DNA of 64,000 nt from an uncultured Opitutaceae bacterium (GTDB lineage: Bacteria; Verrucomicrobiota; Verrucomicrobiia; Opitutales; Opitutaceae), in NCBI GenBank assembly GCA_903929355.1, contig CAIYUN010000058.1:1-64000 (forward strand), given 5' to 3'. A program made the translations under genes and the position numbers. The notes beneath the pieces were generated by a model. It was given only the letters and a program-made list of their open reading frames with translations. It was not told the DNA's origin and did no database searches. Each line of letters starts with the position of its first letter. Within the stretch, counting starts at the first letter, position 1. Below are positions 1 to 64,000 of this stretch, piece by piece.

Positions 1-195
1 CTCCGTCCTCCGTGTCCTCGGCCCGGTTCTCTGTGAACTCCGTGTCCCCACTCCGATTCAATCCCATCCGTGTCCATCCGTGTTTATCCGTGGTTACAAC
101 CCTCCGTTCCTTCCGTCCCTGATTTCCTGATTTCCATATTCAATTCCGAATCAGGAACTCAGGCCAGACCAGTCTCTGGGCCTTGGTCTTCTCTC
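1..195. repeat. Dispersed repeat, copy 1 of a direct duplication
   Basis: Bases 1-140 are nearly identical to 282-421, and similarity continues with small indels to about 195 and 485. The unit chains three word types, all in right-arm orientation: CTCCGTG words, ATCCGTG words ending in CCGTGGTT, and a CTGATTTCCTGATTTCC stretch. The copy is cut by the window edge, so its left end is unknown. A reverse-orientation relative lies at about 47250-47335. Confidence 0.9.
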
Positions 196-281
196 ACTCT
201 GCTCCTCCGTGTGCTCCGCGTCCTCCGTGTTACAACTTCTGCTCCGACACCATCCCATCCGTGACGATCCGTGGTCAAAAA

Positions 282-485
282 CTCCGTCCTCCGTGTCCTC
301 GGCCCGGTTCTCTGTGAACTCCGTGTCCCCACTCCGATTCAATCCCATCCGTGTCCATCCGTGTTTATCCGTGGTTACAACCCTCCGTTCCTTCCGTCCC
401 TGATTTCCTGATTTCCACATTCAATTCCGAATCTGGAACTCAGGAACTCAGGCCGGACCAACCTCGTGGCCTTGGTCCTCTCCAC
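282..485. repeat. Dispersed repeat, copy 2 of a direct duplication
   Basis: Second copy of the 1-195 unit at an offset of 281 bases. It differs by a few substitutions and a short duplication of GGAACTCA near its right end. The stretch from 486 to about 603 carries further CTCCGTG and ATCCGTG words and ends in CCGTGGTT. No matching left arms are visible here, so these are half-elements or their partners lie outside the window. No gene is evident between 1 and 673. Confidence 0.9.
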
Positions 486-673
486 GTCACCATCCCCCTC
501 TGGGTCCCCGGATTGTTCCCTCCGTGCGCTCCGTGTCCTCCGTGTTAAAATTCGGATTCATGGCTTCTGAACGGATCCGTGTGGATCCGTGTAATCCGTG
601 GTTGCCTTCGGCCCTCCTGCCCGCGGGTAAAAATTCGCGTGTGTTTCATGGGTTTCGCAGTTTCAACTTCCGG

Positions 674-1444
674 GTGGATTTGACGCCCTACCGCACCTTC
701 CTCGCCGAGCTGGCCGCCGCCAGCGGTGATTTTATCCATCCGTTTTTCGGCGTGCCCGGTCTCGCGGTTGACCTCAAGGCCGACCAGTCGCCGGTGACTG
801 CGGCCGACCGGGGCGCGGAGGAGCTGCTGCGCGCGCTGATTGCGAAGAAATTTCCCTCCCACGGGGTCATCGGCGAGGAGCTGGGCGAGGACCGCCCCTC
901 CGCCGAGTGGGTGTGGGTGCTCGATCCGATCGACGGCACGAAGTCCTTCATCAGCGGGGTGCCGCTGTTCGGCACCCTCATCGCGCTCCTGCACTGCGGC
1001 GAGCCGGTGCTCGGTGCGATCAACCTGCCCGCGCTCGGCCAGCTCATGCTCGGCGACGGCACCACCACCGTCCTCAACGGCCGCCCGGTGCGGTTGCGCA
1101 CCTGTTCCCGGCTGGCCGAAGCGACGCTCCTGACCAGCGACCCCCTCAACCCCACCCGGTTCCAAAACGGCCCCGCCTTTGCGGACCTGGCCGGGCGGGT
1201 CGGCCTGGTGCGCACCTGGGGTGACGCTTACGGTTATTTCCTGCTGGCGGGCGGCTGGGCCGATGTCATGTGCGACCCGGTCATGAACCCGTGGGACATC
1301 GCCGCGCTCGTCCCGGTCGTGCGGGGTGCCGGCGGTTTGATCACCGACTGGCAGGGCGGCGACCCCATGCGGGGGAACTCGATCGTTGCGGCCGGCCCCG
1401 GCCTGCACGCCCAAGTAATTGCGGCCCTGAATCCTGTGAGGTGA
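674..1444 (+). CDS. hisN: Inositol monophosphatase family protein, probable histidinol-phosphatase
   Basis: A magnesium-dependent phosphatase of the inositol monophosphatase fold, 256 residues from the chosen start. The metal-binding motifs are visible: GEEL at about residue 67, DPIDGTKSF at about 84, and a late MNPWDIAAL. The pattern WGDAYGYFLLAGGWADVMCD is typical of the branch that dephosphorylates L-histidinol phosphate in histidine synthesis, so HisN is preferred over a true inositol phosphatase. The frame stays open upstream to 524, but that part translates the repeats. The GTG at 674 begins VDLTPYRTFLAEL, where family members usually start. The neighbouring downstream gene is unrelated, so no pathway context supports the substrate. 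Confidence 0.8.
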   Translation: MDLTPYRTFLAELAAASGDFIHPFFGVPGLAVDLKADQSPVTAADRGAEELLRALIAKKFPSHGVIGEELGEDRPSAEWVWVLDPIDGTKSFISGVPLFGTLIALLHCGEPVLGAINLPALGQLMLGDGTTTVLNGRPVRLRTCSRLAEATLLTSDPLNPTRFQNGPAFADLAGRVGLVRTWGDAYGYFLLAGGWADVMCDPVMNPWDIAALVPVVRGAGGLITDWQGGDPMRGNSIVAAGPGLHAQVIAALNPVR

Positions 1445-1496
1445 GTTGGGATGAAAGATTGCGGGACAAGCGCCTTTGGATCAGACTCAGGCTGTG

Positions 1497-2243
1497 ATGA
1501 AATTCCCCGTGATCGTCCTGCTCGGGATGCTGGTGGCCGCGTCCGGGTGGGCGCAGGAGGTCGCGCGCACCTGGACTGACCTGCAGGGCCGCAGCCTCAC
1601 CGGGGTCTTCGTCGAGGCCAACGCGCAGGAAATTACGGTCCAACGCGAGGACGGCCCGGTGGTGCATATCGCCCGCACCTTGCTTTCGCCCGACGATCTC
1701 GCGTATGCGGACAAGGCGCAGGCGGCAAAGCCCATCACCCTCACCATCGGCGCCAGTCGCGCCCGGTTTGGCTCCAAGCGGTCCGAGACTCCGGGGGAGG
1801 TCGTCACCGTGGAGGACTGGGGTTACAGCTTCACGCTCACCAACGCCAGCGGGTTGACGGGGCAGAACCTCCGCGCCGATTACCGGTTGTTCTACCGCCG
1901 CACCAGGGAGGCGGGGGTCGGCGACCCGGCCACGCAGCCGCTGGTCCACCAGGTCGGCACCGAGGCGATCGCCAAACTGGACCCCAAGGGCTCGCAGACC
2001 TTCCGCACTTCGGCGGTCGGCGTGACTGCGACCCAGCTGGTGGAAGGCACCTGGGTCGCCACCGGCACGAACACCTTCGTCAACACCAAGTTTGAGGGGG
2101 TCTGGCTGCGCGTCTATCAGAGCGACAAGCTGATCGGTGAGTATCTTTCGTCCGAGGAGCTGCGCAAGGACGGCTGGCCCGTCGCGACGCCCGCCGCCAA
2201 GGCCGGCAGGAAAAAGCCGGCGGCGGCTGCCCCCGCCCCCTGA
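1497..2243 (+). CDS. Secreted protein with SHD1-like domain, function unknown
   Basis: 248 residues starting MKFPVIVLLGMLVAASGWAQ, a clear signal peptide. Mature residues from about 22 to 65 (RTWTDLQGRSLTGVFVE, then a DG turn and LSPDDLAY) resemble the SLA1 homology domain 1 fold common in secreted planctomycete and verrucomicrobial proteins. The middle contains a beta-rich stretch without a recognised family. The C-terminus is a Lys/Ala/Pro-rich tail. The upstream in-frame start at 1476 would place residues before the signal peptide, so ATG 1497 is preferred. It ends 21 bases from a convergent gene. Confidence 0.7.
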   Translation: MKFPVIVLLGMLVAASGWAQEVARTWTDLQGRSLTGVFVEANAQEITVQREDGPVVHIARTLLSPDDLAYADKAQAAKPITLTIGASRARFGSKRSETPGEVVTVEDWGYSFTLTNASGLTGQNLRADYRLFYRRTREAGVGDPATQPLVHQVGTEAIAKLDPKGSQTFRTSAVGVTATQLVEGTWVATGTNTFVNTKFEGVWLRVYQSDKLIGEYLSSEELRKDGWPVATPAAKAGRKKPAAAAPAP

Positions 2244-2264
2244 GGCACGCTGCTGGCGCGCGGC

Positions 2265-3038
2265 CTATTTCCCGGCGGTCCGTCCGGCGGAAAAATCCCG
2301 CGCCATCTGCTGCACCTTGGGCAGGGCCGCCAGCAGGTGCGGTGTCATCACCGCCATCAGGCGTTGGGAGATTTCCGCTTGTTTGCCCACCAGAGCCTGG
2401 CCGGTCGGCGAGGTGTAGAAACTGGCCAGCCCCGCCAGCTCCTCCTTGGTGAAAACCTCGCTATAGGCGCGGGCGACGTCGCCGCGCATCGCGGCGGGGG
2501 TCAGCTCCGCAAACATCGCGTCCAGCAGGCGGCCTTGAAAGGCTTGGTCCGCCGCCGACGTCCCGGCCGCCCCGGCCTGGGCCGCCATCTGCCGCACCAG
2601 GCTGGTCGCGGCCTTTTTCTGCTGCTCCAGCATGAGGCCCATCATCTGGTCAAAGCGCATCTTGTCCAAAACGTCCTCGGCTTCCGCCGGGGTGGCCTTG
2701 GTGGCACTGCGGTTCGGGGCCGGGGTGGTCGCGGCGCCCCCTGCGGTCGCGGACGTCGTGATGACGCTGTTGGAGAGCCGCACGATCGCCTCGGCCCCGG
2801 CCTTGTTCAGCGCCAGGCTGTCAGTCGTTGGGTTGTAGTCGGTCACCTTCCATCCCTCGAAGGTTTCCCCGATCCCCACCCACGCCGTCTGGGCGCCACC
2901 CGGCAGCGCGAGGGCAAAACGAAGGTCGTTGCCCGCCGTGATCTCCCCGCGGAGCTCCGGCGCCGGGCCGGGGTCGGCCGCCCGCGCCAGGCCAACGAGG
3001 AGAAGGAAGAGGACCGGGAGGGCACGGGGTGGTTTCAT
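2265..3038 (-). CDS. Secreted DUF2059 domain protein
   Basis: 257 residues with an N-terminal signal peptide (MKPPRALPVLFLLLVGLARA). The N-terminal half has a small beta-rich module (WVGIGETFEGWKVTDYN) often attached in this phylum to other secreted proteins. The C-terminal half carries the DUF2059 signature: FTKEELAGLASFYTSPTGQ followed by a long helix. DUF2059 proteins are periplasmic and of unknown role. It is convergent with the preceding gene and 106 bases from the end of queF, which is read in the same direction. Confidence 0.75.
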   Translation of the reverse strand: MKPPRALPVLFLLLVGLARAADPGPAPELRGEITAGNDLRFALALPGGAQTAWVGIGETFEGWKVTDYNPTTDSLALNKAGAEAIVRLSNSVITTSATAGGAATTPAPNRSATKATPAEAEDVLDKMRFDQMMGLMLEQQKKAATSLVRQMAAQAGAAGTSAADQAFQGRLLDAMFAELTPAAMRGDVARAYSEVFTKEELAGLASFYTSPTGQALVGKQAEISQRLMAVMTPHLLAALPKVQQMARDFSAGRTAGK

Positions 3039-3144
3039 GGTGGCAGCGTGTTCCCCTTGTTGACGGGCCGCAAGCGCCGGGGTTACGCGGCCCCGCCTCC
3101 GTTCGGTTTGATCTTTCGCCGCCGGGCCGGCCAGGAGGCCTGGG

Positions 3145-3507
3145 CTACTTTTTCCGCCGTCCCGGCTGCCACTCCGCGGTGATCCGCGAGGTGAAGCCGC
3201 CGCGGGCCTTCCAGTCCGCGACCACGGTCAGGCTGCGGGGCCGCAGGGCGGAGCCGAGTTCATCGCAAATCTGGTTCGTCGCCGCCTCAAAGAAGACCCC
3301 CTCGTTGCGAAAGGCGTGAAAGTAGAGCTTGAGCGACTTCAGCTCGACGCAGGTTTTGTCGGGAACATACCGCACCGTGATGATCGCAAAATCCGGATGG
3401 CCGGTGAGCGGGCACAACGAGGTGAACTCATGATGCGTGTGCTCGATCACATAGTCCCGGCGCGGCGCGGGGTTCGGGAAGGTCTCGAGAATTTTCGGGT
3501 CGGACAT
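3145..3507 (-). CDS. queF: NADPH-dependent 7-cyano-7-deazaguanine reductase (QueF, short type)
   Basis: Reduces preQ0 to preQ1 in queuosine tRNA-modification synthesis. The 120-residue length matches the short, YkvM-like class. The catalytic cysteine is at about residue 32 in FTSLCPLTGHPDF, with the paired Asp at about 39. The family motif ELKSLKLYFHAFRNE spans about 55-69. ATG 3507 (MSDPKILETF) is preferred over an upstream TTG at 3543, which lies in a repeat. No other queuosine gene is nearby, and no preQ1 riboswitch pattern was found in the leader. A family A repeat lies directly upstream. Confidence 0.93.
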   Translation of the reverse strand: MSDPKILETFPNPAPRRDYVIEHTHHEFTSLCPLTGHPDFAIITVRYVPDKTCVELKSLKLYFHAFRNEGVFFEAATNQICDELGSALRPRSLTVVADWKARGGFTSRITAEWQPGRRKK

Positions 3508-3527
3508 GAGGGGGGGAGGGGACGGAG

Positions 3528-3690
3528 ATTTCTTATTGGTCAATGGCTATTTCCAATTGGGTGATTTTGCGGATTTCCAAACCAACGACAACCGTGAACC
3601 AAGAAGCAACCGCCCGCTTTGGAAAGCTTACAGGATAATTCCGGGGCCGATGCCGAAATGACCCAATAAGCGATAAGCCATAACCCATGA
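3528..3690. repeat. Family A inverted-repeat element (CTTATTGG words)
   Basis: Left arm at about 3529-3562 starts TTTCTTATTGGTCAATGGC. Right arm at about 3661-3690 reads ACCCAATAAGCGATAAGCC. About 100 bases of unrelated loop lie between. It fills the gap between rny and queF, both on the minus strand. Related elements are at 25394, 40588 and 53972. Confidence 0.85.
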
Positions 3691-3703
3691 CAAATTTCCT
3701 CTT

Positions 3704-5296
3704 TCACGTCGCCGTCTCGGTGAACCGGCTTTCGCGGATGACCGTGATCTTGATCGTGCTCGGGTATTGCAGCTCCTCCTCGATCTTGTGTCGCAGGGTG
3801 CGGGTGAGCTCGCGGGCCTGCTCGTCGGTCACGCTCTGCGGGTTGACCACCACGCGCACCTCGCGCCCGGCCTGGATCGCGTAGGCCTGCTGCACGCCCT
3901 CCAGGGTCATCGCCAGCTTCTCGAGCCGGTCGAGCCGCTGGATGTAGCTCATCATCCCCTCCGCCCGCGCCCCGGGCCGGACGGCGGACACCGTGTCAGC
4001 CAGGATCACGAGACCCGCATACACGGTCTCGGGCTTCACCTCCTCGTGGTGCGCCGCGATGGCGTTGACGACGATGTCCGTCTCCCCGTGACGGCGCACA
4101 AAATCCGCGCCGATGGTGGCGTGGCTGCCTTCGTAGTCCCCCTCGATGCCCTTGCCCACATCGTGCAGCAACCCGGCGCGTTTCGCGACCGCGGGGTCGA
4201 GCCCGAGCTCGCTCGCGAGCATGGAGCACAGGAACCCCACCTCGACCGAGTGGTCGAGGACGTTTTGCGTGTGGGAAAAGCGGTATTTCAAGCGGCCGAG
4301 CAGCCGGATGACCTCCGGGTGCAGCCCGTTGATGCTGAGCCGTTGGACGGCGTCCTCGCCCGCCTGCTGCACATGGAGGTCGATCTCCGCGCGCGCGCGG
4401 GTGACGAACTCCTCAATGGTTGCCGGGTGGATGCGCCCGTCCTTCACCAGCGCCTCGAGGGCCACGCGGGCGACCTCGCGGCGCACCGGGTCGAAGGACG
4501 ACACGAGCACGACCTGCGGCGACTCGTCGATGAGCAGCGTGACCCCGGTCGCCGCCTCGAACGCCTTGATGTTGCGGCCCTCGCGGCCGATGATGCGGCC
4601 CTTCATCTCCTCGGTGGGCAGCGTCACGAGTGTGACCATCAGGTCGTTGTTCGGCTTGGTCGCCAGCCGTTGCATGGCGGCGATCAGGATGCGCTTCGCC
4701 TCGTTCTGGCAGTCCTGCTCGGAGCGCTCCAGGGTCGCGCGCCGCAGGGCGCGAAGCTCGTCCTGGCACTCGACCTGCACCTCCTCGCGCAGCGCCTGCC
4801 GGATGGCGCCGGCGTCCATGTGCGCCACCCCCTCGAGCCGCTGGCGCACGGATTTGGAGAGGGCCCGGATGGCGTCGCGGGCCTGCCGGATGGCGGCCGA
4901 TTCGCGGGCCTGTCGCTCGCTCTTCTGCTCCAGCTGGTGGTCGAGCAGGGCCAGCGACTCCTCGTGCGAGCGGATTTCGCGCAGCCGCAGCTCGCACTCG
5001 ATCTCCCGCCGGTCAAACTCCCGGTTCGACTCCGCGCGCCGCGCGGCGATCTCCTCCTCGGCCTGCTGCCGCGCCGCCTGTGCCGCGACCGCCGCCTCGC
5101 GCCCCGCGACCTCGGCCAGTTGGGCGGCCCGGTCCCGCGCCTGGCGGCGGGCCTGCCGGGTGGCCGCCCACACCGCCAAAACCGCCGCCGCCACCCCCAG
5201 GGCGAACGCCGCCGCCAGCGGCCCGGGCGCGACGTCGCCCGCGGCCAGCGGTAAAATTATGGTGTTGGAAAAGGCGGGAGCCAAGACCACCAGCAT
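3704..5296 (-). CDS. rny: Ribonuclease Y
   Basis: Membrane-anchored endoribonuclease that starts mRNA decay. The 530 residues have the full family layout: an N-terminal membrane segment (about 22-45), a long charged coiled coil to about 200, a KH RNA-binding domain with GRIIGREGRNIKAFE at about 232, then an HD domain with HTQNVLDHS and LLHDVGKGIEGDYEGSHA. The metal ligands H and HD and the later HHEEV are intact. It ends at 3704 and is followed in the same direction by queF after a repeat-filled gap. The start is 39 bases from the end of the GH2 gene, also on this strand. Confidence 0.96.
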   Translation of the reverse strand: MLVVLAPAFSNTIILPLAAGDVAPGPLAAAFALGVAAAVLAVWAATRQARRQARDRAAQLAEVAGREAAVAAQAARQQAEEEIAARRAESNREFDRREIECELRLREIRSHEESLALLDHQLEQKSERQARESAAIRQARDAIRALSKSVRQRLEGVAHMDAGAIRQALREEVQVECQDELRALRRATLERSEQDCQNEAKRILIAAMQRLATKPNNDLMVTLVTLPTEEMKGRIIGREGRNIKAFEAATGVTLLIDESPQVVLVSSFDPVRREVARVALEALVKDGRIHPATIEEFVTRARAEIDLHVQQAGEDAVQRLSINGLHPEVIRLLGRLKYRFSHTQNVLDHSVEVGFLCSMLASELGLDPAVAKRAGLLHDVGKGIEGDYEGSHATIGADFVRRHGETDIVVNAIAAHHEEVKPETVYAGLVILADTVSAVRPGARAEGMMSYIQRLDRLEKLAMTLEGVQQAYAIQAGREVRVVVNPQSVTDEQARELTRTLRHKIEEELQYPSTIKITVIRESRFTETAT

Positions 5297-5335
5297 GCCC
5301 GCGCGCCGGTTTAACTCAACCCTTGTTTCCGCCGC

Positions 5336-8300
5336 TCAGTTCGTCGTGACCGACGGGGCGGCGGTCACCGGCTTCATCCGCACGGCGAAAGGGATCAGCG
5401 CGGCGGTGTTGGGTGCGATGCTGGAGCGTCCGCCGGCGGTGAAGGCTTGCGCCGTGGTCGTCGTGTTCCAGCCGTCCAGCACCACCAGCGGCTGGTCGCT
5501 CCCGAGTTCCTTGGCCGCCGCCTCGATCGTGAGGGTCCGACTCTCGCCGGGGAGCAGCGAGACGTAGTTGTCGGTATAAAAGACCGGCAGCACGCGTTGG
5601 TTCGTGCGTTGGTTGCGCAACTGCACATGGGCCATGACCGCGACGTGGGCGGTCGGGTTCGTCAGCGTCACGTCGAGGAGGACTTTGCCGCCCGCATCGT
5701 GGCGGACGAGGGTGGAGCCGAGCGTCACGTCGGGGAGGCCGTCGAGTGCGGTCAGGTTGTTCGCCACCGTCTCCCGCCAGTAGAAGTTGTCCGACACCAC
5801 TTGGCCGGCCGCGTTGAGCAGCGCCAGCTTCACGAAGTGAACCGGCGAGAGGCCCTTGGGCGTGGGCACAGCGGCGAGCCGGGTCGCGGCGGTTGGGGCG
5901 GCGTCCGGCACCGGCGCGGTTTCGTCATATTGCTTCGTCCCGTCGAGGTTGTAGATCTGCACCCGGGCCTTGAAGCCCGTGAGCGGCTGCACCGTGTTGT
6001 TGATCACGGTGACATCGTTGGCGGTGTCCTGCGTCATCAGGATGTGGACGGGCTCGCAGGCCTTTTGCACACCGAAGAACGAGCTGAACGGCTCCAGCGA
6101 GTAGTCATACACCTGCCACACAAAACACGGCTGCGCGGGGTTGCTCATCCAAGTGATGATGGCGGTGCAGGGCGCGAACATCCGCGCCTCGCGCGACTCA
6201 TACATCGCGCGGAAATCCTCGTAGTTGGCCAGCTGCGCCTTGCGGACAAACTCGGGCAGGTTGTGGTAGGCCCCGTAGCGGGTGGTGATCATGCCCTGAA
6301 ACTGGTTCGGGCCGGCCACGTTGCCCGCACCGGTCACCAGATCATGCTCGGCCCAGTCGTCGTTGGGAAAGTTGGGGCCGAACCAGTCCTTCTCCGGCAG
6401 CCAGGACTGGATGGACTCCAGGTTCGGGATGGAGGCCGTGCCGCACTCGGTGTTGAACGCGAAGTTGGCGTTGGCGTAAAACGTGGACGGGGGGCGCCAG
6501 CTGTAACCGCCGCCGTTGGAGGAGGCCCCGTTGCCCTGGGACGAGTTCGGCTGGTAGAACCGTGCCGGGTCCAGTTCCGTGATGATCTGCCGGTAGCCCG
6601 CGTCTATGGCGGCCGGGGGATTCGTCTCATTCCGCCCACACCACACCGCGATCGCGGGATGGTTGCGGTAGGCCAGCACGGAGTCCCGCACGTTGGTCAG
6701 GAAAAAGGCGGGATCGGCCGGGTTCAGGCCGTTCGAGCCGTTGGCGAGATAGAAGTCGTTCCAGACCATGATGCCATATCGGTCACAGGCGGCATAAAAA
6801 TCCTCGCTCGTGGCCTGCCCGACCCAGTTGCGGATAATGTTGTAGTTGGCGGACTGGTGCAGCCGGACCTGGGCGTCGAGACGCTCGGCGGGGATGCGTT
6901 TGAGCGCCTCGTCCATGCCCCAGTTGCCGCCCTTGGCAAAGACCGGCACGCCGTTGACGACCAGCACGAGGTTGGTCGGCGTGGCCATCGTTGGCAGCGT
7001 GTAGGTGATGGTGCGGAGACCGACCTTGAGATCCTGGGTGTCGGAGGGTGCGCCGTTGAGATCGAAGCTAAGGTGCAGCGGGTAGAGGTGCGGCTCGCCC
7101 AGCCCGTTGGGCCACCATAGCTGCGGGTTCGCGAGACGGAGTTGCGGCGTGTTGGCGGGGTTGAGCTTGACCACCTGCGAGCTCTTCGCGGGCAGGGTGA
7201 CCGGCGCCGACTGGAACGCGACCTCGCCCAGCCGGCCGGTGAGCACGCCGGTCTGTGGGGTGTCGGAGGTGTTCTGCAACGTGGTTTCGATGGACACATC
7301 GGCCGAGTCGGTCTTGGGCAGCGGGAGCGCCGTGGTGACATACGGATTCTGCACGAGCACAGGCCCGCTGGCCGTCAGCGTGACCTTTTGCCAGATGCCC
7401 ATCTGGCGGTCGCGGATGCCCGGCACCCAGTCCCAGCCGATGGAGGCGACAAACGTCGGCCCGTCCTGGCCAAGCGCGCCGTTGGCACCGCCCCCGTTGG
7501 GACCGCGCTCGTTGGCGACGGTTTTTTCCCAGGGGTCGCCGGGGTGGGGCGGGGGATGGATCAGGACCGCCAGCGCGCCGGTTTCACCCGGCCGGACCAG
7601 CGCCGTCACGTTGAAGCGGCCGCGCATGAATGCACCGCGGATCGTGCCGACCTGCGTGCCGTTGACCCACACATCGGCGATGTAATTGATGCCCGCAAAA
7701 TTCAGCCAGACCTGCCGGCCGGCAAAAGCCGCCGGCACGGTGAACGGCGTGCGATACCAGTAGGAAGTCTGGCTCAGGCTCTCCGGGATGATGTTGGGCC
7801 GGTTGTTTTCGCCGTAGAGCGGCTCCGGATACACTTGGTTGTCGACCAGGGTGGTCAGTACGGTGCCCGGCACGGTGGCGCGATACCAATGAGCGGACGT
7901 GGGTCCGGGTGCCTGCACCCACGCGGAGGAGAAGCTTGGGCGGTTGGCCTCGGGGTTGAACGGCCAGCCCTCCGCCATCGCCGCCGGCGTGGCCGCTGGG
8001 GCTGCCGGAGCGGGGGCGGGAGCGGGGGCGGGAGCGGCGACCGCCGCCGCTCCCCCCCGGCGTCCGCCGCGCCCGCCGGCCCGCGCGGCGTTGCGGAGCG
8101 AGTCGGGGATCGTGGTCGCGGTCGGGGCATTCTCCCGGGCGCTCGGCGGGGGCGCGTAAGGGATTGGTGAATACTGCGGGACGTCAAACCCGGTGGTGGA
8201 GATCACGTCGCCGGTGGCTTTCACCTGGGCCGCATCCTGCATCAGCCAGCCCGATGAAAGCGTGACCGGTTCCGGCAGTCCCGGGCCCGCCGCCGCGAGG

Positions 8301-8431
8301 CCGGCGGGGACCAGCCCAAGCGCGGCGGCCCAGACGGCCAGCGCGCGGCGACCCGCGCCACGGACGGCTGCGGCCTGAGGCTGAAAGGTGGGGCGCGACC
8401 GCTGGACGCGCCGTTCGGGGTTGGTATTCAT
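5336..8431 (-). CDS. Glycoside hydrolase family 2 protein (beta-mannosidase / exo-beta-glucosaminidase-like)
   Basis: Large secreted enzyme of 1031 residues from ATG 8431. A basic N-terminus and hydrophobic stretch (RRALAVWAAALGLVPAGLAAA) form the export signal. A jelly-roll sugar-binding domain includes WLNFAGINYIADVWVNG and RGAFMRGRFNVT, followed by an immunoglobulin-like domain and the TIM barrel. The barrel has GGNWGMDEAL, LHQSANYNIIRNWVGQ and the acid/base motif VWCGRNETNPP, where NE is the GH2 signature. The nucleophile probably lies in FNTECGTASIPN. This pattern fits the exo-glucosaminidase/mannosidase branch better than beta-galactosidase. An unusual Gly/Arg then Ala/Pro-rich insert lies near residues 115-155. 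It is divergent from the fucosidase genes. Confidence 0.85.
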   Translation of the reverse strand: MNTNPERRVQRSRPTFQPQAAAVRGAGRRALAVWAAALGLVPAGLAAAGPGLPEPVTLSSGWLMQDAAQVKATGDVISTTGFDVPQYSPIPYAPPPSARENAPTATTIPDSLRNAARAGGRGGRRGGAAAVAAPAPAPAPAPAAPAATPAAMAEGWPFNPEANRPSFSSAWVQAPGPTSAHWYRATVPGTVLTTLVDNQVYPEPLYGENNRPNIIPESLSQTSYWYRTPFTVPAAFAGRQVWLNFAGINYIADVWVNGTQVGTIRGAFMRGRFNVTALVRPGETGALAVLIHPPPHPGDPWEKTVANERGPNGGGANGALGQDGPTFVASIGWDWVPGIRDRQMGIWQKVTLTASGPVLVQNPYVTTALPLPKTDSADVSIETTLQNTSDTPQTGVLTGRLGEVAFQSAPVTLPAKSSQVVKLNPANTPQLRLANPQLWWPNGLGEPHLYPLHLSFDLNGAPSDTQDLKVGLRTITYTLPTMATPTNLVLVVNGVPVFAKGGNWGMDEALKRIPAERLDAQVRLHQSANYNIIRNWVGQATSEDFYAACDRYGIMVWNDFYLANGSNGLNPADPAFFLTNVRDSVLAYRNHPAIAVWCGRNETNPPAAIDAGYRQIITELDPARFYQPNSSQGNGASSNGGGYSWRPPSTFYANANFAFNTECGTASIPNLESIQSWLPEKDWFGPNFPNDDWAEHDLVTGAGNVAGPNQFQGMITTRYGAYHNLPEFVRKAQLANYEDFRAMYESREARMFAPCTAIITWMSNPAQPCFVWQVYDYSLEPFSSFFGVQKACEPVHILMTQDTANDVTVINNTVQPLTGFKARVQIYNLDGTKQYDETAPVPDAAPTAATRLAAVPTPKGLSPVHFVKLALLNAAGQVVSDNFYWRETVANNLTALDGLPDVTLGSTLVRHDAGGKVLLDVTLTNPTAHVAVMAHVQLRNQRTNQRVLPVFYTDNYVSLLPGESRTLTIEAAAKELGSDQPLVVLDGWNTTTTAQAFTAGGRSSIAPNTAALIPFAVRMKPVTAAPSVTTN

Positions 8432-8840
8432 GAATGGGGTTGGAGGGATTGCTTGTTGCCCACGGTCCGAAAGAACGAGCTTCAGGCCTGGGGCAGGGTT
8501 GGAGGGGAGGGGCGCGGTCTGGCTGCGCCCTGGTTCCGTTCTGGGCGCCGCAGACCACCCCGAACTCACCCCGATTTCCCGGCCAATGTCCAGCCTCGTG
8601 ACGCGTTGGTAGTGGCTCAGTTTGGCTTTGCCGAGGCAGGTGGCGCGCTTGTCGCGCCCCGTTGCGAGGCAAGCTCGCAACCTACAATATAGGCAATCTG
8701 AGCCATTGCCGACGGGTGGGCACGGGATAAGTTTGTTCCCGGTTTCGCGCCGGAGCGCTCCGGGGACGTCGCGCTCCACCCATGACCCCAAATTTAGCTG
8801 ACGGCGGCGGCGATCACCGCATGCTCGGCTTCCTTTCCCC
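8432..8840. promoter_or_regulatory. Divergent intergenic region of GH2 and GH29 genes with a perfect inverted repeat
   Basis: No gene is supported here. An exact 8-base inverted repeat with a 5-base spacer, GTTGCGAG-GCAAG-CTCGCAAC, lies at 8661-8681, followed by TACAAT at about 8683. It could be an operator or promoter site for the divergent enzymes, or a small hairpin repeat. A GC-rich repeat around GGAGCGCTCCGG lies at about 8750-8780. The site's function is inferred from position only. Confidence 0.35.
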
Positions 8841-10361
8841 ATGAATATCTTTCGCGTCAGCGTCGTCCCGGGCTGGTGGTTTGGCCCTCATTCGGTTCGG
8901 TCCGCGCTGCTGGTCATGCTGGCTGCGGTCGCCGCCCTTCCGGCGCTCGCCCAGTCCGGCCCCCGCGCTTCCCGCGACCAGGTGGCGGCGGCGCTGGTGG
9001 ACACACCCAAGATCCCCGCCGGGCCGTTTGCCCCCACCTGGGATTCGATCAAGGCCAGCTACCAGACCCCCGAATGGTTCCTCGATGCCAAGTTCGGCAT
9101 CTTCATGCATTTTGGGCTCTACTCGGTCGGGGCCCACCAAAGCGAATGGTATGAGAAATACATTTACGGGGGCAACGCCGCGATCGAACAGTTTCACGTC
9201 GATAAGTTCGGCCCGCTCGACACCTTCGGTTACATCAAGCTCGCCGACCAGTATGCGACGAAATTCGATCCCGACGTGTGGGCGGCGCTGTTCAAGAAAT
9301 CCGGGGCCAAATACATCGTGCCCACCGCCCAGCACCACGACGGCTTCGCCAACTGGGACAGCGCCTACACCCGGTTCAACTCGAAAAACTTCGGGCCCAA
9401 GCGCGACCTCATCGGCGACCTTGGCGCCGCCGTTCGCAAACAGGGGCTCAAGTTCGGGGTCTCCAACCACGGCATGGAGCATTTCACCTTCATCGTCACG
9501 CCCAAGGCGGACCTGAAAACCGATCTCTACGATCCGGCCTACGCCGATTTCTACCTGGTGGCCGACCGCAGCCCGGAGGCGTTGGTGAAATTTCTGTCCA
9601 CCTGGGTGAAGGAGAACGACGAGTTGATCGACAAATACCAGCCCGATCTCCTGTGGTTCGACAACGGGGTCAACGGCCGGGTCTTCGACCCGCTCAAGCT
9701 CGCGGTCGCCGCCTACTATTATAACCGGGCCGTCACCTGGGGCAAGCAGGTCACCCTCAGCACCAAGAGCGACGCCTACCTCGCCGGCAGCGTGCTCGAC
9801 TACGAGCGCCAGGGCCGCGCGCCCAAGCCGCTGGTCCCGACCGCCAACGTCTGGGAGGTGGACGACCCCATCGGCGAGAAATTCGGCTATGTCGAGGGCA
9901 TGAAGCTCACCACCTCGGCCGGGGTCGTGCGCACCCTCATCGAGGACACCTGCCGCGGCGGCGCGCTCATGCTCAACATCTCGCCCAAGGGCGACGGCAC
10001 AATCCCGGAGGAACAGCAGCAGATCCTCCTGGGGGTGGGCCGGTGGCTCGGGGTGAACGGCGACGCCATCTACGGCACCCGCACCTGGACGACCGCCGGC
10101 GAGGGTGACATCCGCTACACCAAGAAAGGCGACACACTTTACGCGATCGTGGAGAAGCCGGTCGCCGGCCACGAGGTGGTACTCCCCGCGCTCGCCGCCG
10201 GCAAGGCGCCCGCCGGTAAAATCGACCAGGTCGAGTGGCTCGGCTCGTCGGAGCCGGTGACTTTCACACAGGATGCATCCGGCCTGAAGGTGAATCTCCC
10301 CGCCAGCCTGCCGAGTGAGTTTGCCTCCGCGCTCAAGATCACCGGCCTGACCTTGAAATAA
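8841..10361 (+). CDS. Alpha-L-fucosidase, GH29
   Basis: Secreted retaining fucosidase of 506 residues with a long N-terminal signal (hydrophobic SALLVMLAAVAALPALAQ). Family markers in order: WFLDAKFGIFMHFGLYSV, YIVPTAQHHDGFANWDS, then LLWFDNGVN, whose Asp at about residue 274 is the expected nucleophile. Later comes RGGALMLNISPKGDGTI followed by the GVGRWLGVNGDAIYGT segment. A short C-terminal beta domain ends the protein. It precedes the GH95 gene by 12 bases, so the two are probably co-transcribed and act on the same fucosylated polysaccharide or host glycan. Confidence 0.93.
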   Translation: MNIFRVSVVPGWWFGPHSVRSALLVMLAAVAALPALAQSGPRASRDQVAAALVDTPKIPAGPFAPTWDSIKASYQTPEWFLDAKFGIFMHFGLYSVGAHQSEWYEKYIYGGNAAIEQFHVDKFGPLDTFGYIKLADQYATKFDPDVWAALFKKSGAKYIVPTAQHHDGFANWDSAYTRFNSKNFGPKRDLIGDLGAAVRKQGLKFGVSNHGMEHFTFIVTPKADLKTDLYDPAYADFYLVADRSPEALVKFLSTWVKENDELIDKYQPDLLWFDNGVNGRVFDPLKLAVAAYYYNRAVTWGKQVTLSTKSDAYLAGSVLDYERQGRAPKPLVPTANVWEVDDPIGEKFGYVEGMKLTTSAGVVRTLIEDTCRGGALMLNISPKGDGTIPEEQQQILLGVGRWLGVNGDAIYGTRTWTTAGEGDIRYTKKGDTLYAIVEKPVAGHEVVLPALAAGKAPAGKIDQVEWLGSSEPVTFTQDASGLKVNLPASLPSEFASALKITGLTLK

Positions 10362-10373
10362 CGCTCCGCTGCC

Positions 10374-12719
10374 ATGCCCAGGTCCTTCGCACTTCAGCTG
10401 GCCCCGCTCGTGCTGGCGCTCGCCGCACCAGCCCCCGCCGCTGACCTCACCCTGCGCTACGACCAGCCGGCGGCGCGCTGGATGGAGGCGTTGCCGATCG
10501 GCAACGGCCGCATCGGCGCCATGGTGTTTGGTGGCCTCGCGCAGGAGCAGCTCCAGTTCAACGACATCACGCTGTGGACCGGCACCGAGACGGTCCGCGG
10601 TACCTACCAGGCGTTCGGCGACCTTTTGCTCAACCTGCCCGGCCACGACGTCGGGTCGACGAACTACACGCGTGACCTCGACCTCGAGCACGGCACCGCC
10701 CATGTGGCCTACACGAAGGGTGGGGTGACCTTTCAACGCGAGATTTTTGCCAGCCACCCCGCGCAGGTGATGGTGCTTCATTTCACGGCAAGCAAACCCG
10801 GCTCCTACACCGGCAGCATTGAGCTCACAGACATGCACGGGGCCACGATCACGGCCGCCGTTGACCGTATCATGGCCGCCGGGAGCCTGGCCGGGTCGGC
10901 GCGGGTGGGGGCACCGCCGGCCGCGCCTGCCGGTGGACGCGGTGGCCGTCGCGGCGCAGGGTTGGCGGCCAACCCGACCACCTATGAGAGTCAGCTCAAG
11001 CTCCTCCCGGAAGGCGGCACCTTGGGAGTGGAGGGCAACAAGCTCACCTTCACCGGCTGCGACGCGCTCACCATCCTCCTCGGCGCCGGAACGAGCTACG
11101 CCTTCGACTATGCCACGCACTATCAGGGTGAGAATCCGCACGCGCGCCTCACCGCGCAGCTTGACACCGCCGCAAAAAAGCCCGCCGCGACGCTGCTGGC
11201 GGAGCACGAGCAGGATTACCGCGCGTTGTTCGGCCGGGTCGACCTGAACCTCGGCGAGACCGCGCCTGCAACCCTCACGCTCCCCACCGACCGGCGCCTC
11301 GCCGCCTACAAGGCCAACGGCAACGATCCGGGCCTCGAGGCGCTATTCTTCCAGTTTGGCCGCTACCTGCTCATGTCGTCCTCGCGCGACAGCCTCCCGG
11401 CCAACCTGCAGGGCCTGTGGAACGCGAGCAACAGCCCTTCCTGGGGTTCCGACTACCACACCAACATCAACATCGAGATGAACTACTGGCCCGCCGAGCC
11501 GACCAACCTTGGCGAATGCACCCTGCCGCTGTTCAACTTTGTCGAGGCGATGATCCCCTCCTACCGCATCATTGTCGCGCGCACGGCCGCCCAGGCCCTG
11601 GCGGGTAATTCGCCGCGCCCGCCCCGGGCCGGCGATCCTGTCGAGTCGTTTCTCTCGGCCGAGGGCCAGCCCGTGCGCGGCTGGGCGGTGGCCACGCAGT
11701 CCACCCCATGGGGCCAGACCGACTACACTTGGAACAAGAGCGCCAACGCCTGGTATGCCCAGCATTTCTACGAGCACTACCTGTTCACGCAGGACAAAAA
11801 GTTTCTCGCCGAAACTGCGTATCCGTTGATGAAGGAGGTCTGCCAGTTTTGGGAGGACGACATGAAAAAGCTGCCCGACGGCACCTACGTCGCACCCAAT
11901 GGCTGGTCGCCCGAGCACGGCCCGCATGAGGACGGGGTCACCTATGACCAGGAGCTGCTGTGGGACCTGTTTGACAACAGCGTCCACGCGGCGGACGTGC
12001 TGGGCAACGACCGGGCGTTTCGCGACGAGATCGCCAACCTGCGCGACCACCTCGCCCTGCCCAAGGTTGGCACCTGGGGCCAGTTGATGGAATGGATGAC
12101 GGAAAAGACGGGCCAGGCGTCGGATGTCGGCCAGCTCGACACCCCGACCGACCATCACCGCCACATCTCGCAGCTGTTCGGCCTCTATCCCGGGCACCAG
12201 ATCACGCCGCAGACGCCAGCCTGGTTTGCCGCGTCCAAGGTCACCATCAACGCGCGCGGCGACAACGGCGCGACCGAGTGGTCGTTTGCCTGGCGCACCG
12301 CCATGTGGGCGCGTCTGCTCGACGGGGAAAACGCCTACGCGCGCCTGCGGCACGAGCTGGCCTACTCGCCCAACGACCGGACCGCTGGCACCTCCGCCAA
12401 CCTGTTTGAAAACTACCCGCCCTTTCAGATCGACGGCAACCTGGGGGGCACGGCTGCGATCTGCGAGATGCTGCTGCAAAGCCAGACGCCCGAGATCACC
12501 CTGCTGCCGGCGCTCCCCAAGGCCTGGGCGACCGGGGCGTTCCATGGCCTGCGCGCCCGCGGCGGCTTCGCGGTGGATGCCGCCTGGAAGGACGGAAAGC
12601 TGACCTCGGCCACCATCACGAGTGTCACCGGCACCGGCGGAAAAGTCCGCTACGGGGAAAAGATCGTGGACCTGAACCTAAGTCCGGGCCAGTCGAAGAC
12701 CCTCGGCCCGGCGCTCTGA
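10374..12719 (+). CDS. Alpha-L-fucosidase family GH95
   Basis: Secreted inverting enzyme of 781 residues, signal peptide ending near APAPAADL. Family motifs: WMEALPIGNGRIGAMVFGG and FNDITLWTG at the start, NIEMNYWPAEPTNLGEC (the paired Asn residues of the active site), NGWSPEHGPHEDGVTYDQE, and FQIDGNLGGTAAICEMLLQ near the end. GH95 members remove alpha-1,2-linked L-fucose, and some act on L-galactose. An Ala/Pro then GGRGGRRG insert interrupts the N-terminal region at about residues 180-200, resembling the one in the GH2 neighbour. It probably forms an operon with the GH29 gene. Confidence 0.93.
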   Translation: MPRSFALQLAPLVLALAAPAPAADLTLRYDQPAARWMEALPIGNGRIGAMVFGGLAQEQLQFNDITLWTGTETVRGTYQAFGDLLLNLPGHDVGSTNYTRDLDLEHGTAHVAYTKGGVTFQREIFASHPAQVMVLHFTASKPGSYTGSIELTDMHGATITAAVDRIMAAGSLAGSARVGAPPAAPAGGRGGRRGAGLAANPTTYESQLKLLPEGGTLGVEGNKLTFTGCDALTILLGAGTSYAFDYATHYQGENPHARLTAQLDTAAKKPAATLLAEHEQDYRALFGRVDLNLGETAPATLTLPTDRRLAAYKANGNDPGLEALFFQFGRYLLMSSSRDSLPANLQGLWNASNSPSWGSDYHTNINIEMNYWPAEPTNLGECTLPLFNFVEAMIPSYRIIVARTAAQALAGNSPRPPRAGDPVESFLSAEGQPVRGWAVATQSTPWGQTDYTWNKSANAWYAQHFYEHYLFTQDKKFLAETAYPLMKEVCQFWEDDMKKLPDGTYVAPNGWSPEHGPHEDGVTYDQELLWDLFDNSVHAADVLGNDRAFRDEIANLRDHLALPKVGTWGQLMEWMTEKTGQASDVGQLDTPTDHHRHISQLFGLYPGHQITPQTPAWFAASKVTINARGDNGATEWSFAWRTAMWARLLDGENAYARLRHELAYSPNDRTAGTSANLFENYPPFQIDGNLGGTAAICEMLLQSQTPEITLLPALPKAWATGAFHGLRARGGFAVDAAWKDGKLTSATITSVTGTGGKVRYGEKIVDLNLSPGQSKTLGPAL

Positions 12720-13232
12720 GCCCACCCATGCCGTTTTGTAGGGGCGCAGACTCTTGTCGGGCCGTAGCCAAAAGGCGAAGGCCGATGCTGCGCCCGGCAC
12801 GGACCCAAGGGGGCGCATCCCAGTTTCTTGCAGGCTGTGGTTGAGGGCTGGCCTCCGTCCGGTTGCAGGCAAAATTCGGATTAAGCGCAAAGACGCCAAG
12901 CGGCAAAGACGCGGAGGGGCGGAGTTTGGCCACGAAAAGGCGCAAAAAGCTTTTCCTGGGGCGAGGCGCCCCATCGGCCGATAGGCGCGTGGAGACCGCG
13001 CGGCGTAACGTGAATGAATCTTCGGGCCTCTTGGGGACAAAATCCGGGTTCCCTTCCGCACTTTCATCCCTCCGCGTTTCCACGATCTGGCCTTGGCGGC
13101 TTCGCGGCTTTGCGCTTAATCCGAAAGCCAAATCGAGCGGCTCCTGAGTTGTCTTGCAATAAAGTGAGAAGCGCCCGGCCCAAAGCCGCCTTGCGGCTTG
13201 CGCGGGCGCGACGAACCGGATGAAACTAGGGC
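12720..13232. repeat. Intergenic region with family C and G-like repeat arms
   Basis: No gene is seen in these 513 bases. Family C left arm at about 12874-12910 (TTCGGATTAAGCGCAAAGAC, CGCCAAG words) pairs with a right arm at about 13091-13126 ending GCGCTTAATCCGAA. Between them lies a family G-like arm (GGCCACGAAAAGGCGCAAAA) near 12928. The 12721-12860 stretch contains GTAGGGGCGCAGAC-type sequence that I could not assign. Confidence 0.7.
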
Positions 13233-14039
13233 GTGAAAATCATCCGTTACCTCGACCGCGCCGGGCAGGCGCATTATGCCAGCGAGCAGCCCGACGGCTC
13301 CGCCCTCGCCATTGAGGGCGACATCTTTGGCGCGCACCAGGTCACCTCCCGCCGGGCCGAGGTCGCCAAGCTCCTGGCGCCGGTCGTGCCGGTGCAGATG
13401 ATCTGCATCGGCCTCAATTACCGGCGCCATGCCGAGGAGACCAAGGCGAAGATTCCCGAATTCCCCGTGGTGTTCTTCAAGAACCTTGGGGCGCTCCAAA
13501 ACCCCGGCGACCCGATCCAGCTCCCCACCCATCTGGCCAGCCACGAGGTGGACTATGAGTGCGAGCTCGTGGTCGTCATCGGGAAAACCTGCAAAAACGT
13601 GCCCCGCGCCCGCGCGCTCGACTTCGTGCTCGGCTACACCTGCGGCAACGACGTGTCGGCCCGCGACTGGCAGAAGCAGTTTGGCGGCAGCCAGTGGTGC
13701 CGTGGCAAATCCTTCGACACCTTCGCGCCGCTCGGTCCGCGTCTCCTCACCCGCGACGAGATCCCCAACCCCAACGCCCTGACCATCGCCACGATCCTCA
13801 ACGGTGAACGGGTGCAGGATTGGAACACCAACGACATGATCTTTGACGTGCCGACCCTCATCGAGTTCCTCAGCGGCAGCACCACCCTCCCCGCCGGCAC
13901 GGTGATTTTCACCGGCACCCCCCACGGCGTCGGCATGGCCAGCACCCCGCCTCGCTGGCTGAAACCCGGTGACACCATGACGGTCGCGATTGAAAAGATC
14001 GGCGAGCTCACCAACCCCGTCGTGCTTGAAGGCGCATGA
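13233..14039 (+). CDS. Fumarylacetoacetate hydrolase (FAH) family protein
   Basis: 268 residues from GTG 13233. The FAH fold markers are MICIGLNYRRHAEE, the metal-binding acidic cluster HEVDYECELVVVIGK (about residues 107-121), LGYTCGNDVSARDWQ, and the late TVIFTGTPHGVG and LKPGDTMTV segments. The family cleaves carbon-carbon bonds of 2,4-diketo acids. Its stop overlaps the lutA start by four bases (ATGA), which indicates coupled translation. With fucosidases upstream and lactate oxidation genes downstream, a 2,4-diketo-3-deoxy-L-fuconate hydrolase giving pyruvate and L-lactate is a reasonable inference. Other acylpyruvate substrates remain possible. Confidence 0.88.
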   Translation: MKIIRYLDRAGQAHYASEQPDGSALAIEGDIFGAHQVTSRRAEVAKLLAPVVPVQMICIGLNYRRHAEETKAKIPEFPVVFFKNLGALQNPGDPIQLPTHLASHEVDYECELVVVIGKTCKNVPRARALDFVLGYTCGNDVSARDWQKQFGGSQWCRGKSFDTFAPLGPRLLTRDEIPNPNALTIATILNGERVQDWNTNDMIFDVPTLIEFLSGSTTLPAGTVIFTGTPHGVGMASTPPRWLKPGDTMTVAIEKIGELTNPVVLEGA

Positions 14040-14806
14040 ACCTCGCCGACCGAATCCGCCCCGATGCCGGCCGCCGGGTGCAGCTCATGGCGACCTGCCT
14101 GTGCGACGCGTTTTACGACGACGCGGCCCGCGCGACCGTCGAGGTGCTCGAGCACCTGGGCTGCACCGTGGAGTTTCCCGCGGCGCAGACCTGCTGCGGC
14201 CAGCCGGCCTTCAACGGCGGCGACTGGCCGGCCTCCCGCAAGGTCGTGCGCCACACCGTGGAGACTTTCGCCGGCGACTGCCCGGTCGTCGTGCCGAGCG
14301 GATCGTGTGCGGCCATGATGTTTCACGGCGCGCTGCTGGAGTTTGAGAGGGAGGCCGACCTGCCCGCCGTCGCGGCGCTCGGCCGGCGCACCTGGGAACT
14401 GGCCGACTTCATTGTCCACGGCCTGGGGGTCACGACCTGGCCGGGGCGCTACGACGCACGCATCGCCTTTCATCGTTCCTGTCACGGTCGCGGCACGCCG
14501 AGCAGCGCGGCGGCCGAGCAGTTGCTCGGCTCCGTCGCGGGTCTCACCCTCGCCCCCTTCGGCGAGGGGGAGCAGTGTTGCGGCTTCGGCGGGACCTTTT
14601 CGGTCAGTTTCCCGAACATCTCCGCCGGCATGGGCGAGCTGAAGCTGGACCACCTGCGCGCGGCGAAACCCGACGTCCTGGTGTCCGGCGACATGAGCTG
14701 CCTGATGCACCTCGGCGGCCTGGCCGAGAAGGACGGCCGTCCGGTCAAAACCCAGCACCTCGCCCAAGTTCTCCGCGACGCCCTGAAAAACGGAGGGCTG
14801 ATTTGA
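14036..14806 (+). CDS. lutA: L-lactate utilization protein LutA (cysteine-rich CCG-domain protein)
   Basis: 256 residues with two CCG cysteine-rich modules. TCLCDAF, TCCGQPAFNGGDW and PSGSC form the first. HRSCHGRG, QCCGFGGTFS and DMSCLMH form the second. LutA with LutB and LutC makes the iron-sulfur L-lactate oxidase that feeds pyruvate to central metabolism. The length and cysteine spacing match LutA rather than the larger GlcF subunit. Translation is coupled to the FAH-family gene upstream. LutB follows after about 290 bases of repeat-containing DNA, which is an unusually long gap for this operon. Confidence 0.92.
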   Translation: MNLADRIRPDAGRRVQLMATCLCDAFYDDAARATVEVLEHLGCTVEFPAAQTCCGQPAFNGGDWPASRKVVRHTVETFAGDCPVVVPSGSCAAMMFHGALLEFEREADLPAVAALGRRTWELADFIVHGLGVTTWPGRYDARIAFHRSCHGRGTPSSAAAEQLLGSVAGLTLAPFGEGEQCCGFGGTFSVSFPNISAGMGELKLDHLRAAKPDVLVSGDMSCLMHLGGLAEKDGRPVKTQHLAQVLRDALKNGGLI

Positions 14807-15099
14807 TGGCCACAAAGAGGCACAAAATGGCGCTCACCCGCAGGGGACCGTCCCAGCGCGCCTATCGGCGCGACGCCCGCCCGCGTCCGAGCGCTCCGTA
14901 TAAGTGACAATCAGTGTTCATCGGTGGTTAACGCTCCAGGTTTGTCCCCCTTCTCCCTCACTTCGTTTCCTTCGTGCCCTTCTGTTCAAATCCATCTCCG
15001 TCATCCGTGCCGACCGTGTCCTCCAAAGCCTTGTCGAAGGAGGATCCGCGTCATCCGCGGGGAGAATCCTTCCTCTGTTTCCTCCTGTAAAATCCCTTC
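14807..15099. repeat. Repeat-filled gap between lutA and lutB
   Basis: Starts with a family G left arm (GGCCACAAAGAGGCACAAAA, about 14809-14828) followed by a core CAGCGCGCCTATCGGCGCGA at about 14857. The same core follows a similar arm in the lutB-lutC gap. From 14996 to 15070 there is a second repeat (CCGTCATCCGTG, AGGAGGATCCGCGTC, TCCGCGGG) that recurs at 60022-60083. No gene is seen. Confidence 0.75.
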
Positions 15100-16542
15100 A
15101 TGAAATTCCAGCAGATCGACCAGTTTGCCGCCCACCTGCGCCCGTCCACGCGCGCGGCGGTCTATGATGGCTCGAAAAAGGGGCACGAGAAGCGCACGCA
15201 GGTCCTCTTCGATCATTACCCCGATCCCGACCGGCTCCGCCAGCTCGCCGGCGAGATCAAACAGCACGTCATCGAGAACCTCGACACCTACCTCCCGGCC
15301 ATCGAGGCGAAGCTGAAGGCCAACGGCGTCATCGTCCACTGGGCCGCCACGGCCGAAGCGGCCAATGAAGCGGTGCTCGCCATCATGCGCGCCCGGAACG
15401 CGACCAGGATGGTCAAGGCCAAGACCATGGTTTCGGAGGAGACCGAGCTCGCGCATTTTTTGGAGAAAAACGGGGTCGAGTGCATGGAGACCGACCTGGG
15501 CGAGTTCATCGTGCAGATTGATCACGACCACCCCTCGCACATCGTCAAGCCGATCATCCACAAGAACCGCCGCGACATCGCCACTTCGTTCGAGAAAAAC
15601 GGCCTCGGGGCCTACAACGACGACCCGCAGACCATCACCCGCCGCGCCCGGGACTTTCTCCGCAAGAAATACCTCGTGGCCGATGTTGCGCTGACCGGGG
15701 CCAATTTCCTCGTGGCCGAGAGCGGCCGGCTTGTGCTGGTGACCAACGAGGGCAACTCCCGCTTCTGCCTCGCCGCGACCCGCTGCCACATCGCGATGGT
15801 GGGGATCGAGAAGATCCTCCCGCGCGACCGGGACCTCGGCCTGCTGCTCAACCTCCTCGGCCGCAGCGGCACCGGCCAGCAGCTCACCGTCTATACCGAG
15901 TTCATCACGGGCCCCCGCGCGCCCGCCCAGCCCGACGGCCCCGACGAGATGCACGTGATCCTCGTGGACAACGGCCGCACCGACGTGCTCGCCAGCGACT
16001 GCCGCGACATCCTCCGTTGTATCCGCTGCGGGGCCTGCCTCAACGTCTGCCCCGTGTACCGCCAGGCGAGCGGGCACGCCTACCGCAGTGTCTATCCCGG
16101 CCCGGTCGGCGCGGTGCTGTCACCGCTGCTGATGGGAAAGGATTTTCCGGAAAAAGCCGACCTGCCCAAGGCGTCGTCGCTGTGCGGGGCGTGCAACGAA
16201 GTCTGCCCCGTGGACATCCCCATCCCCGACCTGCTCCTGCGCCTGCGGGAGAAAGGCAAGCGCGAGCACTCCGCCGCCGCGGCCGCCGGGACTCCCCCGA
16301 TGGGGGCCTGGTCGTTGCTCGCCTCGCAGCCCACTGCGTGGAAAGCCGCGCTCCTGGGCGGCAGGATCATCAATTATCTCCCCACGAAAATGTTGCCCAT
16401 CCCCGCGCTGCGCGCCTGGGAGGGCAAACGCTCGCTCCCCGCCTGGCGCGGCGGCGAGTTCCGCCACTGGTTGAAGGGTAGGGCGCGATCGCCGGGCGCG
16501 CCGCCACCGACCTCCGGTGGTCAATCCCCCCGCCCTTCCTGA
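15100..16542 (+). CDS. lutB: L-lactate utilization protein LutB (iron-sulfur subunit)
   Basis: 480 residues. The N-terminal two thirds form a LUD domain (ARNATRMVKAKTMVSEE, GVECMETDLGEFIVQ, LTGANFLVAESGRLVLVTNE). The C-terminal part is a ferredoxin-like module with two Cys clusters: CIRCGACLNVCPVY and CGACNEVCPVDIPIPDLL. It passes electrons from lactate oxidation toward the respiratory chain on the cytoplasmic side. The last 25 residues are Pro/Ser/Gly-rich and look variable. ATG 15100 begins MKFQQIDQF and gives a normal length. Confidence 0.94.
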   Translation: MKFQQIDQFAAHLRPSTRAAVYDGSKKGHEKRTQVLFDHYPDPDRLRQLAGEIKQHVIENLDTYLPAIEAKLKANGVIVHWAATAEAANEAVLAIMRARNATRMVKAKTMVSEETELAHFLEKNGVECMETDLGEFIVQIDHDHPSHIVKPIIHKNRRDIATSFEKNGLGAYNDDPQTITRRARDFLRKKYLVADVALTGANFLVAESGRLVLVTNEGNSRFCLAATRCHIAMVGIEKILPRDRDLGLLLNLLGRSGTGQQLTVYTEFITGPRAPAQPDGPDEMHVILVDNGRTDVLASDCRDILRCIRCGACLNVCPVYRQASGHAYRSVYPGPVGAVLSPLLMGKDFPEKADLPKASSLCGACNEVCPVDIPIPDLLLRLREKGKREHSAAAAAGTPPMGAWSLLASQPTAWKAALLGGRIINYLPTKMLPIPALRAWEGKRSLPAWRGGEFRHWLKGRARSPGAPPPTSGGQSPRPS

Positions 16543-16550
16543 CCAAGCCA

Positions 16551-16663
16551 TGGCCACAAAAAGCACAAAAATCCGTTTCTTCGGCCAGCCACGTCACAGC
16601 GCGCCTATCGGCGCGACGCAGGTGCTTGCCACCGGACATGCCCCTTGTGCCTCTTTGTGGCCA
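16551..16663. repeat. Family G inverted-repeat element (CACAAAG words)
   Basis: Left arm TGGCCACAAAAAGCACAAAA at 16551-16570, right arm TTGTGCCTCTTTGTGGCC at about 16645-16662. The loop holds CAGCGCGCCTATCGGCGCGA, also present after lutA. The right arm ends nine bases before the lutC start codon. Confidence 0.85.
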
Positions 16664-16671
16664 ATCTCCGC

Positions 16672-17286
16672 ATGAGCAACGACCGCGAAACCATCCTCAC
16701 CCGCGTGCGTGACGCGCTCGCTCCGCTCAAGGAGCGCGCGCCGCTCCCCGACTGGGATACCGAGCTGGCCATCATGCGCCGGCTCGTGCCGGCGCATGAG
16801 CCGTGGGTCCTCTTTTGCGAGCGTCTGGTGGCGGTCAACGGACTCCCGCTCGATTCCGCCGCGGCGCTGGCCGCCTGGTTGCGCGAGCACCAGCACCTCC
16901 ACGGCTACTGCGACCCCGCGCTCTGGCCGCGGCTGGCGGCGCATTTCGGCGAGGGTTTCACGGTTGAGACGGAGTATGACCGCGCGCGGGTGGATGACTA
17001 CCAGTTTGGCATCACGGCGGCGGCGGGCGCGGTCGCCGAGACCGGCACGCTCATCCTCGACGACCGCGCCACGACGCGCCGGCTGGCCGCGCTCACCCCG
17101 TGGGTGCACATTGCCGTGCTGTCCCGGGCTGCCATCTTTGCGGACCTCCAGCAGGCGGTGGCGGCGATGGGCGATGACCCCAACATCATCTGGTGCACCG
17201 GCCCGTCCAAGACAGCCGACGTCGAGGGCATCCTGATTGAGGGCGTTCACGGCCCCGGCATCCAGATCGCCCTGCTGCTGGGCTGA
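16672..17286 (+). CDS. lutC: L-lactate utilization protein LutC (LUD domain)
   Basis: 204 residues from ATG 16672 (MSNDRETILTRVRDAL). A single LUD domain: DDYQFGITAAAGAVAETGT, then GPSKTADVEGILIEGVHGP, the conserved signature near the C-terminus. LutC is the third subunit of the L-lactate oxidation complex. The frame opens earlier at 16645, but that would translate the repeat right arm. With LutA and LutB it completes the set, so the strain should be able to oxidise L-lactate without a flavin LldD enzyme. Confidence 0.92.
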   Translation: MSNDRETILTRVRDALAPLKERAPLPDWDTELAIMRRLVPAHEPWVLFCERLVAVNGLPLDSAAALAAWLREHQHLHGYCDPALWPRLAAHFGEGFTVETEYDRARVDDYQFGITAAAGAVAETGTLILDDRATTRRLAALTPWVHIAVLSRAAIFADLQQAVAAMGDDPNIIWCTGPSKTADVEGILIEGVHGPGIQIALLLG

Positions 17287-17291
17287 ACCCT

Positions 17292-17482
17292 GAAAAGCGC
17301 AGAAGGGTTTCACCGAGAACACAGAGCCCAGCCACAGAGTTCACGGAGCAAACCACCGAAATAATCCAGAGTGGCGGCAAACCTCCCACCCGGTGGGTGA
17401 CGGCAAAATTTTCTCACCTTCCGATGCATTTCTCTATGAACTCGGGTTTTATCTCTGTGCCCTCCGTGACCAAGTTCTGCTT
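17292..17482. repeat. 190-base family E element, copy 1
   Basis: Left part: AAAAGCGCAGAAGGG, then ACAGAG words. Right part: GATGCATTTCTC, GAACTCGGGTTTTATCTCTG, then GTGACCAA. The central segment contains CGGTGGGTGAC. Closely related copies are at 47441-47620 in the same orientation and 44765-44930 in the reverse orientation. Confidence 0.9.
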
Positions 17483-17526
17483 CTGCCGAGGCGCGCTCGT
17501 CCTCCCCGGACTGATCCGGGCGAAAC

Positions 17527-18057
17527 TTACGGCCCCGGGGCCGGGGGCGCCGGCGCCGCCGGCGGTGGCGTCGGCGCGGGACCCTGAACATTGACCGTCC
17601 CTTGGACGACTTGGCCACCTGGGCCGCCAGGGCCATTGGGCCCACCCGGGCCGGTGCTGACCACTGGCCCGTTTGGCCCCATTGTGACCGTCGTGGTTGT
17701 CACCATCCCGTTCTGGCCGTTGTTGAAGATTTGGCCTGCCGACGGGGCCGAGAGGATTTGGGAGGACTTGATGAGAATCGGCATCTCCACCTTGGTGACA
17801 GCGTTGGTCAGAATCACGGTCGGATTTTGGATGGACTGCCCGCTCGACGTGACCGCGAGCACATTGCATGAGGTGACAATATAGTTGTCGAATTTGCCCC
17901 CGACGGTGACCCACTTGGCCGAGCCGGTGTTGGGATTGAGCAGTGAGACCTGAATCTTGCTCCCCTCGACGACGACCCCGTTGAATTCAATGGGTAGGGC
18001 CGCCGCAAAGGCGGCGGCGGGCAGGAGCAGGAGGGCGGGCAGGAGGCGTGAAATCAT
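17527..18057 (-). CDS. Secreted hypothetical protein with Gly/Pro-rich tail
   Basis: 176 residues from ATG 18057, starting MISRLLPALLLLPAAAFAAA, a signal peptide. A short beta-rich domain (FNGVVVEGSKIQVSLLNP, WVTVGGKFDNYIVTSCNV) is followed by a collagen-like Gly-Pro-rich segment (GPGGPNGPGGPGGQVV) and an Ala/Pro C-terminus. The beta module resembles the N-terminal part of the DUF2059 protein at 2265-3038, both having a WVxVG turn. Function is unknown. Upstream in-frame starts would hide the signal peptide. Confidence 0.65.
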   Translation of the reverse strand: MISRLLPALLLLPAAAFAAALPIEFNGVVVEGSKIQVSLLNPNTGSAKWVTVGGKFDNYIVTSCNVLAVTSSGQSIQNPTVILTNAVTKVEMPILIKSSQILSAPSAGQIFNNGQNGMVTTTTVTMGPNGPVVSTGPGGPNGPGGPGGQVVQGTVNVQGPAPTPPPAAPAPPAPGP

Positions 18058-18160
18058 GGCGTGGGGAGAGAGGAGGTGGGCTTCGGGGCAGGCTAGACCG
18101 AATGAGGCTCGCGGCAAGCCTCTTTCCCCATGACGCTACAGGGGTGGGTTTGGTTTCGGG

Positions 18161-19741
18161 CTAGAAGTCGGCCGCAACCTCATGTTGGCGGCCGGGCTCA
18201 AGGGTGACCGGTCCCAGTACGGTGCATTCCTGCTGGTCGTTCTTGAAGAGCTTGACCGTGAGGGGCAAGGTGGCGTCGGGGGTCTCCCAACGCCATTTGC
18301 CAATCGACACAAACTGGAGTGGCACACCTTTGTCCCAACTAAGGCCAGGTCCGTCCCCCCGCAGGAACAGCTTGTTCCCGATCCCGATGTAGGCGGTGGC
18401 CACCAGACGCGTAAAGCCGTCGGAGGAGATCGAACTATCCATCTGGGTGGCCACCTGCGGGGAACGGGTCGCGCCCGGGTCGCCGAAGGGTGGCTGGGTC
18501 GGAAAGTTCTCGAACCCCGCTGCGGGCGAGAGCGCTGTGTCATCACCCAGACTGAGCTCAAGCATGGGCGAGTTTGAGTTGTCCTCGTCGGCCGCCGGGA
18601 CCGGGAGGGGGTCTGGGACCGGGAGGGCCGCAGCTTCTGGCTTGGAGGACGCTGGACTGGGGGCGACAGCGGCGGGTGGCGTTGAACCGGCCTGCTCCGG
18701 CGCGGCGACTTCCTTCGATGCGACCTCGAGAGCCGCGACCGGGGTGACCTCGGGAGCCTTGGCGGCTGGGTCGGCATTCTCGGCCGGCTTGGTGCGTTTG
18801 CGCCGGGGGGCGGGCTCCTTCGTTTCGACGGCCGGCGCGGAGACCTTCGGGGCGGGGGGTGAAACGGGCCGGGGTGCGAACGGCGGCATGGTGAGCAAGA
18901 CCTCCTCCTTGGTGAAGACCTTGAGCATCTCATCCGCATGGGCCTCCGCGTGGGCGGCGATCGCGGCGGCGGCGGCGACGGCTTCCGGCGACAGGGGCTC
19001 GATGACCGGGACCACGGGTTCAACCGGGACTGGCGCGGGCTCATGGGTTGGCTCCCCTTCCTTCGTCGCCACCACGGCAATCTTGGGTCGTGCGACCTCG
19101 ACCTGGGCGGGTTTGAAGGCCGATGCGGGCGGCGGTGGCAGTGCAACCGGCACCTTGACGGGGGTGGGGGCCGGTGCCAGCGCCTTGGCAGTGGCCTGCG
19201 CCCGGAAGGCCATTTCGAGCTGGGTGAAATCAGTGGCCGCGCGGGTGATTTTTTCTATCGCGACCTCCAGCCTGCCGGCCTCGACGCCGCGGAGGGTCCT
19301 GAGCTCCTTGCGGAGCGTCTCGTTCTCGGCGGCGGCCGTCTCGACGAGGCGCTGGTTCACCGCGGCGATCCTTTCCTGAAGTTGCTGCGGAAGCTGTCCG
19401 AGGGACTCCAGGTTTTTTCGGGAGTGTTCGGCCATGGTGTGCAGGCCGGCGGCGGCGATGCTGATCTGCTCGGCGGCATCGGCCGTGGTGCGCGCGAGGG
19501 CCTCCAAGGCCCGCTGGCGCTCCGTGTTCGCCAAGTCCTGCTGGCGGGCGTAATCCGCGAGGAAGGGGATGGCCGCCAGCACCGCGCCGAGCGCGACGCA
19601 GACCACGATGGCCAGCAGGGGGGCGGAGCGAAAGGGCGTCTCGCTGTGGCTGGCGATGACCCAGGCGGTGATCAGCAGCACACCGTCGCCAATCAGAAAT
19701 GGCGGTTTGGGCAGCCGGGGGGAATCGTCGGGGAGTTGCAT
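18161..19741 (-). CDS. Membrane protein with coiled coil and Pro/Ala-rich linker, function unknown
   Basis: 526 residues from ATG 19741 (MQLPDDSPRLPKPPF). Two hydrophobic segments lie near the N-terminus (LIGDGVLLITAWVIAS and APLLAIVVCVALGAVLAAIP). Next comes a coiled coil (about 60-190) rich in Ala, Glu and Gln, then about 200 residues of low-complexity Pro/Ala/Val/Glu. The C-terminal globular domain (FTRLVATAYIGIGNKLFLRG, PGLSWDKGVPLQFVSIGKW) recalls a beta-sandwich found in Verrucomicrobia proteins, but I cannot name it. The domain order suggests a membrane-anchored protein with a distal folded domain. Confidence 0.65.
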   Translation of the reverse strand: MQLPDDSPRLPKPPFLIGDGVLLITAWVIASHSETPFRSAPLLAIVVCVALGAVLAAIPFLADYARQQDLANTERQRALEALARTTADAAEQISIAAAGLHTMAEHSRKNLESLGQLPQQLQERIAAVNQRLVETAAAENETLRKELRTLRGVEAGRLEVAIEKITRAATDFTQLEMAFRAQATAKALAPAPTPVKVPVALPPPPASAFKPAQVEVARPKIAVVATKEGEPTHEPAPVPVEPVVPVIEPLSPEAVAAAAAIAAHAEAHADEMLKVFTKEEVLLTMPPFAPRPVSPPAPKVSAPAVETKEPAPRRKRTKPAENADPAAKAPEVTPVAALEVASKEVAAPEQAGSTPPAAVAPSPASSKPEAAALPVPDPLPVPAADEDNSNSPMLELSLGDDTALSPAAGFENFPTQPPFGDPGATRSPQVATQMDSSISSDGFTRLVATAYIGIGNKLFLRGDGPGLSWDKGVPLQFVSIGKWRWETPDATLPLTVKLFKNDQQECTVLGPVTLEPGRQHEVAADF

Positions 19742-19823
19742 GATGTCGGGCGCGACAACCGTTTTACTGGTGCAATCGCCCGGTTTTCTCAAGGCGAATC
19801 CGCAGGTTCCGTGCCGGCGGTTT

Positions 19824-20303
19824 TCATCCGCCGCCCAATTGCCCGACGATGGCGGCCTGCAGCCGCTCCCACTCCACCGGATTGAGGTCGTCCTTGCGGC
19901 CGGGCGCGACCTGCCGGTGGTCGGTCATGCGGGCGGGCGTCCAGCCATGCCGCGCCCAGCGCGGCGCGAGCCAGTCCAGGGCCGAGGTGATCTGCGCGGT
20001 GGTGAGCGGCGCGGCATAGGTGTCGCCGGCGAAGGCGAGACCGAGCAGAAAATCGTTGCAGCGCGTGCGCCCGAGAAATTCCGACGCGCCCGCGTGCCAC
20101 GCGATGTGCTCGTCCGCGACCAGCGTGCAGCGCGTGCCGTCGGGTGCAATGAGCGCGTGGTAGCTCACCTGACTCTCCGGCCGTAACATGAGTGCAAGGG
20201 TCGCGTCAAACGCCAGCGCGCTGTGGTGGAAACACACCCCGAGCCGTTCGTGCGCGGGCGTCGCGGCGAAATTCGGCGATCGGCGGGTGATTTCGGGATA
20301 CAT
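19824..20303 (-). CDS. N-acetylmuramoyl-L-alanine amidase family (Amidase_2-like)
   Basis: 159 residues with the AmpD/Amidase_2 zinc-site pattern: GVCFHHSALAF, SQVSYHALIAPDGTRCTLV, HIAWHAG, and TDHRQVAPGRKDDLNP with the late His and Asp. Such enzymes cut the amide bond between muramic acid and the peptide during wall recycling. No signal peptide is obvious, so a cytoplasmic AmpD-like recycling role is likely. It is read in the same direction as the membrane protein gene downstream, 82 bases away. Confidence 0.82.
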   Translation of the reverse strand: MYPEITRRSPNFAATPAHERLGVCFHHSALAFDATLALMLRPESQVSYHALIAPDGTRCTLVADEHIAWHAGASEFLGRTRCNDFLLGLAFAGDTYAAPLTTAQITSALDWLAPRWARHGWTPARMTDHRQVAPGRKDDLNPVEWERLQAAIVGQLGGG

Positions 20304-20338
20304 CGGGGAAGGGTGGAAACAATCCTGAAAACCGCGGA

Positions 20339-20480
20339 TTTAACCACGGATTGCACGGATGGACACGGATCAATTCAGAAGCCAAGAAGCCATGAACCGG
20401 AGTTTTAACACGGAGGGCACGGAGCACACGGAGGAAAGGCAGGCTCGGTCTCTGTGTCCTCCGTGCTCTCCGTGTCAAAA
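20339..20480. repeat. Family D arm plus complete family E hairpin
   Basis: Family D left arm TTTAACCACGGATTGCACGG starts at about 20339. Then AGAAGCCAAGAAGCC words, then family E left arm TTTTAACACGGAGGGCACGG at about 20403 pairing with a right arm (TCCTCCGTGCTCTCCGTG) at about 20457-20476. It fills the gap between the amidase and DCC-family genes. Confidence 0.85.
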
Positions 20481-20483
20481 CTT

Positions 20484-20936
20484 TTATTCCCAGAACCGGC
20501 CGCGCCATTCCTTGCGCGGGAGCGGGCAGGTGGCGTCCCACCTGCCCCAGATGCGGTAACGGGTGTGGGCGACGCAGCGGTAGCCGGCGTCGCGCAGCCT
20601 GCGGGGGATGATCCGCATCCAGGCGAGCACCTTGGCTGCGGGGTGGTCGCACGCGCGCAGCGCTCCCACCACGCCGTCGGTGCGGAGCAGGTATTCCCGC
20701 CGGTCGTGCCGGGCCCAGTCGGGCACGAACACGAGCGTCTCAAAATCACCCGCCGGCAGGCCGTGCGTGCGCAGGTAGGCCTGCGCCGTCGGCCCCTGGA
20801 GCGGGGCAAACCGCAGCACCCCCCGCCGGTCGAGCGCGAGCAGCAGACGGACCGTCCGGTTGCACAACCCGCACTCGCCGTCATAAAACAGCACCGGCAC
20901 GGCGGCGGGGGTTGGGACTTGGGGGCGGGTGCTCAC
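20484..20936 (-). CDS. DCC-family thiol-disulfide oxidoreductase-like protein (DUF393)
   Basis: 150 residues from GTG 20936. The family motif is VLFYDGECGLCNRTVRLLL near the start, followed by a thioredoxin-like fold (LRFAPLQGPTAQAYL) and the late YRIWGRWDATC stretch. The name refers to the conserved Asp-Cys-Cys pattern. Enzymatic activity is generally unproven. A TTG at 20954 would extend the protein by six residues but lies inside the stem of the upstream hairpin terminator, so the GTG is preferred. Confidence 0.82.
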   Translation of the reverse strand: MSTRPQVPTPAAVPVLFYDGECGLCNRTVRLLLALDRRGVLRFAPLQGPTAQAYLRTHGLPAGDFETLVFVPDWARHDRREYLLRTDGVVGALRACDHPAAKVLAWMRIIPRRLRDAGYRCVAHTRYRIWGRWDATCPLPRKEWRGRFWE

Positions 20937-20940
20937 GATG

Positions 20941-20988
20941 AAAGTAAAACCCAACCGTCCTCCCGCCGCAAGCCGGGTGGAGGTTGGG
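20941..20988 (-). terminator. Probable intrinsic terminator of hsp20
   Basis: Inverted arms at 20950-20965 (CCCAACCGTCCTCCCG) and 20974-20988 (CGGGTGGAGGTTGGG) can form a stem of about 15 pairs. On the minus strand the stem is followed by TTTTACTTT (20941-20949). It lies after the hsp20 stop and just before the DCC-family gene. Confidence 0.65.
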
Positions 20989-21056
20989 TTCGAATCTAGC
21001 CGGGGTCGCCGACTCCGGTCGGTTGGCGGCCAGGCAGGTGGATGTTCTATGGCCGC

Positions 21057-21488
21057 TCAGCCCACCACAATCTTCCGCGGCTTCACGGCCTCCGCCTTGG
21101 GCAGCGTGACGGTCAGCACGCCGTTCTCATAGGCAGCGCCGATCTTGTCGGCCTGCACCGTCTCGGGCACGGTGATGGCGCGGCTCAGCGGGAACGTCTC
21201 CTCACGGTCGCCGGTCTGCTGCTTGCGCGTGGCGGTGATGGTCAGGGTGCCGTCCGCCAGCTCGACGTTGATGTCCTCCCGGCGCACGCCCGGCAGCTCG
21301 GCGCGCACGTAGGCGTTGGTTTGGTCCTCGCGGACCTCGACCGGGATGCGGCCGGTCTCCGCGCCGCCGCAGGTGGAGGCGCCGAGCAGCCGGTTGATTT
21401 CGTCCTCCAGACCGCCCCATGGCGAACGAACGAAGCCGGCGGGCGCGAGGGCGCGATAGTTGGGATAGGTGTATTGCACGAGTCTCAT
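21057..21488 (-). CDS. Small heat shock protein, Hsp20/alpha-crystallin family
   Basis: 143 residues from ATG 21488 (MRLVQYTYPNYRAL). The alpha-crystallin domain runs from about residue 45: VEVREDQTNAYVRAELPGV, REDINVELADGTLTITA, then a variant of the AxxxNGVL signature in YENGVLTVTLPKA. The C-terminus ends with the short KPRKIVVG motif used in oligomer assembly. It holds unfolding proteins in the cytoplasm. The start is supported by a strong AAGGAG nine bases upstream, one of the few clear ribosome binding sites in the window. A hairpin terminator follows the stop. Confidence 0.93.
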   Translation of the reverse strand: MRLVQYTYPNYRALAPAGFVRSPWGGLEDEINRLLGASTCGGAETGRIPVEVREDQTNAYVRAELPGVRREDINVELADGTLTITATRKQQTGDREETFPLSRAITVPETVQADKIGAAYENGVLTVTLPKAEAVKPRKIVVG

Positions 21489-21497
21489 GGTGATTTT

Positions 21498-21503
21498 CTC
21501 CTT
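21498..21503 (-). promoter_or_regulatory. Ribosome binding site of hsp20
   Basis: AAGGAG on the minus strand, nine bases before ATG 21488. It decides the start against a longer frame reaching 21542. Confidence 0.8.
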
Positions 21504-21542
21504 GGTGAGGGTTGGTTGGTTTGAACTTTGAACAGGGGCCAT

Positions 21543-21867
21543 GGTTGCACAGGCGATGCCGGACAGCCGTTTTGTGTAACCCGCGCTGCCCGCGCGGCTT
21601 GGTTTTTCGGGACGTGTGCCAAGGCGGGTAATAGTTGCGCGGCCCGAGTCACTCGGTGGGAAGAATTAGCGCATGGGCGTGGCGCAGGCTTCCAGCCTAT
21701 CTCTGCCTGTTCGAGGTGGAGCGCATTGACCCAACGCGCTGATTCGGTGCCCGCTTCCAGCCATCACTCTGATGCAGGCAGGGATGACTGGCTCCCTGAC
21801 CCCCACCCGCTGAAAAAAAATCCGTGCTCCGCGTGGCAAAGCGTGGTTGGCTCGGAGACCTTTGAGC
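21543..21867. other. Intergenic region between hsp20 and the aminotransferase gene
   Basis: This divergent gap has no supported gene. It carries a loose repeat of CAGGCTTCCAGCC / CAGGCAGGGATGACTGG type at about 21687-21795 and an A-run at about 21812. Promoters for both genes are expected here, but I see no convincing -35/-10 pair. Confidence 0.4.
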
Positions 21868-23016
21868 ATGAACTTTGATTTTGACACGCCGCCCGACCGC
21901 CGGGGGACCGACTCTCAGAAATGGCAGAAATATGCCGGCCGCGACGTGCTGCCGCTGTGGGTGGCCGACATGGACTTTCGCTCGCCGCCCGCGCTGCTCG
22001 CCGCGCTCCACCAGCGCGTCGACCATGGCATCTTTGGCTACGCCCGGCCCACCGCGGCGACGACGGAGGCCTTTGTGACCGCCTGTGCCCAACGGTATGG
22101 CTGGGCGGTGGACCCGGCTTGGCTGGTGTGGCTGCCGGGGCTCGTGGTCGGCCTCAATGTCGTCACCCAGGCGTTGACGACGGCCGGCGAGGAGGTGCTC
22201 ACGCTCGCGCCCGTCTATCCGCCTTTTCTCACCACCCCGCGGAACAGCGGCCGCGTCTCCACCGCCGTGCCGTGGGCACTCGTCGCCGGCCGTTGGGAGA
22301 TTGACTGGGAGGCGCTGGAGCGTGCCGTAACACCGCAGACGAAGATCTTCCTGCTCTGCAACCCGCACAACCCGCTCGCCCGCGTGTGGCGGCGCGACGA
22401 GCTCGTCCACCTGGCGGACTTCTGTCTGCGCCACGGTCTGGTGCTCTGTTCCGACGAGATCCACTGCGACCTCATCCTCGACCCTGCGCTGAACCACTTC
22501 CCCACCGCGACCCTCGGGCCGGAAATCGCGGCGCGCACCGTCACCCTCATGGCGCCAAGCAAGACCTACAACGTCCCCGGCCTTGGCACCTCGCTCGCCA
22601 TCATCCCCGACCCCGCGCTGCGCGCGAAGTTTGTCCGTGCGACGGCCGGCATCGTCGCCGAGGTGACCTGCCTCGGCTATACCGCCTGCGAGGCGGCCTA
22701 CCGCGACTGCGAGCCCTGGCGCCAGGAGCTGCTGGCCTATCTGCGCGGCAACCGCGATTACCTCACGGACTTTGTCGCGCGGGAGCTGCCCGGGGTGAAG
22801 ATTGAGGCGCCCATCGAGGCGACGTATCTGGCCTGGCTCAACGTGGAGGCCCTCGGTCTCGCCGACCCGGTGGCGCGTTTTGAGCAGCACGGGGCGGGGC
22901 TGAGTGACGGCTTCCATTTCGGCGAGCCCCGCGGCCGCCACGTGCGCCTGAACTTCGGCTGCCCCCGCGCCACCCTCGCGGAAGCTCTCCACCGGCTGAG
23001 GGCGGCCCTGAAATGA
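21868..23016 (+). CDS. PLP-dependent aminotransferase, MalY/PatB cystathionine beta-lyase type
   Basis: 382 residues of the fold-type I class I/II aminotransferase family. MalY/PatB-type signatures: MNFDFDTPPDRRGTDSQKW, then LPLWVADMDFRSPPALLAAL, IFGYARP, LCNPHNPLARVW (usually NPHNPxGRVW), SDEIHCDLIL, and the PLP lysine at about residue 232 in MAPSKTYNVPGL. Members cleave cystathionine to homocysteine, pyruvate and ammonia, and some act as regulators. ATG 21868 is preferred over an upstream TTG because the family starts with this MNFDFD stretch. No methionine-synthesis neighbour is present. Confidence 0.88.
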   Translation: MNFDFDTPPDRRGTDSQKWQKYAGRDVLPLWVADMDFRSPPALLAALHQRVDHGIFGYARPTAATTEAFVTACAQRYGWAVDPAWLVWLPGLVVGLNVVTQALTTAGEEVLTLAPVYPPFLTTPRNSGRVSTAVPWALVAGRWEIDWEALERAVTPQTKIFLLCNPHNPLARVWRRDELVHLADFCLRHGLVLCSDEIHCDLILDPALNHFPTATLGPEIAARTVTLMAPSKTYNVPGLGTSLAIIPDPALRAKFVRATAGIVAEVTCLGYTACEAAYRDCEPWRQELLAYLRGNRDYLTDFVARELPGVKIEAPIEATYLAWLNVEALGLADPVARFEQHGAGLSDGFHFGEPRGRHVRLNFGCPRATLAEALHRLRAALK

Positions 23017-23065
23017 ATGCAGAAGCCAGGAAGCCCGGAGACCGGCCCCAGCCTTGGTGGCCCGT

Positions 23066-23266
23066 TGAAACCACGGATAACACGGATAAGACCACCCAAA
23101 ACCAGAACCGGAGTTGGGACACAGAGCACACAGAGAATCCAATCCGAGGGCACAGAGGCAACCTAAGTGTCCCATTCCGATCATCCGTGTCCATCCGTGT
23201 TATCCGTGGTTAATTCCGGATGCCGATTTCTGGTGCCGCAATTTCTGGCTTCCTGGTTTCTGAATT
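23066..23266. repeat. Family D element enclosing E words, followed by an F-like arm
   Basis: Family D left arm CCACGGATAACACGGATAAG at 23071-23090 and right arm ending CCGTGTTATCCGTGGTTAA at 23196-23214. CACAGAG words sit in the loop. From 23225 there are TTTCTGG words (ATTTCTGGCTTCCTGGTTTC) that end 12 bases before the dus start codon. Confidence 0.85.
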
Positions 23267-23278
23267 AAAATATTTTCC

Positions 23279-24391
23279 ATGCGTCTTGGCCCGCACGAGC
23301 TTTCGTCGAATTTGTTTCTCTCGCCGCTGGCGGGCTACACCAACCTGCCCATGCGGCTCACGGTGCGCGAGCTCGGCGGCCTGGGCTGGGCCACGACCGA
23401 CCTCGTCAACGCCCGCTCGCTGCTGGAGAACAGCCCTGGGGCGCTGCGGCTCGTCGCCACCTGCGCGGAGGACCGGCCGTTCGCCATCCAGCTTTTCGGC
23501 AGCGTCCCGGAGGAGATGCGCGACGCCGCGGTGAAATGCGAGGCGCTCGGCGTCCAGGCGGTGGACATCAACATGGGCTGCCCGGTTAAAAAAGTCGTCA
23601 GCATCGGCGGCGGCTCCGCGATGATGACCGCTCTGGACAGGACCGCCGCGCTGGTGCGCGGGATGGTCGCCGCAGTGAAAATCCCCGTGACCGCCAAAAT
23701 GCGTCTCGGCTGGGACGACGCCAACCTCACCGCGCCAGACCTGGCGCGCGTGCTGGAGGACGCGGGTGTCGCGGCGGTGTTTGTTCACGGGCGCACCCGC
23801 GCGCAGGGTTTTTCCGGCCGGGTCAACCTCGCCGGCATCCGCGCCGTGGTGGCGGCGGTGAAAAGCATCCCGGTCATCGGCAACGGCGACATCACCACGC
23901 CGGAGGCCGCGAAACACATGCTGGACGAAACGGGTTGCGCGGGCGTGAGCATCGGGCGCGGGGCGTTTTATGACCCATGGATTTTCCGGCGGACGGAAAA
24001 CTATCTCCGCACCGGCATACTGCTGCCCGAGCCTGATTTTGCGGAACGCGTGCGGGTGCTGCGGCGGCATTTCGACCGTTACGTGGAGTTTTACGGGGAG
24101 GCCAACGGCGCGCGGCAGTTCCGCCGGGTCGCGCCGTGGTATGCGAAGCGGTTCGGGCCCGCGCGCCCGTTCAAGCGGAGCATGGTCGCGATCAATTCGC
24201 GGGCGGATTTCGAAGCGGCGATCGCGGAGTATCTCGTCTGGCGTGCGCAGTTTTGCGATGACCAAGGAGTGCTGTTGGAGAAGTTCCAGCCGGAAAAAAT
24301 GGAGGCTTCGTTCATGCGCGAGGATGACGCTGGGGGGGCGGCGGAGCGGAACGCCATCCCGGTGCCCAAGGGCCCCGTCGAGGTCTGGTAG
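23279..24391 (+). CDS. dusB: tRNA-dihydrouridine synthase (Dus family)
   Basis: 370 residues. A FMN-dependent TIM-barrel enzyme that reduces uridines in the tRNA D-loop. Markers: LFLSPLAGYTNLPMRL, FAIQLFGS, VDINMGCPVKKVV with the catalytic Cys at about residue 101, TAKMRLGWD, VFVHGRTRAQGFSG, and SIPVIGNGDITTPEAA. The C-terminal helical tRNA-binding domain includes HFDRYVEFYGE. Position and length fit the DusB-like bacterial branch, but the subfamily is not certain from motifs. It is the last gene before the complex I cluster. Confidence 0.9.
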   Translation: MRLGPHELSSNLFLSPLAGYTNLPMRLTVRELGGLGWATTDLVNARSLLENSPGALRLVATCAEDRPFAIQLFGSVPEEMRDAAVKCEALGVQAVDINMGCPVKKVVSIGGGSAMMTALDRTAALVRGMVAAVKIPVTAKMRLGWDDANLTAPDLARVLEDAGVAAVFVHGRTRAQGFSGRVNLAGIRAVVAAVKSIPVIGNGDITTPEAAKHMLDETGCAGVSIGRGAFYDPWIFRRTENYLRTGILLPEPDFAERVRVLRRHFDRYVEFYGEANGARQFRRVAPWYAKRFGPARPFKRSMVAINSRADFEAAIAEYLVWRAQFCDDQGVLLEKFQPEKMEASFMREDDAGGAAERNAIPVPKGPVEVW

Positions 24392-24871
24392 ATGACGGGC
24401 AACGTACACGGATCTACACGGATGGGGTGCCTTTCCCCCAGTTGACCCTAATCGCCGGCAACCCGCGATATCCGAAGACTATGGGCACGATTGGCGAACA
24501 TGGAGGGGAACGTCGATTTGATTCTTGGCCGGTCGCGGCGGCAGGATATCCGGATCGGCGGGGAAACGGCCGAAGTGGGGGAACTTGGCCCTCGTGAGGT
24601 CATCCGGCCTGCTGGGTGTTGCCGACCACAGATCCGGCGCGGCATCCGCGTCCCATGCGGGCGAACCTTCCGCCGGATTATGGGGGCGGCAATCGATTAC
24701 AGAACAGGTTTTTCCGTGTTTCATCTTGCATCATTCATCGTTCATAATTTCCCCTTCCGTCCGGCATTGGCCCTGCTCATCCCCCCCATCAATTCCGCTG
24801 CTCGCAGCTTTTTCACGCAAATGCCGCTTGCCCGGCACCTCCCGCGCTTGGTAGCCTGCTCCTGATTTTCC
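24392..24871. promoter_or_regulatory. Upstream region of the nuo cluster; no nuoA visible
   Basis: 480 bases. It begins with two CACGGAT words (about 24415-24423). The middle is GC-rich without repeats. From about 24719 there is an AT-richer stretch with CATCATTCATCGTTCATAAT words. No frame encodes a NuoA-like protein (about 120 residues with three membrane segments), and small open frames look non-coding. The nuo promoter probably lies here, but I cannot place it. Confidence 0.45.
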
Positions 24872-25384
24872 ATGGTCACCGCCAACACCGAGTTCACCTA
24901 CAACAGCAAGATCGAGGGCGAAGTCGTCGTTTCGCGCGCCGACGCGGTCATCAACTGGATCCGCAGCAACTCCCTCTGGCCGATGCCGATGGGCCTGGCC
25001 TGCTGCGCCATCGAGCTCATGGCCGTGGGGGCCAGCCGCTTCGACATTGCCCGCTTCGGCGCCGAGGTCATGCGTTTCTCCCCCCGGCAGGCCGACGTGA
25101 TGATCGTCGCCGGGACCGTGACCTACAAGATGGCCCCCCACCTGCGCCGCATCTACGACCAGATGGCTGCGCCCAAGTGGGTCATCGCCATGGGTGCCTG
25201 CGCCAGCTCGGGCGGCATGTATCGCAGCTACTCGGTCCTCCAGGGCGTGGATCGCATTGTCCCCGTGGATGTTTACGTGAGCGGATGCCCGCCCCGCCCC
25301 GAGGCCCTGCTCGACGCCCTCATCAAGCTCCAGGACAAGATCAAACGCGAGCCCTCCTCCGGCCGGCTGCTCAGCACAGGCTAA
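24872..25384 (+). CDS. nuoB: NADH-quinone oxidoreductase subunit B
   Basis: 170 residues. Peripheral-arm subunit carrying iron-sulfur cluster N2, the last electron carrier before quinone. Cluster ligands are seen in [18 protein letters not shown] (the tandem Cys pair), then [17 protein letters not shown] and [19 protein letters not shown]. Full length, with the usual short N-terminus. It is the first recognisable complex I gene, and no nuoA precedes it. A family A repeat separates it from nuoC. Confidence 0.97.
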
Positions 25385-25393
25385 ACCGGTGCA

Positions 25394-25484
25394 TCGCTTA
25401 TTGGATATTGCTTATCGCTTATCTGGATATTTTCAGAACTCCGGCAATGACCCAATAAGCGTTAACCAATAACCAATAAGCAAT
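25394..25484. repeat. Family A inverted-repeat element between nuoB and nuoC
   Basis: Left arm CGCTTATTGGATATTGCTTA from about 25394. Right arm from about 25450 (CCCAATAAGCGTTAACCAAT) to 25484. The right arm ends about 20 bases before the nuoC start. Confidence 0.9.
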
Positions 25485-25504
25485 CTCCCCCTTCACCCTT
25501 CTCC

Positions 25505-26164
25505 ATGCTCGCGCCAGACGCCCTCCTCGCCGCCCTTCGGGAAAAATTCCCCGAGGCTGCGCCGCGCCCGAGCACCGACCTGCCGGCGGTTGACGTGCCC
25601 GCCACCGCCGCCGTCGCCGCGCTCCAGTTTCTGCGGGACGAGCACGCCTACGATTTCCTCGTGGACCTGACTGCGGTGGACTGGGGGGTGGACGTGACCC
25701 CGCGTTTCACGGTCGTCTGGCATCTGTTTTCCACCACCCATCACGGCTATGTGCGGGTGGCCGCGCCTTGTATCGGAACCGGGGTCAGCGACCCCGGCTA
25801 TAATCAAGCCACGGCGGGCGACCCTGCCATGCCGAGTGTGACGGGGCTCTGGCCGGGAGCGGACTGGCATGAGCGCGAGTGCTTCGATATGTTTGGGATC
25901 ACCTTCACCGGCCATCCTGACTTGCGCCGCATCCTGATGTGGGACGGCTACCCGCACCACCCGCTGCGCAAGGATTTCCCGCTGGCCGGCCACGAGGGCG
26001 TGCTGTCCGACCCCGAGATCAGCGCGGAGACACACACCAAGGTCATCCCCGCGCCGATGATGGGGGGCCCGTTTGTGGCCGCGCCGGGCGAGATGAACCT
26101 CACCGACGCCGAGCCCCGCGCCAAGGACGAGAGCTGGAACGAGGCCAGCGAAAAACCGGAATGA
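25505..26164 (+). CDS. nuoC: NADH-quinone oxidoreductase subunit C
   Basis: 219 residues. Peripheral-arm 30-kDa subunit that scaffolds the hydrophilic domain. The core shows DFLVDLTAVDWGVDVTPRF, then the signature WHERECFDMFGITFTGHPDL and RRILMWDGYPHHPLRKDFPL. The C-terminal 60 residues (ETHTKVIPAPMMGGPFVA, then acidic residues) extend past the core. NuoC and NuoD are separate here, unlike the enterobacterial fusion. Two tandem family B repeats lie between this gene and nuoD. Confidence 0.97.
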   Translation: MLAPDALLAALREKFPEAAPRPSTDLPAVDVPATAAVAALQFLRDEHAYDFLVDLTAVDWGVDVTPRFTVVWHLFSTTHHGYVRVAAPCIGTGVSDPGYNQATAGDPAMPSVTGLWPGADWHERECFDMFGITFTGHPDLRRILMWDGYPHHPLRKDFPLAGHEGVLSDPEISAETHTKVIPAPMMGGPFVAAPGEMNLTDAEPRAKDESWNEASEKPE

Positions 26165-26165
26165 A

Positions 26166-26260
26166 ATTTTAACCACTGATTTCCACTTATTTTCACTGAT
26201 GAAATTCCCCCCATACCTCTCTGCTCCGAATCAGTGCCCATCAGTGTGCATCAGTGGTTT
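26166..26260. repeat. Family B inverted-repeat element 1 between nuoC and nuoD (CACTGAT words)
   Basis: Left arm TTTTAACCACTGATTTCCAC from about 26167. Right arm AATCAGTGCCCATCAGTGTG... ending CAGTGGTTTCC at 26262. The word here is CACTGAT, one base different from the CACTAAT of the neighbouring copy, on both arms. Confidence 0.92.
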
Positions 26261-26281
26261 CCAACTCCGATCCGAACAGAA

Positions 26282-26374
26282 TTTTTAACCACTAATCTGC
26301 ACTAAATTTCACTAATGTTTCAGGTGCCCCAATTCTCCTCCGAATTAGTGTCCATTAGTGTCCATTAGTGGTTT
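26282..26374. repeat. Family B inverted-repeat element 2 between nuoC and nuoD (CACTAAT words)
   Basis: Left arm TTTTTAACCACTAATCTGCA from 26282, right arm GAATTAGTGTCCATTAGTGT from 26342 ending in AGTGGTTTC. It lies 20 bases from element 1 and ends 16 bases before the nuoD start. Confidence 0.92.
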
Positions 26375-26389
26375 CCCACCTCCGACCCG

Positions 26390-27616
26390 ATGCCCACCGA
26401 GTTCACCTTCCCCGACACCGCCGCGAAAAACGCCGCGGGCGAGTTCGAGACCGAGAAAATGTCGCTCTCGATGGGGCCGTCTCATCCCTCCACCCACGGC
26501 GTGCTGCGGTTGCAGCTCGAGCTCGACGGCGAGATCGTGACCAAGTGCGACCCGGTGCTGGGCTACCTGCACCGCGGCGATGAGAAGATCGCGGAGAACA
26601 TGACCTACAACCAGTTCGTGCCCTACACGGACCGGCTCGACTACCTCGCCCCGCTCGCCAACAACGTCGCCTACGCCATCGCCGTCGAGCGCCTGGCGAA
26701 GCTGGAGGTGCCCGCGCGCTGCCAGGCCATCCGGGTGATCGTGTGCGAGATGGCGCGCATTTCCGCGCACCTGCTGGGCCTCGGCGCGTACGGCATCGAT
26801 GTCGGGGCGTGGACCATCTTCCTCTACACCTTCACCGAGCGGGAAAAGCTCTACAAGCTGTTCGAGGAGCTCACCGGCGCGCGTTTCACCACGAGCTATA
26901 CCCGTATCGGCGGTGTCGCCCGCGACGTGCCCGAGGGCTGGAACGACCGCGTCAACGCCTTCTGCGACCAGTTTCTCCCGATCCTCGACGAGATCCTGAG
27001 CCTGCTCACGCGGAACAAGATCTTCATGGACCGCACGGTGGATGTCGGCGTCATTTCCAAGGCCGACGCCATCGCCTACGGTCTCACCGGCCCCAACCTC
27101 CGCGGTTCCGGCGTGCCGCTCGATTTGCGCAAGGACAAGCCCTACAGCGGCTACGAGCAGTATGAGTTCGACGTGCCGGTCGGCACCAAGGGCGACTGCT
27201 ACGACCGCTACCTCTGCCGCGGCGAGGAGATGAAACAGTCCGTCCGCATCATCAAGCAGGCGATCGCGAAGTTCCCCGCCGGCGACTGGTATGCGAAGGA
27301 CGCGCGGAAGATCTTCGCCCCGCCCAAGGACAAGATCCTCACTTCGATGGAGGAGCTCATCCAGAACTTCATGCTGGTGACCGAGGGGCCGCAGATGCCG
27401 GCCGGGGAGGTCTACTTCGAGGCGGAAAACCCGAAGGGCGCGCTGGGCTTCTACATCGTGAGCAAGGGCGGCGGGGTGCCGTGGCGCCTCAAGATCCGCA
27501 GCCCCTCGTTCTGCAACCTCTCCATCCTGCCCAAGATCTGCGTCGGCGACCTCGTGTCCGACGTGGTCTCCATCCTCGGCTCCCTCGACTTCGTCATGGG
27601 CGAAGCGGATCGGTAA
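26390..27616 (+). CDS. nuoD: NADH-quinone oxidoreductase subunit D
   Basis: 408 residues. The 49-kDa subunit that forms the quinone pocket with NuoB. Signatures: MGPSHPSTHGVLRLQLELDG, GYLHRGDEKIAENMTYNQ, PYTDRLDYLAPLANNVAY, and ARDVPEGW. The C-terminus ends FCNLSILPKICVGDLVSDVV then LDFVMGEADR, as in the family. ATG 26390 gives a short acidic N-terminus and normal length. It is followed by a family B repeat and then nuoE. Confidence 0.97.
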   Translation: MPTEFTFPDTAAKNAAGEFETEKMSLSMGPSHPSTHGVLRLQLELDGEIVTKCDPVLGYLHRGDEKIAENMTYNQFVPYTDRLDYLAPLANNVAYAIAVERLAKLEVPARCQAIRVIVCEMARISAHLLGLGAYGIDVGAWTIFLYTFTEREKLYKLFEELTGARFTTSYTRIGGVARDVPEGWNDRVNAFCDQFLPILDEILSLLTRNKIFMDRTVDVGVISKADAIAYGLTGPNLRGSGVPLDLRKDKPYSGYEQYEFDVPVGTKGDCYDRYLCRGEEMKQSVRIIKQAIAKFPAGDWYAKDARKIFAPPKDKILTSMEELIQNFMLVTEGPQMPAGEVYFEAENPKGALGFYIVSKGGGVPWRLKIRSPSFCNLSILPKICVGDLVSDVVSILGSLDFVMGEADR

Positions 27617-27697
27617 ACGGAAAGAGGTCAGAGGTCAGAATCCAAACCACCCAACTAATCACCAGCATCCAGAAATACCACCAAGCCGAACGGACGG

Positions 27698-27790
27698 TTT
27701 AACCACTAATCCACACTAATTTCCACTAATGAAAGCCTCTGATTTCATCTCCTCCGAATTAGTGTCCATTAGTGTCCATTAGTGGTTTCC
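27698..27790. repeat. Family B inverted-repeat element between nuoD and nuoE
   Basis: Left arm TTTAACCACTAATCCACACT from about 27698. Right arm GAATTAGTGTCCATTAGTGT from about 27756, ending in AGTGGTTTCC. Before it, at about 27620-27650, AGAGGTCAGAGGTCAGAATCC words form a small additional repeat. Confidence 0.9.
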
Positions 27791-27843
27791 AACTCCGATC
27801 TGATGCTGCTCCTACCTATTTTCCGCGCTACCTCCTTCCCTTC

Positions 27844-28338
27844 GTGACCCTTTCCCCCGCCACCCTCCAAAAGATCGCCGAGGTCATTCCGCACTACCCG
27901 GCGGAGCAGGCCCGCAGCGCCACGCTGCCGCTGCTGCATCTGATCCAGGAGGATCTCGGCCACATCCCTGACGCGGCCATCGAGTTTGTCGCGGCCAAGC
28001 TGGGGATTCAGCCGGTCAACGTGTATGAGGTGGTGACGTTCTACCCGATGTTCCGCCGCCAGCCGATCGGTCGGCGGCACATCAAGGTCTGCCGGACCCT
28101 GTCCTGCGCGCTGGTGGGCGGCTACAAAACCTGCGCCGCCTTTGAGGCTGAGTTCAACACGCACCGCGGCGAGATCTCGCCCGACGGCGAAGTGACGGTG
28201 GATTTTGTCGAGTGCCTCGCGAGCTGCGGCACCGCCCCCGTGGTGCTGATCGACGACACCCTGCATGAAAACGTGGACTGCGCCAAGGCGAAGGCGCTGA
28301 GCAACCAGATCAAAGCCGAGGCCGCCACCCGCAAATAA
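27844..28338 (+). CDS. nuoE: NADH-quinone oxidoreductase subunit E
   Basis: 164 residues from GTG 27844. Thioredoxin-fold 24-kDa subunit with the 2Fe-2S cluster N1a. Ligands: CRTLSCALVGG and, after about 35 residues, VECLASCGTAPVV. N-terminal helices (IPHYPAEQARSATLPLLHLI) match the family. The frame extends to 27772, but the extra residues translate the family B repeat. GTG 27844 is therefore the likeliest start, although no Shine-Dalgarno is seen. Confidence 0.95.
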   Translation: MTLSPATLQKIAEVIPHYPAEQARSATLPLLHLIQEDLGHIPDAAIEFVAAKLGIQPVNVYEVVTFYPMFRRQPIGRRHIKVCRTLSCALVGGYKTCAAFEAEFNTHRGEISPDGEVTVDFVECLASCGTAPVVLIDDTLHENVDCAKAKALSNQIKAEAATRK

Positions 28339-28360
28339 ACCAGAATCTCACCGCCCTGCC

Positions 28361-28852
28361 GTGAAAAAGCGTCTCACCCACATCGCTCCCGTCAAACTCG
28401 GCCTCATCACGGCCCTGTGCTTCGGGACGTTTGGCCTGTTGATTCTGCTGCTTGATCTGTTGATGGGGGCGGTTCCTTCCTCTTACGAATCCGACTACAG
28501 CTACAACCAGATTTCTCTGACGGGTGCTCCGGGCTCATCCCCTCCGGGCAACCCGGGAGTCCATGCCATCCAACTCTCCAATGGCGTGGTGCCGGAAGCA
28601 CCGACGGCGACCAAATCAGGTCCCACCGCCACCTCGCCGGGTGGTTCCTACAGCCCGTTGAAACCCGCCGCCGGCACGGATTTTCCACTCACCGTCAATG
28701 GTTACTCACGCAGTTTCGCCCTGCCGGTTTTCTTCTCCCTTGGTCTGCCGCTGGTCATGGGGTTCCTCTTCGGGTGGATCGGCGCCCTGCTCTTCAATCT
28801 CCTCGCCAAGTGGACGGGTGGCATCGCCATCACCGTCGAGGACATCACCTGA
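28361..28852 (+). CDS. Small membrane protein between nuoE and nuoF, function unknown
   Basis: 163 residues from GTG 28361. A charged start (MKKRLTHIAPVKLGLI), one hydrophobic segment (about 12-36), a Ser/Pro/Gly-rich loop of about 80 residues, then two hydrophobic segments (ALPVFFSLGLPLVMGFLFGW and IGALLFNLLAKW). The end reads LFNLLAKWTGGIAI, a motif I recall from small membrane proteins of other bacteria, but no function is known to me. It starts 22 bases after nuoE and is not a standard complex I subunit. Confidence 0.75.
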   Translation: MKKRLTHIAPVKLGLITALCFGTFGLLILLLDLLMGAVPSSYESDYSYNQISLTGAPGSSPPGNPGVHAIQLSNGVVPEAPTATKSGPTATSPGGSYSPLKPAAGTDFPLTVNGYSRSFALPVFFSLGLPLVMGFLFGWIGALLFNLLAKWTGGIAITVEDIT

Positions 28853-28908
28853 CCGACGCTGATCGCCAATCCAAATTCGAAAATCCAAATTCCAAAATTC
28901 TTCTCCCC

Positions 28909-29133
28909 ATGATCACACGCGACATGATCCTCACCTTCGCCCGGGCGACACCCTATCGACCGTTTTCCATCCACCTGTCCGATGGCCGGGAGGTCAAGGC
29001 CGCACATCCGGACAGCATGTTCGTCTCGCGCGGTGGCACCCTGTTTCACGAGTCCGATGACGGCGAGATCACGATTTTCGACCTCGATCACATCACTTCC
29101 ATCAATCTCAAACCACGCCGCCGCGCCGCTTGA
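28909..29133 (+). CDS. Small soluble protein before nuoF, function unknown
   Basis: 74 residues from ATG 28909 (MITRDMILTFARATPYRPF). The pattern PYRPFSIHLSDGREVKAAHP followed by a short beta-rich end (GEITIFDLDHITSINL) resembles a family of tiny proteins widespread in planctomycetes and verrucomicrobia whose role is unknown. Immediately upstream, CCAAATTCGAAAATCCAAAT words form a short repeat. Its position between nuoE and nuoF suggests it is co-transcribed, not that it is a complex I part. Confidence 0.7.
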   Translation: MITRDMILTFARATPYRPFSIHLSDGREVKAAHPDSMFVSRGGTLFHESDDGEITIFDLDHITSINLKPRRRAA

Positions 29134-29173
29134 GCATTCCGCACTCCGCAATCGCCACTCCGCACTTCCCCAA

Positions 29174-30523
29174 ATGCCCGCCCCCGCCGAACGCCGTCTC
29201 ATCTTCGCCCACATTGGCGAACCCGGCTACACCAACGACCTCCCCTGCTACCTGAAGCACGGCGGCTACGAGGTGCTGAAGAAGGCGGTCGCGCGTCCGC
29301 CGGCGGAGCTGATGGACGAGGTCAAGAAGTCCGGCCTGCGCGGCCGCGGCGGCGCGGGCTTTTCCTGCGGCCTCAAGTGGTCGTTGGTGGACCGCAAGAG
29401 CGGCAAACCCATCTACCTCGTCGTCAATGCCGATGAGTCCGAACCGGGCACCTTCAAGGACCGCTACATCATTCACCAGGACCCGCATCAGCTGATCGAG
29501 GGGATCATGGTCACCTGTTTCGCGAACAACGTGAAGCAGGCCTACATTTACATCCGCGGCGAGTTTCCCGAGGGCGCGCGCATCCTGGAGCGGGCCATCG
29601 CCGAGGCCCGCGCGGCGAATTTCTGCGGGCCCAACGTCGTGGGCACCGGCTACAGCTGCGAGATCTTCGTCCATCGCGGCGCCGGGGCGTACATCTGCGG
29701 GGAGGAGACCGGGCTGATCGAGTCGCTTGAGGGCAAGCGCCCCTATCCGCGCATCAAGCCGCCGTATTTCCCGGCCGTGCTCGGCCTCTGGCAGTGCCCC
29801 ACCATCGTCAACAACGTCGAGACCCTCTGCCATGTGAAGCACATCGTGGACATGGGCGGCGACAACTACGCGAAGATCGGCACGCCCAACAACACGGGCA
29901 CCCGTCTCCTCTGCGTCAGCGGCCATGTGAAAAAGCCCGGCTATTACGAGTTTGAGGTCGGCAAGGTCACCCTCGGCGAACTGCTGAACGAGGTGTGCGG
30001 CGGCCCGCTGCCCGGGCGGAAGTTCAAGGCGGTCATCCCCGGCGGTTCGTCGGCCAAGGTGCTGAAGTTTGGCGAGACCTTCACCCTGAAAAACAAGGAC
30101 GGCACCACCCGCACCCTCGCGGTCGAGGACATCCCGATGGATTTCGACACGCTCGGCGCGTGCGGCACGATGGGCGGCTCCGGCGGGGTGATCGTGATGG
30201 ACGACTCGACCGACATCGTGGCCGCGCTGGCCAACATCAACGAGTTTTACGCGCACGAGAGCTGCGGCCAGTGCACCCCCTGCCGCGAGGGCTCGCTCTG
30301 GATGAAAAAGATCACCGGCCGCATGGTCCACGCCGGTGCGCGCGCCGAGGACGGCGCCCTGCTCAAGAGCGTGGCCGACCAGATCGCCGGCCGCACCATC
30401 TGCGCCTTCGGCGAGGCCTGCGCGTGGCCCACCCAGAGCTTCATCGCCAAGTTCGGCGACGAGTTCAAGGGCTACGCCGAGACCAAGAAAACCAAGCCCG
30501 CCGAGGCCATTGAATTAGTTTAA
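29174..30523 (+). CDS. nuoF: NADH-quinone oxidoreductase subunit F
   Basis: 449 residues from ATG 29174. The NADH-oxidising 51-kDa flavoprotein. NADH/FMN site motifs: GLRGRGGAGFSCGLKWS, VVNADESEPGTFKDRYI, and GAGAYICGEETGLIESLEG. The 4Fe-4S ligands are in ESCGQCTPCREGSLW and RTICAFGEACAWP. The frame stays open far upstream, but those residues cover the small gene and the GCACTCCGCAATCGCCACTC words at about 29138. MPAPAERRLIF matches the usual start. Confidence 0.97.
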   Translation: MPAPAERRLIFAHIGEPGYTNDLPCYLKHGGYEVLKKAVARPPAELMDEVKKSGLRGRGGAGFSCGLKWSLVDRKSGKPIYLVVNADESEPGTFKDRYIIHQDPHQLIEGIMVTCFANNVKQAYIYIRGEFPEGARILERAIAEARAANFCGPNVVGTGYSCEIFVHRGAGAYICGEETGLIESLEGKRPYPRIKPPYFPAVLGLWQCPTIVNNVETLCHVKHIVDMGGDNYAKIGTPNNTGTRLLCVSGHVKKPGYYEFEVGKVTLGELLNEVCGGPLPGRKFKAVIPGGSSAKVLKFGETFTLKNKDGTTRTLAVEDIPMDFDTLGACGTMGGSGGVIVMDDSTDIVAALANINEFYAHESCGQCTPCREGSLWMKKITGRMVHAGARAEDGALLKSVADQIAGRTICAFGEACAWPTQSFIAKFGDEFKGYAETKKTKPAEAIELV

Positions 30524-30622
30524 CGCAAAGCCGCCAAGCCGCAAAGCCCTGAACCAACCTTTCACTCTAGCCCAACTCTTATCCGCCCTTTGCGTCTTAG
30601 CGCCTTTGCGTTTAATCCGAAT
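30519..30622. repeat. Family C inverted-repeat element 1 between nuoF and nuoG (CGCCAAG words)
   Basis: Left arm TTTAACGCAAAGCCGCCAAG overlaps the nuoF stop codon. Loop CTGAACCAACCTTTCACTC. Right arm from about 30585 ending TTTGCGTTTAATCCGAATCC. The loop matches those in the elements at 33705 and 34401. Confidence 0.93.
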
Positions 30623-30652
30623 CCTTTCCCGCCGCCCGCAAATAAATCAGAA

Positions 30653-30752
30653 TTTCAACGCCAAGACGCCAAGACGCCAAGCACCTCATGTTTTCCGCAT
30701 TACAATCCGCCCCTTGCGCCTTTGCTGCTTAGCGCCTTCGCGTTGAAAAACC
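30653..30752. repeat. Family C inverted-repeat element 2 between nuoF and nuoG
   Basis: Left arm TTTCAACGCCAAGACGCCAA from 30653. Right arm with GCGCCTTTGCTGCTTAGCGC ending CGCGTTGAAAAACC at 30752, eight bases from the nuoG start. Confidence 0.9.
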
Positions 30753-30759
30753 TTCCGCC

Positions 30760-32538
30760 ATGATCGCACCCGCCAAACCCGACCTCGTCACCGTCAACAT
30801 CGACGGCCGCGACATCGCCGTGCCGAAGGGCACGAATGTCATCGAGGCCGCGCGCCTGCTGGGCGTGGACATCCCCCATTACTGCTACCACCCGAAGCTC
30901 ACCGTGGTCGGCAACTGCCGGATGTGCCTGATCGAGATGGGCATGCCGGCGGTGGATCCCGCGACCAAGGCCCCGGTGATGGACCCGGCGACCGGGAAGC
31001 AGCGGATCAACTGGATCCCGCGCCCGCAGATCGGCTGCGCGACCAACGCCTCGCCCGGCCTGCACATCCGCACGCAGACCCCGCAGGTGAAGGACTGCCG
31101 CGAGGGCGTGATGGAGTTCCTCCTCATCAACCACCCGCTCGACTGCCCCATCTGCGACCAGGCCGGCGAGTGCAAGCTGCAGGAACAGGCGACGGGTTAC
31201 GGCCGCGGCTATTCGCGCTTCATCGAGCAGAAGAACGTCAAGCCCAAGCGCACGCTCCTCGGCCCGCGCGTCATGCTCGACGACGAGCGCTGCATCCTCT
31301 GCTCGCGCTGCATCCGCTTCTCGAAGGAGATCGCGCACGACGACGTGCTCGGATTCATCGACCGCGGCAGCCATTCCACCCTCACCTGCTACCCGGGCAA
31401 GAAACTGGAGCACAACTACTCGCTCAACACGGTGGACATCTGCCCCGTGGGCGCGCTCACCAGCACGGATTTCCGCTTCAAGATGCGGGTCTGGTTCCTC
31501 AAGCAGACCAACAGCCTCGATGCCGAGTCCAGCGTCGGCGCCAACACCGTCGTCTGGTCGCGCGAGGGCGCCATCTACCGGATCACCCCGCGTCGGAACG
31601 ACGGGGTCAACGACACCTGGATGGCCGACAGCGGCCGCGAGCTCTACAAACAGGTGCGCGCCCCCGACCGCCTCACCGCCATCAAGGTCAACGGGGCCGA
31701 CAGCGGCCTGCCCATGGCGGTGCATACGGCCGCCGAGCTGTTCAAGGTGGGGCGTGTTGACCCCAACGCGCCGTCCGCGATCTCCGTGGTCGGCTCCGGC
31801 CGCAGCACGGTCGAGGAGCAGTTCCTCACCAAAAAACTCGCCGCCGCGCTGGGCGCCCCGGTGCATCTGGTCAGCCGGGTTGGCGCAGGCGACGGCATCC
31901 TCGTCTCCGCCGACCGCAACCCGAACGTCCGCGGCGCGCTGGTCACCGGTCTCATCACCGCGCTCCCCTCGCCACGGCTCGCAGCGCTCGCGTCCGACAT
32001 CGATGCCGGCAGGATCAAGGTCGTCGTGGCGGTCAACGAGGATCTCACCGCCGCCGGCCTCACCGCCGCGCAGCTCGCCAAGGTCGCGGTCATCTATCTC
32101 GGCACCCATGCCAACGCCACCAGCGCCGCGGCCCAGGTCGTGCTGCCGACGCTCACCGTCTTTGAGAAAAACGGCACGTTCGTGAACCAGCAGTTCCGCC
32201 TCCAGAAATTCCACCAGGCCGTCCCGCCGCCAGCCGGCCCCGCCGTCGACCCGACCCCGGCCGGCCTCGTCCCCCATCTCGCGCTGACCGGCGGTCCCGC
32301 CAACGACCTCGTGGTGCTGGCCAAGCTGATCGCGGCTGGCGGCGGCCTGACGCTGCCCTCCGACCTTCCGGCCCTCTGGTCCCTCATCGCCGCCGAGGTG
32401 CCCGCGCTGGGCACGATGACCTTCGCCAACCTGCCCGAGACTGGCCTGCTCCTCGACCCCACGCCCTGGACTGCGCTCCCTTTTGTGGAGGGCGAGACCC
32501 TGCATTTCAAACCCGCCGTCCCGGCCGCCGCCACCTGA
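30760..32538 (+). CDS. nuoG: NADH-quinone oxidoreductase subunit G
   Basis: 592 residues. The 75-kDa subunit. The N-terminal 2Fe-2S domain has HYCYHPKLTVVGNCRMCLIE and a Cys after it. The His-ligated 4Fe-4S motif is HPLDCPICDQAGECKLQ, followed by CILCSRCIRF and VDICPVGALTS. The C-terminal molybdopterin-type domain is short compared with enterobacterial NuoG (about 900 residues) and retains VFEKNGTFVNQQFRLQ. Such shorter forms occur in several phyla. NuoH begins 15 bases downstream, so these two are tightly joined. Confidence 0.96.
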   Translation: MIAPAKPDLVTVNIDGRDIAVPKGTNVIEAARLLGVDIPHYCYHPKLTVVGNCRMCLIEMGMPAVDPATKAPVMDPATGKQRINWIPRPQIGCATNASPGLHIRTQTPQVKDCREGVMEFLLINHPLDCPICDQAGECKLQEQATGYGRGYSRFIEQKNVKPKRTLLGPRVMLDDERCILCSRCIRFSKEIAHDDVLGFIDRGSHSTLTCYPGKKLEHNYSLNTVDICPVGALTSTDFRFKMRVWFLKQTNSLDAESSVGANTVVWSREGAIYRITPRRNDGVNDTWMADSGRELYKQVRAPDRLTAIKVNGADSGLPMAVHTAAELFKVGRVDPNAPSAISVVGSGRSTVEEQFLTKKLAAALGAPVHLVSRVGAGDGILVSADRNPNVRGALVTGLITALPSPRLAALASDIDAGRIKVVVAVNEDLTAAGLTAAQLAKVAVIYLGTHANATSAAAQVVLPTLTVFEKNGTFVNQQFRLQKFHQAVPPPAGPAVDPTPAGLVPHLALTGGPANDLVVLAKLIAAGGGLTLPSDLPALWSLIAAEVPALGTMTFANLPETGLLLDPTPWTALPFVEGETLHFKPAVPAAAT

Positions 32539-32553
32539 CCCGACGCGCCCGCC

Positions 32554-33699
32554 ATGTTCGATTTCTACTTCCACCTTCCCCTCTGGATCCGGATGCCCGC
32601 CCAAGGCCTCGCGGTCATCCTCGTGCTCTTCCCGCTGGCGGCAGCCTGCTCGATGGCGGAGCGGAAAATCTGCGCGTGGATCCAGGGCCGGCCCGGCCCC
32701 AACCGCACCATCCCGCCCTGGATCGCCTGGGTGCCGGTCATCGCGCCCATCCTGCAGCACCTCGGCGTTTTCCAGCTCGCGGCCGACGGCGGCAAATTCG
32801 TCTTCAAGGAGGACCCGGTGCCCGGGCACGTGAACAAGTTCTATTTCATCCTCTCGCCGATCCTCGCGATGATCCCGGCCCTCACGACCGTGGCCATCGT
32901 GCCGTTTGGGGCGTATCTCTCCGAGGGCCGGCTCGTGCCCATCATGCTGGCGAATGTGGACATCGGCCTTCTGGCGGTGTTCGCCGTGTCGTCGCTCGGC
33001 GTCTATTCCGTGATCCTGGCCGGCTGGGCCTCCAACTCCAAATACCCTTTCCTCGGCAGCGTGCGCGCCTCGGCCCAGCTCATTTCCTACGAGCTTTCCA
33101 TGACGCTGTCCGTACTGCCGGTGTTTCTCTGGGTCAACGCCCCCGGCGGCCACGGCACGCTGAGCCTGTTCGACGTGGTGCAGTCGCAGAGCCAGCCCGG
33201 GTTCCTCGGCGGGCTCTGGTTTATCGTCTTCATGCCGCTCTCGGCCTTCATTTTCCTGGTCGCGTTGTTCGCCGAGACCAACCGCCAGCCGTTCGACATG
33301 CCCGAGTCGGAGGCCGACCTCGTCGGCGGCTTCCACACGGAGTATGGCGCGTTCAAGTGGTCCCTCTTCTTTGTCGCGGAGTATTGCCACATGATCGTGG
33401 GCTCGGGGGTGTTTGTCCTCCTGTTTCTCGGCGGCTGGAACCCGCTGCCGTGGCTGCCGCTCGCGACCGTGGCGGACTGGCTGGGCCTGGCCGGCATCCC
33501 GCTGGCCATGGGCGTGCTCGGCATCGTCATCTTCCTCGGGAAGGTGGCGGCGTTCATCTTCTTCTTCATGTGGGTGCGCTGGACGCTGCCGCGCTTCCGC
33601 TACGACCAGGTGATGAAGATCGGCTGGCAGCGCCTCCTGCCGCTCGCGATCGCCAACCTCATTTTCTACGCCCTGGCCATCGCGGTCATCCAAAAATGA
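32554..33699 (+). CDS. nuoH: NADH-quinone oxidoreductase subunit H
   Basis: 381 residues with about eight to nine membrane segments. Links the quinone site to the membrane arm. Signatures: AERKICAWIQGRPGPNRT near the start, GWASNSKYPFLGSVRASAQL, YELSM, then ALFAETNRQPFDMPESEADL and GFHTEYGAFKWSLFFVAEY. The C-terminal helix pair includes FIFFFMWVRWTLPRFRYDQ. Full length. A family C repeat begins six bases after the stop. Confidence 0.97.
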   Translation: MFDFYFHLPLWIRMPAQGLAVILVLFPLAAACSMAERKICAWIQGRPGPNRTIPPWIAWVPVIAPILQHLGVFQLAADGGKFVFKEDPVPGHVNKFYFILSPILAMIPALTTVAIVPFGAYLSEGRLVPIMLANVDIGLLAVFAVSSLGVYSVILAGWASNSKYPFLGSVRASAQLISYELSMTLSVLPVFLWVNAPGGHGTLSLFDVVQSQSQPGFLGGLWFIVFMPLSAFIFLVALFAETNRQPFDMPESEADLVGGFHTEYGAFKWSLFFVAEYCHMIVGSGVFVLLFLGGWNPLPWLPLATVADWLGLAGIPLAMGVLGIVIFLGKVAAFIFFFMWVRWTLPRFRYDQVMKIGWQRLLPLAIANLIFYALAIAVIQK

Positions 33700-33704
33700 A
33701 AACC

Positions 33705-33826
33705 TTTCAACGCCAAGACGCCAAGGCGCAAAGGCGCCAAGCCTCGAACCAGCCTTTCATCCTATCACCACTCCTCTCCGCCCTTGGCGTCTTCGCGCCT
33801 TCGCGCCTTTGCGTTTAATCCGCACT
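33705..33826. repeat. Family C inverted-repeat element between nuoH and nuoI
   Basis: Left arm TTTCAACGCCAAGACGCCAA to about 33743, loop CCTCGAACCAGCCTTTCATC, right arm from about 33780 to TTTGCGTTTAATCCG at 33822. Further GCACTCCGCACTCTCC words run to the nuoI start at 33852. Confidence 0.93.
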
Positions 33827-33851
33827 CCGCACTCTCCAATCCGCAATTCCC

Positions 33852-34391
33852 ATGGCCGTCGTCCCCGTCCCCCGCAAGCCGCTCACCTTTGCCGAGCGCA
33901 CCTACCTCCCGCAAATCGCGGGGGGCCTGTGGACCACGCTCAAACACTTCGTCGGGCCCAAGGACACGATGGAATACCCCGAGCAGCGCCCGGCCATCCC
34001 GCCCAACTACCGCGGGGTGCCGACGCTGGTCTTCGATCCGCACGGCCGCGAGAAATGCGTGTCCTGCCAGCTCTGCGAGTTTGTCTGCCCGCCCAAGGCC
34101 ATCCGCATCACGCCGGGGGAGATCACCTCCGACGACCCGGCGGCGCACGTCGAGAAACGCCCGCAGGAGTTCGAGATCGACATGCTCCGCTGCATTTACT
34201 GCGGCCTCTGCCAGGAGGTCTGCCCCGAGGAGGCGATTTTCCTGCAAAACCAATACTCCATGACCGGCCTCTCCCGCGCCGAGATGGTGAACGACAAGCA
34301 GCGTCTCTACGAGCTCGGTGGCACGCTGCCCGACGCCCACTTCAAGTGGGACAAGAAAAAGGCCGCCGAGGAGCACTCCCACTCGCACTGA
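33852..34391 (+). CDS. nuoI: NADH-quinone oxidoreductase subunit I
   Basis: 179 residues. The 23-kDa ferredoxin-like subunit with clusters N6a and N6b. Two 4Fe-4S motifs are intact: CVSCQLCEFVCPPKAI and CIYCGLCQEVCPEEAI. The N-terminal amphipathic part (TYLPQIAGGLWTTLKHFVG) sits on the membrane. The C-terminus is His-rich (EEHSHSH). It lies between two family C repeats, the second starting about ten bases after the stop. Confidence 0.97.
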   Translation: MAVVPVPRKPLTFAERTYLPQIAGGLWTTLKHFVGPKDTMEYPEQRPAIPPNYRGVPTLVFDPHGREKCVSCQLCEFVCPPKAIRITPGEITSDDPAAHVEKRPQEFEIDMLRCIYCGLCQEVCPEEAIFLQNQYSMTGLSRAEMVNDKQRLYELGGTLPDAHFKWDKKKAAEEHSHSH

Positions 34392-34400
34392 TGAACATGA

Positions 34401-34524
34401 TTTTTCAACGCAAACTCGCAAAGGCGCTAAGCCGCCAAGCCTCGAACCAACCTTTCACTCAAACAAATCTCCTCTCCGATCTTTGCGTCTCCGCGCCTTC
34501 GCGCCTTGGCGTTTAATCCGAATC
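34401..34524. repeat. Family C inverted-repeat element between nuoI and nuoJ
   Basis: Left arm TTTTTCAACGCAAACTCGCA to about 34441, loop CCTCGAACCAACCTTTCACT, right arm from about 34479 to CGTTTAATCCGAATCC. The right arm ends exactly at the nuoJ ATG, so the repeat forms the whole leader. Confidence 0.94.
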
Positions 34525-34525
34525 C

Positions 34526-35128
34526 ATGTCCGCCCTCCTTTTCAACTTCCTCGCGGTTTTCATCGTGGCCTGCGCCGCGGGCGTGGTGCTCAACCGCAAC
34601 GCGGTCGCCTCCGCGCTGTGCCTGCTGCTGAGCCTGGTGGGGGTGGCCGGACTGTTCGTGCAGCTCGATGCCTTCCTGCTGGCCGCGCTGCTGGTGTTTG
34701 TCTACGCCGGCGCGGTCGTCGCCCTCTTCCTTTTCATCATCATGCTGCTCGACATGCAGGGGGGGGACCGGAAGCCCTTCACCGGCCTCACGCTCGCGGC
34801 CGGCACGCTGGCCTTCCTCCTGCTGGCCGGCGGGGTGTTTTCCTTCGCCGCCCACGCGCGGCTGCCCGCCACCCCCGCACCCGCCCAGGCGGCCGGGGCC
34901 TCGCTCCAGAACTACGCCGAGTTGCTCTTCACGACCTACCTGCTCCCGGTCGAGGTCGTCGGCTTCCTGCTCCTCATCGCCATGCTCGGCGTGATCGTGC
35001 TGAGCAAGAAGTTTGAACCGGAACTGGAGCCAGGAGCCGGAAGCCAGAAGCCAGATGTCAGAAGTCAGATGTCAGATGCCGGAAATCGGAAACCGGAAGG
35101 ATCGCAGGAAATCCCGAACCACCCATGA
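34526..35128 (+). CDS. nuoJ: NADH-quinone oxidoreductase subunit J with repeat-derived tail
   Basis: 200 residues with five membrane segments (for example [20 protein letters not shown] and [17 protein letters not shown]). The family motif [19 protein letters not shown] is present. The core ends at about residue 170. The last 30 residues ([19 protein letters not shown] and so on) come from GGAAGCCAGAAGCCAGATG and GTCAGAAGTCAGATGTCAG words, an intergenic repeat type. The stop overlaps the nuoK start (ATGA), so losing the repeat frame would affect coupling. Confidence 0.95.
35020..35105. repeat. Coding repeat in the 3' end of nuoJ (CCAGAAG / GTCAGAT words)
   Basis: Words CCGGAA, GCCAGAAGCCAGATG, GTCAGAAGTCAGATG recur with one- or two-base changes. 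They resemble the AGAAGCCA words seen in intergenic DNA at 20375 and 23027. Here they are translated. Confidence 0.75.
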
Positions 35129-35430
35129 CGCCCGACCTCAACCATTACATCGTGCTCAGCGCGGTGTTGTTCGCCCTCGGCTTCCTCGGGGTGCTTGTGC
35201 GCAAGAACACCCTCGTGATCTACATGTGCCTCGAGCTCATGCTCGTCGCCTCGACCCTGGCGCTGGTGGCCTTCTCGCGCTTCAACGACACGATGGACGG
35301 CAACGTCTTCGTGTTCTTCATCCTCACCGTCGCCGCGGCCGAGGTCGCGGTCGGCCTCGCCATCATCGTGGCGCTCTTCCGCAAACGCCAGACCGTCCAG
35401 GTCGGGGAGCTCAACCAGCTGCGGGACTGA
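35125..35430 (+). CDS. nuoK: NADH-quinone oxidoreductase subunit K
   Basis: 101 residues, three membrane segments: an N-terminal one around [14 protein letters not shown], a second with the conserved Glu in [16 protein letters not shown], and a third in [20 protein letters not shown] with a second Glu. Both glutamates are proton-channel residues in the family. Length is typical. It overlaps nuoJ by four bases and is followed by a family B repeat. Confidence 0.97.
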
Positions 35431-35438
35431 ACCAATCC

Positions 35439-35531
35439 TTTGAACCACTAATTCACACTAATTTTCACTAATGGAATATTCCGATCCAAATCCTTCAGGA
35501 TTAGTGCCCATTAGTGCCCATTAGTGGTTCC
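35439..35531. repeat. Family B inverted-repeat element between nuoK and nuoL
   Basis: Left arm TTTGAACCACTAATTCACAC from about 35439. Right arm GGATTAGTGCCCATTAGTGC to AGTGGTTCC. It ends about 13 bases before the nuoL start. Confidence 0.92.
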
Positions 35532-35544
35532 ACGCCTTTTTCCG

Positions 35545-37350
<1,806 letters not shown>

Positions 37351-37362
37351 CGCGACTTCGTG

Positions 37363-39030
37363 ATGAACTTCCTCACCGACCATCTGCTCCTGTTGTCCGT
37401 CGCCGTGCCGCTGCTCGCGGCCCTGGCGGTTGCGCTCGCGCCCCGGGAGGTGGCCAAGCCGCTCGCCCTGCTCGGCTTTGGGGCCCCGCTGCTGCTGGCG
37501 TTGCACGCCTGGCGGTTCTTCCCCGACCACGCCGGCGCGGACTACGCCTTTGTCGCCAACTACGACACCGGCCTGACCGGCCTCGGCATCTCGCTGCGGC
37601 TGGGGCTCAACGGCCTCGCGCTGCCGCTCTATGTGATGGCGGCGGTGGTCGGCCTCGCGGCCGGGCTCTACGCGATGCAGTCCGGCGCGGAGCGGCTCAA
37701 GGGCTACCTCGCCCTCCTGCTGGTGATGCATGCCGGCCTGATGGGGGTGTTTGCCAGCGTGGACATCTTCTTCTTCTACTTCTTCCACGAGCTGGCGCTG
37801 ATCCCGACGTTCATCATGGTGGGGGTGTGGGGCGGGCGGGAGCGGCGGTATGCGGCGATGAAAATGACCATCTACCTGACGCTGGGCGCGATGCTGTCGC
37901 TGCTCGGCCTCATCGCCCTCTACGTCAAGAGCGGCGCGCACAGCTTCAACCTCATCGAGCTGCGCCTGGCGCTCGCCGCCACGCCCCTGACCCAGCCCTG
38001 GCAGCACCGCATCTTCGGGCTGCTGCTGTTTGGGTTCGGCACGCTGGTCTCGCTCTGGCCGTTTCACACCTGGGCGCCGCTCGGCTACGGCGCCGCGCCC
38101 AGCTCGACGGCGATGCTGCATGCGGGGGTGCTGAAAAAGTTCGGCCTCTACGGCCTGCTCCAGATCGCGCTGCCGCTCCTGCCGCTCGGCGCCCACGAAT
38201 GGGCGGGCCGGCTCGCCTGGCTCGCGGTTGCCGGGAATGTGCTGGTCATCGGCTTCGCCACGGTGGCGCAGCGCGACCTCAAGCAGCTGGTCGGCTACAG
38301 CTCGGTGATGCACATGGGCTACGCCTTCCTCGGCGTCGCCTGTTTCACCGCCGCCGGCACGGGCGGTGTGGTGCTGCTCATGGTCGCGCACGGGCTCTCG
38401 GTCGCGCTGCTGTTTCTGCTCGCCACCAGCATCCACCACCGCACCCGGACCTTCGACCTGGGCGAGATGGGCGGCCTCGCGCAATCGGCCCCGGTCCTGG
38501 CCGCGTTTTTCGTCGCCGCGACCTTCGCCAGCATCGGGCTGCCGGGCTTCGCCAACTTCTGGGGCGAGCTGGCGATCTTTGTCGCCGCGTGGCAGTTCTC
38601 CCCGCTCCTCACCGCGCTCGCGGTTGCGGGCGTGGTCTTATCGGCCGTCTACGGCCTGCGCGCCGCCGCCGCGGTCTTCTTCGGCCCGCCGACCGAGGCG
38701 TTCGCCGCCGTGACCGTCGCGCATCCGCCGGCGGACCTCCGCTGGGGTGAGAAACTCCCCGCCCTGCTCCTCCTGGTCGCGCTGCTTGGACTCGGCTTCT
38801 GGCCCAAGGCGGTCTCCGAGCCGCTCAACGAGGCCGTGACCGCCCTCTATCCCGCCCAGCCCGCCCGGGCCGCGCCAGCCGCCCCTGCGGCACCGGCTGC
38901 TCCAGCCGCCCCTGCCGCCCCGGCTGCCCCTGCCGCCCCGGCTGCCCCGGCTGCCCCGGCTGCTCCGGCTGCTCCAGCCGCCCCTGCGGCACCCTCCGCC
39001 CCAGCTGCGCCAGCTGCCCCGAGCCCGTAA
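37363..39030 (+). CDS. nuoM: NADH-quinone oxidoreductase subunit M with Ala/Pro tail
   Basis: 555 residues from ATG 37363; a GTG directly before it is also possible. Antiporter-like subunit with about 14 membrane segments: FFYFFHELALIPTFIMVGVW, GTLVSLWPFHTWAPLGYGA, PSSTAMLHAGVLKKFGLYG, LVGYSSVMHMGYAFLG. The core ends at about residue 495. The remaining roughly 55 residues are almost only Ala and Pro (AAPAAPAAP repeats) encoded by GC-rich tandem units, an extension not expected in NuoM. It starts 12 bases after nuoL. Confidence 0.96.
   Translation: MNFLTDHLLLLSVAVPLLAALAVALAPREVAKPLALLGFGAPLLLALHAWRFFPDHAGADYAFVANYDTGLTGLGISLRLGLNGLALPLYVMAAVVGLAAGLYAMQSGAERLKGYLALLLVMHAGLMGVFASVDIFFFYFFHELALIPTFIMVGVWGGRERRYAAMKMTIYLTLGAMLSLLGLIALYVKSGAHSFNLIELRLALAATPLTQPWQHRIFGLLLFGFGTLVSLWPFHTWAPLGYGAAPSSTAMLHAGVLKKFGLYGLLQIALPLLPLGAHEWAGRLAWLAVAGNVLVIGFATVAQRDLKQLVGYSSVMHMGYAFLGVACFTAAGTGGVVLLMVAHGLSVALLFLLATSIHHRTRTFDLGEMGGLAQSAPVLAAFFVAATFASIGLPGFANFWGELAIFVAAWQFSPLLTALAVAGVVLSAVYGLRAAAAVFFGPPTEAFAAVTVAHPPADLRWGEKLPALLLLVALLGLGFWPKAVSEPLNEAVTALYPAQPARAAPAAPAAPAAPAAPAAPAAPAAPAAPAAPAAPAAPAAPAAPSAPAAPAAPSP
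38868..39020. repeat. Tandem repeat encoding the Ala-Ala-Pro tail of NuoM
   Basis: Nine-base-type units GCCCCTGCC, GCCCCGGCT and CCAGCCGCC repeat about 15 times in one frame. The in-frame, threefold periodicity means copy-number change would alter tail length without shifting the frame. Confidence 0.85.
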
Positions 39031-39041
39031 ATTTTCGTCCG

Positions 39042-40565
39042 ATGGATCCAACCACCCTCCAAGGCATCGCCGCCACCAACCAATGGTCCGCCATCGGGCC
39101 CGAGCTTGTGCTCGGCTGCCTGGCGCTGGCGCTGCTCGGCCTCGAGCTCGTGCTGCCCAAACGGCAGCACGACCTCATCCCCGCGTTTGCCATCCTCGGT
39201 CTGGCGGGAGTCCTGCTCGCCGTGCTGGCCGGCTTTCACACGGTCGCGGACGCGGCGGAGCCGCCGGTCCTCTTTGGGGGGCTGCTCCAGCCCGACCGCT
39301 TCGGGCAGATCATGCGCGTGTTTTTCCTGCTCACCGGCATCCTGGTGAGCGTGCTCGGGGTGGTCGCGCTGGCGAAACAGCGGGTGCCTCGGACGGAGTT
39401 TTTCCACCTCGTGCTGGTCATCACGGCCGCCCTCATGCTGCTCGTGCAGAGCCACCATTTCGTGATGCTGTTCGTCGCCCTGGAGACGGTGACCGTGGGC
39501 TTTTACATCCTGGTCAGCTACACCCGGACCAACGCCCGTTCGCTGGAGGCGGGCCTGAAGTACCTCATCATGGGCTCGCTCAGCTCGGGCCTGCTGCTGT
39601 TTGGCATCGTGCTGCTCTACGGCGCGGCCGGCAGCCCCGCGCTGCCCGCGCACTCGGCCACCCCGATGGGCTTCGACGAGCTCCACGCCTTCCTCGCGGC
39701 CAACCCGGGCAATTTCCTCTCCGCCGTGGGCATCGTGCTCGTGCTCGCCGGCGTGGCCTTCAAGATCGGCGCGGTGCCGTTTCAGATCTGGATCCCCGAT
39801 GTGTACCAGGGCGCGCCCACGCCCGTGACGGCGTTCCTCGCGGTCGGCTCCAAGGCCGCCGGGTTCGCCCTCCTGCTCAAGCTGGCCGCGGTGTTCGCGC
39901 CCTATGCGCCCCTCGTCACCGCAGTGCTCGGCGTCATGGCGGCGGCCACCATCCTGTTCGGCAACCTCGCCGCGCTCGGGCAGACCAACGTCAAGCGCCT
40001 CATCGGCCTGTCGGGTGTGTCCCATGCCGGTTACCTGCTCATCGGCGTGATTGCGGCCCTTCACGGGCAGCCTTTTGCGCCTGGCGCGGTGGTCTTTTAT
40101 CTGTTCGGCTACCTGCTGGCATCGTTCGCGGTGTTCGGGGTGATGACCCATGTCGCCGGTCCCGACGACGCCGACCAGCCGCTCTCCGCCTACACGGGCC
40201 TCGGCCGGAGCCACCCCTTTCTCGCCACGGTCCTGGCGGTCGGCCTCGGCTCGCTCGCGGGCATCCCGCCGCTCGCGGGCTTCATGGGCAAGCTGCTCAT
40301 CTTTGTCGCCGCGTTCCAGGCCCGGCTTTACGGCCTGCTGGCGGTCGCGGTCGTGGGGGTGGTGATTTCGATCTACTATTATTTCGGCTGGATCCAGGCG
40401 GCGTTTTTCCAGGATCCGCTGTGCCCGGCCACGGACGAAGGCCGGCCCGCGCGCACGCCGGTCGGCCTGGTGGCGGGGATCGTGCTGGGATTCCTTGTCG
40501 CGGGTTCGCTGTTGCTGGGCTTCTACCCGGGACCCGCCCTCGCGGATCTCCTTGGACTGCGATAG
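39042..40565 (+). CDS. nuoN: NADH-quinone oxidoreductase subunit N
   Basis: 507 residues. Third antiporter-like subunit. Markers: SHHFVMLFVALETVTVGFYI, EAGLKYLIMGSLSSGLLLFG, FKIGAVPFQIWIPDVYQGAP, SKAAGFALLLKLAAVF, NVKRLIGLSGVSHAGYLLIG and LAGIPPLAGFMGKLLIF. The Lys residues of the proton path are present. It starts 11 bases after nuoM. A family A repeat follows the stop, then the convergent tatA gene. Confidence 0.97.
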   Translation: MDPTTLQGIAATNQWSAIGPELVLGCLALALLGLELVLPKRQHDLIPAFAILGLAGVLLAVLAGFHTVADAAEPPVLFGGLLQPDRFGQIMRVFFLLTGILVSVLGVVALAKQRVPRTEFFHLVLVITAALMLLVQSHHFVMLFVALETVTVGFYILVSYTRTNARSLEAGLKYLIMGSLSSGLLLFGIVLLYGAAGSPALPAHSATPMGFDELHAFLAANPGNFLSAVGIVLVLAGVAFKIGAVPFQIWIPDVYQGAPTPVTAFLAVGSKAAGFALLLKLAAVFAPYAPLVTAVLGVMAAATILFGNLAALGQTNVKRLIGLSGVSHAGYLLIGVIAALHGQPFAPGAVVFYLFGYLLASFAVFGVMTHVAGPDDADQPLSAYTGLGRSHPFLATVLAVGLGSLAGIPPLAGFMGKLLIFVAAFQARLYGLLAVAVVGVVISIYYYFGWIQAAFFQDPLCPATDEGRPARTPVGLVAGIVLGFLVAGSLLLGFYPGPALADLLGLR

Positions 40566-40587
40566 GGAGGCGGAGGGCGGAGGGCGG

Positions 40588-40683
40588 ATTTCTTATTGGT
40601 TATTGGTTATCGCTTATCTGGCCAATTTGGGTCGACCTACTCTGGCGATAACCCAATAAGCGATAACCATTAAGAAATAAGAA
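40588..40683. repeat. Family A inverted-repeat element after nuoN
   Basis: Left arm TTTCTTATTGGTTATTGGTT from about 40589, right arm AACCCAATAAGCGATAACCA from about 40650 to AAGAAATAAGAAATT. It sits between convergent nuoN and tatA and could end transcription from either side. Confidence 0.92.
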
Positions 40684-40689
40684 ATTGCT

Positions 40690-41148
40690 TCATCCTCCCG
40701 GCTTGTGCTCCGGGGCGGCGGCGGGCGGCAAAAGCGTGGGTTCGACCGCGACTTGGGTCGACTCAACCGGCGCGGGGTGAACCGCCGGCTCTGCGGCTTC
40801 CGCTGGCACGGGATCCACCGGCAACGGGTGTTCCATGATCCGGTGTCCGGGCGTCGGGTCGACCGGCGCCGGCGACACGGGGTTTTCCACAGTGGTCGGA
40901 GGCGGCAGGTTCACCGACCGGGGCGGGACATAGGGCGTGGTCGGGTGTTCGTCCATCGCCTTCTTGATCTCCGCCTCAATGCCGGAAGAGGCCTTCTTAA
41001 ACTCCCGCATGATCTTGCCGAGGCCGCGCGCGAACTCCGGCAGCTTGTCCCCGCCGAAAAAAATCAGCACGAGCAGGAAGATGAGCACCATCTCCCCGCT
41101 GCCAAAGAGCTCGGCCAGCGGCATTGGAACTGGAAAATGAGGGGACAT
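40690..41148 (-). CDS. tatA: Twin-arginine translocase TatA-type protein with long Pro-rich tail
   Basis: 152 residues from ATG 41148, or 144 from ATG 41124. The N-terminal membrane segment GEMVLIFLLVLIFFGGDKLP with the following amphipathic helix (FARGLGKIMREFKKASSG) is the TatA/E pattern. It forms the pore for folded proteins such as the Tat-dependent DUF1552 protein in this window. The last 80 residues are Pro/Val/Glu-rich, longer than in typical TatA. No tatC is nearby. It is convergent with nuoN. Confidence 0.9.
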   Translation of the reverse strand: MSPHFPVPMPLAELFGSGEMVLIFLLVLIFFGGDKLPEFARGLGKIMREFKKASSGIEAEIKKAMDEHPTTPYVPPRSVNLPPPTTVENPVSPAPVDPTPGHRIMEHPLPVDPVPAEAAEPAVHPAPVESTQVAVEPTLLPPAAAPEHKPGG

Positions 41149-41230
41149 GGTTGGCTTGGGGAGGGCAAAGGGAGCGGGAATCCGCGCAAAAGGCAACCCC
41201 GCGGTGTGCGCGTTTGCGGTCGGCCTTTTC

Positions 41231-41284
41231 GGTAGGGATGGCTCTCCGAGCCATCCGCGGACGCCTCGGAGAGGCGCCCCTACC
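41231..41284. repeat. GGTAGGG inverted repeat
   Basis: GGTAGGGATGGCTCTCCGAG at the left and CTCGGAGAGGCGCCCCTACC at the right with a short GC-rich middle. It lies between tatA and the epimerase gene, both on the minus strand. No gene is seen in 41149-41332. Confidence 0.8.
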
Positions 41285-41332
41285 GCGGACCAAATCCAGG
41301 TTGCAGGGGTCAAAATGCCACCCACCCCGGGC

Positions 41333-42256
41333 TCACTGCACGGCGACTTCCACGGCAAAGGTCCCCGCCTTGCCCGGTGCCACCCATTGCAGGCCGGTTT
41401 TGGTCTCCGGGGCGTTGGGCGGGCCCATCCATGGCTCCACGCAGTAGAAGGGCGAGTCGGGCCTCTCCGTCCAGGTCACAAAGGTCGTGTCCGCCGGCGG
41501 CACCGGCTCGGTGCCCAGCTTCACGGCGATGTCGCCCGGCCGGCCCCGCTCGCCAAAGACCACCGTGTTGCCGGTCAGCGCGGTGTGAAAGGTGTCCACC
41601 AGCCCCGGGTTGGCCAGGGTTTCCTCGGGTTGGAGCGGCGGGCCGGCCACGAGCTGCCCGGCGGCGTCCTGCCGCAGCCGGCGCCGGGCGGGGATCCGAA
41701 TCGGATAATCCGCGCGCGTCAGACCCGGGCTCCAGGGCAGCGTGAAATAGAAATGGTGTCCCGCGCACCACGGCAGCGGCTCCTTGCCAAAGTTCTCCAG
41801 CCGGAATTCGCACGCCAGCCCGAGCGGCGCGAAGCGGTAGGCGACCGTGAACGCGTAGTTGTACGGATAGGCCGCCCGCGCTTCGTCGCCCGGCACGAAC
41901 TGCGCCGAGAAGCCCCGCGCGTCCAGCCGCGTGAGCTTGAACGCGCCCTGCCGCGCCAGCCCGTGCGTGGGCATCGGTCGCCGCACCCCGTCGGCCGCGC
42001 GCCACGCGTTCTGCTCGCCCCGGTCAAACGTGCGCGCGCAGAAAGGAAAGAGGATCGGGTTGCCCCCGCGGACCTTGGCGAAGCCCTCCAGGGTGGTGTT
42101 CTCCGGCCAATGAAGCACGTCGCGCACCGTCCCGTCACCCAGCGTGAGGTGCCAGTTCATGAGCCGCGCCCCGCGCTCCGGCAGGGCCAGGAACGTGGAC
42201 GCCCCGACGCGCCAGCGCCGGAGGGTCGCACCGAGATAGGGGACATCTTCCACCAT
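41333..42256 (-). CDS. Aldose 1-epimerase family protein
   Basis: 307 residues from ATG 42256. Beta-sandwich mutarotase-type protein: the start has GATLRRWRVGASTFLAL, then GGNPILFPFCARTF, MPTHGLARQGAF with the conserved His, YNYAFTVAYRFAPLGL, and WCAGHHFYFTLPW with another His. The C-terminus contains FYCVEPWMGPPNAPETKTGL with the catalytic Glu position. It may interconvert sugar anomers or hexose-6-phosphates; the exact sugar is unclear. It is monocistronic by appearance, with repeats on both sides. Confidence 0.85.
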   Translation of the reverse strand: MVEDVPYLGATLRRWRVGASTFLALPERGARLMNWHLTLGDGTVRDVLHWPENTTLEGFAKVRGGNPILFPFCARTFDRGEQNAWRAADGVRRPMPTHGLARQGAFKLTRLDARGFSAQFVPGDEARAAYPYNYAFTVAYRFAPLGLACEFRLENFGKEPLPWCAGHHFYFTLPWSPGLTRADYPIRIPARRRLRQDAAGQLVAGPPLQPEETLANPGLVDTFHTALTGNTVVFGERGRPGDIAVKLGTEPVPPADTTFVTWTERPDSPFYCVEPWMGPPNAPETKTGLQWVAPGKAGTFAVEVAVQ

Positions 42257-42309
42257 GGCCCCCGTGTTTATGTTCCCTCTCGCGCCACGCAAAGCGAAAC
42301 TGAACCAAA

Positions 42310-42375
42310 GATTTTGGAATTTCGATTTTGGATTAAAAGTCCACGCTGTCGTCAACGTCACTTCGGGTGACGCCC
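42310..42375. repeat. Family F repeat (TTTCGATTTTGGATT) with CGTCACTTCG core, copy 1
   Basis: TTGGAATTTCGATTTTGGAT is followed by GTCCACGCTG and CAACGTCACTTCGGGTGAC. Related copies lie at about 50815-50912 and 50976-51045. Confidence 0.75.
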
Positions 42376-42499
42376 CCCTCGCCGGGACGTCGCGTGCCGC
42401 CCGAGGTCGCCGTGGAATCTCCGCCCCGCTTTCCACCCCGTTCCTGCTTGTGCCTCGGGTGAAAGCCTGCGAGCCTCTGCCGTCCGCCCCTCTCCCGCC

Positions 42500-42967
42500 A
42501 TGGAATCCATCCTTCTCCTTTTCGTCCTCGGTATCGTCCTCCTGGTGTTGGATCTCTTCACGCCGGGCATCATCCTCGCCCTCGGCGGGGTGTTCGCGTT
42601 TCTCGCCGCCACCCGGCAGGCTTTCCTCGACTATGGCACCGGCGGCGGGCTGTTCGCGTTTCTCGTTGGCACGGTGCTCCTGGTGATCGCCCTCTACATC
42701 GAATACGTCATCCTGCCCAAGACGCGCGTCGGCAAGCGGTTCTTCCTCCACACGCCCCAGCACGGCGCCAGCGCGGCCGCGACCGCGACCGCCACTCTCG
42801 CCGGCAAGGAGGGCGTCGCCCTCACCACCCTCAAGCCCACCGGCCAGATCGAGATCGAGGGCAAGCGCCACGAGGCCCGCTCCCTCGACGGCCAGATCGA
42901 GCGCGGCACCCGCGTCCGGGTCGCCGGCGCCGAAAACTTTTCCCTCACCGTCACCAAACTCCCATGA
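42500..42967 (+). CDS. NfeD-like membrane protein
   Basis: 155 residues. Two to three N-terminal hydrophobic segments ([20 protein letters not shown], then [20 protein letters not shown]) and a C-terminal OB-fold: [39 protein letters not shown], as in the NfeD family. NfeD-like proteins pair with flotillin-type proteins in membrane microdomains. Its stop overlaps the floA start by four bases, which supports that partnership. The protease half found in long NfeD proteins is absent. Confidence 0.9.
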
Positions 42968-43965
42968 CCGTCTCCCAAATCATTTTCCTCATCCTCGGCG
43001 TCGGCGTCCTTGTGGTCGCCGCCATCGTGTTCTCCTTCTTCAGCGTCTGGCTGCGCGCGTCGCTCGCCGGCGCGCCCGTCGGCATGCTCAACCTGCTCGC
43101 GATGAAGCTGCGGCAGGTGCCGTTCAGCCTCATCGTCGACGCCCGCGTCACCGCCCGCAAGGCCGGCATCGACATCCCCACCGACGACATCGAGGCCCAC
43201 TACCTCGCCGGCGGCAATGTCGTGCCCACCGTCCAGGCCCTCATCGCCGCCCAGAAGGCCAACCTCTCCCTCGACTGGCGCCAGGCGTGCGCGATCGATC
43301 TCGCCACCAAGGGCTCCGGCAAGTCCGTCGTCGAGGCCGTCCGCACCTCCGTGGACCCCAAGGTCATTGACTGCCCCAACCCCGCCAGCGGTCGCACCAC
43401 CATCGATGGCGTGGCCAAGGACGGCATCCAGGTGAAGGTCAAGGCCCGCGTCACCGTCCGCACCCACCTCGAGCGTTTCGTCGGCGGCGCCAAGGAGGAG
43501 ACCATCATCGCCCGCGTCGGCGAGGGCATCGTCTCCACCATCGGCTCCTCCGAGAGCTACAAGGTCGTCCTCGAGTCCCCCGACAGCATCTCCAAGACCG
43601 TCCTCGCCCGCGGTCTCGATGTCGGCACCGCCTTTGAGATTCTCTCCATCGACATCGCCGACGTGGACGTGGGCGAGAATGTCGGCGCCAAGCTGCAGGA
43701 GGCCCAGGCCGAGGCCAACAAGAGCATCGCCCAGGCCCAGGCCGAGATCCGCCGCGCCGCCGCCGTCGCCGTCGAGCAGGAGATGAAGGCCCGCGTCCAG
43801 GAGATGCAGGCCAAGGTCGTCGAGGCCCAGGCCCAGGTGCCCCTCGCCATGGCCGAGGCCTTCCGCAGCGGCCGCCTTGGCGTCATGGATTACTACAAGA
43901 TGGAAAACATCCAGGCCGACACCGGCATGAGGAAATCCATCTCGGCGCCGGAGGAGAAGAAGTAG
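42964..43965 (+). CDS. floA: Flotillin-like protein FloA
   Basis: 333 residues with an N-terminal membrane anchor ([20 protein letters not shown]), an SPFH/PHB-like domain ([20 protein letters not shown], then [18 protein letters not shown] and a [20 protein letters not shown] stretch) and a coiled coil ([20 protein letters not shown]). The final segment ends [18 protein letters not shown], a FloA signature. FloA organises fluid membrane domains and is usually encoded with an NfeD protein, as here. Confidence 0.95.
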
Positions 43966-43969
43966 GAAA

Positions 43970-44060
43970 AGAATGAATGATGAATCACGAATTTCGAGTC
44001 ACGAGTCACGAGCGATGAAAGTCGGAACCCAATCTTCGACCCAGAGGGCAGAGGGCAATC
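43970..44060. repeat. Short word repeat before the 44115 gene (GAATGATGAATCACG / AGTCACG words)
   Basis: AAGAATGAATGATGAATCAC, then GAGTCACGAGTCACGAGCG. CAGAGGGCAGAGGGCAATCC words follow near 44042. The CATCATTCATCGTTCATAAT words upstream of nuoB (about 24728) are the reverse-complement type. Confidence 0.65.
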
Positions 44061-44114
44061 CACGGAGGCAATCCAGAGCTGCGACGGGCGCGGTGACCAA
44101 CACTTGATTCCAGA

Positions 44115-44723
44115 ATGAACGGGCTCATCATCCTGATCATCATCATCGTCGTCGGCCAGATGATGGCCATGGCGACGAAGGCCGCCGCAGAACAGCGCCC
44201 GGCCGCCCCGCCGGACGATTTGGAGCAGGCCGCGCGCACCCGGCGCATCCAGGAGGAAATCCGCCGCAAGATCGCCGAGCGCCGCGGCGGCCTGATTCCG
44301 CCGCCGGCCGACCTGTCCTACCCGGTGGAGGAGGAAACCCCGCCCACCCCCCCGGCCTTTCCGCGTCCGATCATGGGGCCGCCACCGCTGGATCCCTTTG
44401 GTGGTCCCACGAGGGGGCCGCTCACGCGCACGGCCCGCTCCGTGTTCGAAGGGCGTGCGCCGGCGCCGCCGCCCTTGCCGGCCCGGTCGTCCCCCGAGCT
44501 GGCGCGCCAGGAGGAAATCGCCACCCAAATGGCGGCGCTGCAGGAGGCGCGGGACGCCGCCCAGACGACCGCCGCCGCCCGCGCGACCGAAGCCAGTTGG
44601 ACCGAGTCCACCCGCACCGCCTCCGGACCCTCCGCCTGGCGGAACGATCTGCGCAGCCCCGCCGACCTGCGCCGTGCGATTGTGCTCCGCGAGCTGCTCG
44701 GTCCGCCCGTGGCCCTGCGATAA
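44115..44723 (+). CDS. Membrane-anchored hypothetical protein
   Basis: 202 residues starting MNGLIILIIIIVVGQMMAMA, one membrane segment. Next a charged helix (ARTRRIQEEIRRKIAERRGG), a Pro-rich linker, a Glu/Gln/Ala helix, and a C-terminal motif LRRAIVLRELLGPPVALR. That last motif is familiar to me from verrucomicrobial and planctomycete proteins, but I do not know a function. It lies 149 bases after floA, separated by short repeats, and may belong to the same transcript. Confidence 0.65.
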   Translation: MNGLIILIIIIVVGQMMAMATKAAAEQRPAAPPDDLEQAARTRRIQEEIRRKIAERRGGLIPPPADLSYPVEEETPPTPPAFPRPIMGPPPLDPFGGPTRGPLTRTARSVFEGRAPAPPPLPARSSPELARQEEIATQMAALQEARDAAQTTAAARATEASWTESTRTASGPSAWRNDLRSPADLRRAIVLRELLGPPVALR

Positions 44724-45055
44724 GGCCCGGGGGACACGACCGCCCCGGTTGGCGCACATCTAAAATCGGCAGTTGGTCACAGAGACCACAGGGATAAAAT
44801 CCGAGTTCACAGAGGAATACATCGGTCGGATCAATGATTATTGTGTCGGTCGCCGAGTGGGATCTCACACCCGAGTAATGTTTGCGTAAGTATTTTCTCT
44901 GTGAACTCTGGGTCTGCTCTCCGTGATTCTGAGGATCGGATCAGAGAAAATTAGTGTGCATTAGTGGTTACAGGTTTTTGTTTGGGTGGGTCATGGGCGA
45001 AGGCCCCGTCCTTGTGGTCTCCCCATCCCTTTCTTCGTGAATCAGCCGTGGCCCC
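44724..45055. repeat. 190-base family E element, reverse copy, plus a family B arm
   Basis: The reverse-orientation copy spans about 44765-44930: GGCAGTTGGTCACAGAGACC, AAATCCGAGTTCACAGAGG, then TTCTCTGTGAACTCTGGGTC. Its central part differs from the other two copies. A single family B right arm (AAATTAGTGTGCATTAGTGG) follows at about 44949-44971. No gene is seen. Confidence 0.85.
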
Positions 45056-47197
45056 TCACCCCAGTGCCAGGTCCGTCCGCCTGACCTCTTTCACCGGCCA
45101 TTTCGTGACGGTGAGGCCCTTGGCGTTGCGGCTGCTCAGGGGCACTGCGGTCAGGTCAAAGTCGAGCTCGCGCACCCGCGCCCCGCTGCGGCCGTCGAGC
45201 GAGACGTGGACCGTCTTGGGCATCGACTTTTCAGTTTTACTCACCTCGAGGAACACCACCCGCGAGCCCTCGGATTTCGCCAGGGGGTAGAGCTTGTCGC
45301 GAGACAGGCCGCCGATCTGGAAGCGCTTGGCAAAGGCCTTTCCGGACTCCTTGTCCTGGTAGATCATGGTGTAGAAGCTGGGGTCGCCGTCCGTCGACCA
45401 CACCGCGACGTGGATGATCTCGCGGCCCATGAACACCTTCTCGCCGACCTTGGCCACCTTGAGCGAGCCGTCCCGCATGATGGTGAGCGCGCTGTCGAGG
45501 ATGGTGCACTCGGTGACGAACTCGTGCTGCCGCCAGTTCAGGCCGATGAAGCCGTCCTCGCGGTTGACGTAGAGCCGCTGGTTGGCCGACACGACCTCGG
45601 ACGCGTTGATCTGCCCGATCTCGTCGTAGCTGGTCCGGCGTTTGAGCCCCTTGCCGTATTTCTCCTGCAGGAGCTCAAACCACGCGATGGCATGTCCGGT
45701 GAGATTCCGCAGGCTCGCCTTGGTCTCCTTCATGCCCTCCTCGATCTTGCGGACGGTCTCGTCGGCCTGGAACCGGTTGTAGGCCGAGATGCGCTTGATG
45801 CGGATCTCGGTGAGGCGGGCGACATCGTCGTCGGTCACGTCGCGCCGGAGCTGTTTTAGAAACGGCTGCAACCCCTCGCGGATCTCGGCGAGCACGCTCT
45901 CCCAGGTCTTGGACTTCTCGATGCGACGGTAGACCCGCTCCTCGATGAAGATCCGTTCGAGCGAGTCCCAGTGCCATTGCTGCTCCAGCTCGCCCAGCTT
46001 GATCTCCAGCTCGCGCCGGAGCAGCACCTTGGTCGCGTCCACACTGCGTTTCAGCAGCTCGCGCACGCCAAGAAACTGCGGTTTGTCGTCGCCGGTCGTA
46101 CCGTCGCGGACGATGACGCACGCGGCCGGCGAGACGGCCGTCTGGCAGGCGGTGAACACATAGAGCTGCTGGACGATTTGCTCGGGATCGGCGCCCTGCG
46201 GCAGATGGATCAGGATCTCCACCCGGTCGGACGTGTTGTCATCGACATGCTTGATCTTGATCTTCCCTTTGGCGTTGGCGGCGAGGATGGACTCGATGAG
46301 CGACTCGGTCGTCGTGCCGTAGGGAAGCTCGGTGATGGCCAGCAGGTGCTTGGCGCGCACCTCGATCTTGGCGCGCACCTTCACCTTGCCGCCACGCTCG
46401 CCGTCGTTGTATTCCGCAAAGTCGGCGATGCCCCCCGAGGGGAAATCGGGAACAATGCGGAAGGTTTTTCCCTGGAGGTGGTTGATGGCGGCGCGGCAGA
46501 GGTCGTTGAAATTGTGCGGCAGGATCTTGGTGGCGAGCCCGACGGCGATGCCCTCCGCGCCCTCCAGGAGCACGATGGGGAACTTGGCCGGCAGGGTGAC
46601 CGGCTCCTTCGCGCGGCCGTCGTAGCTGAGCTGCCAGGTGGTCGTTTTGGGGTTGAAGAGCACCTCGCGGGCAAACGGGGTGAGCCGCGCCTCGATGTAG
46701 CGCGGCGCGGCGGCATCGTCGCCGGTGAACACGTTGCCGAAGTTGCCCTGGGGCTCGATGAGCCAGCCGCGCTGCGCGATGCCCACGAGCGCTGCGCCGA
46801 TGGAGGCGTCGCCGTGCGGGTGCAGCTTCATCGTGGCGCCGACGACATTGGCGACCTTGTGAAAGCGGCCGTCGTCCATGTCCCACAACGTGTGGAGCAC
46901 CCGGCGCTGGACGGGCTTGAGCCCGTCGTCCAGATGGGGGACGGCGCGGTCGAGGATGACGTAGCTGGCGTAGTCGAGAAACCAGTTGCGGTAGAGACGG
47001 GCCAGCGGGGCGTCGGGCGGGTTGCCGCCCCCGGGGCCGGCCGGCCGTCGCGGCCCTTCCGGGGGCGGGATGGGCAGCCCCGGCGGGGCCGCCGGTCCGG
47101 GGTCGGCGGCACCGGCCGCAGGCATGGGGTCGGCGGCTGGCGGGCCGGAGAGCGGGAGCTCGGGCTGGTTGTCCTTGGGGGTTTTGCGTTTTGCCAT
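45056..47197 (-). CDS. parC: DNA topoisomerase IV subunit A (GyrA/ParC family)
   Basis: 713 residues. The breakage-reunion subunit of a type IIA topoisomerase. After a Pro-rich N-terminus of about 60 residues: LYRNWFLDYASYVILDRAVP, DGLKPVQRRVLHTLWDMDDG, GATMKLHPHGDASIGAALVG, then PRYIEARLTPFA with the active Tyr at about residue 167. The C-terminal region has no clear GyrA-box, so a decatenating ParC-like role is inferred, paired with the ParE-like gene at 51106. The two subunit genes are about 3.9 kb apart with a signalling operon in between. Confidence 0.9.
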   Translation of the reverse strand: MAKRKTPKDNQPELPLSGPPAADPMPAAGAADPGPAAPPGLPIPPPEGPRRPAGPGGGNPPDAPLARLYRNWFLDYASYVILDRAVPHLDDGLKPVQRRVLHTLWDMDDGRFHKVANVVGATMKLHPHGDASIGAALVGIAQRGWLIEPQGNFGNVFTGDDAAAPRYIEARLTPFAREVLFNPKTTTWQLSYDGRAKEPVTLPAKFPIVLLEGAEGIAVGLATKILPHNFNDLCRAAINHLQGKTFRIVPDFPSGGIADFAEYNDGERGGKVKVRAKIEVRAKHLLAITELPYGTTTESLIESILAANAKGKIKIKHVDDNTSDRVEILIHLPQGADPEQIVQQLYVFTACQTAVSPAACVIVRDGTTGDDKPQFLGVRELLKRSVDATKVLLRRELEIKLGELEQQWHWDSLERIFIEERVYRRIEKSKTWESVLAEIREGLQPFLKQLRRDVTDDDVARLTEIRIKRISAYNRFQADETVRKIEEGMKETKASLRNLTGHAIAWFELLQEKYGKGLKRRTSYDEIGQINASEVVSANQRLYVNREDGFIGLNWRQHEFVTECTILDSALTIMRDGSLKVAKVGEKVFMGREIIHVAVWSTDGDPSFYTMIYQDKESGKAFAKRFQIGGLSRDKLYPLAKSEGSRVVFLEVSKTEKSMPKTVHVSLDGRSGARVRELDFDLTAVPLSSRNAKGLTVTKWPVKEVRRTDLALG

Positions 47198-47634
47198 CGG
47201 GCAACTCCAACCCGAGAACCGCCCCCCGCGTCGAGCCCTTTCTTTCAGGCCTGCCAGAGTTCCTGAGTTCCAGATTCGAATTGAATATGGAAATCAGGAA
47301 ATCAGGGACGGAAGGGACGGAGTTTTAACCACGGATCCTCCGTCGCCGATCCTTCGCCAAGGCTATGGACCGCAGGCAAGGCTTCCTCCTTCGCTAAAGC
47401 TTCGGAGGACAAGCCGGAGGACGCGGCGGACACTGATCCTAAAAAGCGCAGAAGGGTAACACGGAGAACACAGAGCCCAGACACAGAGTTCACAGAGCAA
47501 AATCCAGAGTGGCTGCAAGCATCGCTCCCGGTGGGTGACTCCCAGGCCTTCCCGCGGTTCGATGCATTTCTCTGTGAACTCGGGTTTTATCTCTGTGTGC
47601 GCTGTGACCAACTGCCGAATTTTGGTTTAAGGGT
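47198..47634. repeat. Composite repeat region between parC and the receiver gene
   Basis: About 47250-47335 is a reverse copy of the 1-195 unit (GGAAATCAGGAAATCAGGGA, then TTTTAACCACGGATC). From 47345 to 47430 there are CTTCGCTAAAGCTTCGGAGG-type words. From 47441 to 47620 lies the third copy of the 190-base family E element, same orientation as 17292-17482. No gene is supported. Confidence 0.85.
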
Positions 47635-48408
47635 TCAGGCCAGCAGCTCCGGGTGCGGGCCGGCGTGGGCGTGGCGTTCTTCCACCTGCAGCCAGGCGTG
47701 TGCCCGCTCGAGCGCCGCCATGAGGTCGTCAATGCGCATGGGCTTGCTGAGGAAGTCGTGCATGCCCGCCGCAATGCAGGCATGATAATCCTCCTTGCGC
47801 GCGTTGGCGGTGAGCGCGAGGACGTAGGGGGCCGCAGTGGCGGGAACGTGGGTCCGCAGCCGCCGGGTGGCCTCCAACCCGTCAAGCTCGGGCATCTGCA
47901 TGTCCATCACGACCAGATCGTAGGGCTGGCGCGCGAGACCTTCGAGCGCCTCGATCCCGTTGGCCACGGGATCGGCGCGGTAGCCGAGCTTGCCGAGCAT
48001 TAGCAGGAGGACCTTGCGGTTGATGGCGTTGTCCTCCGCCACGAGGATCCGCAGGGGCCGGCGGCGGGCGAAATCGCGGTCGAAGACCGAGGCGAACTTG
48101 GTTGGATCCGCCTGCGGCACATGGCGGAAACGCAGCACCTGCCCGAGCACGGTCTGCAGCTCGCGCGGCTTCACCGGCTTGGTCATGCGCGCCGCCACCG
48201 GGGCGCCCGCCAGCTCGCGCAGGCCGCCCCGCGAGGTGAGCATGACGACGGGCGGGGCGGCGGCACCCAGTCGGATCCTGATGTCGGCACAGACCTCGAG
48301 GCCGTCCATCCCGGGCATGTTGAAATCGAGCAGCACCAAGTCAAATTGCTCCCCGGCGGCCAGCCGCGCGAGCGCGGCCGGGCCGTCGGCGTGGCATTCG
48401 ACCGCCAT
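47635..48408 (-). CDS. Receiver domain fragment: distal part of a hybrid histidine kinase
   Basis: 257 residues if started at ATG 48408. It begins in the middle of a receiver domain (MAVECHADGPAALARL, then LVLLDFNMPGMDGLEV with the phospho-Asp and MTKPVKPREL with the conserved Lys). A complete second receiver follows: RILVAEDNAINRKVLLLML, LVVMDMQMPELDGLEATRRL, SKPMRIDDLM. The missing first strand of the first receiver is encoded at the end of the kinase gene just upstream in the same frame, separated only by TGA and one codon. This is most likely the 3' part of one broken gene. Confidence 0.8.
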   Translation of the reverse strand: MAVECHADGPAALARLAAGEQFDLVLLDFNMPGMDGLEVCADIRIRLGAAAPPVVMLTSRGGLRELAGAPVAARMTKPVKPRELQTVLGQVLRFRHVPQADPTKFASVFDRDFARRRPLRILVAEDNAINRKVLLLMLGKLGYRADPVANGIEALEGLARQPYDLVVMDMQMPELDGLEATRRLRTHVPATAAPYVLALTANARKEDYHACIAAGMHDFLSKPMRIDDLMAALERAHAWLQVEERHAHAGPHPELLA

Positions 48409-48411
48409 GCC

Positions 48412-49626
48412 TCAGCTTTGGAGCTGCTGCTCGAGGATGCGGCGGTTGACCTCGTTGTCATCCACGACGAGCACCCGGTGGCCGGCGAGCTCGACGGCGG
48501 CCGGAGGTTCGGCGCCGTCCTCGGCGACCGGGGGGGTGGCGGAGCCCGCGTTGATGGTAAAGCGGAAGCTCGAGCCCAGCCCGGGCGCGCTGGTGACCTG
48601 GATCTGCCCCCCCATCAGCTCGACGAGTTTCTGGCTGATGGCCAGGCCGAGCCCGGAGCCGCCATAGCGGCGCGTGGTGGAGGAATCCACCTGGGAGAAC
48701 GATTTGAAGAGCCGGTCCATCCGGTCCGCCGGGATGCCGATGCCGGTGTCCTCGACGACGAATGTCAGCTGCCAGCCCGTCTCGGCCGGGCAGGTGGTGA
48801 CCGAGACGGTGATGCCCCCCTGGGCCGTGAACTTCACCGCATTGCCAACCAGGTTGACGAGCACCTGCCGCAACCGCGTGCTGTCGGCGACAACCAGGTC
48901 GGGCAGGCCGGCGGCGAGGTAGAGGCCGAGCTCGATGTTTTTCTCGGCGCAGGGCGAGGCAAACAGGTCCAGCACCTGTTCGAGCGCGACCCGGAGGTCG
49001 AAGGGGTGGGCCTCGAGCTCGAGGCGTCCGGCCTCGATCTTGGAGAAGTCGAGGATGTCGTTGATGATCTCGAGCAGCGCGTCGGCGCTGTTGCGGATGG
49101 TCTCGACGTATTCCCGCTGCTCGGGCTCGAGGCTGAGGTCGAGCAGGAGGCTGCCCATACCGATGATGGCGTTCATCGGCGTGCGGATCTCGTGGCTTAT
49201 GTTGGCCAGGAACTCGCTTTTGGCCCGGTTGGCCGCCTCGGCGGTGGCGGTGGCCTGGAGCATGGCCACCTCGGCCTCCCGGCGGCGGGCGATCAGATCC
49301 TCCAGCAGGTGGGCGACCGTCAGCAGATCATCCTCGGCGCGCGCCGTGCCCGCGAGATCCGCCGGCCGCAGGGCGGCGACCGAGCTGCGCAACCGGTTCA
49401 GCACCTCCAGGTTCCGGGTGTATTGTTCCTCGAGTTTCCGGCCCGCCGCCACGAGTTCGTCGGAACTCAGCTGCATGGCGCGCTCGGCCAGCTTGCGGTC
49501 GCTGTCGAACTGCAGGTACGCCTCATCCACCGCCTGCAGCAGCGGAGCCCACGATTCGGGAATGACCGCGTCGGGGCCGAGATGCTTGCGGATCTGCCGC
49601 AGGAGCAGGCGGTGTTGCAACATCAT
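48412..49626 (-). CDS. Histidine kinase ending inside its receiver domain
   Basis: 404 residues from ATG 49626. An N-terminal helical region ([20 protein letters not shown], then a coiled coil) leads to the HisKA box [19 protein letters not shown], phospho-His at about residue 145. The ATPase domain has [28 protein letters not shown] and [19 protein letters not shown]. It ends [20 protein letters not shown] followed by QS and TGA, cutting a receiver after its first helix. The start overlaps the FIST gene stop (ATGA), so sensing by FIST and signalling by this kinase are probably linked. Confidence 0.88.
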
Positions 49627-50753
49627 GCCTCGCTCAAGGTTGTGATTGTCATGGTCTGGTTGTGCAACTGGCACGCTCCCGACCCGCCGCTGGGGGCCAG
49701 TTCGCCGTAGGAGTAAAAGCCGGTGACCGCCGCGGCGGTCCCGAGGGTGTCGCGCACGATCTCCGTCTCCTCCTCGGTGCGCTGGCCCAGCACGATGCGC
49801 CGCCCCACGCAGCTCACGCAGATCACCAGCTCGGGTTCGGCGCCGTTGGCCGTCTGGCCCGCGGCGGCGGCGGCGCCGTCGATCAAATCCTCGTAGGACG
49901 CCCGCATGAACCGCACCCGCGCGCCCGTCGGGATGTCGCCGGCAAAGGTCATGCTCTCGGCCTGGTCGTCGATCGAGAGGATGGTGCGCACGACCGGCTG
50001 GCCGCCGCCCGCCGGCGTGACGCTGAGGGGGAAGCGCAGGGCGGAGCCTGGGAGGGCTGCGGCCTGGTCGCCCAGGTAATTTTTGTAGAGGCCGAGCGCG
50101 GACTGCCCGTCCAGCTCGGTGAGGACGTTGCCGGCGGATTTCGTCACGACCCGCTCGGGTCCAAACGGCGACCAGCCGCCGGCGGAGCCGATGCCGACCC
50201 GCAGGTGACCGCCGTAAAAACCGATTGCGACCACCCGGCCCGAAACGGGCGGCTCGTCGAGGCCGACCAGGGTTTGCTCAAACCGGGCGCCATCGCCCGC
50301 GAGGCCGCCGGTCAGCGCGACGCCGGCCGGCAGACTTTCGTTGAAGCCGCGCGCCAGCTCGGTCCCGTTCACCAGCGCCCCGTCGGAGACGACGAACACA
50401 TGGGCGAGCCCGGGGCCGAGGAGTTGGGTGGCCAGCGCGCGGCCGGCGGCGAAGCTGCCGGCGGCGCCGGCCACCGTGGTGGCGGCGCAGGCCACACGGG
50501 TTTTGGCCAGCGCGACCGCCGTGACCGTGAGCTGGTCCTCGGTGACCTCGGTGCCGGTGATCTCGCCGGAAGTCGAGGCGGCGATCACCCGGGCGCCCGG
50601 ATAAACGCGGCGCACCTCGTCGAGGGCGACGGGGTTGGCGAGCAGGTGCCGGCCGCCGAAGGCCAGGACAAACTGCGGGGCCAGCCCCGCGAGACCACCC
50701 GAGCGGACTTTCCAGCCCGACGCGGGGTTGAAGCTGCGTTGCTCGGTTTTCAT
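49623..50753 (-). CDS. FIST-domain sensory protein
   Basis: 376 residues without a membrane segment. The N-terminal FIST_N part shows [40 protein letters not shown] and [20 protein letters not shown]. The FIST_C part shows [20 protein letters not shown] and [20 protein letters not shown], ending [18 protein letters not shown] proteins are proposed to bind small ligands such as amino acids for signal transduction. Here the gene is translationally coupled to the hybrid kinase. It is preceded by repeats and then parE. Confidence 0.9.
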
Positions 50754-51105
50754 CGTGGGTCAAGGTGGGCCGGGAGGATGGAGGTGTCGATGCGAATCCG
50801 GGGCTGGGGAATTTGGAATTTCGATTTTGGAATTTCGATTTTGGATTGAAGATCCACGTGGTCCTCACCCTTACGTCACTTCGAGCCAGCGGGTTGAGGT
50901 CCCATGGCCGGAGATTTTAAGGGCGAAGCCAGGAAACCAGGAATTCGGATTTCCGCATGCGTGACCCACGGGAGGATTTTCGATTTTGGATGAGAGGGCC
51001 GCGCTGTCCTCCGCCCAACGTCACTTCAAGCCAGCGCGTTGGGGTCAACGCGCTCCACCCGCAATCCCGGCGCGGCGGCTTGGGGCTTGAGACAGAGCCC
51101 CCGGC
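50754..51105. repeat. Family F repeat copies 2 and 3 between FIST and parE genes
   Basis: Copy 2 at about 50815-50912: ATTTCGATTTTGGATTGAAG, CCACGTGGTCC, TACGTCACTTCGAGCCAGCG, GTTGAGGTC. Copy 3 at about 50976-51045: GATTTTCGATTTTGGATGAG, CGCTGTCCTCC, CGTCACTTCAAGCCAGCGCG, TTGGGGTC. An AGCCAGGAAACCAGGAATTC stretch lies between. No gene is seen. Confidence 0.8.
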
Positions 51106-52947
51106 TCAGACCGCGACGAGATCCTTCTCCACCCGGAGGTGCCGGATGATGAAGTCCTGCCGGTCCGGGGTGTTCTTGCCCATGTAGAAGCCCAGCAGCC
51201 CGTCGCTGTCATGCAGGTGCGCGAGGGTGACCGGCTCCAACCGGATGTCCTCGCCGATGAAGTCCTTGAACTCGCCGGCCGAGATCTCGCCCAGGCCCTT
51301 GAAGCGCGTGATCTCGTGCCCGGCGCCGAGCGCGGCGACCGCCGCCTGCTTCTCCTCCTCGGAGTAACAGTAGCGGGTCACCTTTTTGTTGCGAACCCGG
51401 AACAGTGGCGTCTCGAGGATGAAGAGGTGGTTGTTGCGGATCACGTCGGGGAAAAACTGGAGAAAAAAGGAAAGCAGGAGCAGCCGGATGTGCATCCCGT
51501 CCACGTCGGCGTCGGTGGCGACGACGACGCGGTTGTAGCGCAGGCCATCGAGCCCGTCCTCGAGGTTGAGCGCGGACTGGAGGAGGTGGAACTCCTCGTT
51601 CTCATAGATGACCTTCTTGGAGAGTCCGTGGGTGTTGAGCGGCTTGCCCTTGAGGGCAAAGACGGCCTGGGTCTGCACATCGCGGCAGGCCGTGAGCGAG
51701 CCGGCGGCGCTGTCGCCCTCGACGATGAAGATCGTGCTGGCCTCGGCGCGTTCGTGTTTGTCGCCGAGGTGCAGGCGGCAGTCGCGGAGCTTGCGGTTGT
51801 GGAGCGTGGCCTTCTTGGCGCGCTCCCGGGCGAGGCCGCGGATGCCGGCGAGTTCCTTGCGCTCGTGCTCGCTGGCCTCGATCTTGGCCCGGATGATGTC
51901 CGCGGTCTCACGATGCTTGTGCAGCCAGGTGTCGAGCGCCTGCTGCATGAATTTGCCGATGAACTCACGGATGGTCGGCCCGCCCGGGCCGAGGCTGGCG
52001 GAGCCGAGCTTGGTCTTGGTCTGCGACTCGAACACCGGCTCCTGCACCCGCACCGCCACGGCGGCGGCGATGGACTGCCGGATGTCGGCGGCGTCGTATT
52101 CCTTTTTGAAATGGTTGCGCACCGTCTCCACCAGCGCCTCGCGGAAGGCCGCAAGGTGGGTGCCGCCCATGGTGGTGTGCTGGCCGTTGACGAATGAGAA
52201 GTACTCCTCGCCGTAATGCGCCCCGTGGGTGAACGCCACCTCGATGTCCTCGCCCTCGAGATGGATGATCGGGTAGAGCGGCTCGCCGCTGAGCTCCTTG
52301 GCGAGCAGGTCCTGGAGTCCGTTTTCCGAGCGGAACGGCTGGCCGTTGAGGGTGAGGGTGAGACCGCGGTTCAGATAGGCGTATTTCCACAGCATGTCCT
52401 CGATGAACTCGGGGCGGAACCGGAAATCCTTCCCGAAGAGCGCCTCGTCGGGCGTGAACTCGATGATCGTGCCGTTGCGCTCGCCGGTCTTGGCCACGCG
52501 GTGGTCCTTTTTCAATTTGCCCTGGGCGAACTCGACGACCTTGGTCTCGCCCTCGCGCACCGCCTGGGCGCGAAACTCCGCCGAGAGCGCGTTGACGGCC
52601 TTCTGGCCGACGCCGTTGAGGCCGACGGTCTTCTGGAAGGTCTCGCTGTCATATTTCGCCCCGGTGTTGATGACGGAGACGCACTCCAGCACCTTGCCGA
52701 GCGGGATGCCGCGCCCGTAGTCTCGCACCCGCAGGGTGCGCTCGCGCAGTTCGACCTCGATCTTCTTACCGTGGCCCATCGCGAACTCGTCCACGGCGTT
52801 GTCGATGGTCTCCTTGAGGAGGACGTAGATGCCGTCCTCCGCGTGGGCGCCGTCGCCGAGGCGGCCGATATACATGCCCGGACGGAGCCGGATGTGCTCG
52901 GTGGAACTGAGGGTTTTGATGCTGGCCTCGGTGTAGTTGGTCGCCAT
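51106..52947 (-). CDS. parE: DNA topoisomerase IV subunit B (GyrB/ParE family)
   Basis: 613 residues from ATG 52947 ([20 protein letters not shown]). GHKL ATPase: [56 protein letters not shown], and [50 protein letters not shown], and [20 protein letters not shown]. The C-terminus has [20 protein letters not shown]. The shorter length and [15 protein letters not shown] fit the ParE side of the family. Partner subunit: the gene at 45056-47197. Confidence 0.92.
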
Positions 52948-53007
52948 GGATGGGGCTGAGGTTGAAAATTGGCCGGCGGCACGCAAGCCCGCGGAAAAGG
53001 GGGAGGA

Positions 53008-53040
53008 GAATTAAGCGCAAAGGCGCCAAGGGGCAAAGGG
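53008..53040. repeat. Single family C left arm upstream of the AsmA-like gene
   Basis: GAATTAAGCGCAAAGGCGCC, AAGGGGCAAAGGG words. No matching right arm is seen before the next gene, so this is a solitary or decayed arm. Confidence 0.7.
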
Positions 53041-53190
53041 TGGAGCCCATTGACCCCAATGGGCTGGTTTGGGTCGCGGGAGGGGGCCGGCGTCTTCGGC
53101 ATGGGAAAGCGCCTTGGGGTCAAGTCGCTCCACCAGGATGGGGCCGGAATCTGATCGACATTTCTGCTCTTCCATCATCCTGTCCCGCCC

Positions 53191-53958
53191 ATGAAAAAAA
53201 TCCTGCTCTGGTCGCTCGGCGGCCTCTTCGTGTTCGGCGTGGTTGGCGTGCTCGTGCTCACGTATTTCCTCGGCGGCATCGTCAAGGCCGGGGTCAACAG
53301 CTTCGGCCCCAAGCTCACCCAGACCAAGGTGGTGCTCGAGGGCGCGAGTCTTTCGCCGATCAGCGGGAGCGGCACGCTTACCGGCCTCACCGTCAGCAAC
53401 CCGCCCGGCTGGAAGAACGACCAGGCGTTTTCCCTCGGCACCATCCGCCTGACCGTCGCGCCGTTTTCACTCTTCGGCGACCATATCATCATCAATGAGC
53501 TGACCATCGACCAGCCCGTGTTCGACTACGAGACCAAGTTCACCGAGAACAATGTGTCCCAACTGCTCGGCAACGTCCAAAAGTTTGCCGGTTCCGGCTC
53601 GGCCACCCCCACCACCTCGAGCGGCAAGCCGGTAAAGTTTGAAATCAAAAAATTCCGCCTGACCAACGCCAAGGTTTCCGTCGGCGTGGCCGGCCTGGCG
53701 GCCGTCACCGTGCCCATGCCGGACATCTCGCTCGACAACGTCGGGTCCGACCAGGGCGGCATCACCCCCGACCAGCTCGCGGGGGTCGTGATGAAGAACG
53801 TTTCCGCCAGCGTCATCGTCGCCGGCAAGGATGCCGTGCTCAAGGCCGGGACCGCCGTCCTGAGCGGCGCGACCGATGTGGGCAAAGGCGCCACCGATGC
53901 CGCCAAAAATGCCGCTTCCGGCCTCAAGAGCCTGTTTGGCGGCAGTGGCAGCAAGTGA
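53191..53958 (+). CDS. AsmA-like membrane-anchored protein
   Basis: 255 residues with one N-terminal membrane helix (ILLWSLGGLFVFGVVGVLVL), then a beta-rich periplasmic part: TKVVLEGASLSPISGSGTLT, LSLGTIRLTVAPFSLFGD-like stretch, IIINELTIDQPVFDYETKF. This resembles the N-terminal part of AsmA/DUF748 proteins that bridge the two membranes. The length is short for that family, so it may be a truncated or specialised member. The C-terminus is Gly/Ser/Lys-rich (SGLKSLFGGSGSK). Function is not known. Confidence 0.7.
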   Translation: MKKILLWSLGGLFVFGVVGVLVLTYFLGGIVKAGVNSFGPKLTQTKVVLEGASLSPISGSGTLTGLTVSNPPGWKNDQAFSLGTIRLTVAPFSLFGDHIIINELTIDQPVFDYETKFTENNVSQLLGNVQKFAGSGSATPTTSSGKPVKFEIKKFRLTNAKVSVGVAGLAAVTVPMPDISLDNVGSDQGGITPDQLAGVVMKNVSASVIVAGKDAVLKAGTAVLSGATDVGKGATDAAKNAASGLKSLFGGSGSK

Positions 53959-53971
53959 AGGGGGCTGGCAG

Positions 53972-54062
53972 ATTTCTTATTGGGCCATTTCGGAAACATT
54001 TCCCGGGTGAGGTCAGTCCCGGTTCCTGCTGAAATTACCCAATTAGCGATATCCAATAACCC
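53972..54062. repeat. Family A inverted-repeat element before the DsbA-like gene
   Basis: Left arm GATTTCTTATTGGGCCATTT, right arm GAAATTACCCAATTAGCGAT to ATCCAATAACCC, which ends directly at ATG 54063. The loop is about 50 bases. Confidence 0.85.
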
Positions 54063-54776
54063 ATGAGCAATCGCACCGTCACCGTCACCTACTATCTCGA
54101 CATCATGTCTTCGTGGTGCCTGCTGGCGGAGCCGGCTTGGGAGCAGCTCAAGAAGCTGTATGCCGGCAAGGTGGATTTCCAGTGGCGGATCGCGCTCATG
54201 AACCCCGGCGACTTTCCCGCGTCGCGGGAGCAGTGCGACTGGTTCTACCGCCGCAGCGGCCCGATGATGCGTTCGCCGGTGATGTTCAACTCTGGCTGGC
54301 TCGAGCCGGCGCGCGCGGGCGATTACCAAGCGCCCAACCATATCGCCGAGGCCGCGCGCGACCTCGGGGTGGCCGACGACACCGTGCGCCTCGCCCTCGC
54401 CCGTGCCGCCCTGCACGACGGCAAAAAGATTGGCAGTCTCGCGGTGGCCACCGCTGTCGCCGCCAAGGCCGGCCGGCTCGACGCCCGGAAGCTCTGCGCC
54501 CGGGCCGAGTCCGCCGCCGTGCGGGCGCGGATTGCCGCGAGCACGGCCGAGTTTCACGCGCACCAGATCACGCAGCGTCCGGCGTTCATCGTGACGGACG
54601 TGATCGGCGACAAGGCGGTGTTTTCCGGGCTCGCGGTCGCCGCAGAGCTGGCGGCGATAACTGCCATGCTCGCCGACTGCGCCGCCTACGCGAGCCACGC
54701 CGCCCACCACGGCCCGCCGCCCACCACGGCCCGCCGCCGGTCAAGTAGCGCAGGCAGGGGTCAACCTTCGCTGTAG
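54063..54776 (+). CDS. DsbA-family (FrnE-like) thioredoxin-fold protein with frame-shifted C-terminus
   Basis: 237 residues. DSBA-like fold: TYYLDIMSSWCLLAEPAWEQ, FQWRIALMNPGDFPASREQC, then a helical insert and ITQRPAFIVTDVIGDKAVF. Only one Cys (SSWC) is at the usual CxxC site, so normal disulfide exchange is doubtful. The last 14 or so residues (PPTTARRRSSSAGRGQPSL) arise from a 17-base tandem duplication at 54701-54734 that shifts the frame past a stop at 54746. Without it the protein would end at 222 residues as PPPVK. No signal peptide is seen. Confidence 0.85.
   Translation: MSNRTVTVTYYLDIMSSWCLLAEPAWEQLKKLYAGKVDFQWRIALMNPGDFPASREQCDWFYRRSGPMMRSPVMFNSGWLEPARAGDYQAPNHIAEAARDLGVADDTVRLALARAALHDGKKIGSLAVATAVAAKAGRLDARKLCARAESAAVRARIAASTAEFHAHQITQRPAFIVTDVIGDKAVFSGLAVAAELAAITAMLADCAAYASHAAHHGPPPTTARRRSSSAGRGQPSL
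54701..54734. repeat. 17-base tandem duplication at the 3' end of the DsbA-like gene
   Basis: CGCCCACCACGGCCCGC occurs twice without interruption (54701-54717, 54718-54734). Because 17 is not a multiple of three, the second copy is read in a new frame. Confidence 0.97.
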
Positions 54777-54807
54777 CTACGGCTCGACAAGTGTCTGCGC
54801 TGCCTGA

Positions 54808-56172
54808 TCACAAATTCGCGAGCTGGCGGTCAGCGTCGCCGAAGTGGTTGATCTTCACGTCCATCTTGTTCATGATGCCCAAGTAGAAGCTGCAGAGCTT
54901 GCGGTTGTCGTCGCCGGCGTCCAGATAATCGAGCGTCCGCCCGGTCTTCAGCGCGCCGCCCAGACCGCCGGCGGTCACGATCGGCACCTTGCTGTTGTCG
55001 TGCTTGGAGCCCGACAGCATATTTGACATGAACATGATGCAGGAATGGTCGAGCACCGTGCCGTCGCCTTCCGGCATCGCATCGAGCTTCTGCGCGAGAT
55101 AGGCCAGCTGGCCGAGGTGGAAGCGGGCGATGGCCTCGTAGCCGTCGGAGGTGTCGTTGTGCGAGGCCCCGTGGTGCGCCTCCTTCACGTTGAGGAACGG
55201 ATAATAGAGGGAGGAGAGATCGCGGGCGAGGATCAGCGAGGCCACGCGGGTCTTGTCCGTCTGGAACCCCAGCGCGATGAGGTCGCACATCAGGCGGGCG
55301 TGCTCGCGCAGATCCTCTGGCAGCCCGTTGTCCGGCCGCTTCATCGTCACCAAGGGCTGGCTCTTGCCCTTGGCGTTGTCCTCGGCCTTCGCCTTGTCGG
55401 CGCGCATCCGTTCGATGCTCTGCTCGACATCGCGCACGCTCCCCAGGTATTCGTCCAGCTTGGCCTTGTCGGTCGAGCTGATCTTCCGGCTCAGCGCCGC
55501 GGCGCGGTCCTTCACCCGGTCCAACACGCTGATGTTGCGCTGGCTGCCGCTGTTCTCGAACAGGCTGTCGTAGGCGAGCGAGGGGTACATCTCGTTCGGC
55601 ACGGGCGAGTCCGCGTTCTGCCATGAAATGTGCGAGCTGTAGGCGTTGGAGAAATTGGTCTCATGGTAGCCGGTCATGGGCTGCTCGCAGGCGAGCACCA
55701 TGCTGGCCTGCAGTGTGTCCTGGCCGACATGGTTGGCGATCACCTGGTCCATGCTGATGCCGCTGTGGATGATGGCACCCTTCTGGATCGGCACACCCGA
55801 AAACAGGCCGCCCGTCATCGCCGGATGGATGCCCTGTTTGGTGGAGCTTTTGTTGAAGAGGCCGTGGATGACATTGATCTTGCCCTTGACGGACTCCAGC
55901 GGGGACAGGGTCTTGCCCAGCACCATGTCCGCGCCATTGCCGGTCGCCGACCAGTGGTTGGGGTTGACGCCGCAGCCCATGAACATCACCGCAAAACGCT
56001 TGGGGAACGCCGGGGCCGCCTGCGGGTCGTCGGAGGCGGCGAGCATCGTGCTGGCCCCCGGCAGCGACTCGAGCCACGGCAAGGCCATCGTGCAGCCGAC
56101 GCCGCGGAGAAACGTCCGGCGCGACAGGGGGGGGGTGAGCGAACGGCGGGAACCCTGGGGGTGGTTATTCAT
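54808..56172 (-). CDS. DUF1552 protein with Tat signal
   Basis: 454 residues. The N-terminus LSRRTFLRGVGCTMALPWLE is a twin-arginine signal. Family motifs: FPKRFAVMFMGCGVNPNHW, HGLFNKSSTKQGIHPAMTGG, SMDQVIANHVG, EMYPSLAYDSLFENSGSQRN, and HHGASHNDTSDGYEAIARFH. DUF1552 proteins are exported, folded before export, and nearly always encoded beside DUF1592-type cytochrome proteins, as here (nine bases away). Their biochemical role is unknown. Confidence 0.93.
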   Translation of the reverse strand: MNNHPQGSRRSLTPPLSRRTFLRGVGCTMALPWLESLPGASTMLAASDDPQAAPAFPKRFAVMFMGCGVNPNHWSATGNGADMVLGKTLSPLESVKGKINVIHGLFNKSSTKQGIHPAMTGGLFSGVPIQKGAIIHSGISMDQVIANHVGQDTLQASMVLACEQPMTGYHETNFSNAYSSHISWQNADSPVPNEMYPSLAYDSLFENSGSQRNISVLDRVKDRAAALSRKISSTDKAKLDEYLGSVRDVEQSIERMRADKAKAEDNAKGKSQPLVTMKRPDNGLPEDLREHARLMCDLIALGFQTDKTRVASLILARDLSSLYYPFLNVKEAHHGASHNDTSDGYEAIARFHLGQLAYLAQKLDAMPEGDGTVLDHSCIMFMSNMLSGSKHDNSKVPIVTAGGLGGALKTGRTLDYLDAGDDNRKLCSFYLGIMNKMDVKINHFGDADRQLANL

Positions 56173-56181
56173 GGGCGTAAC

Positions 56182-59100
56182 TTAGTTTTCCGCGAGGCCG
56201 TCGCGACCCCGCTTGTTGAGAAACTGTGGGCTGGTGACGATGCTGTCAACCACGTCATCGATATGGTAACTGTCTTTGGCCAGCCGGGTTTGGATGCTCT
56301 GGAGGAGGGGGTCGTCGGACAGCATCAGGGTCCGGCCCAGCGCATAGGCCAGCAGCTTGTTGCAGAAGTTGTCGACAAAATCGCCCTGGCGGTGGGCCTG
56401 GATATACTGCCGCAGCCCCGGAACACCGGAGCCGTCGCCCCCGTTGCTGGGAAATGAGGCGCTGGCATCGACCGCCCGCCCGGCCAAGTCCTTGGTGCGT
56501 TTCTCCCCGGCCGGGCCGAAGCCCTCAAACACCAGCCCGAGGGCGTCGAAGCGCGCGTGGCACGCGGCACAGGTGGGGTTTTCCCGGTGGCGGGCCAGCA
56601 TGTCGCGCAGCGGCAGGTCCATCTTGGCCTCGTCGTGCGGAAGCTCCGGCACGACCGGTGGCGGGGGGGGGATTTTTTCGCCCAGGATGTTTTTCACGAC
56701 CCAGTTGCCGCGCTTCACCGGGCTGGTGCGAAGGCCCGGGGCGTTCTTGGTCAGGAACACCGCCATCGGGAGGAGACCGCCGCGGTCATAGTGGTCGGCG
56801 TCGGGCATCCTAACCCAGGTGTCGGCCGAACCGGCCGGGGCCGGCATCCCGTAATGCTTTGCCAAAACGGGGTTCACAAACGTGTCATGGGCGTAGAGCA
56901 GATCGAGGACCGGTCGGTTGGCCTGGAAGGCATCCTGCAGGAAACGGACCGGCTCCTCCAGCATCGCGTCGCGCAGCGCCGGCGTGAAGCTGGGATACCG
57001 CGTGAGATCCACCGTGTTGATCTCTGCAAAATGGCGGAAATCCAGCCAGTTGCCGCCAAACTCCAGCGCCAGCGCCCGGGCGTGTGGATCCTTCAGCATG
57101 CGTTTGGCCTGGGCCGAAACGACCGCGGGTTGATGCAGATCGCCGGCCGCCGCATGCGCCAGCAGCTCGGCGTCCGGGGAGCTTGACCACAGGAAATAAC
57201 TCAGCCGGCTCGCCAGATCATAGTCCGACAGCGGGTGCGTCCCCGGCTCGGCGCTGCCCAGGTCGATGCGGTAGCAGAAGTCGGGCGCCATCAGGATGCC
57301 CACGATCGATTCGCGCATGGCCTCCTCATGGGGCAGCCCATCCTTGGTGCGCAGCGAGTGGTAATAGACCAGCAAATCGTCCTTTTCGGACTGCTCCAGC
57401 GGCCGCCGGAAGGCTTTGGCCGCAAACTGCTGCAACGCCTGCAGCTGCCCGGGCTCGGCCGCCAGCTTGGTTTTTTCCACCCAGCGAACCGTGGTGTTCA
57501 CAAATTCGAAATAGTCTTTGACCGCCTTGAGCCCGACATCGTTGGCCCCCTTGGCGAGGTCCAGATAGGACTTCTCCAATTGGCGGATTTTCACCTCGGA
57601 GGTGTATTCCGAGTCCTCGGGCACGGGGGCCGCAGGCTCGTCACCGTCGGCCGTGGTGGTCACGTTGCCACGCGCCTCGCCAAACGTGCTGAACTGGCCG
57701 TACATCCGGGCGGTGGTCGAGGCCACAAAGTCCATCTCATGCCACATCTCGTCCAGTTGCTGCTGCCCTTTTTCGTCCAAGATCAGCTCATAGAGCGCCT
57801 CGTCGTCGCGGAAATAGCCCATGACATTGTGGAAGCCCGCGCTCAGATAGCGCCCCTGGTCCCCCTTGGTGTCGAAGTAGTTACGTCCGCGCGCCTCCTT
57901 GTAAAACATGTCGGGGAACACGCTGCAAAACCGGCCAAAGGCCGCCTCGTAGATCGGGCGCTGGCCCGCCGGCACGGTCAGGTCCGGGTCGCCGGGCTTG
58001 TTCACCACCAGCACGGTCTTGCCCGGGCCAAACTGGTTACCCGTCTCCGGTTCCACCGGCGGCGGTGGGGGTGGCGGCTCACCCGCGACCTGGAGCTGGG
58101 CCGGGTCAAAGGTCCGGCGGTGGGTCGCATACTGGACATCCTTCCAGATCAGCAGTGGCTGGCGGGATGCGGTCACTTTGCCGGCCACGATGTTGATGAA
58201 ACGCGGCTCGACCTTCTTGCGGACCTGGACGACGTAGTTGCGCATCCCCTCGCAGCCCGCCCGCGCGTTGTCGGGCAGGCCCAGGCCCGGTCCTGGCAGG
58301 GCGCGCCATAGCGCCTGCAATTTCACCATCGGACCGACTTGTTCGGAGCCACCCTCGAGGGCCGTCCAGACGGTGTTGAGGTATTTCGCGCTGAGCTTGG
58401 CGCCGGCCGCGAAATCCGCCAGCGTCGCGTTGGGCACTCCGAGGAAGACCCGGTGCTTGAACCGCCAGGCCGCCTGGAAGTAGTCGGCATAGTCGATATC
58501 CTGCTGGTGGTAGAAATTGATGATCTGCTGCACGCAGTACTTGTCGCGGTCCGTCTCCACCATCATCGGATAAGGGGAGAAGGCGAAGCCCTCGGGCTTC
58601 AGGAACATGTGGCTGGCGACCTCACGCGCGGCCTGCAGGTATTTGTTCAGGAGCGACGGCGACATGGCGAGGGACTCGCCCGAGTTGTCGAAGCCCGCCA
58701 TGTTGGACGGGTCGGCCGGAAACTCGCGCGTTGGCTGGATGTCGAAGCCGGTGAGGTCGCGGATGGAGTAGTTGTATTCCGCGTTGTTGAGGCGGCGGGC
58801 GAGGACGAGGCCGGGGTCGCCGGCATTTTTCTGGATCTCGTAGTCGCGGACGGCCTGGAACCAGGCCACCGCCTGACTGCGCTCTGCAGCCGAGGGAAAC
58901 ACGGCGGCGTCCTTGGGCGGCGGCATCTCGGCCGACTTGATCCGGGAGAGCACCAGGTTCCAGCGCCGTCCGTCGTTCACCACGGCTGAGAGCGAGGAAT
59001 ACGAGTTCAAGTCGAGGCCGGCCTCGGGTTTGTCCCCGCCATGGCAAGTCACGCAATAGTCCTTGAGGAACGGTTTGACCGTGGTGCCAAACTGTGAGTC

Positions 59101-59247
59101 GAGCCGCGCGAGAGTGGCGTCGGCGGCCCGGGCCGGGCCGGCCGAAGCGGCCAAGGCCAGCAGCAGCAAGGCACCGGCAACAGGCCGGCGCAGCGAGGGA
59201 AAAGTGGGGCGGGAGTCACCTCCGTGAAATGAGGGGGGCGGGGTCAT
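56182..59247 (-). CDS. Multidomain DUF1587/1592/1595/1588/1585 protein with cytochrome c motif
   Basis: 1021 residues from ATG 59247. Signal segment PVAGALLLLALAASAGPARA. The haem-binding CVTCHGG is at residues 64-70. Next a DUF1587-like region (NNAEYNYSIRDLTGFDIQPT), DUF1595/1592 (LASRLSYFLWSSSPDAELL), DUF1588 (GLLPMAVFLTKNAPGLRTSP, and TCAACHARFDALGLVFEGFG with a second CxxCH), and C-terminal DUF1585 (LLAYALGRTLMLSDDPLLQ). Such proteins are abundant in planctomycetes and verrucomicrobia and are thought to be periplasmic electron-transfer or oxidative degradation enzymes. A Pro/Glu-rich insert (EPPPPPPPVEPETGNQFGPG) is visible mid-protein. Confidence 0.92.
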   Translation of the reverse strand: MTPPPSFHGGDSRPTFPSLRRPVAGALLLLALAASAGPARAADATLARLDSQFGTTVKPFLKDYCVTCHGGDKPEAGLDLNSYSSLSAVVNDGRRWNLVLSRIKSAEMPPPKDAAVFPSAAERSQAVAWFQAVRDYEIQKNAGDPGLVLARRLNNAEYNYSIRDLTGFDIQPTREFPADPSNMAGFDNSGESLAMSPSLLNKYLQAAREVASHMFLKPEGFAFSPYPMMVETDRDKYCVQQIINFYHQQDIDYADYFQAAWRFKHRVFLGVPNATLADFAAGAKLSAKYLNTVWTALEGGSEQVGPMVKLQALWRALPGPGLGLPDNARAGCEGMRNYVVQVRKKVEPRFINIVAGKVTASRQPLLIWKDVQYATHRRTFDPAQLQVAGEPPPPPPPVEPETGNQFGPGKTVLVVNKPGDPDLTVPAGQRPIYEAAFGRFCSVFPDMFYKEARGRNYFDTKGDQGRYLSAGFHNVMGYFRDDEALYELILDEKGQQQLDEMWHEMDFVASTTARMYGQFSTFGEARGNVTTTADGDEPAAPVPEDSEYTSEVKIRQLEKSYLDLAKGANDVGLKAVKDYFEFVNTTVRWVEKTKLAAEPGQLQALQQFAAKAFRRPLEQSEKDDLLVYYHSLRTKDGLPHEEAMRESIVGILMAPDFCYRIDLGSAEPGTHPLSDYDLASRLSYFLWSSSPDAELLAHAAAGDLHQPAVVSAQAKRMLKDPHARALALEFGGNWLDFRHFAEINTVDLTRYPSFTPALRDAMLEEPVRFLQDAFQANRPVLDLLYAHDTFVNPVLAKHYGMPAPAGSADTWVRMPDADHYDRGGLLPMAVFLTKNAPGLRTSPVKRGNWVVKNILGEKIPPPPPVVPELPHDEAKMDLPLRDMLARHRENPTCAACHARFDALGLVFEGFGPAGEKRTKDLAGRAVDASASFPSNGGDGSGVPGLRQYIQAHRQGDFVDNFCNKLLAYALGRTLMLSDDPLLQSIQTRLAKDSYHIDDVVDSIVTSPQFLNKRGRDGLAEN

Positions 59248-59353
59248 TTTACCGGAGAATACCGGAGAGCCCGCCAGAGGCAAACCGTTTTTATGTGGGG
59301 GAGGGGGCATCCCAGTTCATTGCAAAATGCACAGGAGACAGAAGGGAGGTGCC

Positions 59354-59821
59354 TTACTTTTCGGCCGCGCTGATCCTGTCGCCCACTGCCTGAAACCAGG
59401 CCGTGAGCAGCGTCTTCTCGTCCGGGCCCAGCCGGGCGTCGCCGTGGAGGAGCTGGTAGGAACCCGGGGGCATCTCGCCGTGGTTGACGGCGTCGACACA
59501 TTGGTCGAGACGGTGCACCGCCTCCCGGGCGGGGAGCGCGCCGAGAGTGGAAAAATTCAACGCGGCCCGGCCGTCGCGCACATGGCCCGCCAGCCACCAT
59601 CCGACCGGCTCGATCTCCGCATACCACGGATGATGGGTCTGGTCCGAATGGCAGTCATCGCACGCGCCGGCGAGCAGGCGCCGCACCGCCTCGGGCGCGG
59701 GATGGTGCGCGAGCAGGTCGTTCGGTCCGGTCGTCGTGACCACCTTTTCCGCCGGACGCACCAGTTGGAGGGCGAGGAAAACCGCGGCGACGCCGACAAG
59801 GATGATTTTCTGGAGCTTCAT
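59354..59821 (-). CDS. Haem-binding domain protein
   Basis: 155 residues from ATG 59821. One N-terminal membrane segment or signal (IILVGVAAVFLALQLVRP), then the haem-binding motif CDDCHSDQTHHPWYAEIEPV (CxxCH at residues 54-58) and the family feature WWLAGHVRDGRAALNFSTLG. A second His/Met pattern HGEMPPGSY may supply the axial ligand. It lies upstream of the DUF1592 gene on the same strand, about 107 bases away, so the three genes likely form one exported redox cluster. Confidence 0.88.
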   Translation of the reverse strand: MKLQKIILVGVAAVFLALQLVRPAEKVVTTTGPNDLLAHHPAPEAVRRLLAGACDDCHSDQTHHPWYAEIEPVGWWLAGHVRDGRAALNFSTLGALPAREAVHRLDQCVDAVNHGEMPPGSYQLLHGDARLGPDEKTLLTAWFQAVGDRISAAEK

Positions 59822-60100
59822 GGCGAAACGACCGCACTCCACCCCACCAGCCCCGGTCTGCCGAGTCAAAGCCGAAGCCGCCTGTGCGCGGATTTTCCCG
59901 GAGGGATCCGTCTCCTTGTTCACCTCTGCCCCATCCAGGTTGATCCGTGTCGGCCGTGGTTGAAAAACTCTGCCCTCCGTGCCCTCGGATTGGTTCGCGG
60001 TGCGCTTCGTGGCCCAATTCCGATTCCGTCATCCGTGACCACCGTGGGCGAAGCAGGATCTGCGTTGTCCGCGGGAAAATCCCCTTCCCGCCCGCGGTGC
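59822..60100. repeat. Repeat arms upstream of the haem-binding gene
   Basis: Right-arm words only: GATCCGTGTCGGCCGTGGTT (about 59940), CTCCGTGCCCTCGG, TTCGTGGCCC. Then 60022-60083 matches the lutA-lutB gap repeat (CCGTCATCCGTGACC, AGCAGGATCTGCGTTGTCCG, CGGGAAAATCC). No gene is seen. Confidence 0.7.
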
Positions 60101-60412
60101 TCAGGTCCGCCAGCAAATCCACGCTTTGAACTTGCCCTGCTCAAGGTCGAGGATGCGCCGGGAGTTTTTCAGCAGCCCTTTGGCCGCCGCCTCGTCAATC
60201 GCCTGACCGGCGTCATGCTTCAGCTCCGACCCGGCGGCCTCACGCTTGCGTCCGAAATGGGCCGCCTCGGCCGCCATCAGCGCCAGCTTTTGCTCGGCGG
60301 TGATCTCCAACTGGCTGGCATGGGACCAGGCGACAATCTCCTCGACCGCCACCGGCGCGCCGGTGCCTTTTTCCTTTTCACCGCTCACCTTGACCAAAAA
60401 ATACTGGGGCAT
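60101..60412 (-). CDS. Small hypothetical protein
   Basis: 103 residues starting MPQYFLVKVSGEKEKGTGAP. No signal peptide or membrane segment. The middle is helical and charged (ITAEQKLALMAAEAAHFGRK), and the end ILDLEQGKFKAWICWRT has a single Cys. I do not recognise it. The long AT-richer leader and lack of overlap with other genes argue that it is real. Confidence 0.55.
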   Translation of the reverse strand: MPQYFLVKVSGEKEKGTGAPVAVEEIVAWSHASQLEITAEQKLALMAAEAAHFGRKREAAGSELKHDAGQAIDEAAAKGLLKNSRRILDLEQGKFKAWICWRT

Positions 60413-60635
60413 AAAAAAATCTTATTGCCGCCATTCGGACCCCGCAAGCCTTAAATTTGGATCCCCGGCGGCTCTTCCGATTCAGGACTATCCAAGTGGA
60501 GCGCGTCGTCGTGACGCGCTCCGAACGCGCCGGGACGTGCGTTCCACCTCCGAGTAGAGCCTGCGGACGCCACGGAGTGACGGCCCGGGGGACCGTCGGT
60601 TTGACTTTTCCCCTCCGCCCCCGGCAACCTGCCCC
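60413..60635. other. Intergenic region before the TPR gene
   Basis: Divergent gap. It holds a GC-rich inverted stretch (GGAGCGCGTCGTCGTGACGC, GCGCTCCGAACGCGCCGGGA at about 60497-60540) similar in wording to 8750-8780. Promoters for both genes are expected but not identifiable. Confidence 0.4.
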
Positions 60636-63005
60636 ATGGCTGTCAGCGTCCCTTCCCCTCCCACGCCCCTACCGGCCCGTGCGCCGGCTTGGTGGCGGCG
60701 CGACGGACTCTTCGGCCTGATCCTGGTGCTGGCCGCCCTCGCGGTCTATCAGCCGGTGTGGCGGGCGGGCTTCATCTGGGACGACAACGACAACGTCACC
60801 GCCAACCCCACGCTCCGCTCCCTTGACGGGCTGCGCCGCATCTGGACCGAGCCGGGCGCCACCCAGCAGTATTATCCGCTTACGCACACAAGCTTCTGGG
60901 CCGAGTATCACCTCTGGGGCCTGAACCCGTTGGGCTACCATCTCGACAACGTCTTGCTGCATGCGATCAGCGCGATCCTGCTGTGGCTCGGGCTGCGGCG
61001 GCTCGGCGTGCCCGGGGCACGGCTCGCGGCCGCGCTTTTCCTGCTGCATCCGGTCTGCGTCGAGTCCGTGGCGTGGATCACCGAGCGCAAGAACGCGCTG
61101 TCGGGCGTGTTTTACCTCGGCTCGCTGCTCGCGGCGATGCGCTTCTGGCGGCTGGAGGGGACCGGAGGCGGCCCAACCGCCGGAAAGTACCCGCGTTCCG
61201 CCCCCCGGGAGGCCGGGCCGCACGGCGCGGTGAAATTCTACTGGCTCGCCTTCGCGCTCTACCTTTGCGCTCTCGGCGGCAAGACCGCCGCAGTGCCGCT
61301 GCCGGCGGTCATTGTACTGCTGGTCTGGTGGCGGCACGGCCGGCTCGCCTGGCGCGAGCTCTGGCCGGTCCTGCCCCTGGTCGCCGTCGGCACCGCCCTG
61401 GGGCTCGTCACCATGTGGGTGGAAAAATACCACCTCGGCACCATGGGTGCGGAGTGGGCGTTTTCGCCGGCGCAGCGCGTCCTCATCGCCGGACAGGCGC
61501 TGTGGTTCTATCTGGGCAAGCTGGCGTGGCCGCACCCGCTGATCTTTGTCTATCCGCGCTGGCGGTTGGACACGGCCAGCCCGCTGCAATGGCTCGCGGC
61601 TCTCACCGCCGTCGGCGGGCTGTTGGCCCTGTGGTGCGCGCGCCGTGGCCGATGGCGGCCGGTGTTTGTGGCCGCGGTTTATTTTGGGCTGCTGCTCTGC
61701 CCCGTGCTGGGGTTCTTCAACGTCTATTATTTTCACTACGCGTTCGTCAGCGATCATTTTCAGTATCTCGCCAGCATCGGCCCGCTGACGCTCGCCGCCG
61801 CCGGGATCACCTCCGCGCTCGACCGTCTTGGCCCAAACGCGCTGGCGCTGAAAACCGCCTCCAGCGGTGCGCTGCTGCTCGCGCTCGCGACGCTGACCTG
61901 GCGGCAGCTCCCGATGTATGCCGACATTGAGTCGCTCTATCGTTCCACCATCGCGCTCAACCCCGCGTGCTGGCTCGCCTACACCAACCAGGGCAACCTG
62001 CTCATGGACCGCGGCGACGTGGACGCCGCCATCGCCTCCTACCAGCAGGCGCTCACCTACGACCCCGACTACGCCTACGCCCACAACGACCTGGCCACCG
62101 CGCTCCTCGCCAAGGGCCGCACCGAGGAGGCCATCCTCAACCTCCAGCGCGCGCTTGAGCTCCAGCCGGATTACCCCGAGGCCAACTGCAACCTCGGCAA
62201 CGCGCTCCTCGCCAAGGGCCGCGTGGACGCCGCCATCGCCCAATACGAAAAAGCCCTCGCCCTCCGGCCCGCCATGGCCGACGCACACAACAACCTCGGC
62301 AACGCGCTTGTCCGCCTGGGCCGCGTGGCCGACGCCGTCCCGCATTACCAGCAGGCGGTCGCGGCCCGGCCCGGCAACGCCGTCACCCGCTACGCGCTCG
62401 GCAGCGCCCTCCTCCAGCTCGGCCGGACCGACGAGGCGGTCGCCCAATACGAGGCGACGCTCGCCCTCCGCCCCGACTACGAGGACGCCCTCTACAGCCT
62501 CGGCGGTGCGCTCCTCCAGCAAGGCCGCACGGCCGAGGCCCTCGGGCGGCTCCAGCGCGCGCTGGAGCTGCAACCGACCGACGCCAGCGCCCACGCGAGT
62601 CTGGGCGACGCGCTCTATCTCGCAGGCCGGACACCCGACGCTCTCGCGCACTGGGGGCAGGCCCTGGCGCTCAATCCCCGGCACCTGCTGGCGGAGAATA
62701 ACCTCGCCTGGGTGCTGGCCACCGACCCTTCGGCCGCACTGCGCGACGGAGCCCGGGCGCTGACGCTGGCGGAAAATTCCGTCAAACTCGGCGGGGGCGG
62801 CAGCCCGCTGATCCTGCGCACCCTCGCCGCCGCACAGGCGGAAACGGGCCGCTTTCCCGAGGCGGTGGCGACGGCCCGGCAGGCGGTGCAACTGGCGCTC
62901 CAGCAAGGCAACCCGGCGCTGGCCTCAGCCCTGCAGGCGCAGCTCCAGTTTTACCAGACCAACCGCCCCTTCCGCGATCCGGGCCCGGCGGGGTTGAAAC
63001 CGTGA
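60636..63005 (+). CDS. Membrane protein with C-terminal tetratricopeptide repeats
   Basis: 789 residues. The N-terminal half (to about 430) has around nine to ten membrane segments: LFGLILVLAALAVYQPVWRA, YHLDNVLLHAISAILLWLGL, LAAALFLLHPVCVESVAWIT and others. The motif WDDNDNVTANP and ITERKNALSGVFYL recall membrane glycosyltransferase-like (PMT-type) proteins. From about 440 eight or more TPRs follow (AYTNQGNLLMDRGDVDAAI, AHNDLATALLAKGRTEEAI, ANCNLGNALLAKGRVDAAI and so on). Homologues of this layout are common in this phylum with no firm function. Protein glycosylation is an inference. Confidence 0.85.
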   Translation: MAVSVPSPPTPLPARAPAWWRRDGLFGLILVLAALAVYQPVWRAGFIWDDNDNVTANPTLRSLDGLRRIWTEPGATQQYYPLTHTSFWAEYHLWGLNPLGYHLDNVLLHAISAILLWLGLRRLGVPGARLAAALFLLHPVCVESVAWITERKNALSGVFYLGSLLAAMRFWRLEGTGGGPTAGKYPRSAPREAGPHGAVKFYWLAFALYLCALGGKTAAVPLPAVIVLLVWWRHGRLAWRELWPVLPLVAVGTALGLVTMWVEKYHLGTMGAEWAFSPAQRVLIAGQALWFYLGKLAWPHPLIFVYPRWRLDTASPLQWLAALTAVGGLLALWCARRGRWRPVFVAAVYFGLLLCPVLGFFNVYYFHYAFVSDHFQYLASIGPLTLAAAGITSALDRLGPNALALKTASSGALLLALATLTWRQLPMYADIESLYRSTIALNPACWLAYTNQGNLLMDRGDVDAAIASYQQALTYDPDYAYAHNDLATALLAKGRTEEAILNLQRALELQPDYPEANCNLGNALLAKGRVDAAIAQYEKALALRPAMADAHNNLGNALVRLGRVADAVPHYQQAVAARPGNAVTRYALGSALLQLGRTDEAVAQYEATLALRPDYEDALYSLGGALLQQGRTAEALGRLQRALELQPTDASAHASLGDALYLAGRTPDALAHWGQALALNPRHLLAENNLAWVLATDPSAALRDGARALTLAENSVKLGGGGSPLILRTLAAAQAETGRFPEAVATARQAVQLALQQGNPALASALQAQLQFYQTNRPFRDPGPAGLKP

Positions 63006-63037
63006 GACGGAAAGAATGAAGGATGATTACCGCCCCC

Positions 63038-63577
63038 TCACCGCAGCTTGGCGACGAAGGCGGCGAAACCGGCGGCCTGGGCGTGGAGGCGCTTGACCGA
63101 GTCCGCGTTGGTCAGGCGGCCCTCGGGCGAGAGCTGGCCGTGGATCCCCGGCAGGAAGACGCGCGCCGGGAACAGGTGCGCATTGCGGTAGCTGAAGATC
63201 GCCGCCAGCTGCTCCACCGGCCGCAACCCGCCCCACATCCCCGCTGCCACGCCGGTGAACGCCACCGGCCGGTGCTCAAACGCTTCGGGAAACTCGAGCA
63301 TGTCGATGAAGTATTTCAGTACGCCCGGCGGGCCGCCGTTGTATTCGGGGGTGACGAGATGAACGCCATCGCTCGCCAGGATCGCGTCGTTAAAGTGGGC
63401 AAAGGCCGCCGGCTTGGCCGCGTAGGAAGAGGGATGAAAGATCTCCGCCGGGAGATCGGCCAGGTCGAGGACGTCAGTCGGATGCCCGAGCGCGGCGTAG
63501 ACCTCCGCGAGATGGGCGACGACCTTGCGGGTGTTGCTGCCGGGGCGGTTGGTGCCGGAGAGGAGGGTGAGTTTCAT
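63038..63577 (-). CDS. NADPH-dependent FMN reductase family protein
   Basis: 179 residues from ATG 63577. Flavodoxin-like fold: MKLTLLSGTNRPGSNTRKVV at the start binds the FMN phosphate. HLVTPEYNGGPPGVLKYFID is the second signature, and FTGVAAGMWGGLRPVEQLAA follows. Members reduce FMN, quinones or azo compounds. An upstream in-frame extension to 63688 would translate a tRNA-like stretch and is not used. It converges with the TPR gene, 32 bases apart. Confidence 0.92.
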   Translation of the reverse strand: MKLTLLSGTNRPGSNTRKVVAHLAEVYAALGHPTDVLDLADLPAEIFHPSSYAAKPAAFAHFNDAILASDGVHLVTPEYNGGPPGVLKYFIDMLEFPEAFEHRPVAFTGVAAGMWGGLRPVEQLAAIFSYRNAHLFPARVFLPGIHGQLSPEGRLTNADSVKRLHAQAAGFAAFVAKLR

Positions 63578-63833
63578 GGCGAAAAGGATGGGGAGGAAGG
63601 AGGAATTATGAAGGAGGAAAAGTTGAGGGGCGACGGAGGGCGTCCTCGCCGCAGGTTCGATTCCCGCGCGCATTCGTCCAGCAGCCAAGGGCGTTTGGTC
63701 TTAAACCCCGCCCCTTTTTTGTGTCCCTTTGCGATTCTTTGTGGCCAAACCATCCGTCTTCCGACCCCGGTTTCCTGGCTTCTGAATTCTCCCCTCCGTT
63801 CTCGGTTTCCTCTGTTCCGGTAAAAATTCCTGG
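63578..63833. other. Gap with tRNA-3'-end-like stretch, possible terminator and repeat arms
   Basis: GCAGGTTCGATTCCCGC at about 63651-63667 looks like a tRNA T-arm but lacks a tRNA body upstream. At 63689-63720 GGGCG...CGCCC is followed by CTTTTTT, terminator-like on the plus strand. A family G right arm (ATTCTTTGTGGCCAAA) lies at about 63734, followed by TTTCCTGGCTTCTGAATTCT words. No gene is supported. Confidence 0.45.
63689..63720 (+). terminator. Possible intrinsic terminator
   Basis: GGGCG at 63689 can pair with CGCCC just before CTTTTTT (63714-63720), with an AT-containing loop. It directly follows the tRNA-like stretch. No plus-strand gene visibly needs it. Confidence 0.35.
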
Positions 63834-64000
63834 TCAGTATTTCGCCGGGGCCAGCGCGCCGGTGCGGTCGCGAAAGATGATCGACTGGCTTTTCACGTCC
63901 ACATGGTCGAACACAATGCCTTGCGAGGCGTCGATCATGTCCCCGGGTTTGGCGGGGTGGCCGTTGATGATGGCGATGGTCATGGTTGGGCTCACGTTGA
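63834..64000 (-). CDS. C-terminal part of a secretion-type protein, cut by the window end
   Basis: The last 54 residues of a minus-strand gene that enters from beyond 64000. Readable parts are IAIINGHPAKPGDMID, GIVFDHVDVKSQSIIFRD and APAKY before TGA. The pattern of a short beta strand, Asn-Gly turn, Gly-Asp and a final Arg-Asp/Gly turn is like the C-terminal domain of general secretion pathway GspB/PilP-type proteins. An ATG at 63983 would give only 49 residues, but no stop lies upstream of it, so a longer gene is likely. Confidence 0.55.
   Translation of the reverse strand, partial: NVSPTMTIAIINGHPAKPGDMIDASQGIVFDHVDVKSQSIIFRDRTGALAPAKY

Follow-up and report, generated by a model that had tools for sequence, protein, structure and literature searches.

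The nuo genes of an uncultured Opitutaceae bacterium are arranged on one strand between approximately 24.9 and 40.6 kb of the window, i.e., the whole 64,000-nt stretch of DNA analysed here, which is a piece of contig C58 in a genome of 3.80 Mb and 91 contigs; the closest relatives of its NuoI are NuoI proteins from Opitutae MAGs. One or two imperfect palindromes are found in each of the gaps nuoB-C, C-D, D-E, F-G, H-I, I-J, and K-L (Table 1). By reading, the words of the arms are CACTAAT/ATTAGTG with a period of 10 nt, CGC(A/C)AAG/CTT(T/G)GCG with one of about 8-9 nt, and TTATTGG/CCAATAA with one of about 7 nt. The z scores of the nuoH-I, I-J, and K-L hairpins were calculated against 40 dinucleotide shuffles, and the RNA folds of these three spacers were matched by 0 of 200 shuffles each. 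In the nuoH-I spacer the palindrome is followed on its 3' side by a CCGCACT-type repeat and then by the nuoI ATG at 33852; in the nuoI-J spacer a 9-nt tail, TCCGAATCC, lies between the arm end TTTAA and the nuoJ ATG at 34526.

Elsewhere in the window palindromes precede a lutC-like and a DsbA-like gene (Pfam matches LUD and DSBA, respectively), and hsp20 (Pfam match HSP20) has an SD-like start. By reading, one spacer at 23017-23278 contains three concentric palindromes, with CAGAAGCC as the outer, CACGGAT as the middle, and CACAGAG as the inner word; its RNA fold has a predicted energy of -114.8 kcal/mol (z = -9.1), and the arrangement suggests insertion into the loops of older copies. NuoM has a long Ala-Ala-Pro tandem repeat at its C-terminus (38854-39030).

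Table 1. Repeat features and one SD-bearing start in the window
Feature	Position	Strand	Words and remarks	Hairpin z
Palindrome 5' of LUD-domain (lutC-like) gene	16551..16671	+	GGCCACAAAAAGCAC..GTGCCTCTTTGTGGCC, by reading; ATG at 16672	
hsp20 start	21486..21503	-	SD AAGGAG	
nuoB-nuoC spacer palindrome	25385..25504	+	TTATTGG/CCAATAA	10.7
nuoC-nuoD spacer, two palindromes in succession	26165..26389	+	CACTGAT, then CACTAAT type	4.6
nuoD-nuoE spacer palindrome	27617..27843	+	CACTAAT	5.7
nuoF-nuoG spacer, two palindromes in succession	30524..30759	+	CGCAAAG type	7.5
nuoH-nuoI spacer palindrome	33700..33851	+	CGC(A/C)AAG / CTT(T/G)GCG tandem-word arms 33706-33741 and 33783-33818	9.6
nuoI-nuoJ spacer palindrome	34392..34525	+	CGC(A/C)AAG family, arms 34404-34446 and 34475-34516	5.7
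Repeat inside nuoJ 3' end	35028..35099	+	AGATGTCAGAAGTCAG type; lengthens NuoJ	
nuoK-nuoL spacer palindrome	35431..35544	+	CACTAAT/ATTAGTG, 10-nt period; nuoL ATG at 35545	8.2
Palindrome 5' of DsbA-like gene	53970..54062	+	TTATTGG..CCAATAACCC, by reading	

Position of the palindromes in the nuo spacers

The genes nuoB to nuoL were mapped, and the gaps between them measured, in 81 loci (80 nuoI loci from named genomes and the window); nuoL-M and nuoM-N fall outside this gap survey, no rows having been obtained for them, probably as a result of paralogue mixing. A gap was called "filled" if it was 80-260 nt long with a hairpin z of at least 4 against 60 dinucleotide shuffles and "empty" if it was 0-59 nt long, overlaps being also counted as empty in the comparison of arm family with distance and in the tree state counts; other gaps were dropped. 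There is some redundancy in the sample (L016 and L044 come from one MAG, and the spacers found in L125 and L126 are those already present in L004 and L005).

Gap lengths mostly have two modes, nuoH-I gaps for example being 6-54 or 82-153 nt apart from one of 68 nt. Hairpins with z ≥ 4 are present in 92 of the 161 gaps of 80-260 nt, in 0 of 18 gaps of 60-79 nt, and in 1 of 97 gaps of 25-59 nt; 113 of the 161 long gaps beat all 60 shuffles, and 69 have no hairpin at z 4. The arms, as drawn by the scan, have a median length of about 42 nt each, and in 56 of the 92 filled gaps at least one arm is clearly periodic, the period being 7, 8, 9, or 10 nt (lags of 5-12 were tried). At least one junction is filled in 44 of the 81 loci and none is scored filled in 37, many loci being partial. 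The repeats and their positions are real and beyond chance.

The placement of the stems between stop and start codons is regular. They begin a median of 4 nt after the upstream stop codon (within 15 nt in 84 of 92) and end a median of 13 nt before the next start codon, and head and tail together have a median of 20 nt. A preliminary description of the window had placed the ends of the palindromes near the start codons, and its positions hold to within a few bases, except that the arm before nuoI is 33 nt away from the ATG. The distance is 9 nt for nuoJ and 15 nt after GTGGTT for nuoL, whose ATG is 6 nt from the arm end as drawn by the scan; by reading it is 12 nt for nuoG, 16 nt for nuoD, about 20 nt for nuoC, and 9 nt for lutC. 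The DsbA-like ATG at 54063 does adjoin CCAATAACCC, as described. The nuoJ ATG had been said to follow directly an arm ending in AATCC; these bases lie outside the arm drawn by the scan, and in the predicted nuoJ fold a weak basal stem extends across AATCC and the AUG.

The proposal that the hairpins lie in the mRNA beside the start codons is consistent with the run of genes on one strand, the strong predicted mRNA folds, and their nearness to the start codons. The region has 2 promoter-like matches, no more than the 2.2 that chance would give, and one of the two, at 35452-35480, lies inside the nuoK-L repeat; the 22 terminator-like matches (11.7 expected) are all within genes. A search of Rfam at gathering scores gave no match in the window and only one tRNA in 12 loci; at E values up to 1 a single sub-threshold chance match appeared, inside nuoJ.

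Start and stop contexts with and without repeats

For 67 of 90 filled leaders, the empty-leader profile of the same junction describes the 9 nt adjoining the start codon better than the profiles from elsewhere do (p = 8e-7), so that native sequence usually survives next to the start. At the nuoK-L junction the normal empty gap is only about 5 nt, and the longer tail there must have been brought by the insertion or added later. The predicted unpaired fraction in filled and empty leaders is 0.56 and 0.58 before the start (an interval of -20 to -4, which in short gaps reaches into the upstream gene) and 0.53 and 0.54 after it. Because the last 9 nt are usually native and the predicted accessibility is unchanged, the preliminary description was wrong to regard the repeats as complete leaders; head plus tail is, at most junctions, about as long as a normal gap. 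Its further proposal, that the hairpins affect translation initiation, finds no counterpart in predicted start accessibility over the whole set, and some effect of the repeats on the downstream start is possible.

No SD sequence precedes the starts in the repeat leaders, as had been noted in contrast to the AAGGAG of hsp20, but short orthologous leaders are equally devoid of it. An SD 5-mer is present in 1 of the 92 filled leaders, where shuffles predict 0.2, and in 3 of the 378 empty ones, where they predict 1.6. Since such 5-mers are equally rare in both, the SD-free starts are independent of the repeats; loss of the SD through the repeats was therefore rejected as an explanation, with nuoJ-nuoK as a possible exception. 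Overlapping starts carry SD 5-mers in 46 of 73 cases (9.6 expected). Most of them (58 of 73) are at nuoJ-nuoK, where 43 of the 58 have GGAGG or AGGAG within the final codons of nuoJ. SD-like and SD-free starts coexist in these nuo loci, one of which (L039) is that of Verrucomicrobia bacterium IMCC26134, an SD-scarce organism with conserved CCUCC according to passages of a 2024 survey (PMC10783764).

Five long nuoJ-nuoK spacers (L004, L024, L055, L078, and L079) are without an SD 5-mer, a 4-mer being present in L079, and so by reading is that of L127, a member of the window's genus. Among the five, which were scored, only L024 and L055 have hairpins with z ≥ 4; several nuoK starts that would give gaps of 14-80 nt were left out as apparently misplaced. 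In the window the repeat at the end of nuoJ occupies the place at which most relatives encode the terminal ...EGLEDIK* and, with it, the nuoK SD, and only a distant AGGA is left before nuoK. Insertion at nuoJ-nuoK has probably broken an SD-led, coupled start. The NuoJ C-terminus of the window is repeat-coded over 35028-35128, and odd NuoJ ends are also found in L050, L074, and L078.

The comparison of start contexts with and without repeats, which the preliminary description had proposed, gave one difference in addition to the shared SD absence and accessibility. The frequency of T at positions -12 to -5 is 0.40 in the 92 filled leaders and 0.26 in 203 empty leaders with gaps of 15-59 nt, and the enrichment behind hairpins persists in independent pairs summed over junctions (25.3 vs 2.9, p = 3e-5), a comparison in which short empty gaps count upstream coding sequence. 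It may be due to the edge of the element, as the T-rich flank on one side of the CACTAAT family would indicate, or selection may favor a start region that is rich in U and free of structure. Filled and empty leaders are alike in the type of start codon and in the AT content downstream of it.

On the upstream side, TGA is the stop codon at 70 of 92 filled and 228 of 378 empty junctions, a difference reached in 0 of 1000 within-junction permutations. A repeat-linked choice of stop codon was rejected, the independent pairs giving 14.6 vs 9.5 (p = 0.31), and the difference was treated as relatedness. Filled junctions are also richer in AT, by 0.057, in the 9 nt that immediately precede the stop (0 of 1000 within-junction permutations, loci being counted irrespective of relatedness).

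Turnover, word families, and relation to known repeats

Short and long states occur side by side at the same junction among the loci, and the words at one junction differ between loci (AACCACGGAT, AACCACAGAT, CACGAAA, AGTAGCG, CTGAAGG, CGCAAAG, and others). Within the window's genus (six genomes) the nuoH-I gap is 103-254 nt long in all six, with CGC-AAG-type, CACGGAT-type, and CCAGGAGCC-type words by reading (in L124, L127, and L128 the spacers were assessed by eye alone and carry no z score); the nuoI-J gap is empty in one of five readable genomes; and the nuoK-L gap, readable in four, is filled in the window's genome and consists of CGCC only (4 nt) in the other three. On a quick NuoH+NuoI tree of 79 of the 81 loci, the minimum numbers of state changes, given as raw counts, are 11 for DE, 14 for FG, 6 for GH, 9 for HI, 13 for IJ, and 9 for KL, with 14, 20, 9, 12, 15, and 12 filled spacers, respectively.

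Arms are alike in 20 of 91 pairs from different junctions of one locus, in 114 of 563 pairs from the same junction in different loci, and in 278 of 3532 pairs differing in both locus and junction (0.6% for shuffled arms), so that genome and junction both matter. In identity bins with at least 12 pairs, 17-25% of the different-locus pairs are of one family at the same junction vs 4-12% at different junctions, and family sharing between loci shows no clear fall with distance. This junction effect hints at some old inheritance or at a site preference.

The repeats are abundant outside nuo. In a 463-kb sample of this genome, with genes called by a simple purpose-made caller, there are 173 spacers of 80-400 nt, of which 108 have sequence in common with another spacer and 74 with at least three; the shared sequence covers 30% of those 173 gaps, and 0 after shuffling. 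Of the gaps of this length, 113 separate co-directional, 25 convergent, and 35 divergent genes; hairpins with z ≥ 4 were found in 23, 4, and 3 of them, respectively. The frame AACCAC-NN-AT ... AT-NN-GTGGTT, a pattern that fixes the outer AACCAC/GTGGTT and is uninformative about element ends, is present 41 times in this genome and was recovered from 38 of 150 genomes in the same family and from 27 of 288 sampled across the phylum; the reversed control pattern was found in none of these searches. Several copies of the CACTAAT core in this genome are part of a dispersed repeat of 170-250 bp. The palindromes are probably dispersed repeats with repeated gain or loss, and not conserved leaders. Two longer arrangements were also seen: a long CACTAAT-family repeat in two tandem copies about 278 bp apart (L112, 1-553), and, in a spacer of the same genome between genes named by reading argB and argD (L109, 1352-1720), AATCCAAAATCC-type arms that enclose a CACTAAT-family repeat of about 250 bp, the outer right arm abutting the downstream ATG.

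Among described elements, REP/BIME sequences (GTAG, CGTC) come close: in the accounts compared they are dispersed intercistronic palindromes with many copies, located mainly between co-directional and convergent genes, and the repeats described here are likewise intergenic, palindromic, and present in many copies. Opitutus terrae is reported to be rich in GTAG REPs, and GTGG is given for most of its GTAG-20 elements in the portion of that study compared (PMC3733652). By reading, the CACTAAT copies of the window end in GTGGTT, which may or may not correspond to the GTAG or CGTC tag found at one end of a REP. REP palindromes are of 20-40 nt with stems of mostly 6-9 bp, whereas the arms here are longer, each composed of several degenerate tandem words, and several word families share one architecture, unlike in REP; tandem-word arms, nesting, and many words in one architecture are absent from the REP descriptions as far as these were compared. 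A RAYT gene flanked by the repeats was not found within 0.8-1.5 kb on each side of the four Y1_Tnp genes when exact words were searched; a ACACGGAT array is about 1 kb from one of these genes, and single words are near the other three.

The MITE-like elements RUP, NEMIS, ERIC, and Nezha, as named in the compared portion of PMC3733652, are also non-coding, intergenic, and roughly 70-300 bp long, and the occurrence of empty and filled sites in relatives is shared with MITEs; further marks of MITEs would be terminal inverted repeats that match a transposase-bearing element, and a target-site duplication. The TAACTGA heptamers of Beggiatoaceae, Cyanobacteria, and Bacteroidetes resemble them in being short tandem words which, in one species, are mostly just 5' of RBS-less start codons, but according to the excerpts compared (PMC4679880) they are direct repeats of one word with no particular RNA structure predicted, as opposed to inverted arms of degenerate words. 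No description of tandem-word or word-swapping palindromes was found in the literature searched, in which subscription journals are thinly covered. The repeats look most like REP/MITE-like intercistronic palindromes, their tandem-word arms, word changes, and nesting apparently representing an undescribed variant.

Interpretation

We propose, with a probability of about 0.62, that the nuo "leaders" are copies of several dispersed, non-coding REP/MITE-like palindrome families that have entered stop-start gaps and are tolerated there, their main effect, if any, being on the upstream gene and on coupling. The palindromes would settle between the stop codon of one gene and the start codon of the next and be transcribed within the operon as a stem-loop, and downstream initiation would stay SD-independent as before. 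Since ribosome stalling is reported for E. coli REPs located within 15 nt of a stop codon (the relevant part of PMC12306157, citing an earlier study), an effect is to be expected on the upstream gene, whose stop codon is at such a distance, and on stop-start coupling more than on the downstream start; it would be clearest where the nuoJ-nuoK overlap has been broken. The copies would persist mainly through being tolerated. This reading is supported by presence/absence and different families at the same junction, by the many genome-wide copies, by compensated stems in one chosen set, and by the roughly 13 nt in front of the start codon, which are either native or were made anew. Against it are the lack of a mobilising enzyme tied to the repeats, the same-junction family excess, the covariation in nuoF-G, which would fit selection for the hairpin, the T enrichment, which could mean that initiation is affected, the AT content before the stop, the 69 of 161 long gaps with no hairpin at z 4, and the low number of long nuoJ-nuoK spacers (two) that reach this score.

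A bolder reading, which we consider speculative and rather unlikely, is that the palindromes are self-maintaining elements found throughout Verrucomicrobiota. Tandem words of 7-10 nt (CACTAAT, CACGGAT, CACAGAT, CACGAAT, CACGAAA, CGCAAAG, AGTAGCG, and others) would be exchanged in both arms together with no change of architecture, new palindromes would nest in older loops, and the gaps between stop and start codons in operons would be colonised again and again. A putative machinery that works on hairpins or on single-stranded DNA would spread them, and correction of one arm by the other within the hairpin would preserve the palindrome.

The alternatives are less probable still. The stems, which are long, predicted to be stable, and located between genes of one operon, might be selected as elements of mRNA processing or stability, the classic REP role. 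In 13 nuoF-G spacers, picked by eye from 25 for a shared frame and with the stem also set by eye, both sides have changed at 9 of 18 pairs, against 6.1 expected, a count reached in 5 of 500 shuffles, and none of the 500 attains the covariation score; further pair types, at 12 vs 11.9 in shuffles (308 of 500), are not above chance, and independently inserted subfamilies would give the same pair changes. The stem may be under selection, each subfamily may have been palindromic on arrival, or the arms may correct each other. The many loci in which no junction is scored filled make such a role look dispensable, and we regard it as improbable.

We are about equally doubtful of the model of the preliminary description, in which leaders supplied by the repeats would regulate how the downstream nuo genes are translated and thereby the stoichiometry of the subunits. 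The short distance from hairpin end to start, the T-rich tract behind hairpins in independent pairs, the paired nuoJ AUG in the predicted fold of the window, and the association of long nuoJ-nuoK spacers with SD loss are in its favor, and the heptamer repeats next to RBS-less starts would be a precedent so far as the excerpts of PMC4679880 go. However, presence and family vary among congeners, accessibility is the same with and without repeats, SD absence is common to the short leaders, and native leader ends are retained. Least probable, by a little, is a role at the DNA level, in which phased words are the binding sites of a protein of the nucleoid or of DNA topology and their location in the operon is incidental: the CACTAAT words recur every 10 nt, separated by variable 3-nt spacers, in all matches listed (spacers of up to 3 nt were searched) and hairpins are also present between convergent and divergent genes, but the periods of 7, 8, and 9 nt in other families indicate that helix phasing is not general.

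Repeat-bordered starts should not be read as designed leaders, the native start context being visible in the repeat-free orthologue. With its repeat-filled and repeat-free junctions in 81 loci, the nuo operon provides a natural experiment on intercistronic hairpins in termination, coupling, and SD-free initiation.
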